DNA of 53,714 nt. Origin: Bacteroidaceae bacterium. GTDB lineage: Bacteria > Bacteroidota > Bacteroidia > Bacteroidales > Bacteroidaceae. The position numbers were made by a program, and so were the translations under genes. The first letter of the stretch is position 1, and every line of letters starts with the position of its first letter. This document shows, piece after piece, positions 1 to 53,714 of the stretch. Location of the stretch: contig JAGBFX010000041.1 in the NCBI GenBank assembly GCA_017936265.1, positions 1 through 53,714 on the forward strand, in the 5' to 3' direction. The notes under the pieces are model-generated. The model did not search any database. It worked only from the letters and a program-made list of their open reading frames with translations, and was not told the origin of the DNA.

Positions 1-57
1 GCAACATCCCTCGGTCGTTTTATTCTTGCCGTTGTTGTCTTAACGCAGCAAATAAGG

Positions 58-190
58 GAATGGGGTAACTCGCTATTCACGCAATAACAGCAACAGGATA
101 ATCCACCGCTCAAACATCCCCCATTCTTTATCCTTATTTGCTGCTAACAACAACTGTTGCTCACACAGTGCCGGTTTCTTTTGGAAATTA
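58..190 (-). repeat. Diverged intergenic repeat, copy 1 (inverted relative to 7709-7830)
   Basis: The reverse complement contains, in order, CCGGCACTGT, AGGATAAA, TGTTTGAGCGGTGGAT and TAGCGAGTT. The same blocks occur in the same order at 7709-7830, so the two stretches are homologous. No start codon, ribosome site or conserved reading frame accompanies either copy. Whether it is a decayed mobile element or a repeated non-coding unit cannot be decided from one window. Confidence 0.55.
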
Positions 191-367
191 CTCTTGCAAT
201 GAAAATTCGTTGGACATTGTCATTCTGGAGCGAAGAGTAACGGAGCGAAGAATCTCAAAATAGAGGTACTGTTCAGAGGAGTAAAAGATAAAGATTCTTT
301 CCTTTTTAGATTGGCAAAATTATATGCGTAAATACAAAATCCCTCAGAATTTTACGTTGAGCCCAGA

Positions 368-410
368 ACTCTCCAGTTTTTGAAAACTCCTCCACCGCAA
401 GCGGTCCCCC
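368..410 (-). repeat. 43-bp inverted repeat, left copy (partner 7425-7467)
   Basis: This stretch matches the reverse complement of 7425-7467 at 42 of 43 positions, including the core CCGCAAGCGG palindrome. The pair brackets the block with the two secreted proteins, the small peptide gene and the ATPase gene. It also belongs to the wider family of GC-rich intergenic repeats in this window. Confidence 0.75.
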
Positions 411-516
411 CAGGAGGGAGTTATTTGTAGGGGCGGGGTTAGCCCGCCCTTGAGTATATTATTTTAGACATAAGAACATAAGTACAAAAGGCAATGCACA
501 CGGGTTAAAGGATGCA

Positions 517-712
517 CCCCTTGCAGTTATGGCATAAAGCTTCCGCAAGTGAACCTTGCGATGCATAAAACATTAAGGCTATGGCCTTGAAAATACATTT
601 TCAATTGCCCCATCCTTAATGTTTTATCTACATGGAAATCCTATTCCATGTGCCTATGCTCATAACCTAAGGGGCTTATGTCTTTCTGTCTAATTTATTT
701 ATCCCTTGTGGT
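517..712 (+). ncRNA. Predicted four-way-junction RNA element, copy 1
   Basis: The plus strand can fold into a closed cloverleaf. P1 pairs 517-522 with 669-674, 526-531 with 661-666 and 532-536 with 655-659. P2 pairs 544-549 with 555-560. P3 pairs 565-578 with 614-627 (14 perfect pairs), then 581-584 with 610-613, capped by 587-593 with 598-604. P4 pairs 631-637 with 644-650. A tail follows with CTGTCT (686) and CCCTT (703). The same helix order, similar linker lengths and the same tail occur at 5233-5415 with different helix sequences. No terminator or own promoter is evident, and the element lies upstream of the promoter at 802-833. Transcription is therefore unproven, and a DNA-level cruciform or recombination site is the main alternative. 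Strand is assigned by analogy with the neighbouring gene. Confidence 0.45.
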
Positions 713-801
713 GTTGCGTGTTTTTCTTTATGGCTATGCTGTAAAGGAGAATTTCGCGTTTATGTTAAAACGTTAATGCGTGAACAAACATCAGCGAAAA
801 A

Positions 802-833
802 TTTGGTTAATATATATTAAAGAGGTAAATTTG
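802..833 (+). promoter_or_regulatory. Bacteroidales-type promoter of the 1012 secreted protein
   Basis: TTTG at 802-805, a 20-nt AT-rich spacer and TAAATTTG at 826-833 match the Bacteroides -33/-7 consensus (TTTG, TAnnTTTG). Transcription would start near 840, giving a 5' leader of about 170 nt that includes the GC-rich repeats at 847-955. Confidence 0.75.
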
Positions 834-846
834 CGAAGATTTTTAG

Positions 847-955
847 AGCCCCACCCAGACCCTCCCCCGTAGGGAGGGATGGTGCGAAACCGTAGCACCG
901 TTTGCGACGACTTTACAAAGGAGTGCCTTCAACCCCTCCCGTAGAGGGGAATTGA
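847..955. repeat. Two GC-rich 'CCCTCCCGTAGAGGGG' repeats
   Basis: Positions 856-877 and 930-947 are short palindromes of the CCCTCC(CC)GTAG(A)GGGAGG type. Related copies lie at 3450-3482, 3520-3557, 7354-7430, 7566-7600, 7620-7662, 8088-8120 and 53601-53640. All are intergenic. Confidence 0.6.
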
Positions 956-1011
956 GAATGAATAGGGGGTGGAAAACGAGAATTCACAAAACAAAATAAA
1001 AACAAATTATT

Positions 1012-3441
1012 ATGAAAAAATTTTTACTTTCAATTTTTGCTGTGCTCTTTGCATTCGCAGGAGCGCAGGCAGAGACACTGACATTAACTGCCGGTACTGA
1101 TTTTACCACTACTAGTGGCGAATTCCTTGACGGAAGTTTGAAAATGACTACAGCCAAGAATTCTTCTAGTAGTAGTCCGGCATATAATGCTAATAGTAAA
1201 GAGTTGCGTCTTTATTATAACTCAGGAGGCAATGGCGGTTCTGTGACTTTTACGACAGATGGAACAATAAAAATTACCGGTGTTAAGGTTACTGCTTCTA
1301 CTACTCCTACCGTAAAATACTCCGTTAATGGTGGTAACATGGTGTTTGCCGGTAGTTGGACTGGTGGAGCAATAACAATTTCTGGTATTGAAGCAACGGA
1401 AAGTATAGAAATCCAGAATGCAAATACAACCAATACCCAGCTTCGCATTACATCATTTGTAATTACATATGAGACAGTTGGTGTGCTCGTTTCAAAACCG
1501 GAGTTCACTCCTGAGGACGGAACTCGATTTGATGAGAGTCTTGAAGTTTCTATAGATGTCGAAGACGGTTTGAAAGCATTCTATTCTATAGATGGCGGCG
1601 TTAATTATCAGGAGGGAAACTCGGTAGTTATCACTGAGACAACAACTATCCTTGCTTATGCAGAGGATGGCGCCGGCAATAAGAGTGCCGAAGTTTCAGC
1701 TACATACACAAAAAATGTGCCGGGTCAGGTGATTGACGAACTTACGCGTGCTACTACAGGTATTACAGGTTCAACTTATACAGATTGGAACAACAAAACA
1801 GCGACATCTTCAGCTGTATATGCTGGTCAGTCAGCAGGTGGAAACGACGCAATCCAGTTGCGTTCAAATAACAGCAACTCTGGTATTGTGACAACTGCTT
1901 CAGGCGGTAAGGTAAAGAAGGTTGCTGTTGTGTGGCAGAGTAGTACAAGCGGTGGCCGCACATTGAATGTTTATGGCAAGAATACTGCGTATAGCGCAGC
2001 AACTGATTTGTATTCTACTTCAACACAGGGTACATTGCTTGGCACAATTGTTTGCGGCACATCAACAGAACTTGTAATTGAGGGCGATTATGAATACATT
2101 GGTGTGTGTTCTGCAAGCGGTGCTATGTACTTGACAAGCATCAGCATAACTTGGGATGAGAGTGCAGGTGTAACTCCGGTTGCTCCTAATGCTCCTGTTC
2201 TTCCTGCTTCAACAACATTTGAGGGTAGCATGTTGGTTGAGATTACAGGTATTGCAGCAGATGCTACTGTTTATTACACAACAGACGAGAGTGACCCTGC
2301 AACATCGGCTACTCGCGTAGAATATACCGAGCCATTTGAAATCACTGCTACAACAACAGTAAAGGCAGTTGCTGTAAACGAGGTAGGTGCAAGTGAAGTG
2401 GTAACTAAGATATATACACTGTTCGTTGTTGAAGAAACTGAGGGCTATTATATAAAGGTTGTTTCGGAACCAACAGACTGGAGCGGTAAGTATCTTATCG
2501 TTTATGAGGAAGGAACAGATGCATACGTGTTTAACGGTAAGGACGAGGCTAACGGTTATGTATCTGCTGTAACTGATGGTGATGTAATTAAGGCAAACAG
2601 TGAGATTGATGCTGTTGCTGTTACAATTGCTGCAATGGAAGGCGGTTACTCAGTAAAGACTGCGGGCGGTTACATATATGGTGCATCCGGTTCAAATAAA
2701 CTTAACACTAATGCAAGTGAACCGCAATTAAATACTATTGAGTTCACTGCTGATGGTGTTAATATTGAGGCTGGAAGATATCTTCGATTTAATTCCGCTG
2801 TTGGTGATATGCGTTTCCGCTATTATAACTTGACATATGGTGAGTCTGTCCAGCTTTACAAATATGTAGAGGAACTTCCAACAAGTCACACCCTCACAGT
2901 ATCAGAAGCCGGCTATGCTACATTGTTCCTTGGTTTCAATGCAAGAATTCCATCTGCAGTGGAAGCATATACAGTAACAACAGTAAACAACGGTTGGGTT
3001 TCTTTGACTCAGGTAACAGGTGTTCTCCCAGCAGAAACAGGTGTTATCATTAAGGCTTCTGCAGGAGAGTATAAGTTCTTCGATGAGGCAACAGCAACCG
3101 CAGACGTTACTGGCAACCTTTTGGAGGGTACTGCTGCTGCAACTGAGATTGATGTAGAGGCTTATGTTCTTGGCAACGTTGACGGTGTTGGCCTTTACAA
3201 GGCAAAGATGACTGACGGCAAGTGGCTTAACAACGCCAACAAGGCATACTTGCCTGCAAGCGTTGCAAATGGTGCTGCTTCTTACAGCTTCCGTTTCGGC
3301 GAGGGCACAACAGGCATCAACGAGATAACAGATAACAGAGTACAGAGTACAGTTATCTACGACCTTACAGGCCGCCGTGTTGAGAACATCAGCGCTCCCG
3401 GTATTTACATTGTAAACGGCAAAAAGGTACTTGTTAAGTAA
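1012..3441 (+). CDS. Large secreted multidomain protein with chitobiase-like repeats and a C-terminal sorting tail
   Basis: Product is 809 residues with a clear signal peptide (residues 1-20, ending AQA). Visible modules are an N-terminal beta-rich domain (about 22-155), a CHB_HEX_C-like domain with FYSIDGG (about 158-235), a second beta-sandwich (240-385), a second chitobiase-like domain with YYTTDESDP (about 395-470), and a beta-rich region (475-620). A C-terminal region (625-809) ends in YDLTGRRV...GIYIVNGKKVLVK. Such tails are known as type IX secretion or cell-surface anchoring signals in Bacteroidota. There is no catalytic motif, so a role in surface binding or adhesion is inference. 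Residues about 625-809 closely match the C-terminus of the 5559 gene. The ATG follows an AT-rich leader without a Shine-Dalgarno, as is usual in this phylum. Confidence 0.85.
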   Translation: MKKFLLSIFAVLFAFAGAQAETLTLTAGTDFTTTSGEFLDGSLKMTTAKNSSSSSPAYNANSKELRLYYNSGGNGGSVTFTTDGTIKITGVKVTASTTPTVKYSVNGGNMVFAGSWTGGAITISGIEATESIEIQNANTTNTQLRITSFVITYETVGVLVSKPEFTPEDGTRFDESLEVSIDVEDGLKAFYSIDGGVNYQEGNSVVITETTTILAYAEDGAGNKSAEVSATYTKNVPGQVIDELTRATTGITGSTYTDWNNKTATSSAVYAGQSAGGNDAIQLRSNNSNSGIVTTASGGKVKKVAVVWQSSTSGGRTLNVYGKNTAYSAATDLYSTSTQGTLLGTIVCGTSTELVIEGDYEYIGVCSASGAMYLTSISITWDESAGVTPVAPNAPVLPASTTFEGSMLVEITGIAADATVYYTTDESDPATSATRVEYTEPFEITATTTVKAVAVNEVGASEVVTKIYTLFVVEETEGYYIKVVSEPTDWSGKYLIVYEEGTDAYVFNGKDEANGYVSAVTDGDVIKANSEIDAVAVTIAAMEGGYSVKTAGGYIYGASGSNKLNTNASEPQLNTIEFTADGVNIEAGRYLRFNSAVGDMRFRYYNLTYGESVQLYKYVEELPTSHTLTVSEAGYATLFLGFNARIPSAVEAYTVTTVNNGWVSLTQVTGVLPAETGVIIKASAGEYKFFDEATATADVTGNLLEGTAAATEIDVEAYVLGNVDGVGLYKAKMTDGKWLNNANKAYLPASVANGAASYSFRFGEGTTGINEITDNRVQSTVIYDLTGRRVENISAPGIYIVNGKKVLVK

Positions 3442-3449
3442 AAAAGGAA

Positions 3450-3557
3450 GCCTCCCCCTAACCCCCTCCCGTAGAGGGGGGGAACTAATAACAAAAGATT
3501 GATAATTTTTAAATCAAGTCCTCCAAACTCTCCCCTATAGGGGGAGACGGAGGGGGC
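3450..3557. repeat. GC-rich repeat pair between secreted protein and peptide gene
   Basis: Two members of the CCCTCCCGTAGAGGGG-like family sit in the 125-bp spacer between the stop at 3441 and the peptide start at 3567. The second ends just 10 bases before that ATG, so it would lie in the peptide's leader if the two genes are co-transcribed. Confidence 0.6.
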
Positions 3558-3566
3558 CACATAAAT

Positions 3567-3737
3567 ATGAAGAAGACATATGTATCTCCTCTGATGACAG
3601 AGGTAAATATCGAGGCAGCACAGATGCTTGCAGCTTCATTGAAGATTGGTGACAGTAATCAGACAGTAGATACCTCAGAAAACGGCGCTCAGCTCGGTGG
3701 CGGTCGCCGCGGTGAATGGGGAAATCTTTGGCAGTAA
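3567..3737 (+). CDS. 56-residue peptide of the Bacteroidales 'MKKTYxxP' type
   Basis: The ORF encodes 56 residues, starting MKKTYVSPLMTEV, with a middle AAQMLAASL and a Gly/Arg/Trp-rich end (LGGGRRGEWGNLWQ). Short proteins starting MKKxYxxP with an internal hydrophobic M-L-A-x-S segment are, to my knowledge, frequent in Prevotella-like genomes and have no established function. The gene sits 125 bp after a secreted-protein gene, has no signal peptide of normal length, and its stop codon is the first base triplet of a 40-bp perfect palindromic terminator. That context argues for a real, expressed gene. A leader-plus-core peptide (cleaved after the AAS or GGG region) is one possible reading, but it is inference. 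Confidence 0.6.
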   Translation: MKKTYVSPLMTEVNIEAAQMLAASLKIGDSNQTVDTSENGAQLGGGRRGEWGNLWQ

Positions 3738-3774
3738 AAATTATGGAGAGCAAATTTGCTCTCCATAATTTTTA
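3735..3774 (+). terminator. 40-bp perfect palindromic terminator after the peptide gene
   Basis: Positions 3735-3754 are exactly complementary to 3755-3774. The hairpin has a GC core (GGAGAGC/GCTCTCC) flanked by A- and T-runs, so it could stop transcription in both directions. It overlaps the peptide stop codon. Confidence 0.75.
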
Positions 3775-3866
3775 TCTGCTAGATTTCCCCATCGCGAGTT
3801 TTGCAGCAATAGGTCGCGCGTAGCCCAAAAAGTGGAAAGTTGAAAGATGAAAGATGAAAGTTAATT

Positions 3867-3914
3867 GAGATTTTTCGCTTTGCTCAAAATGACAAGTTAG
3901 CGGTTGTTTTTTTG
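3867..3914 (+). repeat. Dispersed repeat 'GAGATT...AAATGACAAGTT', copy next to ATPase 3' end
   Basis: This copy contains AAAATGACAAGTTAGCGGTT followed by G and T7. A direct copy lies at 5188-5234, on the other side of the ATPase gene. More distant relatives are at 8131-8172 and, inverted, at 219-256. Confidence 0.6.
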
Positions 3915-3920
3915 TTTTTC

Positions 3921-5105
3921 TTAGAACAATTCATTTATATTCAATGATAGAAAATCTTCAACATCAATGCCGCCGTCACCCACAATGAGGGATTCTTGGG
4001 GATTGAACATCTGCTTGAATTTCTCCAGGCCCGTTGTCCTTCTTTCGGCATTGCTCTTTACCTCAATTGCTACAATTGATCCTTTCTTCTGAAGAATGAA
4101 ATCTACCTCGTCATTGCGTTCACGCCAGTAGTATATATTAAAACGATTGACAAAAGCACTGCTTACAAGATATGCTCCTATACCTGATTCATATATGTGC
4201 CCCCAACTTGTGCGGTCGAGGATGGCCTGCTCAAATGAGTGTTGGCAGTATGCAGTCTTGAGTGCGTTGTTGTATACCTGAAATTTAGGTATACTCGCTT
4301 TTCTCCTTGATAAGTCAATGCTGTATTTCTGCAATCCGCATAACAGCCCACTATCATTAAGCAGGTTTATGTAACCTGCCAGCGTAGATGTATTGCCTGC
4401 ATCCTGCAGAGAGCCCAGCATCTTGTTCAATGATAGCAGGTTGCCTGAGTATGCGGCTCCAAGCTCAAATGTTTGTCTCAATAGTGCAGGTTTGCTGATT
4501 GGGGTATCCATCAATATGTCCTTATTGATAGTTGCATCTATTATGGCGGACTGGATGTATTGTCCAAAACGTTCGTCCTCTCCAATCAAAGTTGCTGCTC
4601 CCGGATAACCGCCGTAGAAGAGGTATTGTTCAACTGTAAAGCCAAAGCAATCTTTCATCTCGTTGTAGCTCCAGTGGCTCATGCGTATCTCTTCGAACCT
4701 GCCTGCCAATGATTCCGATAGGCCCTTTTCGAGTAACACCCTGCTGCTGCCAAGGAGTAAAACCTTTATGTTGCAGTCGTTGAATGTGTCATAGTCCCAT
4801 TCCTTCTTTACCGCTTCGCTCCAATTGGCGATTTTTTGTATCTCGTCAATTACTAGTACAACGCTTTCCCAGCCTTTGTTCTTTTTCAGGCTACGTGTGG
4901 CTGCCCAACAATTGGAAATCCAAGCGCCGTTTGTTGCAGGGACATTGTCGGCAGTGAAGAACTGATAGGGCTGCGACAGTTCTTTAAGTACTTGCTTCAC
5001 AACTGTTGACTTTCCAATCTGGCGCGCGCCAATTACAACTTGAATGAATTTCCTGTTCTCTTCAAGCCTGGTTTTAATCTTCTGGTATTCAGCTCTTTTG
5101 TACAT
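3921..5105 (-). CDS. AAA ATPase with DUF4143-type C-terminal domain
   Basis: Product is 394 residues. Walker A is GARQIGKST at residues 26-34 and Walker B ends VLVIDE at 83-88. The C-terminal part has the typical YYWRERNDEVDFI...IAIEVKS segment (about 325-355), the nuclease-like fold of DUF4143 proteins. This family is widespread in Bacteroidota, cytoplasmic, usually monocistronic, and its cellular role is unknown. The gene faces against both neighbours. Near-identical direct repeats lie at 3867-3914 and 5188-5234, right outside its two ends, suggesting it arrived or moves as a unit. The ATG at 5105 gives the expected N-terminus for the family. Confidence 0.88.
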   Translation of the reverse strand: MYKRAEYQKIKTRLEENRKFIQVVIGARQIGKSTVVKQVLKELSQPYQFFTADNVPATNGAWISNCWAATRSLKKNKGWESVVLVIDEIQKIANWSEAVKKEWDYDTFNDCNIKVLLLGSSRVLLEKGLSESLAGRFEEIRMSHWSYNEMKDCFGFTVEQYLFYGGYPGAATLIGEDERFGQYIQSAIIDATINKDILMDTPISKPALLRQTFELGAAYSGNLLSLNKMLGSLQDAGNTSTLAGYINLLNDSGLLCGLQKYSIDLSRRKASIPKFQVYNNALKTAYCQHSFEQAILDRTSWGHIYESGIGAYLVSSAFVNRFNIYYWRERNDEVDFILQKKGSIVAIEVKSNAERRTTGLEKFKQMFNPQESLIVGDGGIDVEDFLSLNINELF

Positions 5106-5187
5106 GACTTTATATTTTACGCAGTGCGTTGAGTAATTTTACGCAGTGCAAATATATAAATTGTGATTTTATAAAACAAGAGTTATT

Positions 5188-5234
5188 CGAGATTTCTCCT
5201 ATCGTCGAAATGACAAGTTCGCGGTTTTTTTGCG
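5188..5234 (+). repeat. Dispersed repeat, copy upstream of the ATPase gene
   Basis: It contains AAATGACAAGTTCGCGGTT followed by a T-run, in the same orientation as 3867-3914 on the far side of the ATPase. The last bases overlap the first base-paired strand of the folded element that starts at 5233. Confidence 0.6.
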
Positions 5235-5415
5235 CAGTGATGGATTTTAACGGGAATCATTGATTCCCTGTATATCATAAGCCAGGGCTAATGCAATAGA
5301 AAAACTGTTTTCATTCCACAGCCTTGGCTTATGATATGCCACATGATGTTCATGTGTCGTTCCATCGCATTAGCGAGTGTTGTGTTGCTGTCTCCTTTGC
5401 ACATTCCCTTATGTT
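5233..5415 (+). ncRNA. Predicted four-way-junction RNA element, copy 2
   Basis: P1 pairs 5233-5235 with 5373-5375 and 5237-5244 with 5361-5368. P2 is 5252-5258 with 5262-5268. P3 is 5272-5289 with 5320-5337 (18 pairs, one G-U), capped by 5299-5303 with 5308-5312. P4 is 5340-5346 with 5350-5356. Linkers of 7, 3, 2 and 4 nt compare with 7, 4, 3 and 4 nt in copy 1. The tail again has CTGTCT (5388) then CCCTT (5406) at nearly the same spacing. GCTAATGC (5287-5294) in P3 could alternatively pair with GCATTAGC (5367-5374), a possible switch or pseudoknot. The element ends about 40 nt before the promoter of the 5559 gene. No promoter of its own was found. Confidence 0.45.
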
Positions 5416-5456
5416 CTTTTGTCTTGAAATCTTATTGATAGCGACAACGATTTTTA

Positions 5457-5487
5457 TTTGCTTTTTTAAATAATGACATTAATTTTG
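5457..5487 (+). promoter_or_regulatory. Promoter of the 5559 secreted protein
   Basis: TTTG at 5457-5460, exactly 19 nt, then TAATTTTG at 5480-5487: a full match to the Bacteroidales housekeeping consensus. The predicted leader is about 65 nt and starts downstream of the folded element at 5233-5415. Confidence 0.8.
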
Positions 5488-5558
5488 CATTCTGTGAATA
5501 AGGGGTTTATACAACCCATTCCGTGAATTTTGTATATAAAACGCAGAAATAAAACATT

Positions 5559-7338
5559 ATGAAAAAAAATACTTTTATTCTCGCACTTGTGATGTCAATG
5601 CTGTCATTCACAAATGCAAAGGCTGATAAATTGCAGATACGAGTTGCAGAGTCAACCATAGAGAATTATTCTAATTATTATACAAATAATGTTTATGACG
5701 GCCGTTACGCTACCAAGTTCTGGTCGAATGGTAATCCGCAGGCCGGTTATACATTTACTGTCTATTTAGGCAGTTCTGCGAATGTGGGTGATATAAAGCT
5801 CTATTTTGACAATGGTGACCTGCCGTCCGATGGCGCAGTTATCGAAGTTAATGAGAATAATAGTGGTAACTGGGTTCAGGTTGGCGAGTCTTTGAATGGT
5901 GTTCAGGCGAATGATGTCGTTACACGCAATGCCGGAGGTGTATATACAAAACAGATTAGGCTCAGGTTTACACAGGCTTCAGCGTACTGGTTCCGGTTGC
6001 TGGAGTTCGAGGTGTATGAGTATGAGGTTGCTATTCAGGAGCGTACAATTTCTGCTGTTGCAGGAGAGGGTGGCTCTGTAACAATCAACGGCGGCAGCGA
6101 GGCTGTCACAAGTACGGAGGAGATACAGCTTGTTGCGGCTCCCGATTATGGCTATAAGTTTGTCCGTTGGACAGTAGGCGGCGAAGAGGTCTCAACTTCT
6201 GCCGAATATACCGACAATACCGATGGCAACAAGGAGTATGTTGCCGTGTTCGAGAAATTCGCTTCTACCGACGAGTGGTATGCTGCTATTGAGAAACCTA
6301 CATTTGCCGAAGGTGGTGGTACACACCTTATTGCAGGTGTAGAGTTTAATGGCGAGAACCTTCCTGGTTTTACTTATACCAAGGGAACCACATCCGCTTT
6401 CCAGAACGAAGCCTTTTCTGTTGTTCCCGGTGAGACATACTCTCTTTCTTTGACATACGAGTTGCACTGGGGCGACATTGCTCTTTACCAGATAGACCGT
6501 AACGGAACCGAAAAGAAATACGGTTACTATACTTGCCAGTGGGAGGCAAATGGTGACCCTTATGCTATCCTTGGCCGTAATGCCGAACTGATGTGCGATG
6601 AGTTCGGCGTTGAGGATTTTGCAGCACTTGAGCACACTAAATCGGGAGAGACAAACTACATTGAGTTGCCATATGAGATTACAGTGAGTGAAAACCACAA
6701 GCCCGGTGATCTCATCGTTGTACGTGCAATGATAGATAATGGTGACAATGGCGCTTATGGACAGGGTATAGAAGAGGGCGGATGCTTTGATATCCTCTTT
6801 GTCGTTGCTGAAAAGGAGCCCGTCGAGGATACAAGTGAATGGTCTACATTCTATCAGCCTTATCCTATAGTGCTTCCTGAAGGCGTAAATGCTTATATTG
6901 TAACAGCCGCAGCAAGTGATTATGTGACTTTGACACGATTTGAAGGAACAATTCCTGAAAATACAGCTGTGATTCTGAATAACGGGGAGCCTATGGGTGA
7001 AGCTGTTGATGTTGATTTCAGCACCAACTTGCTCAAGGGTACGACTGTAGATACTTATATTGATGAGGAGGCTTATGTCCTTTCAAAGGTTGACGGTGTT
7101 GTCGGTTTCTACAAGGCTGAAATGACAAATGGTACTTGGTTGAACAACGCTACCAAGGCATACTTGCCTGCAAGCGTTGCAAGTGGTGCAGCTTCTTACA
7201 GCTTCCGTTTCGGCGAGGGCACAACTGGCGTTGAGAAAGTAGAAATCAGAAATCTTCGACCTTACAGGCCGTCGCGTTGAGAACATCAGCGCTCCCGGTA
7301 TTTACATCATCAACGGTGTAAAAACACTTGTAAAGTAA
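5559..7338 (+). pseudogene. Secreted discoidin/InlB-repeat-like protein with frameshifted C-terminal sorting tail
   Basis: The uninterrupted frame runs 5559-7280 (573 residues). A signal peptide (1-22, ending AKA) is followed by a discoidin-like beta-sandwich (about 23-155), a bacterial repeat with GGSVTINGG...KFVRWTVGGE (about 160-230), a beta-rich middle domain and a C-terminal region nearly identical to that of the 1012 gene. The frame then ends in an aberrant NLRPYRPSR. In the next frame, from about 7252, one reads IFDLTGRRV...GIYIINGVKTLVK with a stop at 7336-7338, the expected sorting tail. One extra A in the AAA at 7243-7245 would explain it: removing one gives GVEKVESEIFDLTGRR. So this is either a recent pseudogene, a phase-variable allele or a sequencing error. 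Type 'pseudogene' refers only to the frameshift; all else looks functional. Confidence 0.75.
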
Positions 7339-7424
7339 TTTAGAACCCAACTCCCTCCGCAACGTAGTTGCTCGTCCCTCTTTCGAAAGAGGGACAGTAA
7401 AATTCCTCCTCTGTTTATAGAGGA

Positions 7425-7467
7425 GGGGGACCGCTTGCGGTGGAGGAGTTTTCAAAAACGGGAGAGT
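7425..7467 (+). repeat. 43-bp inverted repeat, right copy
   Basis: It is the partner of 368-410, with one mismatch in 43. It forms the CCGCTTGCGG palindrome and lies about 90 bp after the end of the frameshifted secreted-protein gene. Confidence 0.75.
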
Positions 7468-7708
7468 CCTGCAACGTGCTACCTTTTGCTGCTCGCACTG
7501 TCGATGTTGTAAACAACATTAAACATTACACACTACATAATACACATTTTTGGGTACCCCTCTGGCTTTGCAGCCACCTCCCCTACAGGGGAGGAATTTT
7601 AACATCGCTGCAAGCAAATTGCTCCTCTGTAGGGGAGCTCCGCGCAGCGGTGAGGGGTATGTGTCTGGAGTTGTTTTATCGGTCATCGGTTAGCAGCGGT
7701 AATTCCCT

Positions 7709-7830
7709 AAACCTCCGGCACTGTCTAAAACACAGCAAACAACCGTTCAGGCAGCGGAAACAGGATAAAAGCTGTTTGAGCGGTGGATGTCAGCGTTGTT
7801 GTTATCGCGTGGAAAGCGAGTTCTTTTATC
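7709..7830 (+). repeat. Diverged intergenic repeat, copy 2
   Basis: It contains CCGGCACTGT, AGGATAAA, TGTTTGAGCGGTGGAT and AAGCGAGTT in the same order as the reverse complement of 58-190. The following 150 bp (GCTGAACG...GCGAAAGGCGCTTG) has no partner in this window. Confidence 0.55.
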
Positions 7831-8329
7831 CCCGATGGCTGAACGAAAAGTTGTTTGCGAAAAGCAACGGCCGGCCGAATGCTCGCCATAGCGGCATGAG
7901 CGAAAGGCGCTTGTGACGATTTTTTCCGAGTGCCGGGCGCTTTTTGTTACTTTTTCACGCGATGAAAAAGTAAAGAAAGAACGACAAAAGAAAAAATACA
8001 AGCCAACAAGTCAAGGGTAAGTGAATGGCTGAATATAAGAACTGTTGATTAGCAATACAAACCAAGGGCGAACACATCGGTTCGCACCTACGGAGCCTCT
8101 CCTGTAGAGAGGGAATCAAAATATGTGGAAGAGATCCCTCGGCGCTGCGCTTTGTCGGGATGACAAGTACGCAATATAGCCCAAGGCGGGCAGACCCCGC
8201 CCCTACAACCCGATGTTGTAAATAACGTTACACGCTACACAAAACCCTCCCTCTGTCTTTAACATCTCTTAATCCCTTGTAGATTAAAGATAATCTCTGC
8301 ATAAACCACCGTTATTGCGCGGAATTTCG

Positions 8330-8337
8330 TATCTTCG
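8330..8337 (+). promoter_or_regulatory. Putative -7 box TATCTTCG of the antiporter gene
   Basis: TATCTTCG lies 33 bp before the ATG at 8371. The same octamer precedes several other genes here (20784, 35385, and inverted 22581, 33415, 48500), which suggests a local variant of TAnnTTTG. No good -33 TTTG is visible. Confidence 0.45.
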
Positions 8338-8370
8338 CATAATTTTAGGAATAATCACTAATTTATATCT

Positions 8371-9324
8371 ATGTTACTCTCTATTATCTGTTTTGTGGTC
8401 GGTATCGCCCTTGTTATCTTTGGCGCTGACTGGCTCACAAAAGGTGCTTCGGACCTTGCTCGCCATCTGAAGATGAGCGAACTGATGATTGGCCTTACAA
8501 TTGTGGCAATCGGTACTTCGTTGCCCGAGCTTGTGATAAGTGTGAGCTCGGCTCTCAGCGGAAACTCCGGAATTTCTCTCGGAAATGTCCTCGGCAGCAA
8601 CATCTTCAATGGTATGCTTATATTGGGTACTACTGCCCTTATCACTCCAATCGTGTTCAGCGGTAAGATGCTGTCGCGCGAGCTTCCGTTCAACCTGCTT
8701 GCATCGGTGGTGGTCCTGCTTGTCTCGGGCAGTATGCTCGTTGGCGGTGCTCCGGGCGAGTATATAACACGTTACAATGGTCTCATCCTGCTATGCTTCT
8801 GTGCAGTGTTCGTGCGTTATACATTCAGCCTTAGGGGTAACGAAGAAGACACTGCTGCGCAGCAGCCTATGTCCATGGGAAAGATTCTGCTGTTCATCGC
8901 CGGCGGCCTTGCCGGGCTCATCATTGGCGGAAAAATGTTTGTCAGCGGAGCGTCGGATATCGCGCGCGGCTTCGGTCTCTCCGAGGCGCTCATCGGTATC
9001 ACGATTGTTTCGGTAGGCAGCTCGTTGCCCGAGCTGGCAGTGTCGGTAAATGCTGCACGCAAGGGTAATGTGGGCATTGCGCTGGGTAATGTGCTCGGCA
9101 GCAACATCCTGAACGTCTTCTTTATTCTTGGATGCAGCGCTACAATATCTCCGATATCGCTTGAAGGGTTCACTCCTGTCGATTACTATGTGCTGCTGGC
9201 ATCATCGCTGTTCATATATCTTTTCTGTGCATTTTTCGGCAAGAACAAGATTACCCGTTGGGAAGGCGGTCTGCTCGTGGCGGGATATGTGGCATATGTC
9301 GTATACCTGATAATGGGTATATGA
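8371..9324 (+). CDS. Calcium/sodium antiporter, CaCA family (YrbG-like)
   Basis: Product is 317 residues and almost entirely hydrophobic, with about ten membrane segments in two homologous halves. Each half carries the family alpha-repeat: GTSLPELVIS...GNVLGSNIFN (about residues 49-78) and GSSLPELAVS...GNVLGSNILN (about 214-245). The acidic residues of both PEL motifs, which bind the cation, are present. Length matches bacterial YrbG/CaxA exchangers. It exchanges Ca2+ for Na+ or H+ at the inner membrane. It begins 1 kb past the repeat-rich region and is followed 58 bp later by an acetyltransferase-like gene on the same strand. Confidence 0.92.
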   Translation: MLLSIICFVVGIALVIFGADWLTKGASDLARHLKMSELMIGLTIVAIGTSLPELVISVSSALSGNSGISLGNVLGSNIFNGMLILGTTALITPIVFSGKMLSRELPFNLLASVVVLLVSGSMLVGGAPGEYITRYNGLILLCFCAVFVRYTFSLRGNEEDTAAQQPMSMGKILLFIAGGLAGLIIGGKMFVSGASDIARGFGLSEALIGITIVSVGSSLPELAVSVNAARKGNVGIALGNVLGSNILNVFFILGCSATISPISLEGFTPVDYYVLLASSLFIYLFCAFFGKNKITRWEGGLLVAGYVAYVVYLIMGI

Positions 9325-9382
9325 TTTGCTTTTTTGGACAGGATTCCTTATATTTACAATTGAATTTGAAAAAGACTGCACG

Positions 9383-10513
9383 ATGCCCGTAACGGTAAAA
9401 AGAGTAGAGAACAACAGACAACTGAAGCTGTTTGTCGATTTCCCGAATAAACTGTACAAGGAGTCGCCGTACTATGTGCCCGAGCTCTTTGATGATGCTG
9501 TGAATACACTCCGCAAGGACCGCAATGCGGCCTTCGAGTTCTGTGATGCCGATTATTTCCTTGCCTATCGCGACGGTGAGGTGGTGGGCCGCATCGCTGT
9601 AATAGAGAACAAGGCTTCCAACGAGAAGTGGGGGCAGAAGGCTGCACGCTTCGGCTGGGTCGACTTCATCGATGATGCCGAGGTGGTGGATGCTCTCTTC
9701 GCCGCTGCCGAGGGGTGGGCACGTGAGCACGGGCTCCATGAGATACAGGGCCCGTTGGGCTTTACCGACCTTGACCGCGAGGGTATGCTCATCGAGGGCT
9801 TCGACCGCCTGGGTACGATGTCCACGATGTATAACCATCCTTACTACCCGCAGCACATGGAGCGCATGGGGTATGTGAAGGATGTCGACTGGGTAGAGTT
9901 CCTGCTGAAGATTCCCGAGAAGAAATGGGAGAAGGCCGAGCGTGTGGCGGCTATTGTGGAGCGTAAGTTCGGCCTGAGGACGCTAAGATGCAAGTCACGT
10001 TCCGAGCTGGCGAAGCGCTACGGATATCAGCTGTTCTCTCTTGTCAACGAGTGCTATGCACCGCTGTACGGCTTCACACCATTGACCGACAAACAGATAG
10101 ACCAGCTCATAAAGATGTATCTGCCTGTTGTTGACCTGCGTCTTATATCGCTGGTGGTTGACCAGGATGACAATCTTGTGGGAATGGGTGTGAGCATATA
10201 TTCTCTCTCCGAGGCTCTGCGCAAGTGCAGGGGCAGGATGCTCCCCTTCGGGTGGTGGTATCTGCTGAAGGCACTCTTCGTGAAGCCTCCAAAGCGCCTC
10301 GACTTCCTGCTTGTGGCTGTCAAGCCCGAGTATCAGAGCAAGGGTGTCTTCGCGCTCATCTTCAACCAGATGCTTGACAACTTCATGGCGCTTGGCATTG
10401 TTGATGTGGAGAGTAACCCCGAGCTCGAGACAAACCATAAGATTCAGAGCCAGTGGAGCGAGTTCGAGAAGGAGCAGCATAAGCGCCGCCGCGCCTACAA
10501 GAAGGAGCTTTGA
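9383..10513 (+). CDS. GNAT-like N-acetyltransferase family protein
   Basis: Product is 376 residues from the ATG at 9383 (MPVTVKRVENNRQLK). An in-frame start 57 bp upstream would begin within the antiporter spacer and adds a hydrophobic stretch unlike the family. The N-terminal part has the EVVGRIAVIEN and GPLGFTDLDREGML segments, and the C-terminal part contains FLLVAVKPEYQSKGVFALI, which resembles the acetyl-CoA loop of GNAT folds. Close relatives are common and uncharacterised in Bacteroidota. No substrate can be named. Probably co-transcribed with the antiporter. Confidence 0.8.
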   Translation: MPVTVKRVENNRQLKLFVDFPNKLYKESPYYVPELFDDAVNTLRKDRNAAFEFCDADYFLAYRDGEVVGRIAVIENKASNEKWGQKAARFGWVDFIDDAEVVDALFAAAEGWAREHGLHEIQGPLGFTDLDREGMLIEGFDRLGTMSTMYNHPYYPQHMERMGYVKDVDWVEFLLKIPEKKWEKAERVAAIVERKFGLRTLRCKSRSELAKRYGYQLFSLVNECYAPLYGFTPLTDKQIDQLIKMYLPVVDLRLISLVVDQDDNLVGMGVSIYSLSEALRKCRGRMLPFGWWYLLKALFVKPPKRLDFLLVAVKPEYQSKGVFALIFNQMLDNFMALGIVDVESNPELETNHKIQSQWSEFEKEQHKRRRAYKKEL

Positions 10514-10640
10514 AAGCCATTGGCTTCGACAGCGCCGGCAGCAATATGTCCCCGGCAGCGTGGCAAAGTCACGCCCTGCGGGTTGCGGTAAGACGGCGTT
10601 GTCAAAGAACAAAGAGCAAAATTGAAAACGTATTATATAG

Positions 10641-12593
10641 ATGACCGAAGAAAATAATTTGGAGTTCGATGCCAACGTGCCCGAGGCAGCGGCGTATACC
10701 GATGACTCGATACGTCACCTGAGCGATGTGGAACACATACGCTTGCGTCCCGGTATGTACATCGGTAAGCTCGGCGACGGCTCGCAGAGCGATGACGGTA
10801 TATATGTACTGCTGAAGGAGGTTATCGATAACTGTATCGATGAGTTCAAGATGGGTTTCGGCAAACGCATCGAGGTGGATATTACCGAAAACCACTCTGT
10901 GGCAGTGCGTGACTACGGCCGAGGCATACCGCAGGGAATGATGATAAAGGCTGTGAGCAAGCTGAATACAGGTGCCAAGTACGATGATACCGTATTCAAG
11001 AAATCGGTTGGTCTTAACGGTGTCGGTCTCAAAGCCGTGAATGCGACAAGTACGCATTTCGAAGTACGCAGCTACCGCGACGGTGTCGTGCGCATAGCCA
11101 AGTTCGAGAAGGGTATCCTTGTCAGCGATGTTACGGAGAGTACCAACGATGAGAACGGTACATACATAGCCTTCACTCCCGACAATACGCTGTATCGCAA
11201 TTTTGAGTTCCGCGATGCGTACATTGAGACTCTGTTGCGTAACTATACCTACCTGAATACGGGCCTCATAATAATGTTCAACGGCAAGCGCATCCTCTCG
11301 CGTAACGGTCTTGTCGACCTGCTCAGCGACCGCATGACTGCCGATGCGCTCTATCCGATAATACATCTCAAGGGTACCGACATAGAGATTGCCATTACCC
11401 ATGCACAGCAGTACGGCGAGGAGTACTACTCCTTTGTCAACGGACAGCATACCTCGCAGGGCGGTACGCACCAGAGTGCCTTCAAGGAGCTTGTCGCGCT
11501 TACGATACATGACTTCTTCTCGGCGAAGAATTTCGAGTATTGTGACATCCGCAACGGTATTGTGGCTGCGGTGGCAATAAACATTCAGGAGCCGGTGTTC
11601 GAGAGCCAGACAAAGGTAAAGCTCGGCTCGACTACCGTTTCGCCCGACCCTGGCAGCATGAGCGTGAAGAAGTTCATCGGCGATTTCATCAAGGAGGAGC
11701 TTGACAACTATCTGCATAAGAATCCCGAGGTCAGTGATGTCATACTCTCGAAGATTATGGCATCGGAGAAGGACCGCAAGGAGCTGGCGGGCCTCACGAA
11801 GCAGGTGCGCGAGAAGGCGAAGAAGGTAAATATGCATAACCGCAAGCTGCGTGACTGCCGCATACATTACAACGACCCCAAGGGTGACCGCATGGACGAG
11901 AGCTGTATCTTCATTACCGAGGGAGACTCGGCGAGCGGTTCAATCACCAAGAGCCGCGATGCCAATACACAGGCTGTCTTCAGTCTGCGAGGCAAGCCTC
12001 TCAACTGCTTCGGACTGAGCAGGGCAGTGGTGTACCAGAACGAGGAGTTCAACCTGCTGCAGGCTGCGCTGAATATCGAGGATGGTCTTGAAGGATTGCG
12101 TTATAACAAGGTTATTGTCGCTACCGATGCCGATGTCGACGGCATGCACATCAGGCTGCTGATGATAACGTTCTTCCTGCAGTTCTTCCCCGAGCTCATC
12201 AAGAAAGGGCATGTGTATATCCTGCAGACACCGCTCTTCCGCGTGCGAAACAAGCGAAAGCTGCCACGCGGCAAGAAGGGCGCAGCGGAGCGTAAGGAAC
12301 AGAAAGGCGATTTTGAGACAATATATTGCTACAACGATGAGGAACGCCTTGCAGCGATAGAGAAGCTGTCGCCAAACCCCGAGATTACGCGATTCAAGGG
12401 TCTTGGCGAGATTTCGCCCGATGAGTTCCGTAACTTCATCGGTCCTGACATGCGCCTTGAGCGTGTGGAGCTTCACAAGGATGACAAAGTAGAGGAACTG
12501 CTCGCATATTACATGGGCAAGAACACCATGGAACGACAGAACTTCATCATTGACAATCTGGTTGTCGAGGAAGACAAGACCGAAAGCGAATAA
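10641..12593 (+). CDS. parE: DNA topoisomerase IV subunit B
   Basis: Product is 650 residues. Visible are the GHKL ATPase motifs ([10 protein letters not shown] near 58-67, DYGRGIP near 92, [11 protein letters not shown] near 129), the transducer domain, and the TOPRIM motifs (TEGDSASG near 428 and [10 protein letters not shown] near 495). The end, with [10 protein letters not shown], is typical of type IIA B subunits. With ParC it decatenates daughter chromosomes using ATP. GyrB is the alternative, but gene order (followed by coaD and an S41 protease) and the start [15 protein letters not shown] fit the ParE-like B subunit of Bacteroidales. The partner subunit is not in the window. Confidence 0.92.
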
Positions 12594-12642
12594 AGCGGAA
12601 CTGTCGATTCATTCATTTTCATATAAATAGCTTCTGAATTCA

Positions 12643-13095
12643 ATGACAATGACAACAGCGCTGTTTGCAGGGACTTTTGACCCTTACACTATCGGGCATC
12701 ATGCTCTTGTGGAGCGTGCTCTAGCGCTCTTCGATACTATAGTCATAGCTGTGGGCAATAATATCGGGAAACACTGCCTCGCTACGGCCGAGGAGCGTGT
12801 GGCGGCAATTGAGAGACTCTACGAGGGGAACGGTCGCGTCCGGGTTGTGATGTACGATACCCTGACAATGGACCTTGCACGTGAGGTGGGCGCCACGGCG
12901 CTTCTGCGCGGTGTACGCACGGTAAAGGATTTTGAGTATGAACGCGAGCTGGCTGATGTGAACAGGCTCATGGGCGGCATTGAGACGGTTCTTCTTGTGA
13001 GTGAACCGGAGTATGCCCACATAAGCAGTTCTCTTGTACGCGAATTGTTGAAATATGGCAAGGATGTGTCAGCACTCCTGCCCGGAAAACGATAA
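12643..13095 (+). CDS. coaD: Pantetheine-phosphate adenylyltransferase
   Basis: Product is 150 residues, normal for the family. It has the nucleotidyltransferase motif TFDPYTIGHHAL near the N-terminus and HISSSLVREL near residue 125, equivalent to the ISSTxxR signature. It converts 4'-phosphopantetheine plus ATP into dephospho-CoA, the penultimate step of CoA synthesis. ATG codons at 12643 and 12649 are both possible starts; the family does not decide. It is 49 bp after parE and 13 bp before the protease gene, so the three probably form an operon. The leader carries the motif AGCTTCTGAATT at 12629-12640, shared with two other genes here. Confidence 0.95.
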   Translation: MTMTTALFAGTFDPYTIGHHALVERALALFDTIVIAVGNNIGKHCLATAEERVAAIERLYEGNGRVRVVMYDTLTMDLAREVGATALLRGVRTVKDFEYERELADVNRLMGGIETVLLVSEPEYAHISSSLVRELLKYGKDVSALLPGKR

Positions 13096-13108
13096 CTATT
13101 AAATAACT

Positions 13109-14695
13109 ATGAAAAAGATAATATTTTTTGTTTTTGCTCTTGCTGCCGCATTGGGCACCAAGGCGCAGCAGATGCCCGAGCATCTTCTCAAACTGATGTA
13201 TACGGGCAACATCATATCGAATTTCTATGTCGACTCTCCCGATAACGACAAGATTGCCGAAGAGGCAGTGAAGGCCATGCTCAAGGAGCTTGACCCGCAT
13301 TCGACATACACCGACAAGAAGGAGACAAAGGCTCTGCTTGAGCAGATGCAGGGTAGTTTCAGCGGTATCGGCATACAGTACAATATGGTTTCAGATACGC
13401 TTTATGTCATCCAGACAACACCTAACGGACCGTCGGAGCGTGCAGGTATCCTTGCAGGCGACAAGGTGGTAGAGGTCAATGATACTGTGATTGCGGGTGT
13501 CAAGATGACAAGAACGGACATAATGTCGCGCTTGCGTGGCAAGAAAGGCTCGCAGGTAAAGGTCGGCATAGTGCGTCGTGGCATAAACCGTATGCTCGAG
13601 TTCAACCTGGTGCGTGATGACATATCGACCGAGACTGTCGATGCAGCATATATGATTGACAAGAAGAACGGCTATATACGCATAACCTCTTTCGGTGCCA
13701 AGACACACAATGAGTTTGTCGCCAAGCTCGACTCGCTCAAGGGGCTGGGCATGCGTAACCTCGTTCTTGACCTTCAGGGCAATGGCGGCGGCTTCCTGAA
13801 TGCAGCCGTAGACATCGCCAACGAGTTCCTTGCCCGGGAGAGCCTTGTCGTGTATACCGAAGGCCGTACGACAGGCCGTCACGACTACATGGCGCAGGGT
13901 GGCGGACGCTTCCTTAAAGGTAATGTGGCTGTCCTTGTCGATGAGACATCGGCTTCGGCAGCCGAGATTCTCGCCGGTGCCATACAGGACTGGGACCGTG
14001 GTGTGGTGGTCGGACGCCGCAGCTTCGGAAAGGGTCTTGTGCAGCGTCCTTTCGAGCTTTTCGACGGTTCGATGATACGTCTTACCATAGCACGTTACTA
14101 TACCCCGTCGGGCCGTTGCATACAGAAGCCTTACAGCGACTCCATAAAGTATGAGGATGACCTGATGCGACGTTATAACAGCGGCGAGATGAGCTCGGTA
14201 GACAGCATCCACTTTGCCGACTCGCTCAAGACCAAGACGCTGCGTCTCGGACGTACGGTCTATGGCGGCGGCGGTATCATGCCCGACTATTTCGTACCTA
14301 TGGACACGACAAAGTACACTGCTTATCATCGCGCTCTCGCAGCCAAGGGCAGTATAATACAGGCTTCGCTGCGATATCTCGATGAGAACCGCGAAGAGCT
14401 TGTCAGCAAGTACAGAAGCATTGAGGAGTTCGATGAGAAGTTCGTTGTCGATGACAGATATATGACAATCCTGCGCGAGCAGGCCCTTAAGGATAGCGTC
14501 GAGTTGAAAGGCGGCGATGAGGAACTTGCCCGCACGTTGCCGGAGTTGAAGAAGCAGCTTAAGATGTATATTGCGCGCGACTTGTGGGATATGAGTGAAT
14601 TCATAATGCTGTACAACAAGTACAGCGATTCGTTCCAGAAGGCGTATGAGCTTGTACGTTGCAAGAATATGGACAAAGTGTTGCTGAAGAAATAA
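13109..14695 (+). CDS. S41-family C-terminal processing protease
   Basis: Product is 528 residues with a signal peptide (1-20, ending KAQ). A PDZ domain spans about 85-175 (SGIGIQYN...RAGILAGDKVVEVND), followed by the S41 peptidase fold with LDLQGNGGGFL, the catalytic serine in DETSASAAE and the lysine in RSFGKGLVQ. Ser/Lys proteases of this family act in the periplasm on C-termini of envelope proteins or in quality control. The coaD-ctp order is common in Bacteroidales. It ends 7 bp before a 56-bp perfect palindrome. Confidence 0.93.
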   Translation: MKKIIFFVFALAAALGTKAQQMPEHLLKLMYTGNIISNFYVDSPDNDKIAEEAVKAMLKELDPHSTYTDKKETKALLEQMQGSFSGIGIQYNMVSDTLYVIQTTPNGPSERAGILAGDKVVEVNDTVIAGVKMTRTDIMSRLRGKKGSQVKVGIVRRGINRMLEFNLVRDDISTETVDAAYMIDKKNGYIRITSFGAKTHNEFVAKLDSLKGLGMRNLVLDLQGNGGGFLNAAVDIANEFLARESLVVYTEGRTTGRHDYMAQGGGRFLKGNVAVLVDETSASAAEILAGAIQDWDRGVVVGRRSFGKGLVQRPFELFDGSMIRLTIARYYTPSGRCIQKPYSDSIKYEDDLMRRYNSGEMSSVDSIHFADSLKTKTLRLGRTVYGGGGIMPDYFVPMDTTKYTAYHRALAAKGSIIQASLRYLDENREELVSKYRSIEEFDEKFVVDDRYMTILREQALKDSVELKGGDEELARTLPELKKQLKMYIARDLWDMSEFIMLYNKYSDSFQKAYELVRCKNMDKVLLKK

Positions 14696-14702
14696 CAGAA
14701 TG

Positions 14703-14758
14703 TGTACTATATGCAAATGCAGGGCGGTCATGACCGCCCTGCATTTGCATATAGTACA
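14703..14758 (+). terminator. 56-bp perfect palindrome, terminator of parE-coaD-ctp
   Basis: Positions 14703-14730 are exactly complementary to 14731-14758, 28 bp per arm with no spacer. The core GGGCGGTCATGACCGCCC is GC-rich and the outer arms AT-rich. It starts 7 bp after the protease stop codon. A long T-run does not follow directly. Confidence 0.7.
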
Positions 14759-14819
14759 TTGGCGATGTTCTTATTGATGTTTGTTGGATTGTTGATTTTT
14801 TTAGGAATATTCTCAAATA

Positions 14820-14852
14820 TTTGTTATTTTTTTCTGTTTTCTATTATATTTG
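14820..14852 (+). promoter_or_regulatory. Promoter of the 14961 secreted protein
   Basis: TTTG at 14820-14823, 21 nt, TATATTTG at 14845-14852. Predicted leader about 100 nt, containing the AGCTTCTGAATTT motif at 14910-14922. Confidence 0.65.
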
Positions 14853-14960
14853 CTCAGGAAACATGAAACTGTTTGAATTTGTATTGCCATTTCTTTTAGA
14901 AATATAAAAAGCTTCTGAATTTAAACAGTGACTTATTACTAACCTATTAAACATTTGCGT

Positions 14961-17081
14961 ATGAAAAAATTTACACTTTTTCTTTTGATGCTTGTTGCTT
15001 GTGCATCTATCTTAAATGCACAGACCGCAATTACTGCGCCAGGGGATGTAAAACCGGGCAAAATTTATTGGTTCGAAAGCGGTTGGTTGGTTGAGTATGG
15101 CTACTCAACGTTATATTACCCCTCTGCATCAGAGTCTGATGCTTATAAGGACAAAGTCTGGAGTAGTTATGTATGGCAGATTGCGAACGATGTCACAGAT
15201 CCTAACCAGCAGTTTACCTTTGTAGAGTACGAAGGACAACTTTACATGTACAGCATAGGTGCACAGAAATTCCTTAGCTGGAATAATGACGGTGCACATC
15301 TTGTCGATATTCCAACAAGTTATGTATCAGTTTCAGTCGCTACATCGGGTATTTCTGCGAACTATCCTTGGACAATTGCCTTTGATGGTACAAAGTTGAT
15401 TGCATGCTATCCTCAGAACGGCTACGAGTACAGCGGTTATCTATACTGCAGCGGTGCCAATACAGCCAATGAAATATATTCATGGCAGATTTATGAGGTT
15501 GGAGACTATGGGGATACAGAGACTCTGACCGAGACATTGGCTCAAAATATGGTAGTCGGCAAGCAACAAAAAGAGGAGGCACTTGTGAATTTGCAGGAGA
15601 CTGCATATGATGCAAACGAATTCCTGTTCGATGTGGCCGGATACTCAAGTGAGGGCGGTGGTCAGATTACATTGCAAGCGGCTGACGAAGATGCAGGAAA
15701 CTATATATGGTGTAACGAGCCGGAATTGAGTGAAGGTGACATCGCAAATCTTGTTGACGGGGAACCTGCTTCTTTCTTCCACTCTCGTTGGAATGGTACT
15801 GCAGAACCACAACATTGGCTACAGATAGACCTTGAGGTACCTATTAAGGATTTCTCTTTTGCATATCACACACGTGTTGACGGTGGTAATGACTTCCCGG
15901 ATGTAATAGAAGTTTTAGGCAGCAATGATGGCAAGAACTTTGCTCCGGTAGCGAAATTTGATAGCAGGCTTCCTCAAATGCCAAATACAAGATGGGAATC
16001 GGGCACAATCGAGGCTGCTGAGGAGTACTCGCACCTTCGCTTTGTAGTGACTGCTGAGCACGTTTTCTTCCACATGGCGGAGTTTTATCTTTATGAGGCA
16101 GTCAAGATTACAGCCAACGAGGCATATTTGCCATACAAGGAACAGTTGCAGGAACTTGAGGCTTTGTACTATGAGGCAATGAAGATGCTCCAGGACGAGA
16201 ATGCCCGGACTGCCGACATTGCTGAATTGACAGAGCGTATAGCAGCACTTCATACTCTAATAATAAACCTTGTGACAGATGCGGATGACCCGTTGACAAT
16301 CGAGTATGTGAACGAGGTGAAGGAACTTCTTTCCTATGTGGGTGTAGGTTATCCGGCAGAGACCCCACGCGCAACGGTAAAGGCGCTTGTTGATGCTGCT
16401 GAGGCCAAACCTACAGCGCAGGCGCGTCTTGATTTGGAGAAAGCTGTTGAGGAGTATATTTCTACAGATGATATTACCTTGCCTGTTGACGGTGTAAGGT
16501 ATTCGCTTACATTTGTCATTTATGGTGGCGGTGAAATGTTCCTCAAGTATCAGGATAATCTGCTTTCAATTGAAGCTTTGACAGATAAGGGTCTTTCTTA
16601 TCCTGAAACAGCTGCATTCACATGCGAAGACAATAATGACGGTACATACTCATTCAGGACTGCTGACGGCAGATATCTGACAATACCCGGTGGTGGAACA
16701 TCTGGTTCAGGAACAGAAAGCGGTGTGTCTGATTACAAAACAAACTTCACCATTGTGAAGATGTATCCTAATGGCAAGTGCGAGAGCAATGTGACATATG
16801 AAATGCTCTTTGGTCTTGTTGCTCTTTCTAATTCGGGTACATACATGGCTCCTAATAGCAATGGCACCACGTTCTATACAGGAACTCTTCCGCATTTCAT
16901 GGGCAGTTGGACATCGGCTATGGTAATAGAAGAGTTTGACGGTGAAGGCGGAACCGGTATTGAGGACGTGAAGCCGGAGCATAGCAATGCTGATGGCATT
17001 TATGATTTACTGGGCCGCAAGGTTGAGAATCCTGTCAAGGGTATATATATTATCAACGGCAAGAAGGTACTTGTGAAATAA
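14961..17081 (+). CDS. Secreted discoidin-domain protein with sorting tail
   Basis: Product is 706 residues from the ATG at 14961 (MKKFTLFLLML); a TTG two codons upstream is less likely. A signal peptide (about 1-20) precedes a lectin-like N-terminal domain with QQFTFVEY...LYMYSIGAQKFL (about 25-180), which resembles the N-terminus of the GH95 protein at 43048. A F5/8 type C (discoidin) domain follows, with SFFHSRWN...HWLQIDL (about 245-375). Next is a helical segment (375-500) and another beta-trefoil-like part with GRYLTIPGG (about 505-660). It ends YDLLGRKVENPVKGIYIINGKKVLVK-like, a surface-sorting tail. No catalytic residues are recognisable, so carbohydrate or glycan binding is inference. 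Confidence 0.85.
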   Translation: MKKFTLFLLMLVACASILNAQTAITAPGDVKPGKIYWFESGWLVEYGYSTLYYPSASESDAYKDKVWSSYVWQIANDVTDPNQQFTFVEYEGQLYMYSIGAQKFLSWNNDGAHLVDIPTSYVSVSVATSGISANYPWTIAFDGTKLIACYPQNGYEYSGYLYCSGANTANEIYSWQIYEVGDYGDTETLTETLAQNMVVGKQQKEEALVNLQETAYDANEFLFDVAGYSSEGGGQITLQAADEDAGNYIWCNEPELSEGDIANLVDGEPASFFHSRWNGTAEPQHWLQIDLEVPIKDFSFAYHTRVDGGNDFPDVIEVLGSNDGKNFAPVAKFDSRLPQMPNTRWESGTIEAAEEYSHLRFVVTAEHVFFHMAEFYLYEAVKITANEAYLPYKEQLQELEALYYEAMKMLQDENARTADIAELTERIAALHTLIINLVTDADDPLTIEYVNEVKELLSYVGVGYPAETPRATVKALVDAAEAKPTAQARLDLEKAVEEYISTDDITLPVDGVRYSLTFVIYGGGEMFLKYQDNLLSIEALTDKGLSYPETAAFTCEDNNDGTYSFRTADGRYLTIPGGGTSGSGTESGVSDYKTNFTIVKMYPNGKCESNVTYEMLFGLVALSNSGTYMAPNSNGTTFYTGTLPHFMGSWTSAMVIEEFDGEGGTGIEDVKPEHSNADGIYDLLGRKVENPVKGIYIINGKKVLVK

Positions 17082-17110
17082 GTTGGCCAGTATACGGTAT
17101 ATTGACATGA

Positions 17111-17230
17111 AGGGGGTGACTAAAAAGTAAATTTCTGTGTTACGTTTGCCTTCAAAATCCTCATTTACGCTTAGTAAACTGCGGTTTTGAAGCCTGCACA
17201 AGCCTTGAACTTTGCTTTTTATTCACCCCC
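17111..17230. repeat. 120-bp imperfect palindrome with GGGGGTGA/TCACCCCC ends (MITE-like)
   Basis: The ends GGGGGTGACTAAAAAG and CTTTTTATTCACCCCC are inverted repeats. In the middle CTTCAAAA...TTTAC (17159-17176) pairs with GTAAA...TTTTGAAG. The whole unit can fold into one long interrupted hairpin. It contains no ORF. A non-autonomous mobile element or REP-like unit is likely, but no target duplication is visible. Confidence 0.5.
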
Positions 17231-17267
17231 AACAAAAAGAGGATGACTTCGGTCACCCTCTTTTGTT
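17231..17267 (-). terminator. Terminator of the THUMP-like methyltransferase gene
   Basis: On the minus strand AACAAAAGAGGGTGAC pairs with GTCATCCTCTTTTTGTT through one G-U pair, with a CGAA tetraloop and a T-run. On the plus strand the wobble becomes an A-C mismatch, so it suits the minus-strand gene ending at 17282. Confidence 0.75.
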
Positions 17268-17281
17268 ATGTGTGGAATCTG

Positions 17282-18457
17282 CTATGCTTTCTTGCAGAGC
17301 AGCAGTACTCTGTTGTTGTTTGCTAACGTTGTGGCAAATATGTAATCATCGCCGCCGTCGGCGAGCTTCAGCTTCTTGCGCAGCAGCTGCACGCTCTCGG
17401 GGAAGTTGCGGACGGTGATGTTCGCCTGTCCGAGTGCCTGTATATCCTTTATTTCGCTCTTCGAGAATCCGCAGACTCTCTCGACTGTAAATATGCGTCC
17501 GGGGAACTGCTCAACCAGGTTGTCCGATGTGTACAGCTGACTGTTGGGGTGTAGTTTGCCCATGTTGTACTCTTCTGTAAGCATTGCATGGCATCCGCTC
17601 TTCTGTATCGCAGCATTCGGCTCGTAGAGGAACTTGCCGACATCGGTGCTGTATTTTGTCTCTTTCTCTCTCTCCTCGGATTCTTTGAAACTGAATGTGT
17701 CTATAGCATCTTTGCGTATATTTATGCACTTTGTAGTAACAAGGTCTCCGTTGCTTTCCCTGTCGAGGATTATAAGCAGTTCCTTGCATTCGTTGTTCAC
17801 GGCTACAATGTGTACTTCGCTTACATGTGCCAGTTGTCGGCATGCGGCCTTTATGTCAAGCATTGGAGAGCACTTTACCATTATCTTATGTGCCTTATCC
17901 AGCAGCATCGGCTCAAGAGCCGTGACGTCGGGCTCGCAGTCGCTGAGCGCTACTACCTTGCGCCCTTCGCCGTCGCGGCGTGCAGGGTCTATGAATATCC
18001 ACTCCTGTGCAGGCATGGCAGGGAGGCACTCTTCGCTGTTGCCGTTGAGAATCTCAATGTGGTCTAATTCCAGCAGTGCAAAATTCTCCTTTGCAATCCT
18101 GCATAGCAGGGGGTTGCGCTCGATGTATGTGACCCGTTTGAAACCGCGTGCCATGTAACTGCAGTCTATGCCGAACCCGCCTGTGAGGTCGGCAAGGCTC
18201 TCGCCCCTTGCTATTGATGCCTTGTAGAGTGCCGTGGCTTCGCTTGAGCACTGTTCCATGGAGATGCGGGGCGGATATATTATCCCTTCTGTGGCAGCCC
18301 ACGCGGGCAGTTTCTCTCTTGCACTCTGCCAACCTTCAATCTGCGTCACAGCTTCGAGCATGTCGACGGTGGGGTAGCGCTTTGCCTGGAGGGCAAGCGC
18401 ACGGGGGTCTTCGTTGCGGTGCTTCGCTATGAACTCTATTGTTTCCCGGCTGAGCAT
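17282..18457 (-). CDS. Class I SAM-dependent methyltransferase with THUMP-like domain
   Basis: Product is 391 residues. The SAM-binding motif I is LADLTGGFGIDCSYMA (about residues 88-103), followed by YIERNPLL (acidic ribose contact) and the motif IV-like FIDPARR (about 155-161). The C-terminal third matches the THUMP-like extension found in this Bacteroidota family. Likely target is RNA, but the substrate is not established. It ends at a terminator at 17231-17267 and starts 10 bp after the stop of the yqaE-like gene, so the two may be co-transcribed. Confidence 0.85.
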   Translation of the reverse strand: MLSRETIEFIAKHRNEDPRALALQAKRYPTVDMLEAVTQIEGWQSAREKLPAWAATEGIIYPPRISMEQCSSEATALYKASIARGESLADLTGGFGIDCSYMARGFKRVTYIERNPLLCRIAKENFALLELDHIEILNGNSEECLPAMPAQEWIFIDPARRDGEGRKVVALSDCEPDVTALEPMLLDKAHKIMVKCSPMLDIKAACRQLAHVSEVHIVAVNNECKELLIILDRESNGDLVTTKCINIRKDAIDTFSFKESEEREKETKYSTDVGKFLYEPNAAIQKSGCHAMLTEEYNMGKLHPNSQLYTSDNLVEQFPGRIFTVERVCGFSKSEIKDIQALGQANITVRNFPESVQLLRKKLKLADGGDDYIFATTLANNNRVLLLCKKA

Positions 18458-18467
18458 ATGGGACTAT

Positions 18468-18620
18468 TTAGTTCCTGTTCAGTATTATGAGGGCTGCAAT
18501 GGTACCTGGAATCCATCCGCATAAGGTAAGCAGAAAGACAATCAGTACCGAGCCGCATCCTTTGTCGATGACGGCAAGCGGCGGGAAAAGTATCGCAAGC
18601 AGGGCTCTTATCAATGACAT
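18468..18620 (-). CDS. YqaE/Pmp3-family small membrane protein
   Basis: Product is 50 residues with the family pattern: LLAILFPPLAVI (first membrane segment), then DKGCGS, then LIVFLLTLCGWIPGTIAALIIL (second segment). Such proteolipids sit in the inner membrane and are linked to membrane potential or salt stress in other organisms. The PP motif and GWIPG turn are diagnostic. The gene ends 10 bp upstream of the methyltransferase start. It was found by reading the minus strand directly, as it is short. Confidence 0.85.
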   Translation of the reverse strand: MSLIRALLAILFPPLAVIDKGCGSVLIVFLLTLCGWIPGTIAALIILNRN

Positions 18621-18730
18621 CTCTTATATGATTTTGGTATTTGGTGCAAACTTACGATTTTTTTTGTGATATATGAAACATTTTCTTTGTCCAGCCTTGC
18701 TTCCACACTGCTAAACCGTGTACAACAAAA

Positions 18731-18758
18731 AACGTCTGCCCCATGAGGAGCAGACGTT
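18731..18758 (-). terminator. Terminator of pckA
   Basis: On the minus strand AACGTCTGC pairs with GCAGACGTT, loop about 10 nt, followed by a T-run (TTTTTTG). It lies about 22 bp after the pckA stop. Confidence 0.85.
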
Positions 18759-18780
18759 ATATTCAGTCTTGAAACTCTTA

Positions 18781-20382
18781 TTAGAGCTTTGGACCTGCTG
18801 CAACGAGAGCCTTACCTGCCTCATTGCCTGTGTACTTGGTGAAGTTCTTGATGAAGCGACCTGCCAAATCAACTGCCTTCTCCTCCCACTGAGTTGCGTC
18901 AGCATATGTGTCGCGTGGGTCAAGGATTGCGGGGTCAACACCTGGCAACGCTGTAGGAACAACGAAGTCGAAGTGTGGGATAACCTTTGTAGGAGCTGTA
19001 TCGATTGAGCCATCGAGGATAGCGTCGATGATACCGCGTGTATCCTTGATAGAGATACGCTTGCCTGTACCGTTCCAACCTGTGTTAACGAGGTATGCCT
19101 TGGCACCGTTCTTCTCCATCTTCTTAACGAGCTCCTCGCCGTACTTTGTCGGGTGGAGGCTCAAGAATGCTGCACCGAAGCAAGCCGAGAATGTTGGAGT
19201 AGGCTCTGTGATACCACGCTCTGTACCTGCCAACTTAGCTGTAAAGCCGCTGAGGAAGTAGTACTGAGTCTGCTCCGGGTTCAGGATAGATACCGGAGGC
19301 AATACACCGAATGCGTCAGCTGAAAGGAAGATAACCTTCTTTGCAGGAGCAGCCATTGAACCTGGCTTGATGTTGTTGATGTGGTTGATTGGGTAAGAAA
19401 CACGTGTGTTCTCTGTCACGCTCTTGTCAGCGAAGTCAATCTTGCCGTTTGCATCAACTGTAACGTTCTCAAGAAGAGCATCGCGCTTGATAGCGTTGAA
19501 GATGTCCGGCTCGCTCTCCTTGTCGAGGTTGATAACCTTTGCGTAGCAACCGCCCTCGAAGTTGAATACTGAGTCATCATCCCATCCGTGCTCGTCGTCA
19601 CCGATAAGCATACGCTTTGGATCGGTAGAGAGAGTCGTCTTACCTGTACCTGACAAACCGAAGAAGATAGCTGTCTCGCCCTTCTCGTTTGTGTTTGCAG
19701 AGCAGTGCATTGAAGCGATGCCCTGGAGTGGCAGGTAGTAGTTCATCATTGAGAACATACCCTTCTTCATCTCACCACCGTACCATGTGTTGAGGATGAT
19801 CTGCTCCTTAGATGTCAAGTTGAATACAACGGCTGTCTCAGAGTTCAAGCCGAGCTCCTTGTAGTTTGCAACTGCTGCCTTTGAAGCGTTGTAAACAACG
19901 AAGTCGGGCTCGCCGAATGCCTCAAGTTCCTCAGCTGTAGGACGGATGAACATATTTGTAACGAAGTGAGCCTGCCATGCAACCTCCATGATGAAACGTA
20001 CCTTCAGACGTGTAGCAGGGTTAGCACCGCAGAATGCGTCAACAACGAAAAGTCTCTTGTTTGAAAGCTCCTTTGTAGCAATCTCCTTGAGAGCGTTCCA
20101 TGCCTCGGTTGTAACAGGCTTGTTGTCGTTCTTGTACTCCTCAGATGTCCACCATACAGTGTTCTCTGATGTAGCGTCCTTAACGATGAACTTGTCCTTA
20201 GGTGAACGGCCAGTGTAAACACCTGTCATTACATTTACTGCGCCAAGCTCTGTAACCTGACCAACCTCAAAACCCTCAAGACCGGGCTTTGTCTCCTCTG
20301 CAAAGAGGACATCGTAAGAGGGGTTGTGAAGAACCTCTACAGCACCGGTAATACCATACTTGGTAAGATCTAATGTTGCCAT
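18781..20382 (-). CDS. pckA: Phosphoenolpyruvate carboxykinase (ATP)
   Basis: Product is 533 residues. The kinase P-loop [11 protein letters not shown] (about residues 235-245), the metal-binding [10 protein letters not shown] segment and [13 protein letters not shown] near the N-terminus identify the ATP-type enzyme. It interconverts oxaloacetate and phosphoenolpyruvate with ATP; in Bacteroidales it runs toward oxaloacetate, fixing CO2 for succinate production. It is monocistronic, with its own promoter at 20483-20513 and terminator at 18731-18758. Its neighbour upp is divergent. Confidence 0.97.
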
Positions 20383-20482
20383 AATTATTAAAAATAAGTT
20401 GTTGATTAATATTTTCTGTTTTTTATCATTTTTGAACAGCGGTCAAGCCCCTTTGCTGAAACTTGCCGAAGTTCTCCAAGTG

Positions 20483-20513
20483 CAAATATATACTATTTTA
20501 TTTAATAACTCAA
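20483..20513 (-). promoter_or_regulatory. Promoter of pckA
   Basis: On the minus strand TTG (20511-20513), a 20-nt spacer and TATATTTG (20483-20490) match the Bacteroidales consensus. The predicted leader is about 95 nt. Confidence 0.65.
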
Positions 20514-20783
20514 GTTAATTAAAGAAATTTTTCTTTAATTGCTGCAAAAAAGGCAATAATTGTCCCTTTTTTGTGATTATTTGCCTCCTTGGGTCGTTTC
20601 TTTATGATTGTCTGACGCGGATTTTGCTTGCTTGAAGAGATTGGAAATTGTTATGTCGCTTTCGTTTTAATTGCAATAATCTTTAAATTTTGACAAATTG
20701 TCTGTCGTCTCCTGTTTTGGGGAAATTCCTGATTTTACTCTCAATTATTCCTTAATATAATACAAAAATCGTTCATAATTCGT

Positions 20784-20791
20784 TATCTTCG
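20784..20791 (+). promoter_or_regulatory. Putative -7 box of upp
   Basis: TATCTTCG 24 bp before the ATG; the -33 part is not clear. The leader would be short, about 15-20 nt. Confidence 0.45.
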
Positions 20792-20815
20792 CACCTGAAA
20801 CAAAAACAACATGAT

Positions 20816-21466
20816 ATGAAAATCATTAACCTCTCCGAGAATAACTCGATCCTCAACAGCTTCATTGCTGAGATACGTGACGTGAATGTACAGAACGATT
20901 CCATGCGTTTCCGCCGCAACATAGAGCGGATAGGCGAGATTATGGCCTATGAGATAAGCAAGGAACTCTCCTATGAGAACGTTACAATACAGACACCCAA
21001 CAGCGAGGCTGTGCAGAGTCTTCCGACCGACAACGTGGTGCTTGGAACAATACTGCGTGCAGGACTCCCGTTGCATACCGGTTTCCATAACTACTTCGAC
21101 CGTGCCGGCAACGCATTCGTATCGGCATACCGCAAGTATACTTCCGAAAACGAATTCGATGTAATCGTCGAGTATCTGGCCTCTCCGAACCTTGACGGCA
21201 AGACTCTCATTCTTGTCGACCCTATGCTCGCGACCGGAATAAGCGCTGACCTCTCTTACCGTGCCCTGCTTACCAAGGGTACTCCTGCCAAGATGATTTT
21301 TGCATCTGTTATAGCAAGCCAGCAGGCCGTGGACTATGCGATATCGCACTTCCCCGAAGATACTATTCTCTACTGTGCAGCCATTGACCCTATCCTCAAT
21401 GAACATGCTTACATTGTTCCGGGGTTGGGAGATGCGGGGGATTTGTGTTTTGGAGTAAAAGAGTGA
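20816..21466 (+). CDS. upp: Uracil phosphoribosyltransferase
   Basis: Product is 216 residues. The PRPP-binding motif reads LVDPMLATGIS (about residues 138-148) and the uracil-binding end is IVPGLGDAGDLCFG. RAGLPLHTGF in the middle is also family-typical. It converts uracil and PRPP into UMP, the pyrimidine salvage route. Monocistronic and followed by a strong bidirectional terminator. The pckA/upp divergent pair is also known from Bacteroides genomes. Confidence 0.96.
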   Translation: MKIINLSENNSILNSFIAEIRDVNVQNDSMRFRRNIERIGEIMAYEISKELSYENVTIQTPNSEAVQSLPTDNVVLGTILRAGLPLHTGFHNYFDRAGNAFVSAYRKYTSENEFDVIVEYLASPNLDGKTLILVDPMLATGISADLSYRALLTKGTPAKMIFASVIASQQAVDYAISHFPEDTILYCAAIDPILNEHAYIVPGLGDAGDLCFGVKE

Positions 21467-21517
21467 TTTGATTTCCTGCTGAAAAGGCATCTGCTGCGTA
21501 ATGCTTGGAACTAAGGG

Positions 21518-21569
21518 GTTTTCATAGCAAAAGGGGCTTCCATACGGAAGCCCCTTTTGCTATGAAAAC
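21518..21569. terminator. Bidirectional terminator between upp and the GH130 gene
   Basis: 24-bp perfect arms (21518-21541 and 21546-21569) around the loop ATAC. The GC core is GGGGCTTCC, flanked by AAAA/TTTT, so it works on both strands. It serves the convergent genes upp (ends 21466) and GH130 (ends 21578). Confidence 0.9.
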
Positions 21570-21577
21570 TGTTTATG

Positions 21578-22549
21578 CTATTTTGTGCTGTTGTTCTTTA
21601 TGAACTCGATAATCTCGCTTATGTAACCGAATGCCATGCCTACGACTGTGTCGGCTGCGCCGTAGTATACTGCGACTTTGTCGCCGTCGTTGAGCGCTGC
21701 GCATGGGAATACCACGTTGGGCACGTCGCCGGTAAGCTCATATGGTGCTGCAGGGGCAAGCAGGTAGGGCTTTGTGCGGTAGAGTACCTTTGAGGGGTCG
21801 TTCTTGTCAAGCAGTGCGGCGCCCATAGAATAGCGGAAGCCGTTGCAGGTGGTAATGACACCATGGTAGAACAGCAGCCAGCCTTCATCGGTGAGAATGG
21901 GCACTGAGCCGGCTCCAATCTTGGTGCACTGCCATGCGCTCTCGGGGAACGGAGTGACTTTCATCACACAACGGTGTTCTCCCCAATATTTCATGTCGGG
22001 GCTGTAGCTGATGTATATGTCGCCGAACGGGGTGTGTCCGTTGTCGCTGGGGCGGCTGAGCATCGCGTACTTGCCGTCAATCTTCTGTGGGAACAGCACG
22101 CCGTTGCGGTTGAACGGCAGGAACGCATTCTCGCACTGGAAGAACTCTTTGAAATCGAATGTGTAGCCGATGCCGATGGTGGGGCCGTGATAGCCGTTAC
22201 ACCAGGTAATCCAGTAACGGTCCTCAATCCATGTGACACGCGGGTCGTACTTGTATTCCGACTCAATCATCTCTGTATTGCCGGCCTTGAACACGATAGG
22301 TTCATGCTCAATCTCCCAGTTGATACCATCCTTGCTGAAACCGGCGAATATGTTCATCTGTACGGACTTGTTGTCGCAACGGAACACTCCTGCGTATCCG
22401 TCCTTGAACGGAACGACGGCGCTGTTGAATATGCTGTTCGATGTGGGAATGGCATAACGGCCGATAACGGGGTTCTTTGAGTAACGCCACATGACGTCGG
22501 TACATCCTTCGGGACGCTCTTCCCAAGGCATTGTGATTTTCTCGCTCAT
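21578..22549 (-). CDS. GH130 family beta-mannoside phosphorylase
   Basis: Product is 323 residues, cytoplasmic (no signal peptide). The N-terminus MPWEERPEG...RYSKNPVI, the segment [19 protein letters not shown] and [15 protein letters not shown] are typical of GH130 five-bladed propellers. These enzymes phosphorolyse beta-1,4-mannosyl bonds, giving mannose-1-phosphate. Mannosylglucose, mannooligosaccharides or mannosyl-N-acetylglucosamine are the likely substrates and cannot be told apart by eye. No mannanase or transporter neighbours are present, so it stands alone. Confidence 0.9.
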
Positions 22550-22580
22550 AGTTTTATGTTTCTGTTAATACATTCTTTTG

Positions 22581-22588
22581 CGAAGATA
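22581..22588 (-). promoter_or_regulatory. Putative -7 box of the GH130 gene
   Basis: TATCTTCG on the minus strand, 32 bp before the ATG. The box is the same octamer as at 8330, 20784 and 35385. No clear -33 element. Confidence 0.45.
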
Positions 22589-22597
22589 TACAAACAA

Positions 22598-22635
22598 AAT
22601 AAAAAAATATCGGCAATTGCCGATATTTTTTTATT
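22598..22635 (-). terminator. 38-bp perfect palindrome, terminator of the RND operon
   Basis: The two 19-bp arms (22598-22616, 22617-22635) are exactly complementary, with core ATCGGCAATTGCCGAT and flanking A7/T7. It begins 10 bp past the permease stop and separates the efflux operon from the GH130 gene. Confidence 0.88.
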
Positions 22636-22644
22636 GGGAACTCA

Positions 22645-25600
22645 TTAATTTTCCGGTGCCGCTTTTTTGCCCCGTTCTTCAAGCGTCTGCATCCACTCAT
22701 ACCAGTTGGGGACGTAAAGTGTGGCTATGACGGTGTTGAGCAGCATGCCGAATACCACTGCCGCACCAAGCGACAGACGCGCTCCGGCTCCCGCTCCTGC
22801 TGCGAAAAGCAGAGGCATCACGCCTATCACAAACGAGAGCGAGGTCATGAGAATGGGGCGCAGACGCACGTGCCCTGCCTCGGCGGCACTCAGACGTATA
22901 TCCTTGCCCGCAGCGCGGTAATCGCGTGCGAACTCAACGATAAGAATGCCGTTCTTGGCACTGAGGGCAATGAGCAGGATTATTCCTATTTCGGTGTATA
23001 TGCTCACGGGAATGTCTACCAGCCAGCATCCTGCAATGGCACCGAGCAGGGCAATGGGCACGCCCATTATGGCGGCTACGGGACTTGTCCAGCTCTCATA
23101 TTGCGCGGCAAGGACAAGGAAGGCTACAAGCAGCGCAAGGCCGAATATTATTGCGGTGTTCTTGCCCGCCTTCTGCTCCTGATAGGCGACACCGGTCCAC
23201 TCGTATCCGAACTCCTCGCCCAGCTGTGACCTGAACAGAGCCGCGACCTCATCCATTACCTGGCTCGAACTGTACCCCGGCGCCGCATTGCATGTGATTG
23301 TAGCGCTGTTGTACATGTTGTAGCGTACCAACTGGTCGCTGCCGAGAATCTCTTCGGTGGTGACAAAGCTGCTGAACGGTACCATCTCGCCCTTGTTGTT
23401 GGCGAGACTCAGCTGCATGATGCTGTCGATGACCTTCTGGCTCTGTTCGCCGGCAGCCATCTTTACCTGCCATATGCGCCCCAGCAGGACAAAGTCATTC
23501 ACATATATCGCACCCATGTAGTAGCTGAGCGTTGAGAGCACGGCTCCTATGTCAAGCCCCATGGATGTTGCCTTGTCGCGGTCGATATTCAGGAAGTACT
23601 GCGGTACGTCGGCCTCGAACGAACTGTTTATCGTGGCTATTGCACTCTCTTTGCCTATGTTATCCGTGAGGGCGTCAAGGGCTTTCTGCATCTCGGTAAG
23701 ACCCAATGCCTTGCGGTCCTCGAGCTGCATCTGCAGACCTCCCACGTTGCCTATGCCCGGTATTGCCGGCGGAACGAATGCAAAGCACTGTGCTTCGGGA
23801 ATCCTAAGGTATGCCTCCTTGTTGAACCTGTCGACAATGGTGGCTGCCGCCTGGCTCTTCTCCTTGCGCAGGCTCCAGTCCTTGAGCACGACAAATACGC
23901 TGGCAGCGTTGCTCTGCTTGCCGCTGTTGAGTATGCTGAATCCGCTGATGGTTATGTAGGTCTTGACCTCGGGATACTGCGCAATGATGCCCTCAATCTC
24001 CCTCGATACCTGCTCGGTGCGCGAGAGCGAGGCTGCCGGAGGCAGCTGCACGCTTACGATGAAATAGCCGTCATCCTCATCGGGTATGAATGTGGTGGGC
24101 CAGCTTGTGAACATGTATATGGCAAGCACGACCATGATGCAGAAGCTTATGGCTGCAATCCATGCGCGGCGCAGCAGGAAACCGACACATTTGTCGAATC
24201 CACGTTGCAGTGCATCATATCCCTTGTTGAACCAACGGAAGAACCAACCTTGCTTTCTCCCTTTTGTGGGGCGCAGCAGCAGGGCGCTCAACGCGGGGGT
24301 CAGGGTAAGCGAGTTGAAGCCGCTGAGCAGGGTGGCTGTGGCAATGGTCAGCGCGAACTGTTTGTACAGTTCTCCCGATATGCCTCCTATCATAGTGGTG
24401 GGGATGAACACTGCAAGCATCACAAGGACCACGCCGATGATGGGGCTTGTAATCTCATCCATGGCCTTTTCAGTGGCCTCGCGCGGCGGCAACCCCTCTT
24501 CATCGATTATTCGTGTGGCATTCTCCACTACTACAATGGCGTCATCCACCACTATGGCTATGGCAAGGATGAGGCCGAAGAGTGTCAGGGTGTTTATAGA
24601 GAATCCCAACAGCTGCATCACGGCCAATGTACCTATTAACGATACGGGGATTGTGAGACATGGGATGAGTGTGGCTCTCCAGTTCTGCAAGAAGAGGAAT
24701 ATTACAAGTACAACGAGTATGGTTGTCTCGAGAAAGGTGTACAGCACCTCTTCTATCGAGCTGCGCACTACATCGGTGGTGTCAAGTGCAATCTGGTACT
24801 CTACACCGGGCGGGAACGCCTCGGCAAGCCCGGTCATCCTCTCCCTTACAGCCTTTGAGACAGCAAGCGAACTTGAACCAGGTGACTGGTATACTGCCAG
24901 TGCGGCTGTCGGCATTCCCTTAAGGCGCGATGATGATGAGTAGGTCTCGCTTCCGATTTCTATCTGTGCGATGTCGCTCAGGCGGAGCATCTCCACTCCG
25001 TCGTTGCGTATCACGATGTCGGCGAACTCTTCGGTGCTGTTAAGACGCCCCTGTACGTTCAGTGTGTACTGGAAAGCGTTGTCGGCTGTGGCGTCAAGCG
25101 TCTGTCCTACATATCCTGCCGAGACGGCAAGATTCTGCTTGCTTATGGCCTGGTATACCTCGGCGGGCGATATGCCACGTATGCGCATAGCCTCGGGGTC
25201 GAGCCACACTCGCATGGAGTAGTTGCCTGCACCCATGATGCTTACTCCACCCACGCCGGGGGTACGCGTCAGCTGGTCCACAATCTGCAGCTCGGCATAG
25301 TTGGACAGGTATAGCTGGTCGTGCTCCTTATCGCCTGTGAGGGTGATGAAAAGCACGATGTTGGTCGACTGTTTCTGCACTGTCACTCCTTGCTGCACGA
25401 CCTCGCTCGGCAGGGAGTTCATGGCTATGTTCACCCTATTCTGTACAAGTACCGTCGCCATGTCGATGTCGGTGCCTACCTCGAAGGTCACGGTCAGCTG
25501 GTAAGTGCCCGATGATGAGGATGTCGAACTCATGTAGAGCATCCCGTCAACGCCGTTCACCTGTTGTTCAATAGGTATGCCTACCGTCTGCGCTATCGTC

Positions 25601-25770
25601 TCGGCATTCGCACCGGGGTATACCGCCGTTACCTGTACCGTCGGCGGGGTAATGGAGGGGTATTGGTCTATCGGCAGCACGAAGAGTGCGACGCCGCCTG
25701 CCACTAACAGTAATAGTGAGAGTACCGTTGCGAAGATAGGGCGCTCTATAAAGAATCTCGAGAATCTCAT
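22645..25770 (-). CDS. RND efflux pump inner-membrane permease (AcrB/HAE1 type)
   Basis: Product is 1041 residues, the usual size. It starts with [18 protein letters not shown], has twelve predicted membrane segments in two halves with two large periplasmic loops, the proton-relay aspartates in [15 protein letters not shown] (segment 4), and the lysine in [14 protein letters not shown] (segment 10). It uses the proton gradient to expel drugs, dyes, bile acids or detergents from the periplasm and inner leaflet. Its start codon overlaps the adaptor stop by 4 bp (ATGA), so translation is probably coupled. It is the last gene of the OMF-adaptor-permease operon. Confidence 0.96.
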
Positions 25771-26882
25771 GGCTGTGCTGTTTTATTGTCCATAATGGGT
25801 GTGACGGGCATGCCGTTGCGTACCTTAAGCAGTGCCTTTGTGACGTAGCGTTCTTCGGGTCTCAGCCCGTCGGTGACAAGGCGCATGGTGTCATCTATGA
25901 GTGCTCCTGTCTCTATCCTGCGATACTCGACTCTGCTCGAGTCGTTTACCACATAGAGATACTTGCCCAACTGGTCGGTGCCTATGGACGCGTCATATAC
26001 AAGGATTGCATCCTTTAACTCTTCGTAAGGCATTGTCACACTTATGTAGCTGCCGGGTTTGAGCATGCCGTCGCTGTTGTCAAGCTCGGCGCGTACCTGC
26101 AGCGTTCCTGTGCTCAGGTTCACTGACGGTGCGAGAAAATCAATCTTGGCGTTCCTGCGCATCAGCTTGCTGCCGCCGACGGTAAAGGAGATGTTGCTCT
26201 GGTCCATGCTCCCGGCACCTTTCAGTATCTTCCTGAGCCACTGGTTGTCGGTAATGTCGAAGAAGGCATACATTATGTCATCCTTGTAGAGCCTGCAAAG
26301 CTCGGCGGGGCTCATCTCGCCCGAGATGTATGCTCCGACGGGGTATTTGGATAGGCCAACTGCGCCATTCTCGGGTGCCTTGATGTAGCAGTAGCCGAGC
26401 TTGGTCTTCGCGCTCTTGTGGGCGGCGCGGGCGTTCTCAAGCGATGCCTCTCCGCTCTCGACACGGCTCTTGGCCTGCAACAGCTCAATCTGGCTTACAG
26501 CATCGCTGGTTATCGCTGCCTGCATGCGCTCGTAGTTGCTCTTTGCATATGCCAGCTCGGCCTCGGCAGTCTTCACGGCTGCTGCGGCCTGCTCTGCGGC
26601 ATTCTGGTACAGTGTGGGCTCGATGACAAACAGCTGGTCGCCCTTCTTTACCCTTTCACCCTCTGTGAAACTGCGCTTCATTATCGTTCCGTTCACGCGT
26701 CCCATAATAGGTATTGTGGCGTCGGCGGCAAGGTAGCCCGGGTACTCGCGCGTCAGTGTCAGGTCCGTTACTGTAGGGCGTGCCACCTCCACAGGCAGCG
26801 CTGCTGTGGAGGCAGTGCCCTCTTTCTCTTTTTTGCACGCAGCCAGGGCTGCCAGTGCCATGATGAAGATAATCCTTTTCAT
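25767..26882 (-). CDS. RND efflux periplasmic adaptor (membrane-fusion lipoprotein)
   Basis: Product is 371 residues. A lipoprotein signal ends in LAAC with Cys16, so it is probably anchored to the inner membrane. The lipoyl/barrel-sandwich halves ([19 protein letters not shown]...) surround a helical hairpin (about 95-150), followed by a beta-barrel and membrane-proximal domain. It bridges the permease to the outer-membrane channel. The end overlaps the permease start by 4 bp. No local repressor gene is present. Confidence 0.94.
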
Positions 26883-26929
26883 ATAGCTGATATGATTTTA
26901 GTTCATTAAGGAATCAGCGACGGCTTTTA

Positions 26930-28318
26930 TCACCAGCCACCGCCAAGGGCCTCATATAATTTTATAAGGTATATGAGCGAACCGCCCTGGGCCTGGACAA
27001 GATAGTCCTGATAGGTAAGCAGGGTGCGCTGTGCATCAAGAACGCTCTGATACTCGATAAGACCCTGCTTGTACAGTTCCAAAGAGAGTGTCAGGGTCTC
27101 CCTGTTCTGGTTGACGGCTTCGCGCAGGGATACAATCTGCCCGACGGAACTCTTGTACTGCGACATCGCATCCTCGACCTCCTGCATGGCTGTGAGTATA
27201 GTGCCGTTGAACGATGCTATGCTCGCGTCAAGTGCCGCCTGCGCCTCGCGTGTCGCATTCACTCTCTCTCCACCGCTGAAGATGTTCCACTTGAGTGTGG
27301 GTGCAATCTCCCATGTGAGGCTCTTGGAGCGGAACAGCCGCTTCATCTCATCCGAGGCGAACCCTATCGAGCCGGTAAGCAGCAGCTGCGGGAACCAGTC
27401 GCGCTTTGTGGCACCGAGCAGGGCTGCATTTGCCTCTACCTGCTTCTCGGCCGCCCGTATGTCGGGGCGCCGCCTTACGAGCATAGCGGGTATGCCTACG
27501 CCGACAGGCTCGATGTAGTCGGGCAGGCTGCAGCACTCATTGAGCCATCCTTCAAGCTCTTGCGGGTATACCCCGAGCAGCACTGCCATGCTGTTGCGAT
27601 AGCCCTCTATGGTCGCCTGCATAGCGGGAATCTGTGCCATGGTGCTGTAATAGACGCTGCGCGACTGCGCCACGTCGAGCTTGGATGCAAGGCCTGTGTC
27701 GTAGCGCGATGTCACAATCTTCATTATCTCGCGCTGCGAGTTTACATTCTCTCTCAGTACCTGCATGCGGGCGAGAGACTCCCTGAGCGAGAAATATGTT
27801 GTCGCCACGTTTGCGATAAGGGTCACCATGACGGCCCTGTACTCCTCTTCCGATGCCATGAAGAGCATCTTCTGTGCCTTGGAGCGCATGTATATGCTGC
27901 CGAAGATGTCGGCTTGCCACTGCATCGATACAGCTGTGCTGAACTGCCCCTCCCATGCTTGGGTGTACATTGTCTGTGCTATGTTGCCGCTTGTCTTGGC
28001 GCGTTGCCACCCAGCACTGAGGTCAAGCGTAGGCATCATGTTCCCTTGGGAGATGCGCCATGCGGCACGCGCTTTCCTTATGTTCTCCATTGCACCGAGT
28101 ACCGAATGGTTGTTCATCGATGCTACGGTGATGAGTGAGTCAAGGACAGGGTCTTCGAAGTTCTGCCACCACTTGTCATCGGGTGGCAATGTCTGGTTGA
28201 AATACTCGCCGTCGTTCCACTCCCGGGGTAACGGCACGTCAAGATACTCCTCATTCTTCTGTGCCACTACACAGACACTCGCAAGGAGCAAAAAGAGTAA
28301 AGAATAAAGCCTTGTCAT
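26930..28318 (-). CDS. RND efflux outer-membrane factor (TolC/NodT type)
   Basis: Product is 462 residues from the ATG at 28318 (MTRLYSLLFLLLASVCVVAQ), giving a good signal peptide. A longer reading to 28552 would run back through the rplS terminator and is implausible. Two repeats of the TolC fold are visible, with helical SRYDTGLASKLDVAQSR (about 235-251) and LYKQGLIEYQSVLDAQRT near the C-terminus. It forms the outer-membrane exit duct of the pump. It is the first gene of the operon, ahead of the adaptor (47-bp gap). Confidence 0.93.
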   Translation of the reverse strand: MTRLYSLLFLLLASVCVVAQKNEEYLDVPLPREWNDGEYFNQTLPPDDKWWQNFEDPVLDSLITVASMNNHSVLGAMENIRKARAAWRISQGNMMPTLDLSAGWQRAKTSGNIAQTMYTQAWEGQFSTAVSMQWQADIFGSIYMRSKAQKMLFMASEEEYRAVMVTLIANVATTYFSLRESLARMQVLRENVNSQREIMKIVTSRYDTGLASKLDVAQSRSVYYSTMAQIPAMQATIEGYRNSMAVLLGVYPQELEGWLNECCSLPDYIEPVGVGIPAMLVRRRPDIRAAEKQVEANAALLGATKRDWFPQLLLTGSIGFASDEMKRLFRSKSLTWEIAPTLKWNIFSGGERVNATREAQAALDASIASFNGTILTAMQEVEDAMSQYKSSVGQIVSLREAVNQNRETLTLSLELYKQGLIEYQSVLDAQRTLLTYQDYLVQAQGGSLIYLIKLYEALGGGW

Positions 28319-28420
28319 AGTGTGAACCTTTAGCAAGGTATAAACACATGTACAGGGCTTTTGGTTGAAATGGTTATTGTGGTTAAGGAGTCTCCTTGTT
28401 GATGTACGGAGCAATAAAAA

Positions 28421-28446
28421 AGCGAAACAGCTTCTGCTGCTTCGCT
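28421..28446 (-). terminator. Terminator of rplS
   Basis: On the minus strand AGCGAAGCAGC pairs with GCTGTTTCGCT (one G-U pair), loop AGAA, then T6. It lies 24 bp after the rplS stop and 100 bp before the OMF start at 28318. Confidence 0.85.
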
Positions 28447-28469
28447 TATGTCTGATCTCTTTCAGGTGC

Positions 28470-28820
28470 TTAGGCCTTGATCTCCTTGATACGAGCCTTC
28501 TTACCTGTGAGGGCACGCAAGTAGTAAAGTTTAGCACGACGAACACGACCACGCTTGTTGACAGTGATGCTGTCGATTGCAGGTGAGTTCATAGGGAAGA
28601 TACGCTCTACGCCTACAGTACCTGACATCTTACGTACTGTGAAACGCTTCTCGTTACCATGACCGCTGATGCGGATAACAACACCACGGTACATCTGGAT
28701 ACGCTCCTTTGTTCCCTCGATGATCTTGTAAGCTACTGTGATGGTATCACCTGTGCTGAAATCCAACTCACGCTTTACGTCAGTAGCAAATGCTTCTTTA
28801 GCAATTTTAATTAAATCCAT
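28470..28820 (-). CDS. rplS: 50S ribosomal protein L19
   Basis: Product is 116 residues, with the typical [22 protein letters not shown] start, the [10 protein letters not shown] stretch and [15 protein letters not shown]. It sits at the 30S/50S interface of the ribosome. It is monocistronic with its own strong promoter (28906-28936) and terminator, unlike the trmD-rplS arrangement of proteobacteria. Confidence 0.97.
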
Positions 28821-28905
28821 TTCTTTGATTCGTTAAATTGTTCAATCATTCAAACGCAACATATCAAGTTACTCTTCCTTGACAGCGATTACGCCGAAAG
28901 CGCGG

Positions 28906-28936
28906 CAAAGATAGTTCTTTTTTCTTGTTTTGCAAA
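28906..28936 (-). promoter_or_regulatory. Promoter of rplS
   Basis: On the minus strand TTTG (28933-28936), exactly 19 nt, then TATCTTTG (28906-28913): a complete consensus match. The leader is about 80 nt. Confidence 0.85.
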
Positions 28937-28994
28937 ATCTTCTCAATTCTTTTTATTAATTTTGGCCCGTGAAATTTGCAAAATCTGTTTGAGA

Positions 28995-29753
28995 ATGAGG
29001 AATTTATATTACATGCTGGCGTTGTTGCTGCTTTGGGGCTTCTCTTCGTGCACCAAAAGGAAGGAGCTTGTTGCTGTTGATGCCGGTAGCATAAAGGTCG
29101 AGGCCTCATCGCGCGAGAATGGCGCCGAGGCGGTACGCGCGATAGTCGAGCGCGGGCGTATGGCAGTAGACAGCATAAAGCGTCCGGTAATAGGCGAGGC
29201 GGCAATGCCGCTTGAGAAACATATTCCCGAGAGTCCGCTGATGAATTTTGCAGCCGATGCACTTCTTCTCATGGCAAGGGAGGTCACGGGCGAGAATGTC
29301 GATATCGCTATAACCAACAAGGGAGGTCTGCGCAGCAACATCTCAGCGGGAACAATCACTTTCGGCGATATATATAATGTGTTCCCCTTTGAGAATACTC
29401 TGGCTCTACTTACCCTCAAGGGCGAGCAGTTGATGCAGCTGTGTAACGAGATAGCATCGGTAGGCGGCGAGGCTATTGCCGGAATGCGCCTTGTGATTAC
29501 CCCGCAGGGTGACCTTGTGAGCGTGACGGTTGCAGGTCAGCCTGTGGATATGGAGCGTGACTATCGCGTAGCCACGTCCGATTATCTCTCGCAGGGCAAC
29601 GACAAGATGACTGCTTTGGCTTTGGGAACGGCGCGTGTGGTAAAAAATGATATCACAATCCGCGACCTTATGGTACGCTACATAAAGGCTCTTGCAGCCA
29701 AGGGCGAACCATTGAGCGCCGAATGTGACGGCCGTATAACGGTTAAAGAATGA
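28995..29753 (+). CDS. 5'-nucleotidase C-terminal-domain lipoprotein
   Basis: Product is 252 residues from the ATG at 28995, giving a lipoprotein signal with GFSSC and Cys19. The body is the substrate-binding C-terminal domain of UshA-like 5'-nucleotidases: NFAADALLLMA, ITNKGGLRSNI, FPFENTLALLTLKGEQL and YRVATSDYLSQGNDKM. That domain holds the nucleoside ring but not the metals. The metal-binding domain is on the next gene (7-bp gap). The pair presumably assembles into one enzyme. The start is preferred because it gives the lipobox. Confidence 0.92.
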   Translation: MRNLYYMLALLLLWGFSSCTKRKELVAVDAGSIKVEASSRENGAEAVRAIVERGRMAVDSIKRPVIGEAAMPLEKHIPESPLMNFAADALLLMAREVTGENVDIAITNKGGLRSNISAGTITFGDIYNVFPFENTLALLTLKGEQLMQLCNEIASVGGEAIAGMRLVITPQGDLVSVTVAGQPVDMERDYRVATSDYLSQGNDKMTALALGTARVVKNDITIRDLMVRYIKALAAKGEPLSAECDGRITVKE

Positions 29754-29759
29754 TGCACC

Positions 29760-30569
29760 ATGAGAAAGATGTTTTTTATAATTGCACTCATATTGTGCTG
29801 TAGCGCAACTGCGCAGGAGAAGATTACGATACTGCATACCAACGATACCCACAGCTGTATCGAACCCGAGAAGAACGGTAATGCAGGTGTCGTGAACCGT
29901 GCACTGCTGATTGAGGAATTGCGCGACTCGCTCGGAAAAGAGAATGTCCTGCTTTTCGATTGCGGCGACTTTTCACAGGGCTCCCTTTATTATAATACTT
30001 TCAAGGGTACGGTGGAGATAGATCTGATGAATGCCATGGGCTACGATGCCTGTACCATCGGCAACCATGAGTTCGATTTCGGACTCGATAATTTGGCACG
30101 TCTGGTTGCGATGGCTGCATTCCCTGTTGTGTGTGCGAACTATGACTTCACAGGCACCGTGTGCGAGGGGCTTGTGAAGAAATATGCCGTAATCGAGCGT
30201 GGCGGCAAGCGCATAGGAGTATTCGGACTCTCTCCCGACCCGGTGGGGCTTGTGGCAAAGGAGTACTATGAGGGAATAGATTTCATATCTCCCGTTGAGG
30301 CCGCGAATGACGCTGTCGCTGCCCTTAAAAAGGAAAAATGTGATGTGATTGTCTGTCTCTCGCATCTTGGCTGGAGAATAGGCAATGAGTATAACGATGA
30401 GCGTCTTGCGTCGGAAACAGCAGGAATCGATATCATCCTCGGCGGGCACTCGCACGACTATTTCGAGCAGCCGCTCGTGTACAAGAACCGCGACGGCAAG
30501 GATGTTGTCATGCAGCAGATGGGCAAGAACGGCCGTTATCTCGGGCATGTCACACTGACATTTGAATAA
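29760..30569 (+). CDS. 5'-nucleotidase metallophosphatase domain protein
   Basis: Product is 269 residues with a signal peptide (1-18, ending ATAQ). The calcineurin-like motifs are complete: LHTNDTHS, DCGDFSQG, TIGNHEFDFG, LSHLGW and GGHSHDY. It is the dimetal hydrolase half of a UshA-like 5'-nucleotidase and lacks the C-terminal domain, which is the separate upstream gene. The two together would dephosphorylate nucleotides in the periplasm. The last 16 coding bases are duplicated just after the stop (30573-30588). Confidence 0.94.
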   Translation: MRKMFFIIALILCCSATAQEKITILHTNDTHSCIEPEKNGNAGVVNRALLIEELRDSLGKENVLLFDCGDFSQGSLYYNTFKGTVEIDLMNAMGYDACTIGNHEFDFGLDNLARLVAMAAFPVVCANYDFTGTVCEGLVKKYAVIERGGKRIGVFGLSPDPVGLVAKEYYEGIDFISPVEAANDAVAALKKEKCDVIVCLSHLGWRIGNEYNDERLASETAGIDIILGGHSHDYFEQPLVYKNRDGKDVVMQQMGKNGRYLGHVTLTFE

Positions 30570-30628
30570 TAAACTGACATTTGAATAAGATGTTTAAACC
30601 ATATAAATATAAAAATATCATAAACAAT

Positions 30629-31711
30629 ATGAAAACTATATTTACATTCATTCTTTCAGTTGCAGCAATGTTTGCAACGGCTCAGGAGTATAAAATCGCT
30701 TGCCTGGTCAAGCCTGAATTCAACGGCAAGACCGCGTATGTAATCAACAAGAACGCGGGTGACACCATAGCGGCGTGCGAGATTGTCGATAACGGTTTCG
30801 TTTATAACGGCGAGATATGCTGTCAGGCGGTAATAGACGTTGTAGTGAACCGTGCCAAAGGTATGGTGGCGACCGTGCTTGTGGAGAAGGGCAGCAATAT
30901 TGTGGTCGACATGATAGAGCGTCCTGCCAGGATAAACGACAACGGCGGCATGAACGACAGGCTTGCCATCATGTATGCAACGGTAAAGGAGCGCAGTGCA
31001 GCCTTGAGTAACCTGGCCAAGAAACTGCATGAGGAGGGCAAGAGCGAAGAGGAGATTCTTGCGGCTACAACAGCCGAGACCGAAGCGCTCTACGATGTAT
31101 ACCGAAATACAATCACTGAGAACAGCGACAACATGCTTGGCGCGTATGTGCTCAACCTTGTTGCACGCCAGTTCTATTCATCGGCCGAGGAGCTCGATGC
31201 TGTAATGTCCAAGGTCAAGTTCTCGGGCGAGTTCCGCGCGTTGGAGAAGGTGCGTATGGCTCTTTACTATGGAGAGAAGACCAAGGTCGGTAACATGTTC
31301 CTCGATTTCGCTGGATTCTCTCTTGACGGCAAGCCTGTAAGATTGTCCGATTATGTAGGCAAGGGCAAGTATGTGCTTGTTGACTTCTGGGCTTCATGGT
31401 GCGGACCATGTAAGAAGGAAATGCCTAAGGTCATTGAGGCTGACGGCAAGTATACAGGCGACAAGTTCATGGTCATCGGTATCAACATCGGCGACAAGGA
31501 GGATAGCTTCAGGGCTGCTGTTCCCGAGCTTGGTATCACATACCCTCAGATATTCGTTCCCCGCAACAGTAAGGATGCCGATAATGCTGCATTATTGTAT
31601 AACGTAGAGACAATTCCGCACATGATACTCTTCGCTCCTGACGGAACGATTGTAAAGCGCGGGATGCATGGTGCGGAGCTTGAGGAGCTGATATCCCGCT
31701 CTCTTAAATAA
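30629..31711 (+). CDS. TlpA-family thioredoxin-like lipid/periplasmic protein, paralogue 1
   Basis: Product is 360 residues from the ATG at 30629, giving a signal peptide MKTIFTFILSVAAMFATAQ. The N-terminal 180 residues hold a beta-sandwich of the DUF4369 type, then a helical part, then a thioredoxin domain with WASWCGPCKKEMP. The CxxC should act as a periplasmic disulfide reductase. Its 60-nt spacing to the nucleotidase suggests co-transcription. It shares a 50-bp identical DNA block with paralogue 2 at 32508-32557. Confidence 0.9.
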   Translation: MKTIFTFILSVAAMFATAQEYKIACLVKPEFNGKTAYVINKNAGDTIAACEIVDNGFVYNGEICCQAVIDVVVNRAKGMVATVLVEKGSNIVVDMIERPARINDNGGMNDRLAIMYATVKERSAALSNLAKKLHEEGKSEEEILAATTAETEALYDVYRNTITENSDNMLGAYVLNLVARQFYSSAEELDAVMSKVKFSGEFRALEKVRMALYYGEKTKVGNMFLDFAGFSLDGKPVRLSDYVGKGKYVLVDFWASWCGPCKKEMPKVIEADGKYTGDKFMVIGINIGDKEDSFRAAVPELGITYPQIFVPRNSKDADNAALLYNVETIPHMILFAPDGTIVKRGMHGAELEELISRSLK

Positions 31712-31744
31712 TGTAAATAAATGCAACTGCTCGACAAATTATTG

Positions 31745-31752
31745 TATATTTG
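31745..31752 (+). promoter_or_regulatory. Putative -7 box of TlpA paralogue 2
   Basis: TATATTTG at 31745-31752, 45 bp before the ATG at 31797. The -33 element is not clear, so the gene may also be read through from 30629. Confidence 0.45.
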
Positions 31753-31796
31753 CGCAGTTTCCTATACGATTTTAATATTAAAACAAGGTATAATTT

Positions 31797-32867
31797 ATGA
31801 GAATTTTGTCAATTTTTGTTCTGTCGGCTTTGGCTCTCACAGCAACTGCGCAGAACTACACAATTACCGGTAAGGCCGGTGCAAAGGCCGAAGGTATGCA
31901 GGTTGTCATTACAAATCAGGATACACAGGTTGTTTCACATGAGGAGCCAAGAGTAACAGATGGCGCATTCAAGGTTGAAGGTACAGTTGAGGACCAGACT
32001 CTTCTTGAGATTTATGTAGGTAACAAGCGTAACCGTGCATACGTGATTGTCGAGCCGGGCGCAAATGTTACTGTGGACTTCACACAGAAGCCGGTTGTTG
32101 TAACAGGTGGTCTTAACGACAAACTCGCGGCTGTTGAAAAAGAGGTTGATGAAAAGGGTAATGCCCTTAATGAAAAAATTCGCCAGTATCAGACAGAGGG
32201 TAAGTCACGAGAGGAGATTACAGCTATTGTAGAGCCTGAGATAGAGTCTATCTATGCTGTATATCGCAAGGCTATTGATGACAACAAGGATAATATGGTA
32301 GGTGCATATTTCTTGGGTGTGACAGCTTCCCAGTTCTTCCCTTCATTGGAGTCTCTTGAGGCTGTGATGGCCGAGGTGAAGTATGCCGAGAATATTGCAG
32401 CTTTGCGTCTCGAGCGTGACGGCTACCTCAAGGCTGCTGCTACCCAGGCCGGCAAGATGTTCGTTGATTTCACAGGTCTTACCGTCGACGGTCAGCCTTC
32501 AAAGCTCTCCGATTATGTAGGCAAGGGCAAGTATGTGCTTGTTGACTTCTGGGCTTCTTGGTGCGGTCCTTGCAAGGGCGAGATTCCTAACCTCATCGAG
32601 TTGCAGGAGAAGTTCGGTGGCGATAAATTCACTGTCCTCGGTGTGAACGTGTGGGATGAGGAGGATAAATTCAAGGCCGCTCTCACAGCGGAGGGTATCA
32701 CATATCCGCAGATTTATATACCACGCGACAACAAGGACAATGCAACCGACCTTTACGGCATCAAGGGTATTCCACAGATTATCCTCTTTGCACCCGACGG
32801 TACCATCGTTCAGCGTGACCTCCGCGGCAATGCGATGAAGGCATTGGTTGAGGAGAAGATGAAATAA
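31797..32867 (+). CDS. TlpA-family thioredoxin-like protein, paralogue 2
   Basis: Product is 356 residues with signal peptide MRILSIFVLSALALTATAQ. The domain plan is the same as paralogue 1: DUF4369-like beta domain, helices, and a thioredoxin domain with WASWCGPCKGEIP (CxxC intact). The two are tandem duplicates with diverged N-termini but nearly identical DNA around SDYVGKGKYVLVDFWAS. A role in periplasmic disulfide reduction or cytochrome maturation is known for the family; the partner is not seen here. It ends at a hairpin terminator. Confidence 0.9.
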   Translation: MRILSIFVLSALALTATAQNYTITGKAGAKAEGMQVVITNQDTQVVSHEEPRVTDGAFKVEGTVEDQTLLEIYVGNKRNRAYVIVEPGANVTVDFTQKPVVVTGGLNDKLAAVEKEVDEKGNALNEKIRQYQTEGKSREEITAIVEPEIESIYAVYRKAIDDNKDNMVGAYFLGVTASQFFPSLESLEAVMAEVKYAENIAALRLERDGYLKAAATQAGKMFVDFTGLTVDGQPSKLSDYVGKGKYVLVDFWASWCGPCKGEIPNLIELQEKFGGDKFTVLGVNVWDEEDKFKAALTAEGITYPQIYIPRDNKDNATDLYGIKGIPQIILFAPDGTIVQRDLRGNAMKALVEEKMK

Positions 32868-32888
32868 GTTTATTCATCACGCAGATAC

Positions 32889-32933
32889 AAAGGAAAGGCA
32901 GGTTCATATTTGAAGTGAACCTGCCTTTCCTTT
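32889..32933 (+). terminator. Terminator after TlpA paralogue 2
   Basis: Arms of 18 bp (32889-32906 and 32916-32933) with a 9-nt loop; GC core GGCAGGTTCA. Followed by TCCTATT, with the T-run within the arm. Confidence 0.85.
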
Positions 32934-33044
32934 TCCTATTCTGTCCATAAAGATTCTTGTAATCCTGTACGTATCACCATGTGCTGACGTAACCCTCTTC
33001 TCTTTGGTATTTGGGACACTCTTGTGGGTCCCCGGATTACAATG

Positions 33045-33137
33045 CTACGCTATCAGTTCTGTGTAAATAAAATAACATGCAACTGCAACTGCAATGATAA
33101 TTGCATGTTTTATGATTGCTCCTACTGTCTTGTTCAT
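33045..33137 (-). CDS. Possible 30-residue single-span membrane peptide
   Basis: The frame encodes 30 residues: MNKTVGAIIKH followed by AIIIAVAVACYFIYTELIA, a plausible membrane segment with positive charges before it. It lies downstream of the ferredoxin gene on the same strand, separated by a weak hairpin (33151-33185). No clear ribosome site; in this phylum that is not decisive. It could equally be chance. Confidence 0.3.
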   Translation of the reverse strand: MNKTVGAIIKHAIIIAVAVACYFIYTELIA

Positions 33138-33213
33138 GGTCTTATGTTGTTTGCAAAAAAGGGGGCCACTTTTGAGTGCTCCCCTTTTTCTAATGCTTGT
33201 CTTTGACTGTTTA

Positions 33214-33381
33214 TTAACCCTCGTGGATAGCCTCTGAAGGACAAACACTTGCACAAGAACCGCAGTCAATGCAGAGCTCTGGGTTGATTGAATACTTCTC
33301 ACCCTCAGAAATTGCACCCTGAGGACACTCGTCGATACATGTACCGCAAGCAACGCAGTCATCTGAAATTACGTAAGCCAT
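33214..33381 (-). CDS. 2[4Fe-4S] ferredoxin
   Basis: Product is 55 residues. Two cluster motifs are complete: CVACGTCIDECP (residues 9-20) and CIDCGSCASVCP (37-48). Spacing CxxCxxCxxxCP and length match clostridial-type low-potential ferredoxins, electron carriers for pyruvate oxidoreductase, hydrogenase and similar enzymes in anaerobes. A TATCTTCG box lies about 34 bp upstream (33415-33422). Confidence 0.95.
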   Translation of the reverse strand: MAYVISDDCVACGTCIDECPQGAISEGEKYSINPELCIDCGSCASVCPSEAIHEG

Positions 33382-33414
33382 AGTTCTAAAATTTAAGTTT
33401 GTATTATCCGTTGG

Positions 33415-33422
33415 CGAAGATA
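33415..33422 (-). promoter_or_regulatory. Putative -7 box of the ferredoxin gene
   Basis: TATCTTCG on the minus strand, 33 bp before the ATG at 33381. No clear -33 element. Confidence 0.45.
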
Positions 33423-33546
33423 GTGCTTTTTGTATATACGCGGTTCGTTATTCAGTCTTTTTAACATTATTTTACAATTGCTTGACTTTGCTTATTTTTT
33501 TTGGGATATTTGCAATATGAATGGGATTCCCGCGTTATATATCTTG

Positions 33547-34248
33547 ATGAAAAAGAGTCTCTGTTACATATTCCTTATGTTGTTGCCGTTGTGTGCGGTG
33601 GCACAGGAGCGTAAGGTGCAGAACAAACCGTATATCGATTACAGGCGTCTGCACTATGGCTTTTTTGTGGGTGCCCATCTGCAGGATATGGAGTTTGTGA
33701 ACAACGGCTTCGTTACGGAGAACGGCGAGTCGTGGTATGCCGATGTGGCGGAATATACCCCCGGATTCAGTGTGGGTGTGCTTGCCGACCTGCGTCTGAG
33801 CGAGCATTTTGCCTTGCGCGTGATGCCGACAATGCACTTCGGACAGAATACGGTGCAGTTCCGCGAGCAGAATAGCGGCGAGCTGTCACGGCAGTCGATG
33901 AAGACAACCTATATATCGTTGCCTGTTCATGTGAAGTTCGCTGCAGAGCGTTTCAATAACTATCGCCCTTATATCACGGCCGGTATCAGCCCCATGGTCA
34001 ACCTTACGGTCAAGAAACAGAAACAGCTGCTGCTCAAGAAGTTCGACTTTATGGTCGAGGTTGGTATGGGATGCGACTTCTATCTGCCGTTCTTCAAACT
34101 CATTCCCGAAGTGAAGTTTGCCTTCAGCCTGCTCGATGTGCTTGAGAAGGAACGCAAGGACCTGCTCGACTCCAATCTCATGAAGTTTACCCAGTCGGTT
34201 GACAGCGTGACAAGCAAGATGATAATCATCTCTTTCTATTTTGAATGA
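33547..34248 (+). CDS. PorT-family outer-membrane beta-barrel protein
   Basis: Product is 233 residues from the ATG at 33547 (MKKSLCYIFLMLLPLCAVAQ), giving a normal signal peptide. A weak -7 box (GATATTTG, 33505-33512) would start transcription near 33519, which argues against the upstream in-frame ATGs. The pattern RRLHYGFFVGAHLQDMEF and the alternating strands up to MIIISFYFE match PorT-like barrels. PorT is an accessory of type IX secretion in Porphyromonas. If orthologous, it fits the sorting tails on the secreted proteins here; a generic OmpA-like barrel is the alternative. Confidence 0.75.
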   Translation: MKKSLCYIFLMLLPLCAVAQERKVQNKPYIDYRRLHYGFFVGAHLQDMEFVNNGFVTENGESWYADVAEYTPGFSVGVLADLRLSEHFALRVMPTMHFGQNTVQFREQNSGELSRQSMKTTYISLPVHVKFAAERFNNYRPYITAGISPMVNLTVKKQKQLLLKKFDFMVEVGMGCDFYLPFFKLIPEVKFAFSLLDVLEKERKDLLDSNLMKFTQSVDSVTSKMIIISFYFE

Positions 34249-34265
34249 CAAAACTTGTTTTGTCA
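34246..34265 (+). terminator. Possible terminator after the PorT-family gene
   Basis: TGACAAAAC and GTTTTGTCA pair over 9 bp with a 2-nt spacer, starting on the stop codon. Low GC and no following T-run make it weak. Confidence 0.4.
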
Positions 34266-34270
34266 TCGGC

Positions 34271-34672
34271 GAGTTTTGCAGTGAACGTCGCAGGCAGCAA
34301 CGCTGAAAGTGTTGCCCTGCGGTGCACAATAAGCAAAACGAGCCAATGACTTTTTTTTGGTTGTCAATGAGTTTTGCAGTGAACGTCGCAGGCAGCAACG
34401 CTGAAAGTGTTGCCCTGCGGTGCACTAAAAGCAAAACGAGTCAATGACTTTTTTTTGGTTGTCAATGAGTTTTGCAGTGAACGTCGCAGGCAGCAACGCT
34501 GAAAGTGTTGCCCTGCGGTGCACAAAAAGTCAAACGAGTCAATGACTTTTTTCAGGTTGTCAATGAGTTTTGCAGTGAACGTCGCAGGCAGCAACGCTGA
34601 AAGTGTTGCCCTGCGGTGCACAAAAAGTCAAACGAGTCAATGACTTTTTTCAGGTTGTCAATGAGTTTTGCA
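34271..34672. repeat. Tandem array: four 98-bp repeats plus a 10-bp remnant
   Basis: Copies start at 34271, 34369, 34467 and 34565, with a truncated fifth start at 34663, so the period is exactly 98 bp. Each unit begins GAGTTTTGCAGTGAACGTCG, contains a stem (CGCAGGcaGCAAC / GTTGCCCTGCG, extended by GTG/CAC) and ends with GTCAATGAC plus a T-run. The copies differ at a few positions. 98 is not a multiple of 3 and stops occur, so it is not a protein repeat. It fills the gap between the PorT-family gene and the hydrolase gene. Confidence 0.92.
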
Positions 34673-34690
34673 TTACCTTAATTTGTATAT

Positions 34691-35305
34691 ATGGAAAGAA
34701 ACAAGAAACTTTTATATGTGCACGGCTTTGCCTCATCGGGCAGTTCGGGTACTGTCATGACCCTGCGCCGTTATCTGACAGGGTGGCGTGTCATCGCTCC
34801 GGATCTGCCTGTCGACCCGTTCGAGGCTCTGGAGATGCTTCGCGGTATGGTGGATGAGGAGCAACCTGATATTGTCGTAGGAACCTCCATGGGCGGTATG
34901 TATGCCCAACAGCTGTGGGGTGTGCCACGCATTGTGGTGAATCCCTCGTTCGAGATGTCGCGTTCATTGCTTTTCGGCAAGATGGGCCGCAACAAGTATA
35001 TGTCGAAGCGCAAGGACGGCGCAACGGAATTCCGCATAGACAAAACTGTCGTGGAGCGTTTCAAGGAGATGGAGAAACATCAGTTCGATGGTGTCAATGA
35101 TGATGAGAAGAGGCTTGTCGTCGGAATTTTCGGCGACAAGGATCCTGTCGTGCATTTCCAACCTCTCATGGCGCAACTTTACGGCGAGGAGCGTTGCCGT
35201 TGGTTCAATGGCGAGCACCGTCTGAACGATACGATTGTAAAGAAAGTACTCATCCCGCTCCTTGGTGAACTTGTCGGAGACAAGGAGGGTGTCTCTTGGT
35301 ACTGA
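34691..35305 (+). CDS. YqiA/YcfP-like alpha/beta-fold hydrolase
   Basis: Product is 204 residues. LYVHGFASSG near the N-terminus, the nucleophile elbow GTSMGG (serine near residue 66), GDKDPVVHF and the catalytic histidine in NGEHRL form a complete Ser-Asp-His triad. Members are cytoplasmic esterases of unknown natural substrate. The gene follows the 98-bp repeat array directly; any promoter would lie inside or right after the last repeat. Confidence 0.87.
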   Translation: MERNKKLLYVHGFASSGSSGTVMTLRRYLTGWRVIAPDLPVDPFEALEMLRGMVDEEQPDIVVGTSMGGMYAQQLWGVPRIVVNPSFEMSRSLLFGKMGRNKYMSKRKDGATEFRIDKTVVERFKEMEKHQFDGVNDDEKRLVVGIFGDKDPVVHFQPLMAQLYGEERCRWFNGEHRLNDTIVKKVLIPLLGELVGDKEGVSWY

Positions 35306-35349
35306 TGTCAGTATGAGTCTCTGAACGGAGTGTTTAATCATGTTAACCG

Positions 35350-35382
35350 GCAGCTTTTTACTTGTAAAATAGCTGCTTTTTT
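35350..35382 (+). terminator. Terminator of the hydrolase gene
   Basis: GCAGCT (35350-35355) pairs with AGCTGC (35371-35376), with more AT pairs inside, followed by T6. It overlaps the -33 region of the next promoter. Confidence 0.65.
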
Positions 35383-35392
35383 CATATCTTCG
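35362..35392 (+). promoter_or_regulatory. Promoter of the TonB-receptor operon
   Basis: TTG at 35362-35364, 20-nt spacer, TATCTTCG at 35385-35392. With the start at 35413 the leader would be only about 15 nt. Confidence 0.6.
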
Positions 35393-35412
35393 CCTCCTCT
35401 TTTATTGATGAA

Positions 35413-37620
35413 TTGAACACGATAATAACGATACTTGCCCTTTTTTCTCTAATCGGCCCCGAAAGGGTCGATTCTGTGGTATTGGAAGAGGTCAGTATTG
35501 TGGCATCGATAAAAATGCCCGACAGTGATGAGAAGGGTGCCTTTTCGGCAACGACGGTAAACCGTGCCGCGCTTGAGAACAGGCATTTGAACAGCATCAA
35601 GGAACTGACGGCTCTTGCCCCCAATTTCTATCAGCCCGATTACGGTTCACGCATGACATCTTCCATCTACGTGCGTGGTTTCGGCTCGCGCATTGACCAG
35701 CCTGTGGTGGGAATGAATATCGATGAGCGTCCTGTGATGAACAAGAATGGCTATGATTTCGATCTTTTCGATATTGACAGGGTGCAGATTGTGCGCGGTG
35801 CGCAGGGTGCGCTCTACGGTCGTAACAACTCGGGCGGTGCAATAAATGTCTACACGCTTTCGCCGCTGCATTTTCAGGGGAAAAGGCTCACTCTGGAATA
35901 TGGCAACGAGAATCATCTGCGCCTGAAGGCTTCGCACTATGCGGCTCCTTCAAAGAGTTTCGGGTGGTCGTCGAGCGTGTTCTTCAGTCATAGTGACGGC
36001 TTCTTCATGAACCGTGAGCGTGGCGAGAAGTGTGACGGCGGCGAGAATATCGCAGTGCGCTTGCGAGGGCAGTGGCTCCCCTCCGACGGCTGGAGCATCG
36101 ACAATACGTTTACTGCAGGGTATACCGATGAAGGCGGTTGGGCTTATAGACAATATTCCGCAGGTGCCCTTGCTCCTGTAGCCTACAACGACCCTTGCAG
36201 CTACCGTCGTTTTACAGTCGGCAACGGACTGGTGGTAAAGCGTTTCTTCGACGGGTTTACACTCTCATCGACAACCGGCTACCGGTATATGCGCGACAGG
36301 ATGCGCATTGATAACGATTTTACTCCGCTTGACTATTTCTCCATGGGGCAGTACCAGAACGAGCACTCCGTCACACAGGAGTTTGTGGCCCGTTCAAAGG
36401 AGAAGAGCGCGTTCAGTTGGCAGACAGGCCTCTTCGGCTTCTACAAGCATAACAGAATGTCGGCGCCTGTAAGGTTCAAACGGTATGGTATAGACAATCT
36501 TATATTGAAGAATGCCAATGAGTACTATTATCATCTCTTGGGCCCTGACCGCGAACTCTCTTTCCGTGATGACAATTTTACAATAGAGGATGACTTCGTT
36601 ATACCAGCATATGGTGCTGCTGCATATGTACAGTTGGGCTACAAGGTTGCGGGGTTTGAACTGTCGGCGGGTCTGCGTCTCGATTACGAAAGGTCGACAA
36701 TGGATTACGACAGCCGTTCGCTCGTGCACTACAAGACCTACAGGAACAGCGATGACTATACTGCATTGCCTGTGGATTTTGTCGGTGACAACAGCACCGA
36801 TGCTCTTGAACTGTTGCCTGCTCTCTCGCTCTCATACAGCAAGGAGTGGGGTATGGTCTATCTTTCGGCTCGTAAGGGATTTAAGGCGGGCGGTTTCAAC
36901 ACCCAACTCTTCTCCGATATACTGCAGAGCAAGCTGACAGGGATGCTCATCGGCAGCGGGCTGGATACCGATGCCTCATCAACGGTATACAAACCCGAGA
37001 CTAACTGGACATATGAACTCGGTACGCATCTGTCGCCATTGAGCAGCGGTGCACTGAGGCTCTCGGCTACACTCTTCTACATCGATTGTCACAACCAGCA
37101 GCTGACAGTGTTCCCTAAGGGCCTGAGTACAGGCCGCATGATGTCCAATGCGGGCGAGTCGTTCAGCTGTGGCGTCGAGGCAAGTATGGCATACCGGGTT
37201 GGCGACTTTACCATTAATGCGGCCTATGGATATACCCATGCCGAGTTTAAAAAGTACAGGAGTGGCGATAATGATTACTCGGGGAAAATCCTGCCTTATG
37301 CCCCGCGCGAAACGGTGTCGGCAAATGTGGAGTACCGTATGCCTGTGTCGAAGGAGTTCGCGAATTTTCTTGTCCTGAATGTGGGCTGGACGGGAGTGGG
37401 GCGCATCTATTGGAATGAGGAGAATACCCTGTCACAGGCTTTCTATGGTCTGCTGTCTGCATCACTCACATGGGAGAAAGGTATATTCGGTGCATCGCTA
37501 TGGGGAAAGAATCTCCTTGATGAGCAATATAACACATTCTATTTCCGTTCAATAGGAAATGATTTCTTCGCGCAGGGCAAGCCCTTGCAGTTTGGAGTGT
37601 CTTTACATATAAACCTTTAA
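35413..37620 (+). CDS. TonB-dependent outer-membrane receptor
   Basis: Product is 735 residues starting at a TTG; the ATG just upstream is out of frame and closed by a stop, and the next ATG would remove the signal peptide. After the signal comes a plug (YVRGFGSRIDQPVVGMNID, then VQIVRGAQGALYGRNNSGGAINV) and a 22-strand barrel ending FGVSLHINL. It lacks the carboxypeptidase-like N-terminal domain of SusC proteins, so it resembles siderophore, cobalamin or small-ligand receptors more than glycan transporters. Substrate unknown. It heads an operon of close-packed genes (gaps 11, 17, 13 and 38 bp). Confidence 0.92.
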   Translation: MNTIITILALFSLIGPERVDSVVLEEVSIVASIKMPDSDEKGAFSATTVNRAALENRHLNSIKELTALAPNFYQPDYGSRMTSSIYVRGFGSRIDQPVVGMNIDERPVMNKNGYDFDLFDIDRVQIVRGAQGALYGRNNSGGAINVYTLSPLHFQGKRLTLEYGNENHLRLKASHYAAPSKSFGWSSSVFFSHSDGFFMNRERGEKCDGGENIAVRLRGQWLPSDGWSIDNTFTAGYTDEGGWAYRQYSAGALAPVAYNDPCSYRRFTVGNGLVVKRFFDGFTLSSTTGYRYMRDRMRIDNDFTPLDYFSMGQYQNEHSVTQEFVARSKEKSAFSWQTGLFGFYKHNRMSAPVRFKRYGIDNLILKNANEYYYHLLGPDRELSFRDDNFTIEDDFVIPAYGAAAYVQLGYKVAGFELSAGLRLDYERSTMDYDSRSLVHYKTYRNSDDYTALPVDFVGDNSTDALELLPALSLSYSKEWGMVYLSARKGFKAGGFNTQLFSDILQSKLTGMLIGSGLDTDASSTVYKPETNWTYELGTHLSPLSSGALRLSATLFYIDCHNQQLTVFPKGLSTGRMMSNAGESFSCGVEASMAYRVGDFTINAAYGYTHAEFKKYRSGDNDYSGKILPYAPRETVSANVEYRMPVSKEFANFLVLNVGWTGVGRIYWNEENTLSQAFYGLLSASLTWEKGIFGASLWGKNLLDEQYNTFYFRSIGNDFFAQGKPLQFGVSLHINL

Positions 37621-37631
37621 TATTGAATTGA

Positions 37632-38180
37632 ATGAAAAAACTACTCTCATTATTGTCAATCTTTGCGCTTGTCGCTGTCAATATCTCATGTTCAGGAGAT
37701 GATGATGCTCCTGAAAAGCCTGAGACCGGTGGTACAGTCTGCTATGGCAAGAGCTACAAAGGCGAGTTGCTGTCGGGTGACCTCGCGTCAGGGGATGAGT
37801 CGAAATACTTTGCAATGGAGACCGTGATTGATGTGAAGCTTGATTCCGTTCAGGATAGTCAGGACTCTTTCATGGATATCGTACTCAACGATGTCAGGTT
37901 TGCCGAAAAAATGCCTGTAGCGTTGGATATAACGCTCAAGGATATACCGTGTGTCATGAGTTTCGATGAGAACGGCTACACCGTCATTTCATTCAGCGCG
38001 ACAGATGTCGCTCCGTATATCAACAGCGAGCCGCAACCGGTTCCTGCGTATATGTTCGCGACAATCCATGGTACAATCCAGGACAATGAGTTGCAGCTTT
38101 CTGCCAAAATGGCAAATGACCTAGCCGCTTATGTCGCTGGCATGGAGTTTGTGTTTAATGGAAGAGAGATTATTGAATAA
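37632..38180 (+). CDS. Calycin-like surface lipoprotein
   Basis: Product is 182 residues. The lipoprotein signal ends VNISC with Cys20, followed by SGDDD, an acidic stretch of the kind that directs lipoproteins to the cell surface in Bacteroidota. The rest is an all-beta sequence (about 140 residues) resembling the calycin/lipocalin-like family. A ligand-capture partner for the upstream receptor (11-bp gap) is inference. No known binding motif is evident. Confidence 0.75.
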   Translation: MKKLLSLLSIFALVAVNISCSGDDDAPEKPETGGTVCYGKSYKGELLSGDLASGDESKYFAMETVIDVKLDSVQDSQDSFMDIVLNDVRFAEKMPVALDITLKDIPCVMSFDENGYTVISFSATDVAPYINSEPQPVPAYMFATIHGTIQDNELQLSAKMANDLAAYVAGMEFVFNGREIIE

Positions 38181-38197
38181 TATAAACAGGTAAGGCT

Positions 38198-39877
38198 ATG
38201 ATTAAGAGATTCTTTGCAGTTTTGGCGATGGCTGCATTGCTGTTGCCGGCACAGGCGCAATTGATTGCAAGTTGGGGTAGCATTGATGAACGTTATCCCG
38301 CAGACTTTGGGACTCCTGTCCGTAAGGGCGGTGTCAACAGTACAGCTGCGTGGCGTGGCGAGCGTGTGAACTTCCAGATGCTTGTGGCAAACCGTCAGGA
38401 TACACCTGCGACTCCCGCGAATGACAAGGAGGTAAGCTACCGTTTCAGCGAACTCAAGAACGGGAAGAACATCATTCCTGCGACAAATGTCGTGGGCGGT
38501 TTCGTGCAGTATGTCATAACAGACAAGTTTACCGGTTGCGGCAAGCATGAGGTCGATGCCCATGGCGAGAATCTTGTTGCCGACCGCATAACCGATACCA
38601 ATCCTACGCTTGTGCCCATGGGCGGCTATCGTGCCCTCTGGCTTACGGTTCAGGTGCCGCAGGATGCAAAGCCCGGTACATATAAAGGTTACGTGGAGCT
38701 TACATGTGACGGCAAGACAACAAAGCACAGTTATACCGTAAAGGTCCTTAACAGGACACTGCCAGCGCCGTCGGAGTGGAGATTCCACCTCGACCTGTGG
38801 CAGAACCCTTATGCGGTGGCACGTGTACATAACGTGGAACTGTGGAGCAAGGATCACTTTGACGTGCTTCGCCCTTATATGCTCAAACTCGCATCAGCGG
38901 GTCAGAAAGCAATTACCGCAACCCTCATAGACCGCCCATGGGACGGACAGACATATGACCCATTCGGCAGCATGGTGACATGGGTGAAGAGGGCTGACGG
39001 TACATGGTGGTACGACTTCACAATCTTCGACCGTTGGGTGGAGTTCATGATGGAGTGCGGCATCAATAAGGAGATAACATGCTTCTCAATGATTCCTTGG
39101 AAACTCTCTTTCCGTTACTATGACCAGGCGACACATTCGCACAAGTATATCAATTGTGCTCCGGGTGAAGAGGCCTATGCCGAGTTCTGGGGTGGAATGC
39201 TCAGCGCTTTTGCTGCTCATCTTAAGGAGAAAGGCTGGTTCGAGAAGACATTCATCTCAATGGATGAGCGCAGTCTCCAGCAGATGCAGGCTGCAATAAA
39301 GGTCATCAAGGAGTATGCACCCGGAATGAAAATATCAATGGCGGGCAACTATCATCCCGAGATTGAGGATGATATCTATGACTACTGCCTCGATATCTTC
39401 GCTTACGGCGCTTATACGCCGGAGCTCATCGCGAAACGCAGGGCGCAGGGCAAGGTCTCTACCTACTACACATGCTGCAGTGCAGAGTATCCTAACCTAT
39501 TTACATTCAGCGCTCCTGCCGATGCCGAGTTCATCGCTCTTGAAGCTCTTGCCAAAGACCTTGACGGCTATCTGCGTTGGGCATACAACAGCTGGACAAT
39601 CACTCCCGAAGAGGATTCACGTTTCACTGCCTGGCCGGCGGGCGATACATATGTAATCTATCCGTTCAGTCTCAGCTCAATACGTTGGGAGCGCCTTGTT
39701 CAGGGTATACAGCAGTTCGAGAAGTACAAGATTCTGCTTGCCGAGGCCGAGGCCAACGGTAACAGGTCGCGTGTGAAGGCTCTTGAGAAGCTGCTCAGGA
39801 CAATTGACCTTAAAAAGATTTCAACCGACAGCGGGAAAATAGTAAACGGCTTCCGCAACGGCTTGAACAAGATGTAA
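38198..39877 (+). CDS. Secreted DUF4091 (GH123-like) protein
   Basis: Product is 559 residues with a signal peptide (1-20, ending AQA). After a beta-sandwich of about 160 residues comes a TIM-barrel-like region with MDERSLQQM (about 352-360, the paired acidic residues typical of the catalytic site) and WAYNSWTITPEEDSRF near the end. DUF4091 proteins resemble GH123 N-acetylgalactosaminidases. The substrate is unknown. The gene is 17 bp after the lipoprotein, so uptake, binding and hydrolysis may be linked. Confidence 0.85.
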   Translation: MIKRFFAVLAMAALLLPAQAQLIASWGSIDERYPADFGTPVRKGGVNSTAAWRGERVNFQMLVANRQDTPATPANDKEVSYRFSELKNGKNIIPATNVVGGFVQYVITDKFTGCGKHEVDAHGENLVADRITDTNPTLVPMGGYRALWLTVQVPQDAKPGTYKGYVELTCDGKTTKHSYTVKVLNRTLPAPSEWRFHLDLWQNPYAVARVHNVELWSKDHFDVLRPYMLKLASAGQKAITATLIDRPWDGQTYDPFGSMVTWVKRADGTWWYDFTIFDRWVEFMMECGINKEITCFSMIPWKLSFRYYDQATHSHKYINCAPGEEAYAEFWGGMLSAFAAHLKEKGWFEKTFISMDERSLQQMQAAIKVIKEYAPGMKISMAGNYHPEIEDDIYDYCLDIFAYGAYTPELIAKRRAQGKVSTYYTCCSAEYPNLFTFSAPADAEFIALEALAKDLDGYLRWAYNSWTITPEEDSRFTAWPAGDTYVIYPFSLSSIRWERLVQGIQQFEKYKILLAEAEANGNRSRVKALEKLLRTIDLKKISTDSGKIVNGFRNGLNKM

Positions 39878-39890
39878 TTAAAAGAACAAA

Positions 39891-40775
39891 ATGCGTAACA
39901 GGGTTATAGGTGTGTTGCTGTTGTTGCTTTGTACACTCTTTGCGGGTGCAAAGGTATACAGGGTGGAGGATGTGCCGATGGTGCATCTTCAGGACCGCAC
40001 ACGCTATGTGAGCAATCCCGACGGCATACTTTCGCCCTCATCGGTGGCAACTATCGACAGCCTCTTCTTCGCGCTTGAGGAGCAGACCGGCATTCAGGTG
40101 CTGGTGACTGTGCTCACCGGTATTGAGGGCGGCGATTGCTTTGATTTTGCCCATCGCTTGGGGCAGGTGAACGGCGTGGGGCAGGACGGTCGCGACAATG
40201 GTCTTGTTGTGTTGCTCTCAACCGAGGAACGTTGTGTGCAGTTCGCTACAGGATATGGTCTGGAAGGCGTGCTACCCGACGCCATGTGCAAGCGCATACA
40301 GCAGCGTTACATGGTAGAGCACTTTGCCGATGACGATTGGAACACAGGAATGGTGGAGGGCATGCGTGCGGTATGCGGCGTGCTTGACGGTTCCATGGAG
40401 AACCCGGCTGATGATGAAGAAGGTGATATGATTGCTGTTGTCATCTTTATTGCGCTCATTTTCGGCGGAATAGGCATTATTGCATTCGCCGTATGGTATG
40501 GCAGCCGTTGTCCCCGGTGTGGCAAGCATGACATTGCGAGAGTGGACTCGCGTGTTGTAGAGCGCCATGGCAGCATGTATGTACGTGAGACTACGTATAA
40601 ATGTAACAAGTGCGGGCATGTGTTTGTACGCAAGGATAGTATAGGCAACTCCGGCGGCCGTGGTCCCCGTGGCGGAATGATAATAGGCGGCGGCTTCGGA
40701 CGCGGAGGTGGCTTCGGAGGCGGAAGCTTTGGCGGTGGCGGCTTCGGTGGCGGCGGCGCGGGCAGCCGTTTCTGA
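39891..40775 (+). CDS. TPM-domain (YgcG-like) membrane protein with zinc ribbon and glycine-rich tail
   Basis: Product is 294 residues. A signal sequence, a TPM domain (about 35-165, with TGIQVLVTVLTGIEG and ATGYGLEGVLPD) and a membrane segment (about 183-203) are followed by CPRCGK...CNKCGH, a likely zinc ribbon, and a low-complexity GGGFGGG tail. Members are often next to lemA, as here (38-bp gap), in many bacteria; function unknown, envelope-related. Confidence 0.9.
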   Translation: MRNRVIGVLLLLLCTLFAGAKVYRVEDVPMVHLQDRTRYVSNPDGILSPSSVATIDSLFFALEEQTGIQVLVTVLTGIEGGDCFDFAHRLGQVNGVGQDGRDNGLVVLLSTEERCVQFATGYGLEGVLPDAMCKRIQQRYMVEHFADDDWNTGMVEGMRAVCGVLDGSMENPADDEEGDMIAVVIFIALIFGGIGIIAFAVWYGSRCPRCGKHDIARVDSRVVERHGSMYVRETTYKCNKCGHVFVRKDSIGNSGGRGPRGGMIIGGGFGRGGGFGGGSFGGGGFGGGGAGSRF

Positions 40776-40813
40776 TAATAATAACGTATAACGAATCAAT
40801 AAATAACATAAAC

Positions 40814-41395
40814 ATGAAAAAGTCAACAATCATTATTCTTGTAGTTGTGGCGGTTGTCGCTGTATGGGCAGTGACCGGTTATAACGGGCTTGTGAAGGCT
40901 GATGAGGCTGTGAGCAATGCATGGAGCAATGTCGAGAACCAGTATCAGCGTCGTGCCGACCTTATCCCTAACCTCGTGAATACAGTAAAGGGATATGCTT
41001 CGCATGAGAAGGAGACACTTGACGCTGTAATCTCCGCACGTACACGTGCTACACAAGTAACAGTAGATGCCGACAATCTGACTCCCGAGAAACTGCTGGA
41101 GTATCAGAAGGCTCAGGGCGAGGTCGGTGCAGCGCTTGGCCGTCTTCTTGCGATAACAGAGGCATATCCCGACCTCAAGGCCAACCAGAACTTTCTTGAG
41201 CTCCAGGCACAGCTCGAGGGTACCGAGAACCGTATAAGCGTGGAGCGACGTAACTTCAACGACGTAGCCAAGAGCTATAACACTTCAATCCGCACATTCC
41301 CGAAGAATCTGCTTGCCGGTATGTTCGGCTTTGAGAAACGTCCTTACTTCGAGGCTCAGGAGGGTGCAGAGCAGGCACCTGTCGTACAGTTCTGA
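40814..41395 (+). CDS. lemA: LemA family protein
   Basis: Product is 193 residues. One N-terminal membrane segment (MKKSTIIILVVVAVVAVW) is followed by the family helical bundle: YNGLVKADEAVSNAWSNVENQYQRRADLIPNLV. The end FPKNLLAGMFGFEKRPYFE is also typical. Its function is not known. It pairs with the upstream TPM-domain gene. Confidence 0.95.
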   Translation: MKKSTIIILVVVAVVAVWAVTGYNGLVKADEAVSNAWSNVENQYQRRADLIPNLVNTVKGYASHEKETLDAVISARTRATQVTVDADNLTPEKLLEYQKAQGEVGAALGRLLAITEAYPDLKANQNFLELQAQLEGTENRISVERRNFNDVAKSYNTSIRTFPKNLLAGMFGFEKRPYFEAQEGAEQAPVVQF

Positions 41396-41470
41396 TAATC
41401 TGTACCGCTAAGGAGATTTTTATTACGCTCAAATCTACAAACAGATGTTTGTATTAAACTATAAATTAAA

Positions 41471-42643
41471 ATGACTATGGAAATATCGTCAGCAATAAAA
41501 TATGTAGGTGTTGATGACCTTGATATTGACCTCTTCGAGAGTCAGTATGTGGTACCCGAGGGAATGGCATATAACTCATATGTCATCCTTGATGAGAAGA
41601 TTGCGATAATGGATACAGCTGACGCCCGCAAGGCTGTGGAGTGGTGGAGCAATGTTGAGCAGGTCCTCGGCGGTCGCACACCCGACTATCTTGTAGTGCA
41701 GCATCTTGAGCCCGACCACTCGGCGCTCATTGCCGAAGTCATGGACCGATACCCGGCCATAAAACTTGTGGCTACGGCGGCTGCTGTGAAGATGTTGCCG
41801 CAGTTCTTCTCTCATGTCGATTTTACCGAGCGTGTCATTGCTGTGAAGGAGGGTGATACCCTCTCGTTGGGCTGCCACACTTTGCAATTCTTTGTGGCGC
41901 CCATGGTGCACTGGCCCGAGGTGATGGTCTCTTATGAAGAGAGCGAAAAGGTGCTCTTCTCGGCCGACGCATTCGGCAAGTTCGGCGCGCTTTGCAATGA
42001 AGGTGCGTGGGAGTGCGAGGCACGCCGCTACTATATAAACATCTGCGGCAAGTATGGCAATCAGGTGCAGGCGCTCCTGAAGAAGGCGGCTACTCTTGAT
42101 ATAAAGACCATTTGTCCTTTGCATGGTCCGGTGCTTACGGAGAATCTGGGGCATTACATCGGCCTCTATGATACGTGGAGCAAGTATGAACCCGAGACAG
42201 AGGGTGTTCTTGTGGCTTATGCCTCAATCCATGGCGGAACGGCTGTGGCGGCTAACCGTTTGGCCGACATACTGCGCGCAAAGGGTGCTCCCAAGGTTGT
42301 CGTTACCGACCTGTCACGCTGTGATATGGCCGAAGCCGTTGAGGATGCGTTCCGTTACAGCCATATGGTTGTGTGCGCTGCTTCGTACGATGCCGATGTC
42401 TTCCCGCCAATGCACGATTTCCTGCATCATCTCAAGCTTAAGAACTACCAGAAACGCAAGGTAGCGATAGTGGAGAACGGCTCGTGGGCACCCACGGCCG
42501 GCCGTGTGATGCGTGCCATGCTCGAGGGTATGAAGAATATTGCAATTGTAGAACCTATGGTGACAATCCGTTCTCGAATGAAAGAGAACGATTTGCCCGT
42601 TATGGAACAGTTGGCATATGAGTTGTTGAGTAGCAGTTTGTAA
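41471..42643 (+). CDS. FprA-type A flavodiiron protein
   Basis: Product is 390 residues. The diiron ligands HxExDH are seen in QHLEPDHS (about residues 78-85), with further ligands in VHWPEV, SADAFGKF and PLHGPV. The C-terminal flavodoxin domain has VLVAYASIHGGTAVAA for FMN. It reduces O2 or NO to water or N2O in the cytoplasm, a defence used by anaerobes. Electrons probably come from rubredoxin or ferredoxin. A terminator follows at 42670-42697. Confidence 0.95.
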   Translation: MTMEISSAIKYVGVDDLDIDLFESQYVVPEGMAYNSYVILDEKIAIMDTADARKAVEWWSNVEQVLGGRTPDYLVVQHLEPDHSALIAEVMDRYPAIKLVATAAAVKMLPQFFSHVDFTERVIAVKEGDTLSLGCHTLQFFVAPMVHWPEVMVSYEESEKVLFSADAFGKFGALCNEGAWECEARRYYINICGKYGNQVQALLKKAATLDIKTICPLHGPVLTENLGHYIGLYDTWSKYEPETEGVLVAYASIHGGTAVAANRLADILRAKGAPKVVVTDLSRCDMAEAVEDAFRYSHMVVCAASYDADVFPPMHDFLHHLKLKNYQKRKVAIVENGSWAPTAGRVMRAMLEGMKNIAIVEPMVTIRSRMKENDLPVMEQLAYELLSSSL

Positions 42644-42669
42644 TGCTTTTTTAAGCTGACATAAAGATG

Positions 42670-42706
42670 AATGGTTCAGGTCTCGGCTTGAGCCATTTCT
42701 TTTTTT
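42670..42706 (+). terminator. Terminator of the FprA gene
   Basis: AATGGTTCAGG (42670-42680) pairs with CTTGAGCCATT (42687-42697) through two G-U pairs on the plus strand, followed by a CT7 run (42698-42706). Confidence 0.85.
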
Positions 42707-42737
42707 ATATATAATTTTATAATTAATAATAAATAAT

Positions 42738-42745
42738 TATCTTTG
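42738..42745 (+). promoter_or_regulatory. Probable -7 box TATCTTTG before the GH95 leader
   Basis: TATCTTTG at 42738-42745 with an AT-rich spacer and TTTT near 42715-42718, a weak -33. Transcription from about 42752 would give a leader of roughly 300 nt before the GH95 start at 43048, including the hairpin and T-run at 42958-42986. Confidence 0.55.
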
Positions 42746-42751
42746 CAATGT

Positions 42752-42987
42752 AGCCATATTGTGTGGTTATGACATATTAAAACATAGCGCATTAACTTTA
42801 CTATCTTACTGATGGGAGCATTTTGCTCCGGCAGGGCGTAGCCTTGTTAAACTTGGCGGTTAAATCAAATGGAAGAATAGTGGCAAAGTTGATGTCCGCG
42901 CTGTATGCAGCGTGGGCAACTAGCATAATATCTTCCGGGTACGCCAAAACCTCATTAGTGGATAATGCAATGTTGTCCACGTTTTTT
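42752..42987 (+). ncRNA. Possible structured leader or small RNA with intrinsic terminator, upstream of GH95
   Basis: The plus strand can form a hairpin at 42815-42829 and a long interrupted hairpin 42871-42936 (GGAAGA/TCTTCC, GTTG/CAAC, CGCTG/CAGCG, loop TATG). Strand 42940-42947 (TACGCCAA) can pair either with GGCGTA (42835-42840) or with TTGGCG (42853-42858). It ends with GTGGATA/TGTCCAC (42958-42980) plus T6, an intrinsic terminator 60 nt before the GH95 ATG. That layout suits attenuation or a stand-alone RNA. The minus strand also has coding character, so confidence is low. Confidence 0.3.
42801..42980 (-). pseudogene. Possible minus-strand gene remnant (59 residues from a GTG)
   Basis: On the minus strand a frame reads VDNIALSTNEVLAYPEDI, then MLVAHAAYSADINFATILP, then FDLTAKFNKATPC and a short tail. 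It has the composition of real protein and opens about 15 codons further upstream before a stop, without an ATG. DIMLVAHAA...FATILPFDL loosely recalls the end of a PIN domain, but I cannot identify it. If real it is a 5'-truncated remnant. The competing reading is the structured leader described at 42752-42987. Confidence 0.25.
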
Positions 42988-43047
42988 ATGTCTAGGTTTC
43001 TGCTTGAGGTGTATAATAAATATAACTAACTTTAAATTTAATTGTTT

Positions 43048-46000
43048 ATGAAAAAGATTTATCTTATGCTCGTCTCTTTCCTGTGCATGGCATTCGCTGT
43101 ACAGGCTCAGACAACGACCGTGACCGATCTTTCACAGTTGAGCAATGACAAGGTGTACGCAATCCGCAGTGCACGTGCCTTCCTGATGTACAGTTCTGCA
43201 TCGGGCGTTTCCGGTCAGATCTGTTCAAGTACAGGTAAGGCCGTAGGTACTGTAACACAGGACCCCACTGACGTGAACCAGCAGTTCCGTATCGAGAACA
43301 ATAACGGCAGCTACTATCTCTACAGTATGGGTGCCGAGAAGTATGTCGATGCAAACGGTAACTATTCCGCTACTGCAACTTCTGCAATGACCATTACCAA
43401 TGTAGGCGGCAGCTATCCTTGGAAACTCCTTATCGGCGGCAACGGAATGAACTCTCAGGAACCGGGCCAGATGGATGCCGGTATAGTAGTCAACAGCTGG
43501 ACAACAACAGACCCGGGTAACTGCTACATGATTGAAGAGGTTGTTACCGGTCCAAAGGATTATACGGTGGATATCCTCGGTACAGAGGATGCTACTGCAG
43601 GTGTTGTTTATGAGGGTACTGAGTACAAGGACGGCGGCACATTCTCTACAGAGGCTGTCGTGAAGAAGTCGCACTTCACTGCAAATGCGGTTGAGGGCAA
43701 GATTGCCGTTGTTACACTTGACGGTACAACAGTGTATGTAAGCTACTTCGATGAAACCACAAAGTTCTATACAATTCAGAACGGTAAGGGCGGTTACGTA
43801 AGTGTTAACCCTACATACATGAGCGGTGGTTCATTGACATTGGCCAACAAGAACGCTCCAATGGACAACCAGGGTATCTGGGCGTTCGTAAAGAGCGGCA
43901 GCGATTACAAGGTATACAACTACTCGACAGGTCTTGCCAAGGTTCTCGGTATGACCGGTAGCGAGGCAAGTGCACGTGCAAAGATGGTTGCTCCGGATAA
44001 TACTACATATACAACAGAGTTTGACGGTACATTCAACTTCGGCAACGGTGAACCTTCGTACATCAAGTGGAAGGGTACATCAAGCCAGTACTGGAACGAC
44101 CGCGACAGTTTCCTTGCTCTTTGGAACAGCACTGGTGCAATCGGTGACACAGGCAGCAAGTTCTTCCTTACAGAGGTTGACTGCACACAGTTCCCCGACG
44201 AGTATTTCTACGAAGTATCTGATATCGAGGGTATCGCTGCATTCTCTCCAAAGAACCCCAATACATTGTGGTACAGAACATCGGCAGAGGCATCAGGCGT
44301 AAGCAACCCATGGATGGAGTATGCATTGCCACTCGGTAACGGCGAGCTTGGCTGTATGGTATTCGGCGGCGTTCACAACGAGGAACTCCAGTTCAACGAG
44401 AAGACTCTTTGGAGCGGCCCTGCAAATACTGTAGGTGCAGGTGGCGGTAACCGTACATTCATGAACTTCGGTTCGCTTATCATCCAGAACAATGACAAGG
44501 CTATCTGGGACGGTGTTACCGATTATGTACGCTACCTCGACATTGAGGAGGGTATCGCAGGCGTCGAGTTCAAGAACGCTAACGGTACAAAGCAGGTACG
44601 CAAGTTCTTCAGTTCAGCTCCCGACCAGACTATCGTCGGTCACTACACTGTAGAGGGCGATGAGACCTTGAACCTCACATTCCGTCTCCAGCCTGGTACA
44701 GGCATCGGTGCAAGTGCTGTTACATATACCGACGGTATGGCTGAGTTTACCGGCGCAATGACTTCTGTAAACTATGCTGCACGTATGCACGTTGTTGCAA
44801 ACGAGGGTGCTGTAATCACAAGCACAGCCAGCGGTATCACAGTAAGTGGTGCTACTGAGGTTACATTCTTCCTCAAGGGCGCTACAAACTTCAACGGCGA
44901 TATGGAGGTTCTCAACAACTACTTCACAAGCGAGACTCCTGCTGACGTGAACGCTCGCGTTAAGGGCGAAATCGAGGCTGCTGCAGCAAAGGAATATGCT
45001 ACACTCGAGGCTGACCATGTTGCCGACTTCACTGCAATTACAAAGCGCATGACATTCGACCTCGGTCTTGCAACTCCTACAGTTGATACAAAGACTTTGA
45101 TCGACAACTACTTCCCGAACAACAGCGCTGCCAACAGCACAGCAAACGACCATCTGTTCCTTGAGCAGCTCTACTTCCACTATGGACGTTACCTCGCTAT
45201 CAGCTCTAACCGCAAGCCTATTGCTGCTCCAAACAACCTCCAGGGTATCTGGAATGACAAGGGTGCCGATTCTCCATGGAACTCTGATATCCACACCAAC
45301 ATCAATATCCAGATGAACTACTGGCCAACAGAGATCACTAACCTCAGCGACCTCCACAAGCCATACGTGAACTTCATCATCCGTGGCGCACAGAGCGACG
45401 GTTGGAAGAAGGTCGGTCAGCAGTACAATGACGGTTATGGCTGGAGTGTATTGACAGAGTCTTCTCTCTACAACAGTATGAGTACATGGGGCAGCAACTA
45501 TCTTGTTGCCAACGTATGGTACACAAGCCACCTCTGGACACACTACCGCTACACTCAGGACAAGGAGTTCCTGAAGAAGGCATTCCCTGTAATGTGGAGC
45601 TGTGCCGAGTTCTGGTTCCACCGCCTCATTGAGGACCGTAAGGTCAATGACGGTACATTCGTTGCTCCTAATGAGTTCAGTGCCGAGCAGCACGGAAACG
45701 AGAGCGAGGACGGTACTGCACACGCACAGCAGATGATAAGCTATCTGTTCCAGAACCTTACCGATGCTATCGAGATTCTCGGTGTAGAGAATACAGGTCT
45801 TTCACAGGCCGATGTTGAGAAACTTGCCCTCTATCTTGAGAAGACCGACAAGGGTCTCCACACCGAGGTTTACGACGGTGGTTGGGGTAATCCTTTCAAC
45901 GGTGTGAAGAGTGGCGAGCTCCTGCTCCGCGAGTGGAAGTACTCTCCTTATAGCGTAGGTGAGAGAGGCCACCGTCATATTTCACACTTGATGGCTCTGT

Positions 46001-46752
46001 TCCCAATGGACCAGATTACTCCCGAGAGCGAGTACTTTGTTCCTGCTGTCAACGCTTTGAAGCACCGTGGCGATGCCGCTACAGGTTGGTCAATGGGTTG
46101 GAAGGTTAACCTTTGGGCACGTGCTCAGGACGGTGACCATGCCCACATCATAATCAAGAACGCCCTCAAGCACTCTACAACATACGGCACAGACCAGAGT
46201 CAGGGCGGTATCTACTACAACCTCTTCGATAGCCATGCTCCGTTCCAGATTGACGGTAACTTCGGCGTTTGCTCTGGTATGGCAGAAATGCTTCTGCAGA
46301 GTGCTCACGGTTATGTGAACATTCTTCCTGCACTCCCCGCAGTTTGGGAGAAGGGCGGTACCGTTACAGGTATGAAGGCAATGGGTAACTTCACCGTTGA
46401 TTTCAACTGGACAGAGGGCAAGTGCCAGAAGGCTACTATCACAAGCAATGCAGGTGCTGAGCTCAAGGTACGTTGCACACGCGGTGCTATGGAGCTTGCC
46501 AAGGCTATGATAAAGGTCAATGGTGCCGAGGTTAAGGTTACTGTTGACGAGAACGGTATTGCAACAATTCCTTGTGTTAAGGACGATGTTGTTGAGATTG
46601 ATTTTACAACAGAGACTGGTATCGATCATGTTGTTGCCGGTGACGCACATAACGGCAATGCGGCTGTATATGACCTCAATGGCCGTCGCGTGGACGAGGC
46701 TCTTACCGGCAGAATCTACATCCAGGACGGCAAGAAGTCATTCGTAAAGTAA
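43048..46752 (+). CDS. GH95-family secreted glycosidase (alpha-L-fucosidase type) with N-terminal lectin-like region and sorting tail
   Basis: Product is 1234 residues from the ATG at 43048; a TTG two codons upstream is less likely. Signal peptide 1-20 (ends VQAQ). Residues 25-400 hold lectin-like repeats (QQFRIENNNGSYYLYSMGAE), an extension over the usual 750-800-residue enzyme. The catalytic part begins PWMEYALPLGNGELGCMVFG. Asparagines are in WNSDIHTNINIQMNYWP, an acidic candidate in PNEFSAEQHG, and the base helper in QIDGNFG. GH95 enzymes remove alpha-1,2-L-fucose or L-galactose. The end YDLNGRRVDEALTGRIYIQD is a surface-sorting tail. Confidence 0.93.
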   Translation: MKKIYLMLVSFLCMAFAVQAQTTTVTDLSQLSNDKVYAIRSARAFLMYSSASGVSGQICSSTGKAVGTVTQDPTDVNQQFRIENNNGSYYLYSMGAEKYVDANGNYSATATSAMTITNVGGSYPWKLLIGGNGMNSQEPGQMDAGIVVNSWTTTDPGNCYMIEEVVTGPKDYTVDILGTEDATAGVVYEGTEYKDGGTFSTEAVVKKSHFTANAVEGKIAVVTLDGTTVYVSYFDETTKFYTIQNGKGGYVSVNPTYMSGGSLTLANKNAPMDNQGIWAFVKSGSDYKVYNYSTGLAKVLGMTGSEASARAKMVAPDNTTYTTEFDGTFNFGNGEPSYIKWKGTSSQYWNDRDSFLALWNSTGAIGDTGSKFFLTEVDCTQFPDEYFYEVSDIEGIAAFSPKNPNTLWYRTSAEASGVSNPWMEYALPLGNGELGCMVFGGVHNEELQFNEKTLWSGPANTVGAGGGNRTFMNFGSLIIQNNDKAIWDGVTDYVRYLDIEEGIAGVEFKNANGTKQVRKFFSSAPDQTIVGHYTVEGDETLNLTFRLQPGTGIGASAVTYTDGMAEFTGAMTSVNYAARMHVVANEGAVITSTASGITVSGATEVTFFLKGATNFNGDMEVLNNYFTSETPADVNARVKGEIEAAAAKEYATLEADHVADFTAITKRMTFDLGLATPTVDTKTLIDNYFPNNSAANSTANDHLFLEQLYFHYGRYLAISSNRKPIAAPNNLQGIWNDKGADSPWNSDIHTNINIQMNYWPTEITNLSDLHKPYVNFIIRGAQSDGWKKVGQQYNDGYGWSVLTESSLYNSMSTWGSNYLVANVWYTSHLWTHYRYTQDKEFLKKAFPVMWSCAEFWFHRLIEDRKVNDGTFVAPNEFSAEQHGNESEDGTAHAQQMISYLFQNLTDAIEILGVENTGLSQADVEKLALYLEKTDKGLHTEVYDGGWGNPFNGVKSGELLLREWKYSPYSVGERGHRHISHLMALFPMDQITPESEYFVPAVNALKHRGDAATGWSMGWKVNLWARAQDGDHAHIIIKNALKHSTTYGTDQSQGGIYYNLFDSHAPFQIDGNFGVCSGMAEMLLQSAHGYVNILPALPAVWEKGGTVTGMKAMGNFTVDFNWTEGKCQKATITSNAGAELKVRCTRGAMELAKAMIKVNGAEVKVTVDENGIATIPCVKDDVVEIDFTTETGIDHVVAGDAHNGNAAVYDLNGRRVDEALTGRIYIQDGKKSFVK

Positions 46753-46764
46753 TTCTTATTTGAC

Positions 46765-46810
46765 ATTCCAATAAAAAATGCTCCCCTCGGGGAGCATTTT
46801 TTATTGGAAT
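46765..46810. terminator. Bidirectional terminator between GH95 and ABC-F genes
   Basis: 22-bp perfect arms (46765-46786 and 46789-46810), spacer TC, core GCTCCCC/GGGGAGC flanked by A6/T6. It lies 13 bp after the GH95 stop and 10 bp before the end of the convergent ABC-F gene. Confidence 0.92.
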
Positions 46811-46819
46811 AATATATTC

Positions 46820-48454
46820 TTATTTCCTTTCGAGTTCCTGAAGTTCCTCCATCTTTTTGTTAGCGAGGAACTCATATACTCCACACAGGTGCTCGCGTAC
46901 CTTGCCGTGACCGAACTCATATACCTTTGTCACAAGGCCGTCAAGGAAGTCGCGGTCGTGGCTCACGCACACGAGTGTGCCGTCAAAGTCCTGCAGCGCC
47001 TGCTTGAGGATATCCTTTGTCTTGAGGTCGAGGTGGTTGGTGGGCTCATCGAGGATTAGCAGGTTTACAGGCTCGAGCAGCAGTTTCATCAGTGCCAGAC
47101 GTGTGCGCTCGCCTCCCGACAGGACCTTGACCTTCTTTGCGCTTGCCTCTCCGCCGAACATGAACGCACCCAGAAGGTCGCGTATCTTGTTGCGTATCTC
47201 GCCTTTGGCGACATCATCTATTGTCTGGAACACAGTCAGCTCCTCATCGAGCAGCGATGCCTGGTTCTGTGCAAAGTAGCCTATCTGCACGTTGTGTCCC
47301 AATTGCAGGCTGCCTTCGTGCTCAAGCTCCTTCATTATACACTTGACAAGCGTTGACTTGCCCTCACCGTTGCGCCCCACAAAAGCAACCTTGTCGCCGC
47401 GCTCAATGGTAAGAGTGGCTCCCGAGAATATCTGTTTGCCGTCGAAGGCCTTTCCTACGCCTTCCATAATCACGGGGTACTGTCCCGAGCGTGGCGACGG
47501 CGGGAACTTAAGACGCAGTGCCGATGTGTCCTCCTCATCGACCTCGATTATCTCCAGTTTCTCGAGCATCTTCACGCGGCTCTGTACCTGCAGTGTCTTT
47601 GAGTATGTGCCCTTGAAACGCTCGATGAAGTCCTTTGTCTCCTGAATCATCTTCTGCTGCTCTTCCCACTGCTTCATCTGCTGCTGACGGCGCTCGGCAC
47701 GCAGTACCAGGTACTGCGAGTAGTTGACCTTGTAGTCGTATATGCGGCCCATGGTTACCTCAATGGTGCGGGTGGTGATGTTGTCCACGAACTTGCGGTC
47801 GTGGCTTATGACAACAACTGCCTTGCCGTTGTTTATGAGAAACTCCTCGAGCCAGCCGATGGACTCAATGTCAAGGTGGTTCGTAGGCTCATCGAGCAAC
47901 AGTACGTCGGGGTTGCGCAGCAGCATCTTGGCAAGCTCTATTCTCATGCGCCATCCGCCACTGAACTCGCTTGTCTGGCGGTTGAAGTCGCTGCGCTCAA
48001 AGCCGAGTCCAAGGAGGGTCTTCTCGACATCCTCCTCGAAATGGGTCATGTCAATGGCATAGAACTTCTCACTCTTGGTAGCAACCTCTTCGATGAGCGC
48101 CATGTATTCATCGCTCTCGTAGTCGGTGCGTGTCGCAAGTTCGTTGTTCATGCGGTCGAGTTCGGCCTCCATCTCATACAGATGCGCGAAGGCCTGTGAT
48201 GCCTCCTCGAAGACCGTGCGCCCGTCCTCGGTCATCAGGTGCTGCGGCAGGTAGGCGATGACGGTCTCCTTGGGCGCCGATACGGTGCCTCGTGTTGCGC
48301 CTCGTACACCTGCAAGAATCTTCAGAAGGGTGCTCTTGCCTGCACCGTTCTTGCCCATGAGTGCAATGCGGTCCTTGTCGTTAATCACAAACGAGACATC
48401 GCTGAATAGCGTTGTCCCTCCAAACTCAACTGTCAATCCGTCTACCGATACCAT
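46820..48454 (-). CDS. ABC-F family ATPase
   Basis: Product is 544 residues with two ABC domains in tandem and no membrane segments. Walker A motifs are GKNGAGKSTL (about 34-43) and GRNGEGKSTL (about 361-370); signatures are SGGWRMRIE and LSGGERTRLA; Walker B motifs are VLLLDEPTNH and LLILDEPTNH. The linker of about 80 residues between domains is charged, as in EttA/YbiT-type factors. Such proteins act on ribosomes, easing stalled translation or protecting from antibiotics. Which subfamily cannot be settled by eye. Confidence 0.94.
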   Translation of the reverse strand: MVSVDGLTVEFGGTTLFSDVSFVINDKDRIALMGKNGAGKSTLLKILAGVRGATRGTVSAPKETVIAYLPQHLMTEDGRTVFEEASQAFAHLYEMEAELDRMNNELATRTDYESDEYMALIEEVATKSEKFYAIDMTHFEEDVEKTLLGLGFERSDFNRQTSEFSGGWRMRIELAKMLLRNPDVLLLDEPTNHLDIESIGWLEEFLINNGKAVVVISHDRKFVDNITTRTIEVTMGRIYDYKVNYSQYLVLRAERRQQQMKQWEEQQKMIQETKDFIERFKGTYSKTLQVQSRVKMLEKLEIIEVDEEDTSALRLKFPPSPRSGQYPVIMEGVGKAFDGKQIFSGATLTIERGDKVAFVGRNGEGKSTLVKCIMKELEHEGSLQLGHNVQIGYFAQNQASLLDEELTVFQTIDDVAKGEIRNKIRDLLGAFMFGGEASAKKVKVLSGGERTRLALMKLLLEPVNLLILDEPTNHLDLKTKDILKQALQDFDGTLVCVSHDRDFLDGLVTKVYEFGHGKVREHLCGVYEFLANKKMEELQELERK

Positions 48455-48499
48455 GTGTTAGATTTTGAATTATTAAAGCCTCTCTTAATAAAAGTTCTG

Positions 48500-48507
48500 C
48501 GAAGATA
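48500..48507 (-). promoter_or_regulatory. Putative -7 box of the ABC-F gene
   Basis: TATCTTCG on the minus strand, 46 bp before the ATG at 48454. No convincing -33 element. Confidence 0.45.
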
Positions 48508-48548
48508 GACAAATTGAGGGGATTAAACCGCATTATTCCTTCAGATTG

Positions 48549-48579
48549 TTTGGCGGTTAGAATTTTTGCATTACTTTCG
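48549..48579 (+). promoter_or_regulatory. Promoter of the 48705 gene
   Basis: TTTG at 48549-48552, exactly 19 nt, TACTTTCG at 48572-48579 (one mismatch to TAnnTTTG). The predicted leader is about 120 nt. Confidence 0.6.
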
Positions 48580-48704
48580 CGGCTGATGCGCAGGCATTCT
48601 CATGTGCTGCGCTGTCATTCCGATAAAAACCTTTTCTAAGATTCACTCCGGTGCCGTGGGGCAGGGGTGGATTGTTTTTTGTCTAACCGTCAAAAGGTTC
48701 TATT

Positions 48705-49085
48705 ATGGAAAAGGTTTCCTATTTCGAGTGTATTGCCCGCTGCGATGCAGGCGGGAAGTTGCAAATGAGTGCCGGCATGACCGATGCCGTCATACGTGGC
48801 CGTCAGGATTATATCTATGAGCTTGACGGCGCGGCACGTTATCGCGAACAGCTCTCTTTGGGCGCTTTCTGCGAGGAACTCTGCCGTGACCGTGAGGCCA
48901 TGGATGCCTATATGCTTGTCGTTGACAATGTTATGATTGACAAACACTTGCGGCTGGCTAATGGCGGGCGCCGACGTCTGTACATGCAGGCTGCCGAGGG
49001 GCTCATGCGTTTGTGCTGCAGCGCCGATGATGTTGTCTGGGAGATATGTACCCAGGTATGCGACCGCTGGCGCGATGAGTTCTGA
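48705..49085 (+). CDS. Uncharacterised 126-residue protein
   Basis: I do not recognise this product. It is soluble, without signal peptide or membrane segment, rich in Arg, Asp and Cys (six cysteines: ECIARCD, FCEELC, LCCSA, ICTQVCDRW), and predicted mostly helical. Cysteine spacing is not a known metal motif. It has a good promoter and ends in a shared palindromic terminator, which supports expression. It is isolated from its neighbours. Confidence 0.7.
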   Translation: MEKVSYFECIARCDAGGKLQMSAGMTDAVIRGRQDYIYELDGAARYREQLSLGAFCEELCRDREAMDAYMLVVDNVMIDKHLRLANGGRRRLYMQAAEGLMRLCCSADDVVWEICTQVCDRWRDEF

Positions 49086-49125
49086 GAGCAGTGCTGTGTG
49101 TGGTAGTCACACAGCCTGTTTATAT

Positions 49126-49159
49126 ATAGCAAAAGCGGCGCATGCGCCGCTTTTGCTAT
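49126..49159. terminator. 34-bp perfect palindrome, bidirectional terminator
   Basis: The 17-bp arms 49126-49142 and 49143-49159 are exactly complementary; core GCGGCGCATGCGCCGC with AAAA/TTTT flanks. It serves the convergent genes ending at 49085 (plus) and 49168 (minus). The outer ATAGCAAAAG repeats that of the upp/GH130 terminator. Confidence 0.9.
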
Positions 49160-49167
49160 GTGTGGGT

Positions 49168-49422
49168 CTATTCCTCTGCCGGGGGAGCATCGGGTATCGT
49201 GTTCTCCTCTATGACTCTCAGCGCTTCTGCTTCATACTCCTCTGTAACAATTACATAGACATCGCCTATGTTGGGAGCATACTGCGAAATTACTGCCCCT
49301 ACAGTCTCGTCCTGAATCATACATGGAACCGCATTGGCATCAAGCAGTCCCTTTACCAGCTGTGCCTGCCATACATTGCCTGCAAAGACCTGCACCAGCC
49401 TCTCTTCGTTAGCTCCGTTCAT
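49168..49422 (-). CDS. DUF2007-type small protein
   Basis: Product is 84 residues from the ATG at 49422. It has ERLVQVFAGNVWQAQLVKGLLDANAVPCMIQDE and later GDVYVIVTEEYEAEALRVIEE, the ferredoxin-like DUF2007 fold (a putative signal-transducing family). The start is set by an exact AGGAGG just 6 nt upstream, a Shine-Dalgarno unusual in this phylum; an upstream ATG at 49452 would place it inside the coding frame. The C-terminus is acidic and Pro-rich. Monocistronic. Confidence 0.85.
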   Translation of the reverse strand: MNGANEERLVQVFAGNVWQAQLVKGLLDANAVPCMIQDETVGAVISQYAPNIGDVYVIVTEEYEAEALRVIEENTIPDAPPAEE

Positions 49423-49591
49423 GATTACCTCCTTCTTTAGTTGATTAAACAATGTATATTGTCCCTTTGTTGGGGGTATAGACTCATGCTTCTGTGGCGA
49501 ATTTACCTATTCGGGAAATAAAATCAAACAGTATGACAGGATTTTAATTATTAAAATTCCTTAAAAACACTGATGGTTCACTCATATTATA

Positions 49592-49599
49592 TATCTTTG
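49592..49599 (+). promoter_or_regulatory. Putative -7 box of frr-rsgA
   Basis: TATCTTTG at 49592-49599, 86 bp before the frr start. No good -33 TTTG. The leader would include TTTTAGAAATTTAAACAGC, a motif also seen before 14961. Confidence 0.5.
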
Positions 49600-49684
49600 A
49601 ACTAACCTCGGAAAACAGCAGAACCGCAGTTTTCAATACAAGAATATTTTTTAGAAATTTAAACAGCTTCTTAAAATTTTGATT

Positions 49685-50245
49685 ATGATAGATGTAAAAG
49701 CATGCCTTAATGAGGCTGAAGAGATGATGCAGATGAGCATCATGCACCTTGAGGATGAGTATTCCCACATTCGTGCCGGTAAGGCAAATGTACACCTTCT
49801 TGACTGTGTGAGGGTAAGTTCATACGGTTCGGAGATGCCCTTGAACAATGTTGCCACAATAACGACCCCCGACCTGCGCACTATCGCAATCAAGCCTTGG
49901 GACAAGAATATGATTGCTCCCATCGAGAAGGCTATCATCGACTCTCCGGTAGGCATCATGCCTACAAACAACGGCGAGGTCATCATCATTGCCATTCCGC
50001 CATTGACAGGAGAGCGCCGTCAGGCACTCGTGAAGCAGTGTTCTCATGAGCTCGAGACAGCAAAAATCAGTATCCGCAACGCCCGTCGCGACGGCATCGA
50101 TACAATGAAGAAGTCTGTAAAGGAGGGTACTCCCGAGGACGTTGCAAAGGATGGCGAGGAGAGTCTGCAGAAACTTCATGACAAGTATATCAAGAAGGCT
50201 GAGGAGATTTTTGCAGCCAAGGAGAAAGAAATCATGACCGTATAA
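49685..50245 (+). CDS. frr: Ribosome recycling factor
   Basis: Product is 186 residues from the ATG at 49685; a TTG two codons earlier is unlikely. The sequence EDEYSHIRAGKANVHLLD...VSSYGSEMPLNNVATI is typical, as are the long helices at both ends. RRF with EF-G splits the post-termination ribosome. It is 13 bp ahead of rsgA, so the pair is probably one transcript, joining two ribosome-subunit factors. Confidence 0.97.
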   Translation: MIDVKACLNEAEEMMQMSIMHLEDEYSHIRAGKANVHLLDCVRVSSYGSEMPLNNVATITTPDLRTIAIKPWDKNMIAPIEKAIIDSPVGIMPTNNGEVIIIAIPPLTGERRQALVKQCSHELETAKISIRNARRDGIDTMKKSVKEGTPEDVAKDGEESLQKLHDKYIKKAEEIFAAKEKEIMTV

Positions 50246-50258
50246 CTCCAGACAAAGA

Positions 50259-51191
50259 GTGCAGGGTACAGTAGTAAAGAGTTCGGGCAGTGTCTATGGC
50301 GTCCGCGCCATGGACGGTTCGCTCATTGAGTGCAGGGTAAAGGGCAACTTCCGTCTCAAGGGAATAAGGAGCACCAATCCGATTGCTGTGGGCGACCATG
50401 TGAAGTATGATGTGCGTGAGGATGGTACAGCATATATCGTGGAGATTCTTGAGCGCAAGAATTATATCGTGCGCAAGGCGTCGAACCTCTCGAAGCAGTC
50501 GCATATCCTTGCCGCCAACCTCGACCTCTGCTTCCTTATTGTGACCATAAGCCATCCTGCAACGGCAACAACCTTCATCGACCGGTTTCTTGCTGCTGCC
50601 GAGGCCTATCGTGTCCCGGTGGTGCTTGTGTTCAACAAGATTGATATCTACGACAGCTCAGAGCGCGAGGAGCTTGAGTATCTTACGGCGCTCTACAGCA
50701 GCATAGGCTACCGCTGCTTGCATACCAGTGCCACCGATAACGTTGGCATTGATGCGCTCAAGGAGATGATGCGTGGCAAAGTGTCGCTGCTTGCGGGTAA
50801 CTCGGGTGTGGGCAAGTCAAGCCTCGTGAATGCCATTTCTCCCGAGATTGCAGCACGCGTGGGCGAGATATCAAGGACGCACGACACAGGCATGCACACT
50901 ACCACATATACCGAGATGTTCGAGTTCATGCCGCAGAGCTTTATCGTTGACACTCCGGGTGTGAAGGGATTCGGTACCTATGACATGGAGGTGGAGGAAA
51001 TCTCGCACTATTTCGTGGAGTTCTTTGAACTCTCCAAAGATTGCCGTTACGGAAACTGTACGCATACACACGAACCCGGCTGTGCTGTGCTCGAGGCGCT
51101 TGAGAACGGCCGTCTGGCACCGTCGCGCTACCAGTCCTATCTGAGCATGCTCGAGGATAAGGATGAGGGCAAATACAGGGCTTCAGAATAA
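50259..51191 (+). CDS. rsgA: Ribosome small-subunit-dependent GTPase A
   Basis: Product is 310 residues starting at GTG (50259), the only start after the in-frame stop at 50235. Order is OB-fold, then a circularly permuted GTPase: VFNKIDIYD (G4), then GNSGVGKSSL (G1, about residues 182-191) and DTPGVKGFG (G3), then a zinc-binding end with CRYGNCTHTHEPGC. It checks 30S maturation. It is followed by a hairpin terminator at 51211-51253. Confidence 0.96.
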   Translation: MQGTVVKSSGSVYGVRAMDGSLIECRVKGNFRLKGIRSTNPIAVGDHVKYDVREDGTAYIVEILERKNYIVRKASNLSKQSHILAANLDLCFLIVTISHPATATTFIDRFLAAAEAYRVPVVLVFNKIDIYDSSEREELEYLTALYSSIGYRCLHTSATDNVGIDALKEMMRGKVSLLAGNSGVGKSSLVNAISPEIAARVGEISRTHDTGMHTTTYTEMFEFMPQSFIVDTPGVKGFGTYDMEVEEISHYFVEFFELSKDCRYGNCTHTHEPGCAVLEALENGRLAPSRYQSYLSMLEDKDEGKYRASE

Positions 51192-51210
51192 TGAAGATGA
51201 ATAAAAAGTA

Positions 51211-51253
51211 ACATGAACCCCGAAAGTTTTTTTATAACTTTCGGGGTTCATGT
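51211..51253. terminator. Bidirectional terminator between rsgA and the glycosyltransferase genes
   Basis: 18-bp perfect arms (51211-51228, 51236-51253), core AACCCCGAAAG, 7-nt loop. It lies 20 bp after rsgA and 36 bp before the end of the convergent transferase gene. Confidence 0.85.
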
Positions 51254-51288
51254 CATTCTCTTTGGGTAACCCTAAATATTTTTTACAC

Positions 51289-52359
51289 TCAATACAGTGA
51301 TTCGTACTGCTTGGCTATTCTCTTCCAGGTGTAGTTCTCAAGCGCAAGCTCCTTCATTATCGCGCCGTCAAGGTCTTCCCTTTCCATCAATTCCCGCAAG
51401 CTCTCGGCATTGGAAAAGTAGTATGCTCTGTGGAACGTTGTCTCACGGTTATAAACGACGTCAAATGCCAGTATGGGCTTCCCTGTGAACATAGCCTCCA
51501 CGAGCGAGGGATTCGTGCCTCCCGCGCTATGTCCGTGGATATACATCCTGGCATTCCTGCGAAGGATATAAAGGGTTTCGATGTCGTAAATGCTGTCCAG
51601 GAGAACTATGTTCTTGTAATCCTTGCCGTACTGCTCCTTCAGCGTGCGGCTATATTCGCTGTGGTTCCAGTTACCTATGAATATCAGCTTTCTGTCGCTT
51701 TTGGCAAAGGCCTCCAGTGTGATGTGGCAGTTGTTCTCGGGCTCAATGCGACACACGCTTATGAAATATCCGTCCTTGCAGACTCCGTACTCCTCGAGAA
51801 TCTTTTTCTCATGTTCGGGAGCAACGTCAATTATTGTGTGGTCTCCACCGTATGTTATGAGTGATGTTTCTATGTTGTACAGCTGCCTGGCATAGTCTTG
51901 TATGCCTTTGTTGTCGGTAATGACTTCATCGGCATAACGTACTGCAAGAGTCTCTGACATCTTCAGCAGCTTGCGTACCCAGTTCTTCCATTTTGCACGG
52001 CGGTGCTCAAGGCCGTCTATGTTCACTATGATTTTCCCGCTGCAGAAAAGCTTGAAGACAGGCATGAACAGGCAGCCCGATACACCGAGCACAACAACTG
52101 CGTCATACCCTCTCATGCATCGTACCATTGAGATGATGTCATAGGGGATGCTCTGTGCACCGTTGGCACGCAGAGGAACATACTTGAGCCTTGCGCCTTT
52201 GTACTCCTTGAGGTCGCTCTTCATGTCCTTGCTGCTGCAGAAAATAGTGTACTGAACAAAACCGGAGCTGTTCTCTCCGATAATGTTCTCTACAAGAGTC
52301 TCGAACCCGCCATAGTTGGCAGGAACTCCCTGTGTTCCAATGATAGCAACTTTTTTCAT
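51289..52359 (-). CDS. DUF1972-type family glycosyltransferase (GT-B fold)
   Basis: Product is 356 residues. The start VAIIGTQGVPANYGGFETLVE is the DUF1972 signature; the C-terminal half has a GT4-like donor site GTNPSLVEAMFTGKPILAFD. No membrane span or signal. It probably adds a sugar to lipid-linked exopolysaccharide or O-antigen. Relatives act as rhamnosyltransferases in some organisms, but acceptor and sugar cannot be told here. It follows the next gene with 66 bp between (same strand). Confidence 0.9.
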   Translation of the reverse strand: MKKVAIIGTQGVPANYGGFETLVENIIGENSSGFVQYTIFCSSKDMKSDLKEYKGARLKYVPLRANGAQSIPYDIISMVRCMRGYDAVVVLGVSGCLFMPVFKLFCSGKIIVNIDGLEHRRAKWKNWVRKLLKMSETLAVRYADEVITDNKGIQDYARQLYNIETSLITYGGDHTIIDVAPEHEKKILEEYGVCKDGYFISVCRIEPENNCHITLEAFAKSDRKLIFIGNWNHSEYSRTLKEQYGKDYKNIVLLDSIYDIETLYILRRNARMYIHGHSAGGTNPSLVEAMFTGKPILAFDVVYNRETTFHRAYYFSNAESLRELMEREDLDGAIMKELALENYTWKRIAKQYESLY

Positions 52360-52425
52360 AGTCAGTCCGGAAACCGTTCAAAATTTCCTCTTTACATCAT
52401 GCGCTGTTTATGTCTGGGCATATGT

Positions 52426-53526
52426 TCAAACAGCTTCTACGGGCAAACCTATTATCCGGTTTATTATAGTAAGCATGTTTTGCTCGTTGTATTCAGTTGA
52501 GCTTTCAAGTGCGTTGTTCGCCAAAGTTATGAATAAATTTTCATCCGTTAAAGCTTTCTTGATGCAAAACGCAATCTGCTCAATCTCTTTTGTATCAATT
52601 TTGTAACCGTTGACACCGTTTTCCACCATTTCTGCAATTCCGCCTACTGTCGGGACAATTACAGGCAGCCCGGCGCTCATGGCCTCCAGGGCTGTAAGGC
52701 CGAAGGTCTCAATTGCCCTTTCCTTATCTGTAAGATTCACTACCAATGATGCCCTGTTGTAGAACGGAACGACATCATCCTGCCTGGGGTGTATTGTCAG
52801 GTTGGCAGGAGGCTCTGTCCCGTTCCTCTTGAGATATGCCTCAATGTTGCAGCTATCCTCGTTGAGCACCAGCTCGAAGCTGAAGTCGGGCAGCATACGT
52901 GCGAGAGCGATGAACTCATCTGTTCCCTTGTACTCTTTCAGTGACCCCAGCATGAGTACACGCTTGTCGGCAAAGGCTCTCTTCGCATCGGGGATGAGCC
53001 TGTCGGTGAATTCCCGTGGCAGTGCGTTTGGGATGACGGTCACATGTTCTTTCCTTGCCAGAAAGGAGCTCTGGTATTTGGACACGCATATTATCTCATG
53101 TGCAAGGTGCTGCATGAACCATGCAAGAACACAGTAGAAACGGCTCTTGGCCTTGGCATTCTCGTGGTAGTGGTATATGACCCTTTTGCCGGTTAGTCGG
53201 CCTATGATGGCAGGCCCTATGGGGAGAATGGTGTTTATGTAGAATGTGACGTCACGCTTGAAGCAGTAGCTGAGTGCATATGCCGATATTACTATCTGTG
53301 CCCATGCGTAGCGCAGTACTCTTATTATGATGTTCCTTGCAAACCTGTAGTCGTATTGCCTCATCCTGATGCCGTCTGTGCCTTTCAGTTCATCGAGGAC
53401 TCCGCCGCGCGATGTCATGAGGTCTATCTCACAACCGCCGTGCCCGGCAACTCCTTTCAGCACGCTTTTCAGTACTTTCGGGCTTCCGCTGTAGTCATTG
53501 AACAGATGAAAACAGGCTAATTTCAT
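52426..53526 (-). CDS. GT4-family glycosyltransferase
   Basis: Product is 366 residues. It starts MKLACFHLFNDYSGSPKVL, with an acceptor-side YHYHENAKAKS and the donor-site motif TFGLTALEAMSAGLPVIVP...VENGVNGY near the C-terminus. It is a retaining glycosyltransferase for a surface polysaccharide, donor unknown. With the downstream DUF1972 gene it forms the visible edge of a polysaccharide locus, which may continue beyond the window. Confidence 0.9.
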   Translation of the reverse strand: MKLACFHLFNDYSGSPKVLKSVLKGVAGHGGCEIDLMTSRGGVLDELKGTDGIRMRQYDYRFARNIIIRVLRYAWAQIVISAYALSYCFKRDVTFYINTILPIGPAIIGRLTGKRVIYHYHENAKAKSRFYCVLAWFMQHLAHEIICVSKYQSSFLARKEHVTVIPNALPREFTDRLIPDAKRAFADKRVLMLGSLKEYKGTDEFIALARMLPDFSFELVLNEDSCNIEAYLKRNGTEPPANLTIHPRQDDVVPFYNRASLVVNLTDKERAIETFGLTALEAMSAGLPVIVPTVGGIAEMVENGVNGYKIDTKEIEQIAFCIKKALTDENLFITLANNALESSTEYNEQNMLTIINRIIGLPVEAV

Positions 53527-53714
53527 TGTGTGTTTGATTTATGTGTTTTGTTTTAAGGTTGCGCCACTCCATTGGAGCAGTTTTTGTTGTGTTTTTTAAT
53601 TCTCCCTCTTGAAGAGGGAGTACCCGTAGGGGGAGGGAGTTCTTTGTTTCTTCAGTCCGGATTGGTACGATTAGGGAAGTAGTTTTTTTATTGCAGTATT
53701 TGTATACCCCCTCC
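53527..53714. other. Window-end intergenic DNA with GC-rich repeat
   Basis: AT-rich spacer before the GT4 start, with a hairpin at 53602-53620 (CTCCCTCTT/GAAGAGGGAG) followed by GTAGGGGGAGGGAG, another member of the repeat family seen at 847-955. No gene is visible. Confidence 0.55.

Follow-up and report, generated by a model that had tools for sequence, protein, structure and literature searches.

Two stretches of the window (the whole stretch of DNA that was analysed, 53,714 nucleotides) can be folded into a cloverleaf, in which a helix, P1, closes three hairpins, P2, P3 and P4. Such a fold could belong to an RNA whose structure is conserved, or to a piece of DNA whose arms are kept complementary in some other way. 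We sought to determine which of these is the case.

The cloverleaf, its ends and its copies

Refolding agrees with the preliminary description in placing three hairpins within P1, with a P2 of 17 nt in both copies and a P3 of 63 and 66 nt (Table 1). The MFE is -68.8 kcal/mol for the cloverleaf of copy 1 at 526-666 (z -5.28) and -72.4 kcal/mol for that of copy 2 (z -6.44), and in each case none of 200 shuffles equalled it. On the basis of these z scores and shuffle comparisons, we regard the cloverleaf as real and above chance.

The boundaries had to be redrawn. The initial extent, 517-712, is too small, as copy 1 begins at its left terminal repeat, at about 462. A tail reading CTGTCT...CCCTT had been thought common to both copies; in copy 1, CTGTCT is the end of the right terminal repeat, and the corresponding repeat of copy 2 lies farther on. 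For copy 2, no left terminal repeat was found. The two window copies are non-coding, like a MITE, in that no ORF of at least 80 aa overlaps 462-691 or 5222-5424.

Table 1. Features of the two window copies and their surroundings (positions in the window).
Feature	Position	Strand	Basis
GTAG-type GC-rich palindrome, REP-like, outside left end of copy 1	427..450 (within 425-460)	+	sequence, homology; GTAG REP class in the available text of PMC3733652
Left terminal inverted repeat, copy 1, words AGACATAAG-AACATAAG-TACAAAAG	462..490	+	pattern match, end-word count
Outer P1, 5' side, CCCCTT, partner 669-674	517..522	+	fold
P1, 5' arm, partner 655-666	526..536	+	fold; helix 1 of covariation test
P2 hairpin	544..560	+	fold; helix 2 of covariation test
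P3, long central hairpin; arm inverted between some other copies	565..627	+	fold; helix 3 of covariation test; inversion test
P4 hairpin	630..651	+	fold; helix 4 of covariation test
P1, 3' arm	655..666	+	fold
Outer P1, 3' side, AAGGGG	669..674	+	fold
Right terminal inverted repeat, copy 1, CTTATGTCTTTCTGTCT; homology with c18a stops at its end, 691	675..691	-	pattern match, alignment
Neighbour gene outside element, secreted-type protein, CHB_HEX_C_1 and Fn3_assoc domains	1012..3441	+	ORF, domain search
Copy 2 cloverleaf: P1 5237-5244 with 5361-5368, P2 5252-5268, P3 5272-5337, P4 5341-5355	5237..5368	+	fold; covariance model R2
Right terminal repeat, copy 2, CTTATGTTCTTTTGTCT	5408..5424	-	pattern match, end-word count
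Neighbour gene outside element, InlB-repeat-like domain; F5/8 type C under its cut-off	5559..7280	+	ORF, domain search

The left repeat of copy 1 fits the end pattern with 0 mismatches at 466-482, in a window scan that gave 5 matches at up to 3 mismatches where 0.38 were expected. Two or more ACAnAAG words flank at least one side of 22 of the 25 copies described below, and both sides of 13; the segments tested on the right were 160 nt long. Three copies, c20, g035c84 and g027b, have fewer than two on either side. Among random 110-nt segments drawn from these loci, numbering fewer than 2000, only 6 have at least two such words on one strand. By these counts, the element has the terminal inverted repeats of a MITE. 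An insertion of an approximately 70-nt hairpin (AACTTCGTTGAACCTGCTTTCGCTCGC...CTCGCAG) was also seen in or beside the terminal repeats belonging to several copies, in L003 (about 1428-1500), L027 (about 4955-5035), L075 and L072.

What was at first taken for a two-copy family proved to have six copies in its own genome (G000) alone: two on contig C1, one on C17, two on C18 and one on C20. The C18 copies, c18a and c18b, are close relatives of copy 1 (88 and 87% identity in a DNA search of this genome). The C17 copy is a third sequence type, found through the terminal pattern, and the C20 copy is a fourth, found with R1, a covariance model from six copies. Homology on the left of copy 1 begins at 427 with c18b, at the GTAG-type palindrome, and about 12 bp earlier, at about 415, with c18a. 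Homology with both C18 copies takes in the palindrome, which may therefore be carried along with the element or be a marker of its target. A second GTAG-type GC-rich palindrome, inverted, is present near 8.2 kb of the window (8173-8208).

The preliminary description had proposed a covariance-model search, and this did find further copies with compensatory changes. When applied to the genus, R1 matched 11 of 44 genomes at E<=1, some of them by chance. A second model, R2, built after aligning 14 copies, found nine more copies in the 44 genomes, all outside its training set; copy 2, which scores 87.9 bits, is itself in that set. The tally before inspection was 16 of 44 genomes with R2 at E<=0.1. 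After inspection there are 25 copies of this cloverleaf (type I) in 11 of the 44: six in G000, five in G033, three each in G035 and G021, two in G027 (one degenerate) and one each in G003, G004, G022, G028, G030 and G032. In the remaining five genomes the matches were hairpins with no more than one end word, and were dropped. Several of the 25 copies are orthologous or have common flanks, so they do not amount to 25 independent insertions; the rest occupy differing sites, and the element thus has, like a MITE, many copies at unrelated sites. One stretch, L300 (G021:C139 5000-9746), holds three cloverleaf copies inside 3.2 kb of one contig.

With stricter filters, R2 matched 14 of 399 family genomes at E<=0.001, nine within the genus and five outside. 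We dropped the latter five as long terminator-like hairpins; three were read, and all five were tested and have at most one end word. As these matches were dropped, the cloverleaf is known here, from R2 over 44 genus and 399 family genomes, from one genus of gut Bacteroidaceae only. Among the matches listed, R1 on the 119 loci with the end pattern (see below) matched only L153, which is part of G035 itself, and L183. The latter (24 bits) and L029 were dropped by eye. Also removed before counting were 16 loci (L202-L206, L211, L268-L272 and L286-L290) and opposite-strand matches of the same copies. None of these 16 loci has at least two end words on a side, a comparison with the kept loci that is partly circular because ends and architecture also guided keeping. 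For the same reason, a copy with different ends would be missed, since end words helped decide which matches stayed.

It had been thought that no known family applies, and Rfam bears this out: there are no matches at the gathering threshold in the 53,714 bases, and all matches at E<=5 are far under gathering (the best has E 0.014 and scores 20.6 bits, where gathering requires 160). For a tRNA- or tmRNA-like cloverleaf, ARAGORN reports 0 genes of either type. There is no blastn match to the element in plasmid and phage records, and the exact end pattern is present in three IMG/VR contigs. We found no description of this family in the titles and opening parts of abstracts of open-licence papers.

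Covariation, wobble pairs and arm inversion

The helices of the two window copies look unrelated in sequence, and were so described; intermediate copies reveal that the arms are homologous and diverged, as can be seen by eye at the P3 apex, CAATGnGAAAAC...GTTTTCnCATTG. The further claim, that pairing is kept through compensatory changes, holds on a large scale. Using a consensus structure of 73 pairs, derived from individual folds of the copies, 71.7% of cells pair, compared with 59.3±0.9 in shuffles and 37-43% with slid partners. Both sides have changed in 58 of the 73 pairs, against 38.9±3.0 in shuffles. The covariation score, 0.332, compares with 0.161±0.011 for shuffles (0 of 500 as high) and at most 0.141 for slides. 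The number of additional pair types exceeds that of shuffles only weakly: 42 of 500 shuffles reach it. It is important to note that the shuffle and slide controls both lean towards structure, because the structure derives from the sequences under test, several of which are close relatives.

Covariation of this strength would ordinarily be read as selection on an RNA. However, template switching in DNA replication has been reported to give rise to multiple compensatory changes and loop inversions (the available part of PMC8794818). Since this process gives the same pattern, covariation alone does not prove structural or RNA selection. Two further features bear on the choice between DNA and RNA.

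One such feature is the wobble pair. A selected RNA strand should show more G·U pairs than A·C mismatches on that strand, and we scored both strands symmetrically. In the 25 copies there are 47 G·T and 58 A·C (p 0.33), with G·T making up 3.3% of paired cells, and in 15 non-redundant copies there are 29 and 39 (p 0.27); earlier counts were 35 and 50, and 55 and 76. As G·T is not commoner than A·C on either strand, neither strand behaves as a selected RNA.

The other feature is orientation of the arms. Of 8 pairs of copies that were compared, 3 have P3 inverted in place. One of these is g033c190 and g021c, which are 87% identical over 205 bp: their 30-nt P3 apices have 9 differences when compared directly and 1 after inversion, and the best single inversion, which raises the alignment score from 121 to 137, spans the P3 stem-loop. 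One inversion also raises the score from 77 to 87 for g027 and g021, and from 82 to 89 for g003 and g035c84, while in the five other pairs no inversion improves it; these scores are maxima over many segments, for which the five other pairs are the sole control. P2, too, seems to be inverted between copies, namely in g032 and g033e, as judged from few positions.

Insertion sites and other elements with the same ends

An element of approximately 290 bp lies between two co-directional genes in G033 (contig C22), and G022 lacks it between those two genes. This gives, at one locus, the filled and empty sites of a MITE. Copy 2 and a copy in G035 are 94% identical over 115 bp and have the head alone in common: their surroundings are different, and the G035 relative follows the orthologous ORF at a distance of 7 bp. 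G004 has a gene that shares its N-terminus with the gene at 1012, and upstream of it the end repeats are present without the cloverleaf. The g032 and g022 copies are orthologous and old.

The flanks show an excess of matching dinucleotides 11 nt outside both ends (24 of 89, against a permuted maximum of 16.4 on average) and TA at a fixed offset outside the ends in 18 of 87, but the promoter-like boxes in the shortest elements (see below) confound both. With the excess at one fixed offset only, no convincing target-site duplication was found from flank dinucleotides.

Both window copies lie upstream of genes, and a place upstream of the promoter of a secreted-protein gene had been proposed. Lying upstream of a gene is, however, no feature of the family at large. 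We scanned 24 copies, including two orthologous pairs, for mechanical ORFs of at least 90 aa within 700 bp, and the 17 with ORFs on both sides are 6 convergent, 5 divergent and 6 tandem. Since the three arrangements are nearly even, the position is not leader-like and shows no promoter preference.

At least 119 species-genome stretches, nearly all with a Bacteroidales label, contain the exact end pattern. Such ends enclose very short palindromes, longer hairpins, a second cloverleaf type and a GxxExxY-type ORF. The second cloverleaf type, of approximately 210 nt, was seen at L051 1505, L057 1505 and L069 1505 (G033:C78, G032:C21 and G030:C58), and consists of a long hairpin with AAATGCAC..GTGCATTT and GCAAC..GTTGC hairpins. 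The shortest elements, of up to 60 nt, are symmetric and come from GTDB Prevotella-type genomes (L083, L094, L097, L100-L102, L107, L109, L118, L119, L124 and others). The Bacteroidetes -7 promoter consensus is TAnnTTTG, and an outward box of this type lies within 45 nt of an end in 23 of 31 shortest elements, on both sides in 21 of 31. Among longer elements the figures are 2 of 29 and 3 of 27, and among random segments of 45 nt (one strand) 25 of 2380 have the box. Judged from these boxes, the shortest elements look like palindromic bidirectional promoters.

The GxxExxY-type ORF (TIGR04256 / PF13366) lies between the same terminal words in 5 loci, of which L150 and G014 were confirmed by HMM and the others assigned by blastp clustering. 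GxxExxY is the only protein family that recurs in different places, out of 45 ORFs of at least 70 aa between ends (154 loci, some overlapping). Such elements with these ends number one in the genus, that of G014, and 166 of the 295 genomes sampled from the order have GxxExxY proteins. No paper on these proteins was found in open-licence literature, as judged by titles and the opening parts of abstracts. The L150 element (Segatella baroniae, strand - from 1740) is 693 nt long and has extremely strong inverted arms, with -304 kcal/mol as a single strand. Flanking inverted repeats beat all controls in 12 of the 29 loci tested from the 30 top-scoring GxxExxY loci, and failed to in 17. Several of these repeats are built from short words of different sequence: in L230, L232, L234, L245, L250, L253 and others, GxxExxY genes lie within inverted arrays of CACAGAGTT and CGCAAAGAC types. 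The flanking arrays round GxxExxY genes suggest a wider class of single-gene elements.

In G000, which is 87% complete, no mobilising enzyme was found among the two families searched, PF13366 and PF01797, both of which are absent. GxxExxY was therefore rejected as a resident mobiliser. A RAYT/Y1 transposase (PF01797) was rejected on the same ground; it occurs in 5 of the 44 genomes of the genus, among them G004, which carries the cloverleaf, and 0 of the 5 loci have both left and right ends at up to 3 mismatches. No partner gene recurs beside cloverleaf copies. Five GxxExxY hits in G021 are in another context than these ends, and may be contamination.

Explanations and comparison with known systems

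We think it likely that the cloverleaf is the four-way-junction head of a dispersed, non-autonomous, MITE-like insertion element of approximately 200-300 bp, with arms that are repaired and flipped at the DNA level. This element is new in its cloverleaf head, and is probably not a stand-alone regulatory RNA. In the mechanism that we propose, terminal inverted repeats of 8-bp words enclose a large imperfect palindrome, whose head would fold in vivo, as single-stranded DNA or as a cruciform, into P1 closing P2, P3 and P4. The element would be moved by an enzyme that works on its ends in trans, movement being suggested by the one filled and empty site and by the relocated copies. Hairpins would arise in DNA that is being replicated or processed, and template switching, the probable route, or hairpin resolution would restore the complementarity of the arms and at times flip an arm in place, as the comparisons of copies indicate. 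Read-through transcripts would also fold, and the data do not need an RNA function.

It is also conceivable, if rather doubtful, that the element belongs to a novel class of mobile, palindromic DNA and moves via a folded single-stranded or hairpin intermediate. Its head would be cut by a structure-specific nuclease, possibly of the PD-(D/E)XK family GxxExxY, and each resolution could flip an arm. The analogy is with the terminal hairpins of parvoviruses, which show flip/flop.

The possibility that selection acts on a transcript, i.e., that the cloverleaf is a leader, sRNA or riboswitch-like RNA, has in its favor the very stable fold, the strong covariation and the location of both window copies upstream of genes. 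We consider it unlikely, given that a G·T excess is absent on either strand, that P3 (and seemingly P2, in two copies) is inverted in place, that gene context shows no preference among 17 copies, and that Rfam has no match. The preliminary description had left a choice between an RNA and a cruciform under structural selection; these observations, together with the signs of movement, speak against the former, and the latter fits better. If DNA-level processes suffice, one might dispense with transposition altogether and suppose an immobile quasi-palindrome, with arms kept complementary by template switching and with likeness between loci due to old duplication or recombination. Template switching does account for the compensatory changes and the loop inversion (PMC8794818, in the part available), and some copies, such as g032/g022, are orthologous and old. 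However, a filled and an empty site between the same two genes, heads with 94% identity in differing surroundings, and terminal repeats that recur make this explanation quite improbable. Lastly, the head might serve another mobile element as a site of recombination, replication or binding (attC-like, an origin or a nuclease substrate), and be carried by elements with these ends. The four-way junction geometry, the flipping arms and the GxxExxY-type ORF within the same ends in 5 loci are in keeping with this idea. It is nonetheless the least probable one, as no partner gene recurs beside cloverleaf copies, and the Y1 transposase is absent from G000 and rare in the genus.

With the MITE-like element as the preferred explanation, the covariation of a dispersed DNA repeat is strong enough for it to be taken for a conserved RNA. 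Because this repeat keeps its pairing via paired changes and flips an arm in place, it illustrates that mobile DNA can mimic conserved RNA. The approximately 25 homologous cloverleafs form a natural series for following arm inversion and compensatory change, and the GxxExxY proteins are candidate mobility proteins.

Several known systems share some of these properties. Template-switched hairpins, as far as the available text of PMC8794818 describes them, have in common with our element multiple compensatory changes and the inversion of a loop with the stem kept, but belong to rRNA and other RNA genes, whereas here a dispersed DNA repeat is involved. The GxxExxY single-gene elements with inverted ends have the same terminal words in 5 loci; they differ in their gene, since the window copies of the cloverleaf contain no ORF of at least 80 aa and G000 lacks PF13366. 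GTAG/CGTC REPs and TIRtrons are likewise dispersed palindromes, tyrosine transposase genes within long TIRs have been reported (both from the accessible portion of PMC3733652), and a GTAG-type palindrome adjoins copy 1. However, REPs are described there as palindromes of 20-40 bp. We do not regard the cloverleaf element as a REP or BIME, as it is about 230 bp long with three arms, and PF01797 is absent from G000. There is also a resemblance to bacterial MITEs such as ERIC/IRU, Correia/NEMIS and RUP, which, in the part of PMC2229807 available, are small, non-coding and mainly intergenic, have terminal inverted repeats and give a transcript that folds stably. The cloverleaf element differs from them in being larger and found in one genus only, in having ends made of repeated 8-bp words, and in having a three-armed head with in-place inversion.
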